Positions 1-10,316 of a stretch of DNA of 10,316 nucleotides are shown piece after piece. The stretch spans positions 15,297 through 25,612 of the forward strand of contig PMCC01000161.1 of the NCBI GenBank assembly GCA_003155275.1, read 5' to 3'. Within the stretch, counting starts at the first letter, position 1. Each line of letters opens with the position of its first letter. The notes beneath the pieces were generated by a model. It was given only the letters and a program-made list of their open reading frames with translations, did not search any database and was not told the origin of the DNA. Origin of the DNA: Actinomycetota bacterium. GTDB taxonomy: Bacteria > Actinomycetota > Humimicrobiia > Humimicrobiales > Humimicrobiaceae. Position numbers and translations under genes: made by a program.

Positions 1-1426
1 TGCCAAGGCTGTCGCTGTATTTTCTGCCTTTTAACTTTTCGTCTGTTAAATACCCGCTGCCTCTGCCCCCGTCTACTATTTCACCCACTACCTCACCGGC
101 ATAACGCGGGCCTATGCCCTCAATTAGCATGAGAATTCTTGACCAGCTTATAGAATCCAGGGGATTGTATGCCACTTTTAGGTACGCAAGGACATCTTTT
201 ATGTGCGCAGCTTCAGTAAATTTTATACCGCCGAATTTTACATACGGGATATTATGGGTATTAAGTTCTATTTCTATGTCTGCTGACTGCCATGCACTCC
301 TGAAAAGAACTGCCATATCACTAAGCAAAACGCCTTCTTCCCTTATCTCAAGCACACGCTGGACAATGAATTTTGATTGCCAGTTTTCGTTTTCGGCCTC
401 AATATAAGCGGGTTTTACAACTCCTTCCTTGACGGTAAATAGGTTTTTTTCATATTTTTCTTTTGCATATTTTATCACCTGGTTTGTAAAATCAAGTATT
501 GGCTGGGTGCTGCGGTAGTTCTGCTCAAGCTTTATTAACTTTGCCTCAGGAAAAACTTTTGGAAAATCCATTATGTTTTTGAAACTTGCGCCCCTGAAAG
601 CATAAATGCTCTGGGAATCGTCTCCAACAACCATAAGGTTCTTATGCTCGCTTGCAAGCGCATATGCGATTTTTGCCTGCAGCTTGTTTGTGTCCTGGAA
701 TTCATCAATCATAATGTATCTGTAAAAACTTGAGAGTTTTTTTCTTATCGCTTCATTTTCACGCAGAAGCTGCTCCAGGTAAACCATCAAATCATCATAA
801 TCCATTATAGATTTGGACTTTTTGTATGCTGAATACTCGCTTTTTATATTCTCAATATCCTCCCAGTTTTCAAGAAAATGCGCATAATCTTCAGCGATTA
901 CGCTCTTAATTGTCCAATCTTTGTTTATTGCCTTGCTGATGATGTCTGCAACTGTGTCCTTGCGGGGAAATCTTTTCTCCTTTTTATAAAAACCCATCCT
1001 GTTACGTATAAACCCTACAATATCTTCTGCGTCTTTTCTGTCAAGTATGGTGAAGTTTTCAGTAAAACCAATAAATTTTGCATATCTTCTTAATACCTGG
1101 TTGGAAAAAGAATGAAAAGTGCCGCCAGAAACATGGCCGCATCTGTCATCCAGCAACTGTGAGGCTCGCCGCAGCATTTCTTTTGCTGATTTTCTTGTAA
1201 AAGTTAAAAGCAGTATTCCCTCAGGTACATTGCCGTCTTCCACAAGGCGGGCGACCCTGTAAACAAGGGTCCGTGTTTTTCCTGTTCCTGCACCGGCAAT
1301 TACAAGGGCCGGACCTTTCGTCAGTTTAACCGCAGAAAGCTGAGATTCGTTTAGTTCCTGCTCATATTCTATCTTATACTGTCTGTCCTTAAAGGTCCCT
1401 AAGTCTTTTAATTTATATTCTTTCAT
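1..1426 (-). CDS. UvrD/PcrA-type ATP-dependent DNA helicase (SF1A), N-terminal part; gene continues beyond the left edge
   Basis: Translating the minus strand from the ATG at 1426 gives 475 codons with no stop, so the 3' end lies outside the window. Superfamily 1A helicase motifs appear in order: a Q-motif (LNESQ, residues 25-29), Walker A AGAGTGKT (44-51), motif Ia LTFTRKSA (74-81), Walker B DEFQDTN (241-247), motif III VVGDDSQSIYAFRGA (266-280) and motif IV QNYRS (302-306). UvrD/PcrA enzymes unwind DNA 3' to 5' in repair and replication-fork maintenance. Full-length members run to about 650-750 residues, so the last third with motifs V and VI is missing. The ATG lacks a clear ribosome site; an in-frame TTG 13 codons upstream is possible, but the sequence from MKEYKLKDLG looks like the natural family N-terminus. 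It has its own promoter and is probably not part of the mutase operon. The subfamily (UvrD, PcrA or a paralogue) cannot be settled. Confidence 0.93.
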   Translation of the reverse strand, partial: MKEYKLKDLGTFKDRQYKIEYEQELNESQLSAVKLTKGPALVIAGAGTGKTRTLVYRVARLVEDGNVPEGILLLTFTRKSAKEMLRRASQLLDDRCGHVSGGTFHSFSNQVLRRYAKFIGFTENFTILDRKDAEDIVGFIRNRMGFYKKEKRFPRKDTVADIISKAINKDWTIKSVIAEDYAHFLENWEDIENIKSEYSAYKKSKSIMDYDDLMVYLEQLLRENEAIRKKLSSFYRYIMIDEFQDTNKLQAKIAYALASEHKNLMVVGDDSQSIYAFRGASFKNIMDFPKVFPEAKLIKLEQNYRSTQPILDFTNQVIKYAKEKYEKNLFTVKEGVVKPAYIEAENENWQSKFIVQRVLEIREEGVLLSDMAVLFRSAWQSADIEIELNTHNIPYVKFGGIKFTEAAHIKDVLAYLKVAYNPLDSISWSRILMLIEGIGPRYAGEVVGEIVDGGRGSGYLTDEKLKGRKYSDSLG

Positions 1427-1844
1427 ATTTTCTGAAAGCCGGGATTTAAATCCAAATTGCTCCAATCGTGAAATAGCTTGGTTTGCCAAGGACTATAAAT
1501 TTGTAATCAATATAATTTGTTATGACAGTCATATGGTTCGATTTTAAATTACCTTTTTAATTATAAATTAAACTGCGTACATCTGTTCGTCTTTATTATA
1601 GCCATCCTATCCATTTAAGTCAAATTTGAGCAATAGGTTTATTTTATAAATTAGAAGCTTTAGAACTATATAATTTGCAAAGGAAGTATTTATTGACTCA
1701 AGTTAGATTATGAGCAGAGGTTCACAGAAATTTGGCAATAAAAGAAGCAGAAGAAAGAGTGTCTGATAACAAATATATTTTATCGAAAATATCCTGATTT
1801 TATGAGCATCCAGTAATAGTAAATGACTTTGAAACATGCTGTCA
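1427..1844. other. AT-rich intergenic region between the aminotransferase and the helicase gene
   Basis: No gene is supported here. On the minus strand it carries the helicase promoter and a leader of about 160 nt. The leader has two small symmetric elements: TATGACAGTCATA at 1521-1533 (6-bp arms, one central base) and a CTTGG/CCAAG hairpin with a four-base loop at 1477-1490. Nearer the aminotransferase stop there is a 7-bp A/T-only hairpin (1775-1792) and an imperfect AATAGTGAC pairing, but no GC-rich stem followed by a T-run. Short open frames of 18-25 codons between 1700 and 1844 look protein-like in more than one frame and are interrupted by stops. They may be a decayed remnant or chance. 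Confidence 0.6.
1595..1623 (-). promoter_or_regulatory. Sigma-70-type promoter for the helicase gene
   Basis: On the minus strand TTGACT (1618-1623) and a perfect TATAAT (1595-1600) are separated by exactly 17 bases. This is the best -35/-10 pair seen in the window. Transcription would start near 1588, giving a leader of about 160 nt before the helicase ATG. It lies in the gap behind the aminotransferase gene, which argues that the helicase is transcribed independently of the metabolic cluster. Confidence 0.72.
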
Positions 1845-3032
1845 CTATTTTTCAATTACTTTTTTAATCCTTGCAAGACCTTCTTCTATGTTTTCCCTTG
1901 ATGTAGCGTATGAGAGCCTTATGTATTCCTCTTTCTCCTCGGCATTCCTGACGCCAAATGATGTTCGTGGCAGCACTGCGACATTGCCGTCATGCAGGAG
2001 CAGCTGCTGCATCGCCTGTGAGTCTTTCAGCCCTAAATTCCTGCAGGCTTGTGTAATATTGGGAAATACGTAAAAAGCTCCCTTTGGCAAAAGGCATTTA
2101 AAACCTTTGATATCATTTAATCCGGCAACTATCATATCTCTTCTTGCCTTAAACTCTTCAACCATGCGGTAAGTGTCATCCTGCGGGCCTTCCAGGCCTT
2201 CTATGCCGGCATATTGGGTAAAGGTGGCCGTGCACGTAATTATATTTGTATTAAGCGCAATCATTTGAAGAATAAGTTCTTTTGGCATTATCCCGTATCC
2301 AAGCCTCCAGCCGGTCATGGCATATACCTTTGAAAAACCGTCTACCAGAATAGTCCTGTCCTTCATTCCGGCAATAGAAATAATACTGTTAAACTCTCCG
2401 TCATAAACTATCCTGCTATATATCTCATCAGACATCACCCAAATATCATTTTCAATGGCTATTTTTGCTATGGCATTTAAATCCTCTTTTGAAAGTATGC
2501 CGCCGGTTGGATTCTGCGGGGAGTTAATTATTATCATCCTTGTTTTGCCGGTAATTGCTTTTTTTAAGTCATTTATGTCAAAGGAAAACTCCTTTTCCTC
2601 AAGCAAAGGCAAAGGCACGGATTTTCCCCCTACATAATTTATTAAAGATTCATATATAGGATAGCCTGGGTTGGGGTAAATCACTTCATCACCACTGTCT
2701 ATCAGCGCGCTTATAGCATTAAAAATAGCGGGTTTTGTACTTGGGGTGATGATAACATTATCCATATCGATATCAATATTTCTTGTGGCGCTTATATATC
2801 TTGCAACAGATCTCCTGAAATCAGGAACGCCGGCCGGAGGGCTGTAATGAGTCATATTATCATTTATGGCCTTTATCCCTGCATTTTTTATATTTAAAGG
2901 TGTATCAAAATCAGGCTCCCCGACTCCAAAATTAACAATATCCCTGCCTTGTTCCTTAAGCTTTGTCACCTCTGCTAAAACTACAAATGCATTTTCATTG
3001 CCCAAACGGCCCATTCTTCTAGCCAGCCTCAT
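1845..3032 (-). CDS. Class I/II PLP-dependent aminotransferase (aspartate aminotransferase-like)
   Basis: Transfers an amino group between an amino acid and a 2-oxo acid using pyridoxal phosphate (fold-type I, AspB/AspC-like). The start is set at the ATG at 3032, which has AAGGAG seven bases upstream. A longer reading to 3077 adds 15 residues with no ribosome site and departs from the family N-terminus. The protein is 395 residues, the normal length. Visible motifs are GEPDFDTP (38-45), NPTG (174-177), DEIY with Asp202 and Tyr205, the Schiff-base lysine in SKVYAMTGWRLGY (Lys235, with Arg243 for the cofactor phosphate) and the carboxylate-binding arginine in EYIRLSYA (Arg372). Substrate is not decided by these motifs; aspartate, alanine or branched-chain and aromatic acids are all possible. 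It follows the M20 amidohydrolase after about 200 AT-rich bases, so operon membership is likely but not certain. Confidence 0.93.
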   Translation of the reverse strand: MRLARRMGRLGNENAFVVLAEVTKLKEQGRDIVNFGVGEPDFDTPLNIKNAGIKAINDNMTHYSPPAGVPDFRRSVARYISATRNIDIDMDNVIITPSTKPAIFNAISALIDSGDEVIYPNPGYPIYESLINYVGGKSVPLPLLEEKEFSFDINDLKKAITGKTRMIIINSPQNPTGGILSKEDLNAIAKIAIENDIWVMSDEIYSRIVYDGEFNSIISIAGMKDRTILVDGFSKVYAMTGWRLGYGIMPKELILQMIALNTNIITCTATFTQYAGIEGLEGPQDDTYRMVEEFKARRDMIVAGLNDIKGFKCLLPKGAFYVFPNITQACRNLGLKDSQAMQQLLLHDGNVAVLPRTSFGVRNAEEKEEYIRLSYATSRENIEEGLARIKKVIEK

Positions 3033-3039
3033 TAGTATT

Positions 3040-3045
3040 CTCCTT
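3040..3045 (-). promoter_or_regulatory. Ribosome binding site that fixes the aminotransferase start
   Basis: AAGGAG on the minus strand sits seven bases before the ATG at 3030-3032. No comparable site precedes the upstream in-frame ATG at 3075-3077, so the shorter protein is preferred. Confidence 0.8.
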
Positions 3046-3233
3046 ATAACGTCGCGCCAAATAGCCCAATATTTCAAAATTATAAAAATCTGAAAGTTAA
3101 ATTCTACTTCAAATTACATTTTTTTTTAACTCTCAATTATAAAAACATTTTTTATATTTTTATTTTATTAAATACCATGAAGCAGAAAATAAAAAATTTC
3201 CTATGGCTCCAATCATAATATCTATTTATTTAC

Positions 3234-4418
3234 CTATAAACCTTTAGTTGAAGCTTCAAATTCTTTCTTTACGGCTATTAAAAATTCAGGATCAAGCATA
3301 ACTCTTGCACCTGTAAGAGCGATGCTTTTCATCCCAAGCATCATTCCCTCATATGCAATATCAGTTTTCCCGCATTTTAAGAATTCCTCTGTGTGCAGGG
3401 CTAAACCACCATTTGCTGTTTTAACCATTGGATGGATGACCGGCATCTCATAGCTTAAATTGCCGATATCGCTGGAACCTAAAAGAAAAGGTTCGTTATC
3501 TATTTCCCCGCCAAGAGACCTAAAATTTCTTTCAAACTCAGCAAGCAGGTTCATATTTTTTAACAGGTCATTTCCCGGATCTTCAAAAACTGATATTATA
3601 AGTTCTGCGCCTGTCTGAAGGGCCGCACCTTTTGCGCAATTCTTTACCTTTTCAACTACCTCATTTAAATATTTCCTCTGCCGGGCCCGGATATAAAACT
3701 GTGCCGCCGCTGTTTCAGGAATAATATTTACAGCATCCCCGCCTTTGGTTATAATTCCATGAATCCTGGCATCTTCCTTTAGCTGCTGCCTGAGCGCATT
3801 TATAGAGGTAAAAAGCAGTATGACTGCATCAAGGGCATTAATCCCTTCGTGCGGCGCTGATGCAGCATGCGAGGCTTTTCCCTTATATGTAAATTCAAGT
3901 CCTTCCAGAGCAAGCACAACAAGCGCAGTGGTGTTTTTCGAACCACCGTGAAACATGAGTCCGACATCCAGCCCTTTAAATGCTCCGTTTCTGCTCATCA
4001 CCCCTTTGGCGCCCATCCCTTCTTCAGCGGGTGTTCCCATAACAACAATTTTGCCGCACAATTGCCCACTCAGTCTGCTTAGACTAATGGCAGCATTTAC
4101 AGAAGCGGAGGCGATTATGTGATGATGGCAGGCATGGCCCATTTGAGGTAAAGCATCATATTCCGCAATAAAAGCGACAACAGGACCGGGTTTATTTAAG
4201 TCGAACTCTGCCCTGAAAGCTGTGGCAAGTGTCCCTACCCCGGTTTCAACAGAAAAACCGTTTCTTATTAATTCATCTGCAAGGTATTTTTGTGTATTGA
4301 ATTCCTTTTTTCCAATCTCAGGATTATCAAAAATATGGTCCGCCATCTCCCTGGCCCGAGACCCTATTTTTTCTACTTCAGATATAATTTTTTCCCGTAA
4401 AGAATCCAAAACTGTCAC
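3234..4418 (-). CDS. M20-family (M20D-like) metallo-amidohydrolase/peptidase
   Basis: A zinc-type amidohydrolase of the M20 family. Members hydrolyse amide bonds in N-acyl amino acids, aminobenzoyl-glutamate or small dipeptides. Numbered from the GTG at 4418 the protein has 394 residues, typical for M20D. Probable metal ligands and catalytic residues are His95 and Cys97 (GHACHHH), the Glu pair 132-133 (GTPAEEGMGAKG), His157 (MFHGG) and His342 (LALHTEE). The inserted dimerisation domain runs roughly from 170 to 285 and begins with the family motif KASHAASAPHEGINALDA. There is no signal peptide, so it is cytoplasmic. The overall pattern (EYDALPQMGHAC, SSDIGNLSYEMP) recalls AbgB and PM20D2. It lies 92 bases behind the B12-binding mutase subunit and was probably recruited to release an amino compound feeding the cluster. 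The substrate is unknown. Confidence 0.92.
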   Translation of the reverse strand: MTVLDSLREKIISEVEKIGSRAREMADHIFDNPEIGKKEFNTQKYLADELIRNGFSVETGVGTLATAFRAEFDLNKPGPVVAFIAEYDALPQMGHACHHHIIASASVNAAISLSRLSGQLCGKIVVMGTPAEEGMGAKGVMSRNGAFKGLDVGLMFHGGSKNTTALVVLALEGLEFTYKGKASHAASAPHEGINALDAVILLFTSINALRQQLKEDARIHGIITKGGDAVNIIPETAAAQFYIRARQRKYLNEVVEKVKNCAKGAALQTGAELIISVFEDPGNDLLKNMNLLAEFERNFRSLGGEIDNEPFLLGSSDIGNLSYEMPVIHPMVKTANGGLALHTEEFLKCGKTDIAYEGMMLGMKSIALTGARVMLDPEFLIAVKKEFEASTKGL

Positions 4419-4426
4419 TATACAAA

Positions 4427-4431
4427 CCTCC
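4427..4431 (-). promoter_or_regulatory. Ribosome binding site overlapping a decoy ATG; decides the GTG start of the M20 gene
   Basis: GGAGG on the minus strand lies eight bases before a GTG at 4416-4418. The first ATG of the frame (4431-4433) overlaps the first G of this Shine-Dalgarno core, so it is unlikely to be the start. The upstream reading would only add MEVCI. Confidence 0.7.
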
Positions 4432-4510
4432 ATTTGCCTAATAAATTACTATAGTCCTCCAAAGGACCGCCTAAATGTACATATCTATATGGAAAACTTT
4501 TTAAAGAGAT

Positions 4511-4921
4511 TTAGGTGCCGAACTTTTTACTGACAAGCTCCTCTACTGAATTAACAATTTCATCCCTTGTGGCGCCGGCAGTGTATACTCCCTCAAATCC
4601 GATATCTTTTAATTTGTCTCCGTCTTCTATTGAAAATATACCGCCAATTATAAATACCATACTGCATTTTAAACCTTCAGTTTCCGCATCGTCCAAAAGA
4701 TCCTTGCCAAGCGTCAGGTGAGCGCCGCACAATGAACTTACCCCGACAACATCCACATGCTCCTGGATAGCGATATTTAAAATTTCCTTCGGCATCGCAT
4801 TACCAAGATATATAACTTCCATTCCTGCATCACGGAGCATTTTTGCCACTGTAATGACTCCCCTGTTATGGACATCCAGCCCCAACTTTGCTAAAACCAG
4901 CTTTATCTTTCTGTCAGCCAT
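4511..4921 (-). CDS. B12-binding (small) subunit of a methylmalonyl-CoA-mutase-family acyl-CoA mutase
   Basis: A stand-alone cobalamin-binding domain of 136 residues. It carries adenosylcobalamin and docks on the catalytic subunit encoded just upstream. The His-on signature is complete: DVHNRG gives Asp16, His18 (the lower cobalt ligand) and Gly21, with Lys12 before it as in K604-M-G-x-D of methylmalonyl-CoA mutase. Further on are VSSL (61-64), which contacts the nucleotide tail, GG (93-94), and TAGAT near residue 115. The open frame extends upstream to 5011, but those residues overlap the end of the large-subunit gene and are hydrophobic and unlike the family. The ATG at 4921 has AAAGGA nine bases upstream and matches the usual N-terminus. 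The gap to the large subunit stop is 65 bases, so the two are co-transcribed and should be made together. Confidence 0.95.
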   Translation of the reverse strand: MADRKIKLVLAKLGLDVHNRGVITVAKMLRDAGMEVIYLGNAMPKEILNIAIQEHVDVVGVSSLCGAHLTLGKDLLDDAETEGLKCSMVFIIGGIFSIEDGDKLKDIGFEGVYTAGATRDEIVNSVEELVSKKFGT

Positions 4922-4986
4922 TTTTGTAAATCCTTTCTGCAATAAAAAAATATATATTATAAAACCTGTACTAAACTTAATTTCTT

Positions 4987-6750
4987 TTACCAGAAAACCG
5001 GCGGCTTCCATAACCCGAAAGATTTTTTAAATACCTTAAAAATCTCCCCAACGCTGCACCCAGACTGGGCGCACTCAAGTGAGAAAGGAACAATGTTTAT
5101 ATTTTTTCTGCAGGCATTTTCAAGCGCCGCCAGATTGGCGCCAACTTTTTCGTTATCCCTGCTCATCCTCAATTTGGCAAGTTTTGCCTTCTGTCTTTCT
5201 TCCACACCCTCCGGGTACCTGAAAATGTCAATTGTTGGTTTCTTTTGCTCTGCCGACCTGAAAACATTGCTTCCGACAAACTTGATGTCGCCTTTATCAA
5301 TAAGCTGTTTTTCCTTATAAAAGTAATTTGCAATCTTGTTATGGATCCAGCCTTTTTCAATTGACCTTACATAACCGCCCACTTTTTCTATTTCGCATAT
5401 CTCATCAAGTATCCTGTTTTCTATATCATTTGTAAGCGCTTCAACATAAAATGAGCCCCCAAGCGGATCGACAACTTCTGTTATTGCAGTTTCCTCCTGT
5501 ATTATCTGCTGGGTCCTTAAAGATAACAGGGCAGATTCCTCGGTAGGCACTGAATATGCTTCGTCGTAAGAATCCACATGCAGGGACTGTACCCCTGCAA
5601 AAACTGCTGACAGGCCCTGTACGGCGGCCCGTATCAGGTTATTCAGGGGCTCTTCCCTTACAAGGGAAATGCCGGATGTCTGCACGTGGCATCTCATCCA
5701 CATTGCCCTTGGGTTTTTTGCACCATATTTATATTTCATGATTTTATACCAGAGCCTTCTTACTGCCCTGATTCTTGCGACTTCCTCAAAGAAATCACTT
5801 GAGATCGACCAAAAAAATGCCAGTCTTTCAGCGATCCAGTCAGCCTCATAGCCTCTTCTTATCAACTCATCAAGGCTTTCCATGGCATTTGAAACTGCAA
5901 CAGCCATTTCAGTTACCCCCGATGTCCCGAATTCATGAAGGTTATATCCGTTTAATGTGGTAAAATTAAAATTCGGTACATTATTCTTTATATACTCTAT
6001 ATTGTCACACTGTACCCTGAAACAGTCTTTCGGAGGGATATATTCAGGGCCGCTTCTTACTACCTCTTCAAGAGTAATGTCATTCTGGACACTTCCTTTT
6101 ATGGCATCCAATGAATATCCCCTCCTTAATGCTGCAGCCATATACATCGGGAAAAGTATTGCGGTGTTTGAAGGATAATGGGTAACAAGTGAGACAGTAA
6201 CCTTATCAATCGGTATATCTTTAAAACATATCTCCATATCATCTGCTGAGTCTATTGCTACTCCGGACATACCGACCTGCCCTTTTGATATAGGGTCATC
6301 AGAGTCATACATCTGGGTTGTAGGAAGATCGTGTATAACGCTTAGACCGGTAGCTCCGTGTTTAAGCATATATTTTAATCTCTGGTTTGTCTCTTCGGGA
6401 CCACCAAAACCGTTTATCTGGCGCATCGTAAATTTTTTGCCCCTGTACATATTAGGGTGAACCCCCCTTGTAAAGGGTTCGCTGCCTGGCATTCCCAAAT
6501 CAAAATTATAATCAAAATCCGGTACCTGCGCCGGCGTATAAAGCATGTCCCTTGGGATTTCTGAACCCAGAATCGTATAAGGCGTTACGGTCCAATTCTG
6601 GCTGCCATCGGCCCCGGTATACTTGCTTTTAAGGGTATCGTAATCTTTTTTAATTGCATTTAACGTTTCTTTGTTGTAAAGCGGCTTGGGGTTTTCATTT
6701 TTAACCCTTTCATTTAAGATTTCCCTTGTATTTTGTTTCTCTGTTGCCAT
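4987..6750 (-). CDS. Catalytic (large) subunit of an adenosylcobalamin-dependent acyl-CoA mutase, methylmalonyl-CoA mutase family, with divergent active site
   Basis: A TIM-barrel acyl-CoA mutase subunit of 587 residues, the usual size for split mutases, with the B12 domain on the next gene. Family blocks are clear: MYRGKKFTMRQINGFGG (101-117), GLSVIHDLPT and YDSDDP (135-153), VGMSGVAIDS (159-168), VQNDI (221-225), RLAFFW (309-314), HVQTSG (355-360) and DPLGGSFYVE (428-437). Numbering against Propionibacterium methylmalonyl-CoA mutase, from memory of that enzyme, Gln197, Arg207, Asn236, Arg283 and Gln330 are kept as Gln222, Arg232, Asn262, Arg309 and Gln357. Tyr89 is Ile112, His244 is Asn270 and Ser285 is Ala311. 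The MYRG...TMRQI block resembles isobutyryl- and 2-hydroxyisobutyryl-CoA mutases more than methylmalonyl-CoA mutase. Substrate is therefore open: methylmalonyl/succinyl-CoA or a substituted relative. GGAAGG lies nine bases before the ATG. Confidence 0.93.
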   Translation of the reverse strand: MATEKQNTREILNERVKNENPKPLYNKETLNAIKKDYDTLKSKYTGADGSQNWTVTPYTILGSEIPRDMLYTPAQVPDFDYNFDLGMPGSEPFTRGVHPNMYRGKKFTMRQINGFGGPEETNQRLKYMLKHGATGLSVIHDLPTTQMYDSDDPISKGQVGMSGVAIDSADDMEICFKDIPIDKVTVSLVTHYPSNTAILFPMYMAAALRRGYSLDAIKGSVQNDITLEEVVRSGPEYIPPKDCFRVQCDNIEYIKNNVPNFNFTTLNGYNLHEFGTSGVTEMAVAVSNAMESLDELIRRGYEADWIAERLAFFWSISSDFFEEVARIRAVRRLWYKIMKYKYGAKNPRAMWMRCHVQTSGISLVREEPLNNLIRAAVQGLSAVFAGVQSLHVDSYDEAYSVPTEESALLSLRTQQIIQEETAITEVVDPLGGSFYVEALTNDIENRILDEICEIEKVGGYVRSIEKGWIHNKIANYFYKEKQLIDKGDIKFVGSNVFRSAEQKKPTIDIFRYPEGVEERQKAKLAKLRMSRDNEKVGANLAALENACRKNINIVPFSLECAQSGCSVGEIFKVFKKSFGLWKPPVFW

Positions 6751-6863
6751 TTAAACAAACCTTCCTCTTGATTAGATATTTTGTAAAATTAATCAGTCAT
6801 TTTTTCTATCTTTTTTTATTATTGTTTTTTATATTCACTGTGTAATTTTTATTTTTTTAAACT

Positions 6864-7008
6864 CTTTCTGTCACTTAGAAATACTTGTTTTTTCCATCAG
6901 TTTATGAATTCTTGTTCTTTCCACCAACTTTTAAATGCTTGTTATTAATATCTGTTTTTTAATATTTAGTTTTAATATTCAGGCTTTCAATAATTTTTAA
7001 CGCTTGTT
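6864..7008. repeat. Imperfect direct repeats of about 26 bp spanning the meaB stop and the meaB-mutase gap
   Basis: On the plus strand units of the form CTTTC(C)A-rich...CTTGTT occur at 6864-6889, 6890-6916, 6917-6943 and 6984-7008. The first three are tandem, and their CTTGTT cores at 6884, 6911 and 6938 are spaced exactly 27 bases. Windows of 27 bp starting at 6881 and 6908 match at 20 of 27 positions by hand count. The fourth unit lies inside the last codons of meaB, so the intergenic copies may be decayed duplicates of that coding end. Confidence 0.5.
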
Positions 7009-7930
7009 CATACGGGTCAGCCTTCTTTTGGGCAATGTCTATTATGACTTTATTAAATTCTTCTTTTGATGCAAAGCTTTTTCTGAAATAATCCACGAAA
7101 TAACTGTAAACCTCATCTTTAAGCTCCTGCCCTGCCCGCTGCTTCAAATACTTGTCCTTCTTAAACTCTAAAAAATATTCCCTGTGGCTGTTTATTTCCT
7201 GAATCAGCTCGTCAAATCCTTTTTGCTCCATGGCGCTTGTAAGTATTATTTTTTGCTGCCAAATTTGATGATTTGGCTGGCCGCCGGATAAATCATCCCG
7301 GTTACTTATAAGAGACTGCATGTTCTGTAAAAGTTCACCAGGATCTGTTTTATCTATTTTGTTTATTACAAATATATCTCCTATTTCAAGAACACCGGCT
7401 TTTATTGTCTGCACATAGTCACCCATCTCAGGAACCAGCACAAGCACTGTCGTATGGGCAAAGTTCATTATGCTTACTTCGGTCTGTCCGACACCAACTG
7501 TTTCAAGGATTATCACGTCTTTTCCCATTGCATCCAAAATATTTATAATTCGGGCAGCCGATCTTGAAAGGCCGCCATACCATCCCCTTGTTGCAATGCT
7601 TTTTATAAATACCTTGTTATCTGTAGAATGTTCAATCATCCTTACCCTGTCTCCGAGTATAGCGCCGTTTGTAAGAGGGCTTGATGGGTCAACTGCAACA
7701 ACTCCCACACTTTTGCCCTGTTCCCTGTAATGCTTGATAAGAAGGTTAACAATAGTGCTCTTTCCAGAGCCCGGAAGGCCTGTTATCCCAAGTATGTATG
7801 CTTTACCGGTATGAGGATACAAGTAGTGCATATCATCATAGACATCAGGCGATTCTTCCTCTACTTTTCGTATCAGCTCAGCAGCTGCCTTTATTTTGCC
7901 TTCAATTACTTCTTTTGCTAGTCTGCTCAT
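6959..7930 (-). CDS. meaB: MeaB-type G-protein chaperone of the B12-dependent mutase
   Basis: A P-loop GTPase of the MeaB/ArgK (MMAA) family. It gates adenosylcobalamin loading and protects or reactivates acyl-CoA mutases. From the ATG at 7930 it has 323 residues, the family norm. Motifs are Walker A GLPGSGKST (51-59), VDPSSPLTNGAILGDRVRM (80-98), ETVGVGQTE (143-151) and the guanine-specificity motif NKID (190-193). A longer open frame reaches 8008, but those 26 residues overlap pta out of frame. The ATG at 7930 overlaps the pta stop in an ATGA arrangement, which indicates translational coupling. Its presence next to the two mutase genes confirms that they encode a true B12 mutase rather than a B12-binding regulator. 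The C-terminus ends inside a stretch of short repeats. Confidence 0.95.
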   Translation of the reverse strand: MSRLAKEVIEGKIKAAAELIRKVEEESPDVYDDMHYLYPHTGKAYILGITGLPGSGKSTIVNLLIKHYREQGKSVGVVAVDPSSPLTNGAILGDRVRMIEHSTDNKVFIKSIATRGWYGGLSRSAARIINILDAMGKDVIILETVGVGQTEVSIMNFAHTTVLVLVPEMGDYVQTIKAGVLEIGDIFVINKIDKTDPGELLQNMQSLISNRDDLSGGQPNHQIWQQKIILTSAMEQKGFDELIQEINSHREYFLEFKKDKYLKQRAGQELKDEVYSYFVDYFRKSFASKEEFNKVIIDIAQKKADPYEQALKIIESLNIKTKY

Positions 7931-8973
7931 ATAAGCCCTGCATCCTCCATACCCTTTAACTGCATCAGAGTCATGGAAATCAGCGCTACAATATCTTCCA
8001 CCAGGCACCCCCTCGACAAATCATTAAACGGTTTCGCGGCACCCAGCACAACTGTTCCGCAGACTTCAGCCTTGGCAAGTCTTTGAATTATCTTATACCC
8101 TATATTTGCAGAATTTATTTCCGGAAATATTAGGACATTTGCTTTGCCTTTTACCGGACTGTCAGGGCATTTGATAGAGGCAACTTCAGGTACTATTGCC
8201 GCATCGAATTGAAGTTCCCCGTCAATTATCACATCAGGGTAAATCTTTTTGACTCTTTGCACCGCATTTCGTATTTTGTTAAATTCATCACTTTTTGCGC
8301 TTCCTTTTGTTGAATATGAAAGAAGAGCCACTACAGGCTCCTGGCTGAAAACCCCCTTTGCAGTTTCGTATCCGGACAAAGCCATATCAACAAGCTGATC
8401 TTCGGTTGGCTGCGGGATTATTGCAGGATCCGAAACAAGGAATTTGCCTTTTATTCCGAAATTACAGTCGGGAACTTCGACAAAAGCTGCCCCGCTTAAA
8501 GTTTTTTTGCCCCCCGATAAGCCTAATACGTTTATTACGGCTCTCATCAAATCAGCAGTTGAACTTATTGAGCCCCCGACCGCACAATCAACCTGGCTAT
8601 TTTTAAGCATAACAGAGGCCCAATAAGAAGGGTTGAGTACATTCTCATCCAGTTTTTCGTCTGTTATTTCTTTATTTCTTTTTTCAAATGATGATTTTAT
8701 TATGGATTTATAATCGTTTCTATCTTTTGAGGCAGCAGGGTCTATTATATAAAATCTGTCAGTGTTTTTAATTCCGGCTTCTTTTATTTTTTCTGCAATC
8801 CCTGTCTGGCTTCCGATTAGGTAAAAACTGCTGTTATTATAATCCTGAAAATAATCAAGCGCTTTTATAAGTCTTATGTCATTTCCATCGCTAAAGGCGA
8901 TTTTTCGTTTTATGTTTTTTGACCTGTCAACAAACTCCCTTATAAAAGTGCTTTCGGTTACATTTTTATTCAA
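7927..8973 (-). CDS. pta: Phosphate acetyltransferase (phosphotransacetylase)
   Basis: Interconverts an acyl-CoA plus phosphate with an acyl phosphate plus CoA. With acetyl-CoA this feeds acetate kinase and yields ATP; members also accept propionyl-CoA. The protein has 348 residues, near the usual 330 of the short single-domain Pta. Family motifs are AVGGSISSTADLMRA (131-145), SDPAIIPQPT (181-190), SYSTKGSAK (219-227), DGELQFDAA (251-259) and the active-site block KPFNDLSRGCLVEDI (314-328), with Ser320, Arg321 and Asp327 matching the catalytic Ser/Arg/Asp of characterised Pta. The start is a TTG at 8973 with a near-perfect AGGAGG seven bases before it. It begins 15 bases after the gntR stop and its own stop overlaps meaB by four bases, so the three genes form one transcript. 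Phosphotransbutyrylase is less likely, given the SRGCxVEDI block. No acetate kinase is in the window. Confidence 0.93.
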   Translation of the reverse strand: MNKNVTESTFIREFVDRSKNIKRKIAFSDGNDIRLIKALDYFQDYNNSSFYLIGSQTGIAEKIKEAGIKNTDRFYIIDPAASKDRNDYKSIIKSSFEKRNKEITDEKLDENVLNPSYWASVMLKNSQVDCAVGGSISSTADLMRAVINVLGLSGGKKTLSGAAFVEVPDCNFGIKGKFLVSDPAIIPQPTEDQLVDMALSGYETAKGVFSQEPVVALLSYSTKGSAKSDEFNKIRNAVQRVKKIYPDVIIDGELQFDAAIVPEVASIKCPDSPVKGKANVLIFPEINSANIGYKIIQRLAKAEVCGTVVLGAAKPFNDLSRGCLVEDIVALISMTLMQLKGMEDAGLI

Positions 8974-8980
8974 GTTATTA

Positions 8981-8986
8981 CCTCCT
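8981..8986 (-). promoter_or_regulatory. Strong ribosome binding site for the TTG start of pta
   Basis: AGGAGG on the minus strand lies immediately after the gntR stop codon (8989-8991) and seven bases before the TTG at 8971-8973. No in-frame ATG lies near the family N-terminus, so the TTG is taken as the start. Confidence 0.8.
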
Positions 8987-8988
8987 GA

Positions 8989-9741
8989 TTAATAGTCTTT
9001 TTCAAAAACAAATTTTCCGTTGGCAGGATTAAAAAATTCTTCAAAATACATTGTCCTTGGGCCGTTTGAATGCTCCACTGTCCAGAATGTCTGCAGATAA
9101 TGGACTATTTTTTTTGAACTGCCATCAAGGTTTAAAAGTGTGGCCGTTTCATCATCCGGAATCGCCGGTTCAAGCACCCTTTTTGAATGAGTAAGCTTTA
9201 TCTTTAATATTTTTGTAATAATATTAGTGAAAGAATTCCCGGTGAGCAGAGATTTTTTTATCTTGCCTGTTAAATCATACGGCAGATATGCTTTTGTTAC
9301 ATACAGAGGTGCGCCATACGCAAATATAATCCTTTTTACAAAGAGGATCTTCGCATCATTTTCAAGTTCAAGGATTTTTAATATTTTTTCATCAGGAATC
9401 ATGACTTTATTTTCAAGTATTTTATTTAAAGTCTTAATACCTTCATTTCTTAATTCATCAACAATACTTGATACTTTCTGGAGCGAGTGCGTTTCAATTT
9501 TTTTCCTGATAAAAGTGCCCTTGCCGCGTTCCCTTGCTATGTAGCCATTGATTTCCAGCTCTTTTAAGGCCTGTCTTACAGTGATTCTGCTGACACCATA
9601 CTTTTCACAAAGCTGTATCTCTCCAAACAGCCTGTCCCCTTCTGAAAGCATGTTTTTCTCAATGCTTTCAACGATATTTTCATAAAGCTGGTAGTAGTAA
9701 GGAACTTTTAAGTTTTTATTGATTTTAAGTTCGGCTATCAC
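8989..9741 (-). CDS. GntR-family transcriptional regulator, HutC subfamily (winged helix plus UTRA domain)
   Basis: A one-component regulator of 250 residues, typical for HutC-type proteins. The N-terminal winged helix begins at PYYYQLYENI (14-23), has the recognition helix SRITVRQALKEL (51-62) and the wing ARERGKGTFI (69-78). The C-terminal effector-binding UTRA domain covers about 85-245, with family features such as the YVTKAYLPYDL strand and YFEEFF near the end. It is the first gene of the pta-meaB-mutase cluster and probably represses it until a pathway metabolite binds. The only workable start is a GTG at 9741; an in-frame TAG lies five codons upstream, and no Shine-Dalgarno site precedes the GTG. 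This region is one copy of a degenerate direct duplication. The ligand cannot be named from sequence. Confidence 0.93.
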   Translation of the reverse strand: MIAELKINKNLKVPYYYQLYENIVESIEKNMLSEGDRLFGEIQLCEKYGVSRITVRQALKELEINGYIARERGKGTFIRKKIETHSLQKVSSIVDELRNEGIKTLNKILENKVMIPDEKILKILELENDAKILFVKRIIFAYGAPLYVTKAYLPYDLTGKIKKSLLTGNSFTNIITKILKIKLTHSKRVLEPAIPDDETATLLNLDGSSKKIVHYLQTFWTVEHSNGPRTMYFEEFFNPANGKFVFEKDY

Positions 9742-9772
9742 TGTTATAAAATTCTATCATTGTTATAAAATT
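9739..9772 (-). promoter_or_regulatory. Two tandem operator-like half repeats at the gntR start, with a second possible -10
   Basis: On the plus strand CACTGTTATAAAATT (9739-9753) recurs with one change as CATTGTTATAAAATT (9758-9772), 19 bases apart, about two helical turns. Both resemble the TGTTATGACA element at 9824-9833. On the minus strand TGATAGAAT (9751-9759) between them reads as an extended -10 with one mismatch. It would start transcription within a few bases of the GTG, which might explain the absent ribosome site. Confidence 0.35.
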
Positions 9773-9823
9773 TATAATAATAAGAAACCTTAAATTTCTA
9801 TTGATTATAAATTCGGCTATAGT

Positions 9824-9841
9824 TGTTATGACATTATAACA
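9824..9841 (-). promoter_or_regulatory. Candidate gntR-operon promoter with overlapping operator
   Basis: On the minus strand TGTTATAAT (9833-9841) is a perfect extended -10 (TGnTATAAT); no good -35 lies 17 bases upstream. Immediately downstream, TGTTATGACA (9824-9833) is near-palindromic (of the form TGTYATRACA) and overlaps the expected start point. GTTAT-N6-ATAAC (9825-9840) is a second symmetric reading. A GntR repressor bound here would block the promoter, giving autoregulation of the whole operon. The leader to the GTG would be about 85 nt. Confidence 0.45.
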
Positions 9842-9967
9842 TCTATTTTTAAAAAAACCATAGTTAAAATATTTTTTATGAAATACAAATTTTGGCATAA
9901 ATTCCAAGTTATGTACTTATTGGGCCTGCAAGCAAATTTTTTTAGGTGGGTTTGGAAAAAGAATTTT

Positions 9968-9996
9968 AAGTTTTTTAAAAATACTCTAAAAAACTT
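9968..9996. repeat. Perfect 10-bp inverted repeat with 9-base loop
   Basis: AAGTTTTTTA (9968-9977) and TAAAAAACTT (9987-9996) are exact reverse complements around AAAATACTC. The stem is nearly all A/T and lies midway between the two divergent promoters. It is too far from either gene end to be a terminator for a visible gene. It could be a regulator site, or a chance product of the base composition. Confidence 0.5.
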
Positions 9997-10092
9997 TCTG
10001 TTTCGAATTAAAGTCAAATCATCAAATTATTGGTAAACTTTCTTTTATTATTATTTTACTTCTAAATTTAACGGAAAAAATTGAAATAGCGG

Positions 10093-10098
10093 TATAAT
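10093..10098 (+). promoter_or_regulatory. -10 element for the rightmost gene
   Basis: A perfect TATAAT at 10093-10098. The -35 is poor (TTAACG at 10068-10073 with a 19-base spacer is the best seen). Transcription would begin near 10105, giving a leader of about 45 nt. The leader contains TTAGGCA twice (10105-10111 and 10124-10130), 19 bases apart, which could be a regulator site over the start point. Confidence 0.45.
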
Positions 10099-10148
10099 AT
10101 AGCCTTAGGCAATGCGAAAAAATTTAGGCACCATAAGGAAGGAATCGT

Positions 10149-10316
10149 TTGGAAATGATTGATAAAAAAGATATGGAAAAGTACTCGTCTTCAATAACCC
10201 TCTCAGACATGGAAATATTTATTTTCCCTGAACTTTTATACAGCCTGCTTTTGGCCAATATAATGTCCCCTGCAATATGGGCATGGAAAGATAACCCGTG
10301 GTTTAAAGATATTGAA
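10149..10316 (+). CDS. N-terminal fragment of an unrecognised protein; gene continues beyond the right edge
   Basis: An open frame of 56 codons running to the window end without a stop. The TTG at 10149 has AGGAAGG six bases upstream; the in-frame ATG two codons later (10155) would have a 12-base spacing, so TTG is slightly preferred, but either is possible. After a short charged start (MIDKKDMEKY) come SSSITLSDMEIFIFPELLYS and then a segment with three tryptophans (AIWAWKDNPWF). There is no clear membrane segment, although residues 24-42 are rather hydrophobic. I do not assign it to a family. It is transcribed away from gntR and has its own promoter and ribosome site, so it is a real gene start. 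Confidence 0.7.
   Translation, partial: MEMIDKKDMEKYSSSITLSDMEIFIFPELLYSLLLANIMSPAIWAWKDNPWFKDIE

Follow-up and report, generated by a model that had tools for sequence, protein, structure and literature searches.

The window analyzed here, a 10,316-nucleotide stretch from the genome of an uncultured Actinomycetota bacterium (G000; 2.18 Mb, 85% complete), carries on its minus strand genes for, in order, a GntR/UTRA regulator, a phosphotransacylase, a MeaB protein, a mutase large subunit, a B12 subunit, an M20 amidohydrolase, a class I/II aminotransferase and a UvrD-type helicase. The large, substrate-binding subunit (4987..6750, minus strand) is full-length with 587 amino acids, has a PF01642 domain scoring 557 bits, and scores above the TIGR00641 cut-off; it is the sole PF01642 gene detected in this 85% complete genome. 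Its best PDB match is 4r3u, both by sequence and by fold, the latter judged from a structure model (mean pLDDT 78.4) that we used for the overall fold and for helix 225-231. The adjacent B12-binding small subunit (4511..5011, minus strand; TIGR00640, PF02310) retains the DVHNRG motif. Its ORF shares 25 bases with that of the large subunit, and its true start is probably an internal Met. With a mutase domain above the curated cut-off and a B12 partner containing DxHxxG, the enzyme belongs to the acyl-CoA mutase superfamily. The MeaB-type GTPase chaperone (6959..8008, minus strand; TIGR00750 above cut-off) has kept its P-loop, in line with the initial annotation of this DNA, which called both partner proteins intact. 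Further along the same strand lie the phosphotransacylase (Pta-like; 7927..8973, PF01515) and the GntR/UTRA regulator (8989..9741; PF00392, PF07702), which is also found close to the mutase in relatives. On the other side of the mutase are the M20 amidohydrolase (3234..4433, minus strand; TIGR01891 above cut-off) and, between this gene and the helicase, the aminotransferase (1845-3077, minus strand).

HMMER and MAFFT alignments with solved mutases pair Asn270, Ile112, Ala311 and Lys106 of the window enzyme with His244, Tyr89, Ser285 and Arg82 of MutB, and Arg232 with Arg207, in line with the four replacements and the retained arginine read initially from the sequence. The codons of Asn270 (5941..5943) and Arg232 (6055..6057), both on the minus strand, were located by counting from the ORF start at 6750. 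No alternative histidine is seen for the His244 column, because the GYH/GYN motif aligns free of gaps. The placement of Arg232 hinges on a one-residue insertion: proteins with Asn at this column have one additional residue between QND and PP, and Arg232 corresponds to Arg207 provided that the insertion lies after it. Arg232 is at +10 from QND, the same offset as Arg207 in MutB, although one MAFFT run set the gap ahead of the arginine and paired Ser233 with Arg207. The predicted helix 225-231 immediately precedes Arg232 in the structure model, which favors an insertion in the following loop and hence the pairing of Arg232 with Arg207. The Arg82 column is variable, with Arg in many members of the Arg-keeping sub-branch described below and Lys in the window enzyme, and the column of HcmA Asp117 holds Ile. 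His140 (6331-6333) occupies the column of MutB Phe117, next to that of HcmA Asp117; His is found here in 10 of 119 scored proteins, namely the query and its nearest relatives, and Phe in 102. His140 could be a lineage-specific active-site histidine.

Relatives that share the asparagine were readily found. Among the matches listed (the best 120 of 7,893), all 119 homologs other than the query have Asn at the His244 column, as do 18/18 full-length loci (L002-L019; 55-84% identical), which come mostly from Actinomycetota and otherwise from Bacillota, Thermodesulfobacteriota and Candidatus Methanoliparum; the partial locus L020 lacks this region and is outside the count. Because Asn is constant in both sets, it reflects neither a sequencing slip nor a decaying gene. 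The position of Arg232 is Arg in 120/120 close proteins, query included, among the matches listed. A second search with a related mutase as query returned proteins that, among the matches listed, all have Asn at the His244 column and Gly at the Arg207 column (120/120 each).

We calculated a tree from 49 chosen mutase rows, 32 with Asn and 17 with His, a set without any row known as ethylmalonyl-CoA or isobutyryl-CoA mutase, IaaG or ActD/MatB. The mutase of L059/L089 is absent from it, as it was masked by a longer overlapping frame and detected by tblastn. Asn and His rows fall on the two sides of a single branch with 100/100 support; since the root is a midpoint, we use "branch" in the unrooted sense. 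The Asn side comprises the Rcm type with Gly at the Arg207 column (98/95), a GYNYREAG type (100/100), and an Arg-keeping sub-branch (100/100) that includes the window protein and is sister to the Rcm sub-branch (100/100). A 100/100 branch also separates the window protein from MutB/MMUT. The Arg-keeping sub-branch occurs in 12/40 genomes of the window's class and in 14/395 genomes of a Thermodesulfobacteriota sample (at least 57% identity to the Desulfoscipio geothermicus protein). As sampled and as judged from sequence, Asn is the mark of a whole branch and not a peculiarity of the window gene, and the notion of an unprecedented active site gives way to a branch-wide pattern. A literature search, covering work other than studies focused on HcmA or RcmA, returned no mention of Asn at the His244 position.

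The Asn branch appears to include an already assayed enzyme. The 2-hydroxyisobutyryl-CoA mutase of Bacillus massiliosenegalensis was purified (kcat 0.29 per s), and the large-subunit positions P163, V92, E137 and E102 were changed, according to passages of PMC11599936; an Hcm as well as an Rcm form are ascribed to this species (PMC7176365). P0159, the representative of a 90%-identity cluster with the source name Robertmurraya massiliosenegalensis, has V92, E102, E137 and P163 all present and carries Asn253, as well as Gly at the column where the window sub-branch has Arg. Of the 240 proteins compared, 11, P0159 among them, have these four residues at the same numbering. The assayed enzyme therefore fits the Asn type, P0159 matching 4/4 of the published wild-type residues and aligned HcmA-type proteins 1/4. 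The initial view that His244 is conserved across 2-hydroxyisobutyryl-CoA mutases does not hold for this enzyme. Related literature includes PMC7888143, PMC4103992 and PMC13188929. P0175 from K. tusciae, which we infer to be the published RcmA, has Asn248 and matches 2/4 residues when aligned, as expected for a different species.

Desulfoscipio geothermicus DSM 3669 (L013), which we take to be the renamed Desulfotomaculum geothermicum, encodes a mutase 60% identical to the window protein, with Asn, Arg, Ala and, in place of Ile112, Leu. The neighboring genes encode, in order, the small subunit, a pair of HGD-D proteins, a pair of BadF ATPases, a BtrH-like protein and an enoyl-CoA hydratase. In the passages of PMC8084838 the D. 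geothermicum mutase is acetone-induced and proposed to be a 2-hydroxyisobutyryl-CoA mutase, with no mutase assay there. The gene order at L013 agrees with the acetone-induced cluster of that report (101202, 101201, 101198/101197, 101194, 101193; PMC8084838). Near the mutase of the D. copahuensis locus L017 lie genes for a TPP lyase (55% identical) and an HMG-CoA-lyase-like protein (71% identical). Published identities between Desulfococcus biacutus and D. geothermicum are 46.9% for the mutase and 55.2% for the TPP lyase (PMC8084838); the corresponding values for genome G292 against D. geothermicus are 47.9 and 54.7%. As the G292 mutase has Asn and Gly, the closeness of these figures suggests, short of proof, a place for D. 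biacutus in the Asn branch.

We compared gene neighborhoods at 30 loci, where genes were labeled by similarity to proteins of the window, D. geothermicus, Methanoliparum and a few others, and dissimilar genes were left unnamed. In the window's own family, Pta lies near the mutase in 9/11 loci and MeaB in 10/11, the contigs of L002 and L004 being cut near the mutase; the Pta genes of L109, L110 and L113 are downstream of the mutase and only 44-51% identical. No ligase of the HCL (2-hydroxyisobutyrate-CoA ligase) type is present in the window or in 9 checked family loci; eight of these have no ligase hit, and L110 has two ligases of the phenylacetate type. The M20 gene sits beside the mutase in 2/11 family loci (L002, L003). 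The aminotransferase was labeled in 0/30 loci and may be a recent insertion, because L002 and L003 lack it at the corresponding position. These two genes had raised an indoleacetate pathway (IaaGH, benzylmalonyl-CoA) as a candidate, which we rejected on its neighbors rather than on the IaaG sequence: M20 is confined to L002 and L003, the aminotransferase recurs at none of the 30 loci, and no iaa-type gene is found among the Pfam-named neighbors, many neighbors being unnamed.

Outside the family, ten Thermodesulfobacteriota loci (mutases 62-70% identical) include eight with an HCL-type ligase after the small subunit, three of them following an HGD-D-type gene pair; in the remaining two the contigs end at or just past the mutase. 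Identity of the ligases to a solved 2-hydroxyisobutyryl-CoA synthetase (6hdw) is 48-58%, against 32-35% for phenylacetate-CoA ligase; as the eight were compared because they had been labeled beforehand, the fair count is 8/10. HCL-type ligase was labeled in 0/9 of the other Arg-type loci (L013-L019, L106, L107). In a control of 50 loci, mostly with 1.5-kb flanks and with some genomes represented twice, we scored ligases as HCL when HCL outscored PCL and found HCL within 1.5 kb of 9/32 Asn-type mutases (6/23 Arg, 3/5 Gly, 0/4 others) versus 0/18 of the His type; 17/23 Arg-type loci had none within this distance. HcmA-type operons (PM1, Py2), which are of the His type, do carry HCL, which makes HCL a marker of substrate rather than of Asn. 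By eye, the HCL motif stretches are similar beside Arg-type and Gly-type mutases.

Several loci have distinctive neighbors. At L100 (286-12769), an ATP-grasp/CoA-binding ligase-like pair, an HpcH/HpaI lyase and glycolate-oxidase-like genes lie upstream of an Asn/Arg mutase, a B12 subunit and HCL, a set that might be expected if malyl-CoA is made; genes that by eye resemble a TRAP transporter follow the HCL. The Asn/Arg mutase of Ca. Methanoliparum (L019, 2697-18126) belongs to a run of thiolase, dehydrogenase, enoyl-CoA hydratase, HGD-D and BadF genes; about 5 kb beyond this run lies an MCR-type alpha subunit. Because neighbors range from HGD-D dehydratases to malyl-CoA-type genes and an MCR-type subunit, the function of the Arg sub-branch may not be uniform. 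On the Rcm side, two genomes (L091, 6571-9462; L092, 2806-5786) have an HpaB-family gene, possibly 4-hydroxybutyryl-CoA dehydratase-like, after the mutase and HCL; the family call rests on Pfam for the L091 copy and on the start of the gene for L092.

The window genome, 85% complete, was also searched for supporting functions. No HCL-type ligase was detected (best hits 36-37%, of the phenylacetate type), and no acetone-type TPP lyase (best 29%). There are two Pta genes, 61% identical to each other, the second of which adjoins acetate kinase, and a thiolase, a crotonase and a 3-hydroxyacyl-CoA dehydrogenase are encoded in one run (C77). An acetate-kinase-like gene of this genome (L139, 9095-10265) appears as two adjacent ORFs, either a split gene or an assembly error.

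We propose that the window encodes a functional AdoCbl-dependent mutase of the Asn branch, whose substrate is most likely 2-hydroxyisobutyryl-CoA or a near analogue, a reading to which we give about an even chance. Large and small subunit would form the active mutase, kept active by MeaB, and would interconvert a branched 2-hydroxy-2-methylacyl-CoA, either 2-hydroxyisobutyryl-CoA or a close analogue, with a linear 3-hydroxyacyl-CoA, here 3-hydroxybutyryl-CoA, by migration of the thioester group. Asn270 may take over from His in binding the thioester carbonyl, and Ile112 would provide a non-Tyr pocket as in hydroxyacyl-CoA mutases. The operon Pta, together with an acetate-kinase-type enzyme encoded elsewhere, could activate the acid or recover ATP, and the two would stand in for the AMP-forming ligase found in known hcm operons. 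A thiolase and a 3-hydroxyacyl-CoA dehydrogenase, also encoded elsewhere, would convert the product to acetyl-CoA. This substrate is supported by the position of all Asn rows, Rcm type included, on one fully supported side of the tree and by the assayed enzyme that fits the Asn type; by the frequency of HCL beside Thermodesulfobacteriota and, in the control, Asn-type mutases, and by the similar HCL motif stretches at Arg- and Gly-type loci; by the acetone-induced relative with its matching gene order; by the resemblance of the operon to those of the Hcm type on two plasmid sequences (GntR, B12 subunit, ligase, MeaB, mutase); and by the thiolase/crotonase/dehydrogenase run, the acetate kinase and the fold match to 4r3u. 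Against it, Arg232 (Gln in HcmA, Gly in the Rcm type) and Ile at the HcmA Asp117 column fit neither assayed type. HCL was not found within 1.5 kb at most Arg-type control loci or labeled at any of the nine distant ones, the window genome, though only 85% complete, has no detected HCL-type ligase or acetone-type TPP lyase, and neighborhoods vary within the sub-branch.

An arginine at this position suits a carboxylate, and the substrate could be a carboxylated acyl-CoA that also bears a hydroxyl or a larger group. Arg232 would then bind the carboxylate, as methylmalonyl-CoA mutase does, and Ile112 and Asn270 would leave space for a 2-hydroxyl; in favor of this, the listed close proteins all have Arg and those listed on the Rcm side all have Gly. 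Conversion of 2-hydroxy-2-methylmalonyl-CoA to malyl-CoA or of citramalyl-CoA to 3-hydroxyglutaryl-CoA would be examples, and the genes upstream of the mutase and HCL at L100 agree with such chemistry. L100 is, however, one locus of ten, this Arg is shared by the acetone-induced relative, no difference in HCL motif stretches is apparent by eye between Arg- and Gly-type loci, and such reactions did not appear in the literature passages, which were searched by terms other than reaction names. We regard a carboxylated substrate as doubtful. The dicarboxylic acyl-CoA envisaged at the outset keeps some ground through the arginine and the malyl-CoA-type genes of L100, but the neighbors of relatives point more to the 2-hydroxyisobutyryl-CoA type.

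The retained Arg207 equivalent and the status of the gene as the sole one of its Pfam family would also be compatible with a residue-altered mutase for methylmalonyl-CoA or for an alkylmalonyl-/alkylsuccinyl-CoA (plain MCM, or ethylmalonyl-, hexylmalonyl- or benzylmalonyl-CoA type). For other pathways, mutases that act on larger alkyl- or benzylmalonyl-CoA have been proposed (PMC5719088, PMC8360864), and a carboxyltransferase is among the acetone-induced D. geothermicus cluster proteins (PMC8084838). In the tree the window protein is nevertheless separated from the MCM rows with full support; it has lost both Tyr89 and His244, and its Pfam-named neighbors, among many unnamed ones, include no epimerase or iaa-type gene; we consider this assignment quite improbable. 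Plain propionate metabolism, a candidate prompted by the single PF01642 gene, was rejected on residues and tree, which bears out the early judgment that the enzyme is not a plain methylmalonyl-CoA mutase. Mutation of His244 damages MutB, for which an H244A structure exists (1e1c), and a protein that has lost this residue could be an inactive or non-mutase relic retained by chance. Constancy of Asn throughout the sampled branch, conserved catalytic surroundings and partner genes, and an assayed relative that fits the Asn type make a dead protein, already discounted in the initial annotation, very unlikely.

In acyl-CoA mutases, the histidine regarded as an invariant catalytic residue gives way to Asn in a whole branch that spans several bacterial phyla and one archaeon; one enzyme type of this branch has been assayed and has served as a lactyl-CoA mutase scaffold. 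As Asn marks the whole branch, which appears to include an assayed enzyme, the question shifts to the substrate of the Arg sub-branch. This Arg-keeping sub-branch, with its own operon type and with no assayed member found in our literature search, is what is new here, and its members lend themselves to tests for new substrates and of the histidine's contribution.

Among known systems, isobutyryl-CoA mutase has a Phe/Gln pair at the Tyr89/Arg207 positions, where the window enzyme has Ile/Arg. HcmA (4r3u) shares with the window enzyme Ile at Tyr89, which is thus not unusual even alongside His, and Ala at Ser285. The operon of its near-identical PM1 copy likewise has GntR, B12 subunit and MeaB genes. 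The HcmA-type signature, which we take to be Ile90, Asp117 and Gln208 (HcmA numbering) with His, is matched at Ile only: the window enzyme has Ile, Arg and Asn in place of Asp, Gln and His, lies on the opposite side of the tree, and has in its operon no HCL ligase, the gene expected in a 2-hydroxyisobutyryl-CoA mutase operon. MutB/MMUT resemble it in fold, in Arg207 and in a MeaB-type partner (for MMUT, PMC10356863), but at 36% identity to MutB, Tyr89, His244 and Ser285 are all replaced, and of the methylmalonyl-CoA mutase signature Tyr89, His244 and Arg207 only the arginine is kept. The acetone-induced D. geothermicum mutase, the relative with Leu for Ile112, differs in its cluster, which has acetone-type TPP lyase and HGD-D dehydratase genes that are not seen around the window gene. 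Rcm-type enzymes (B. massiliosenegalensis, K. tusciae) have Gly for Arg232 and Ser for Ala311, and fall outside the window's sub-branch, and the window operon carries Pta in place of a ligase. P0159, the protein that fits the assayed enzyme, is 48.6% identical to the window protein. With these enzymes the window enzyme shares Asn at the His244 position, Ile or Leu at Tyr89, a separate large subunit and membership in the Asn branch.
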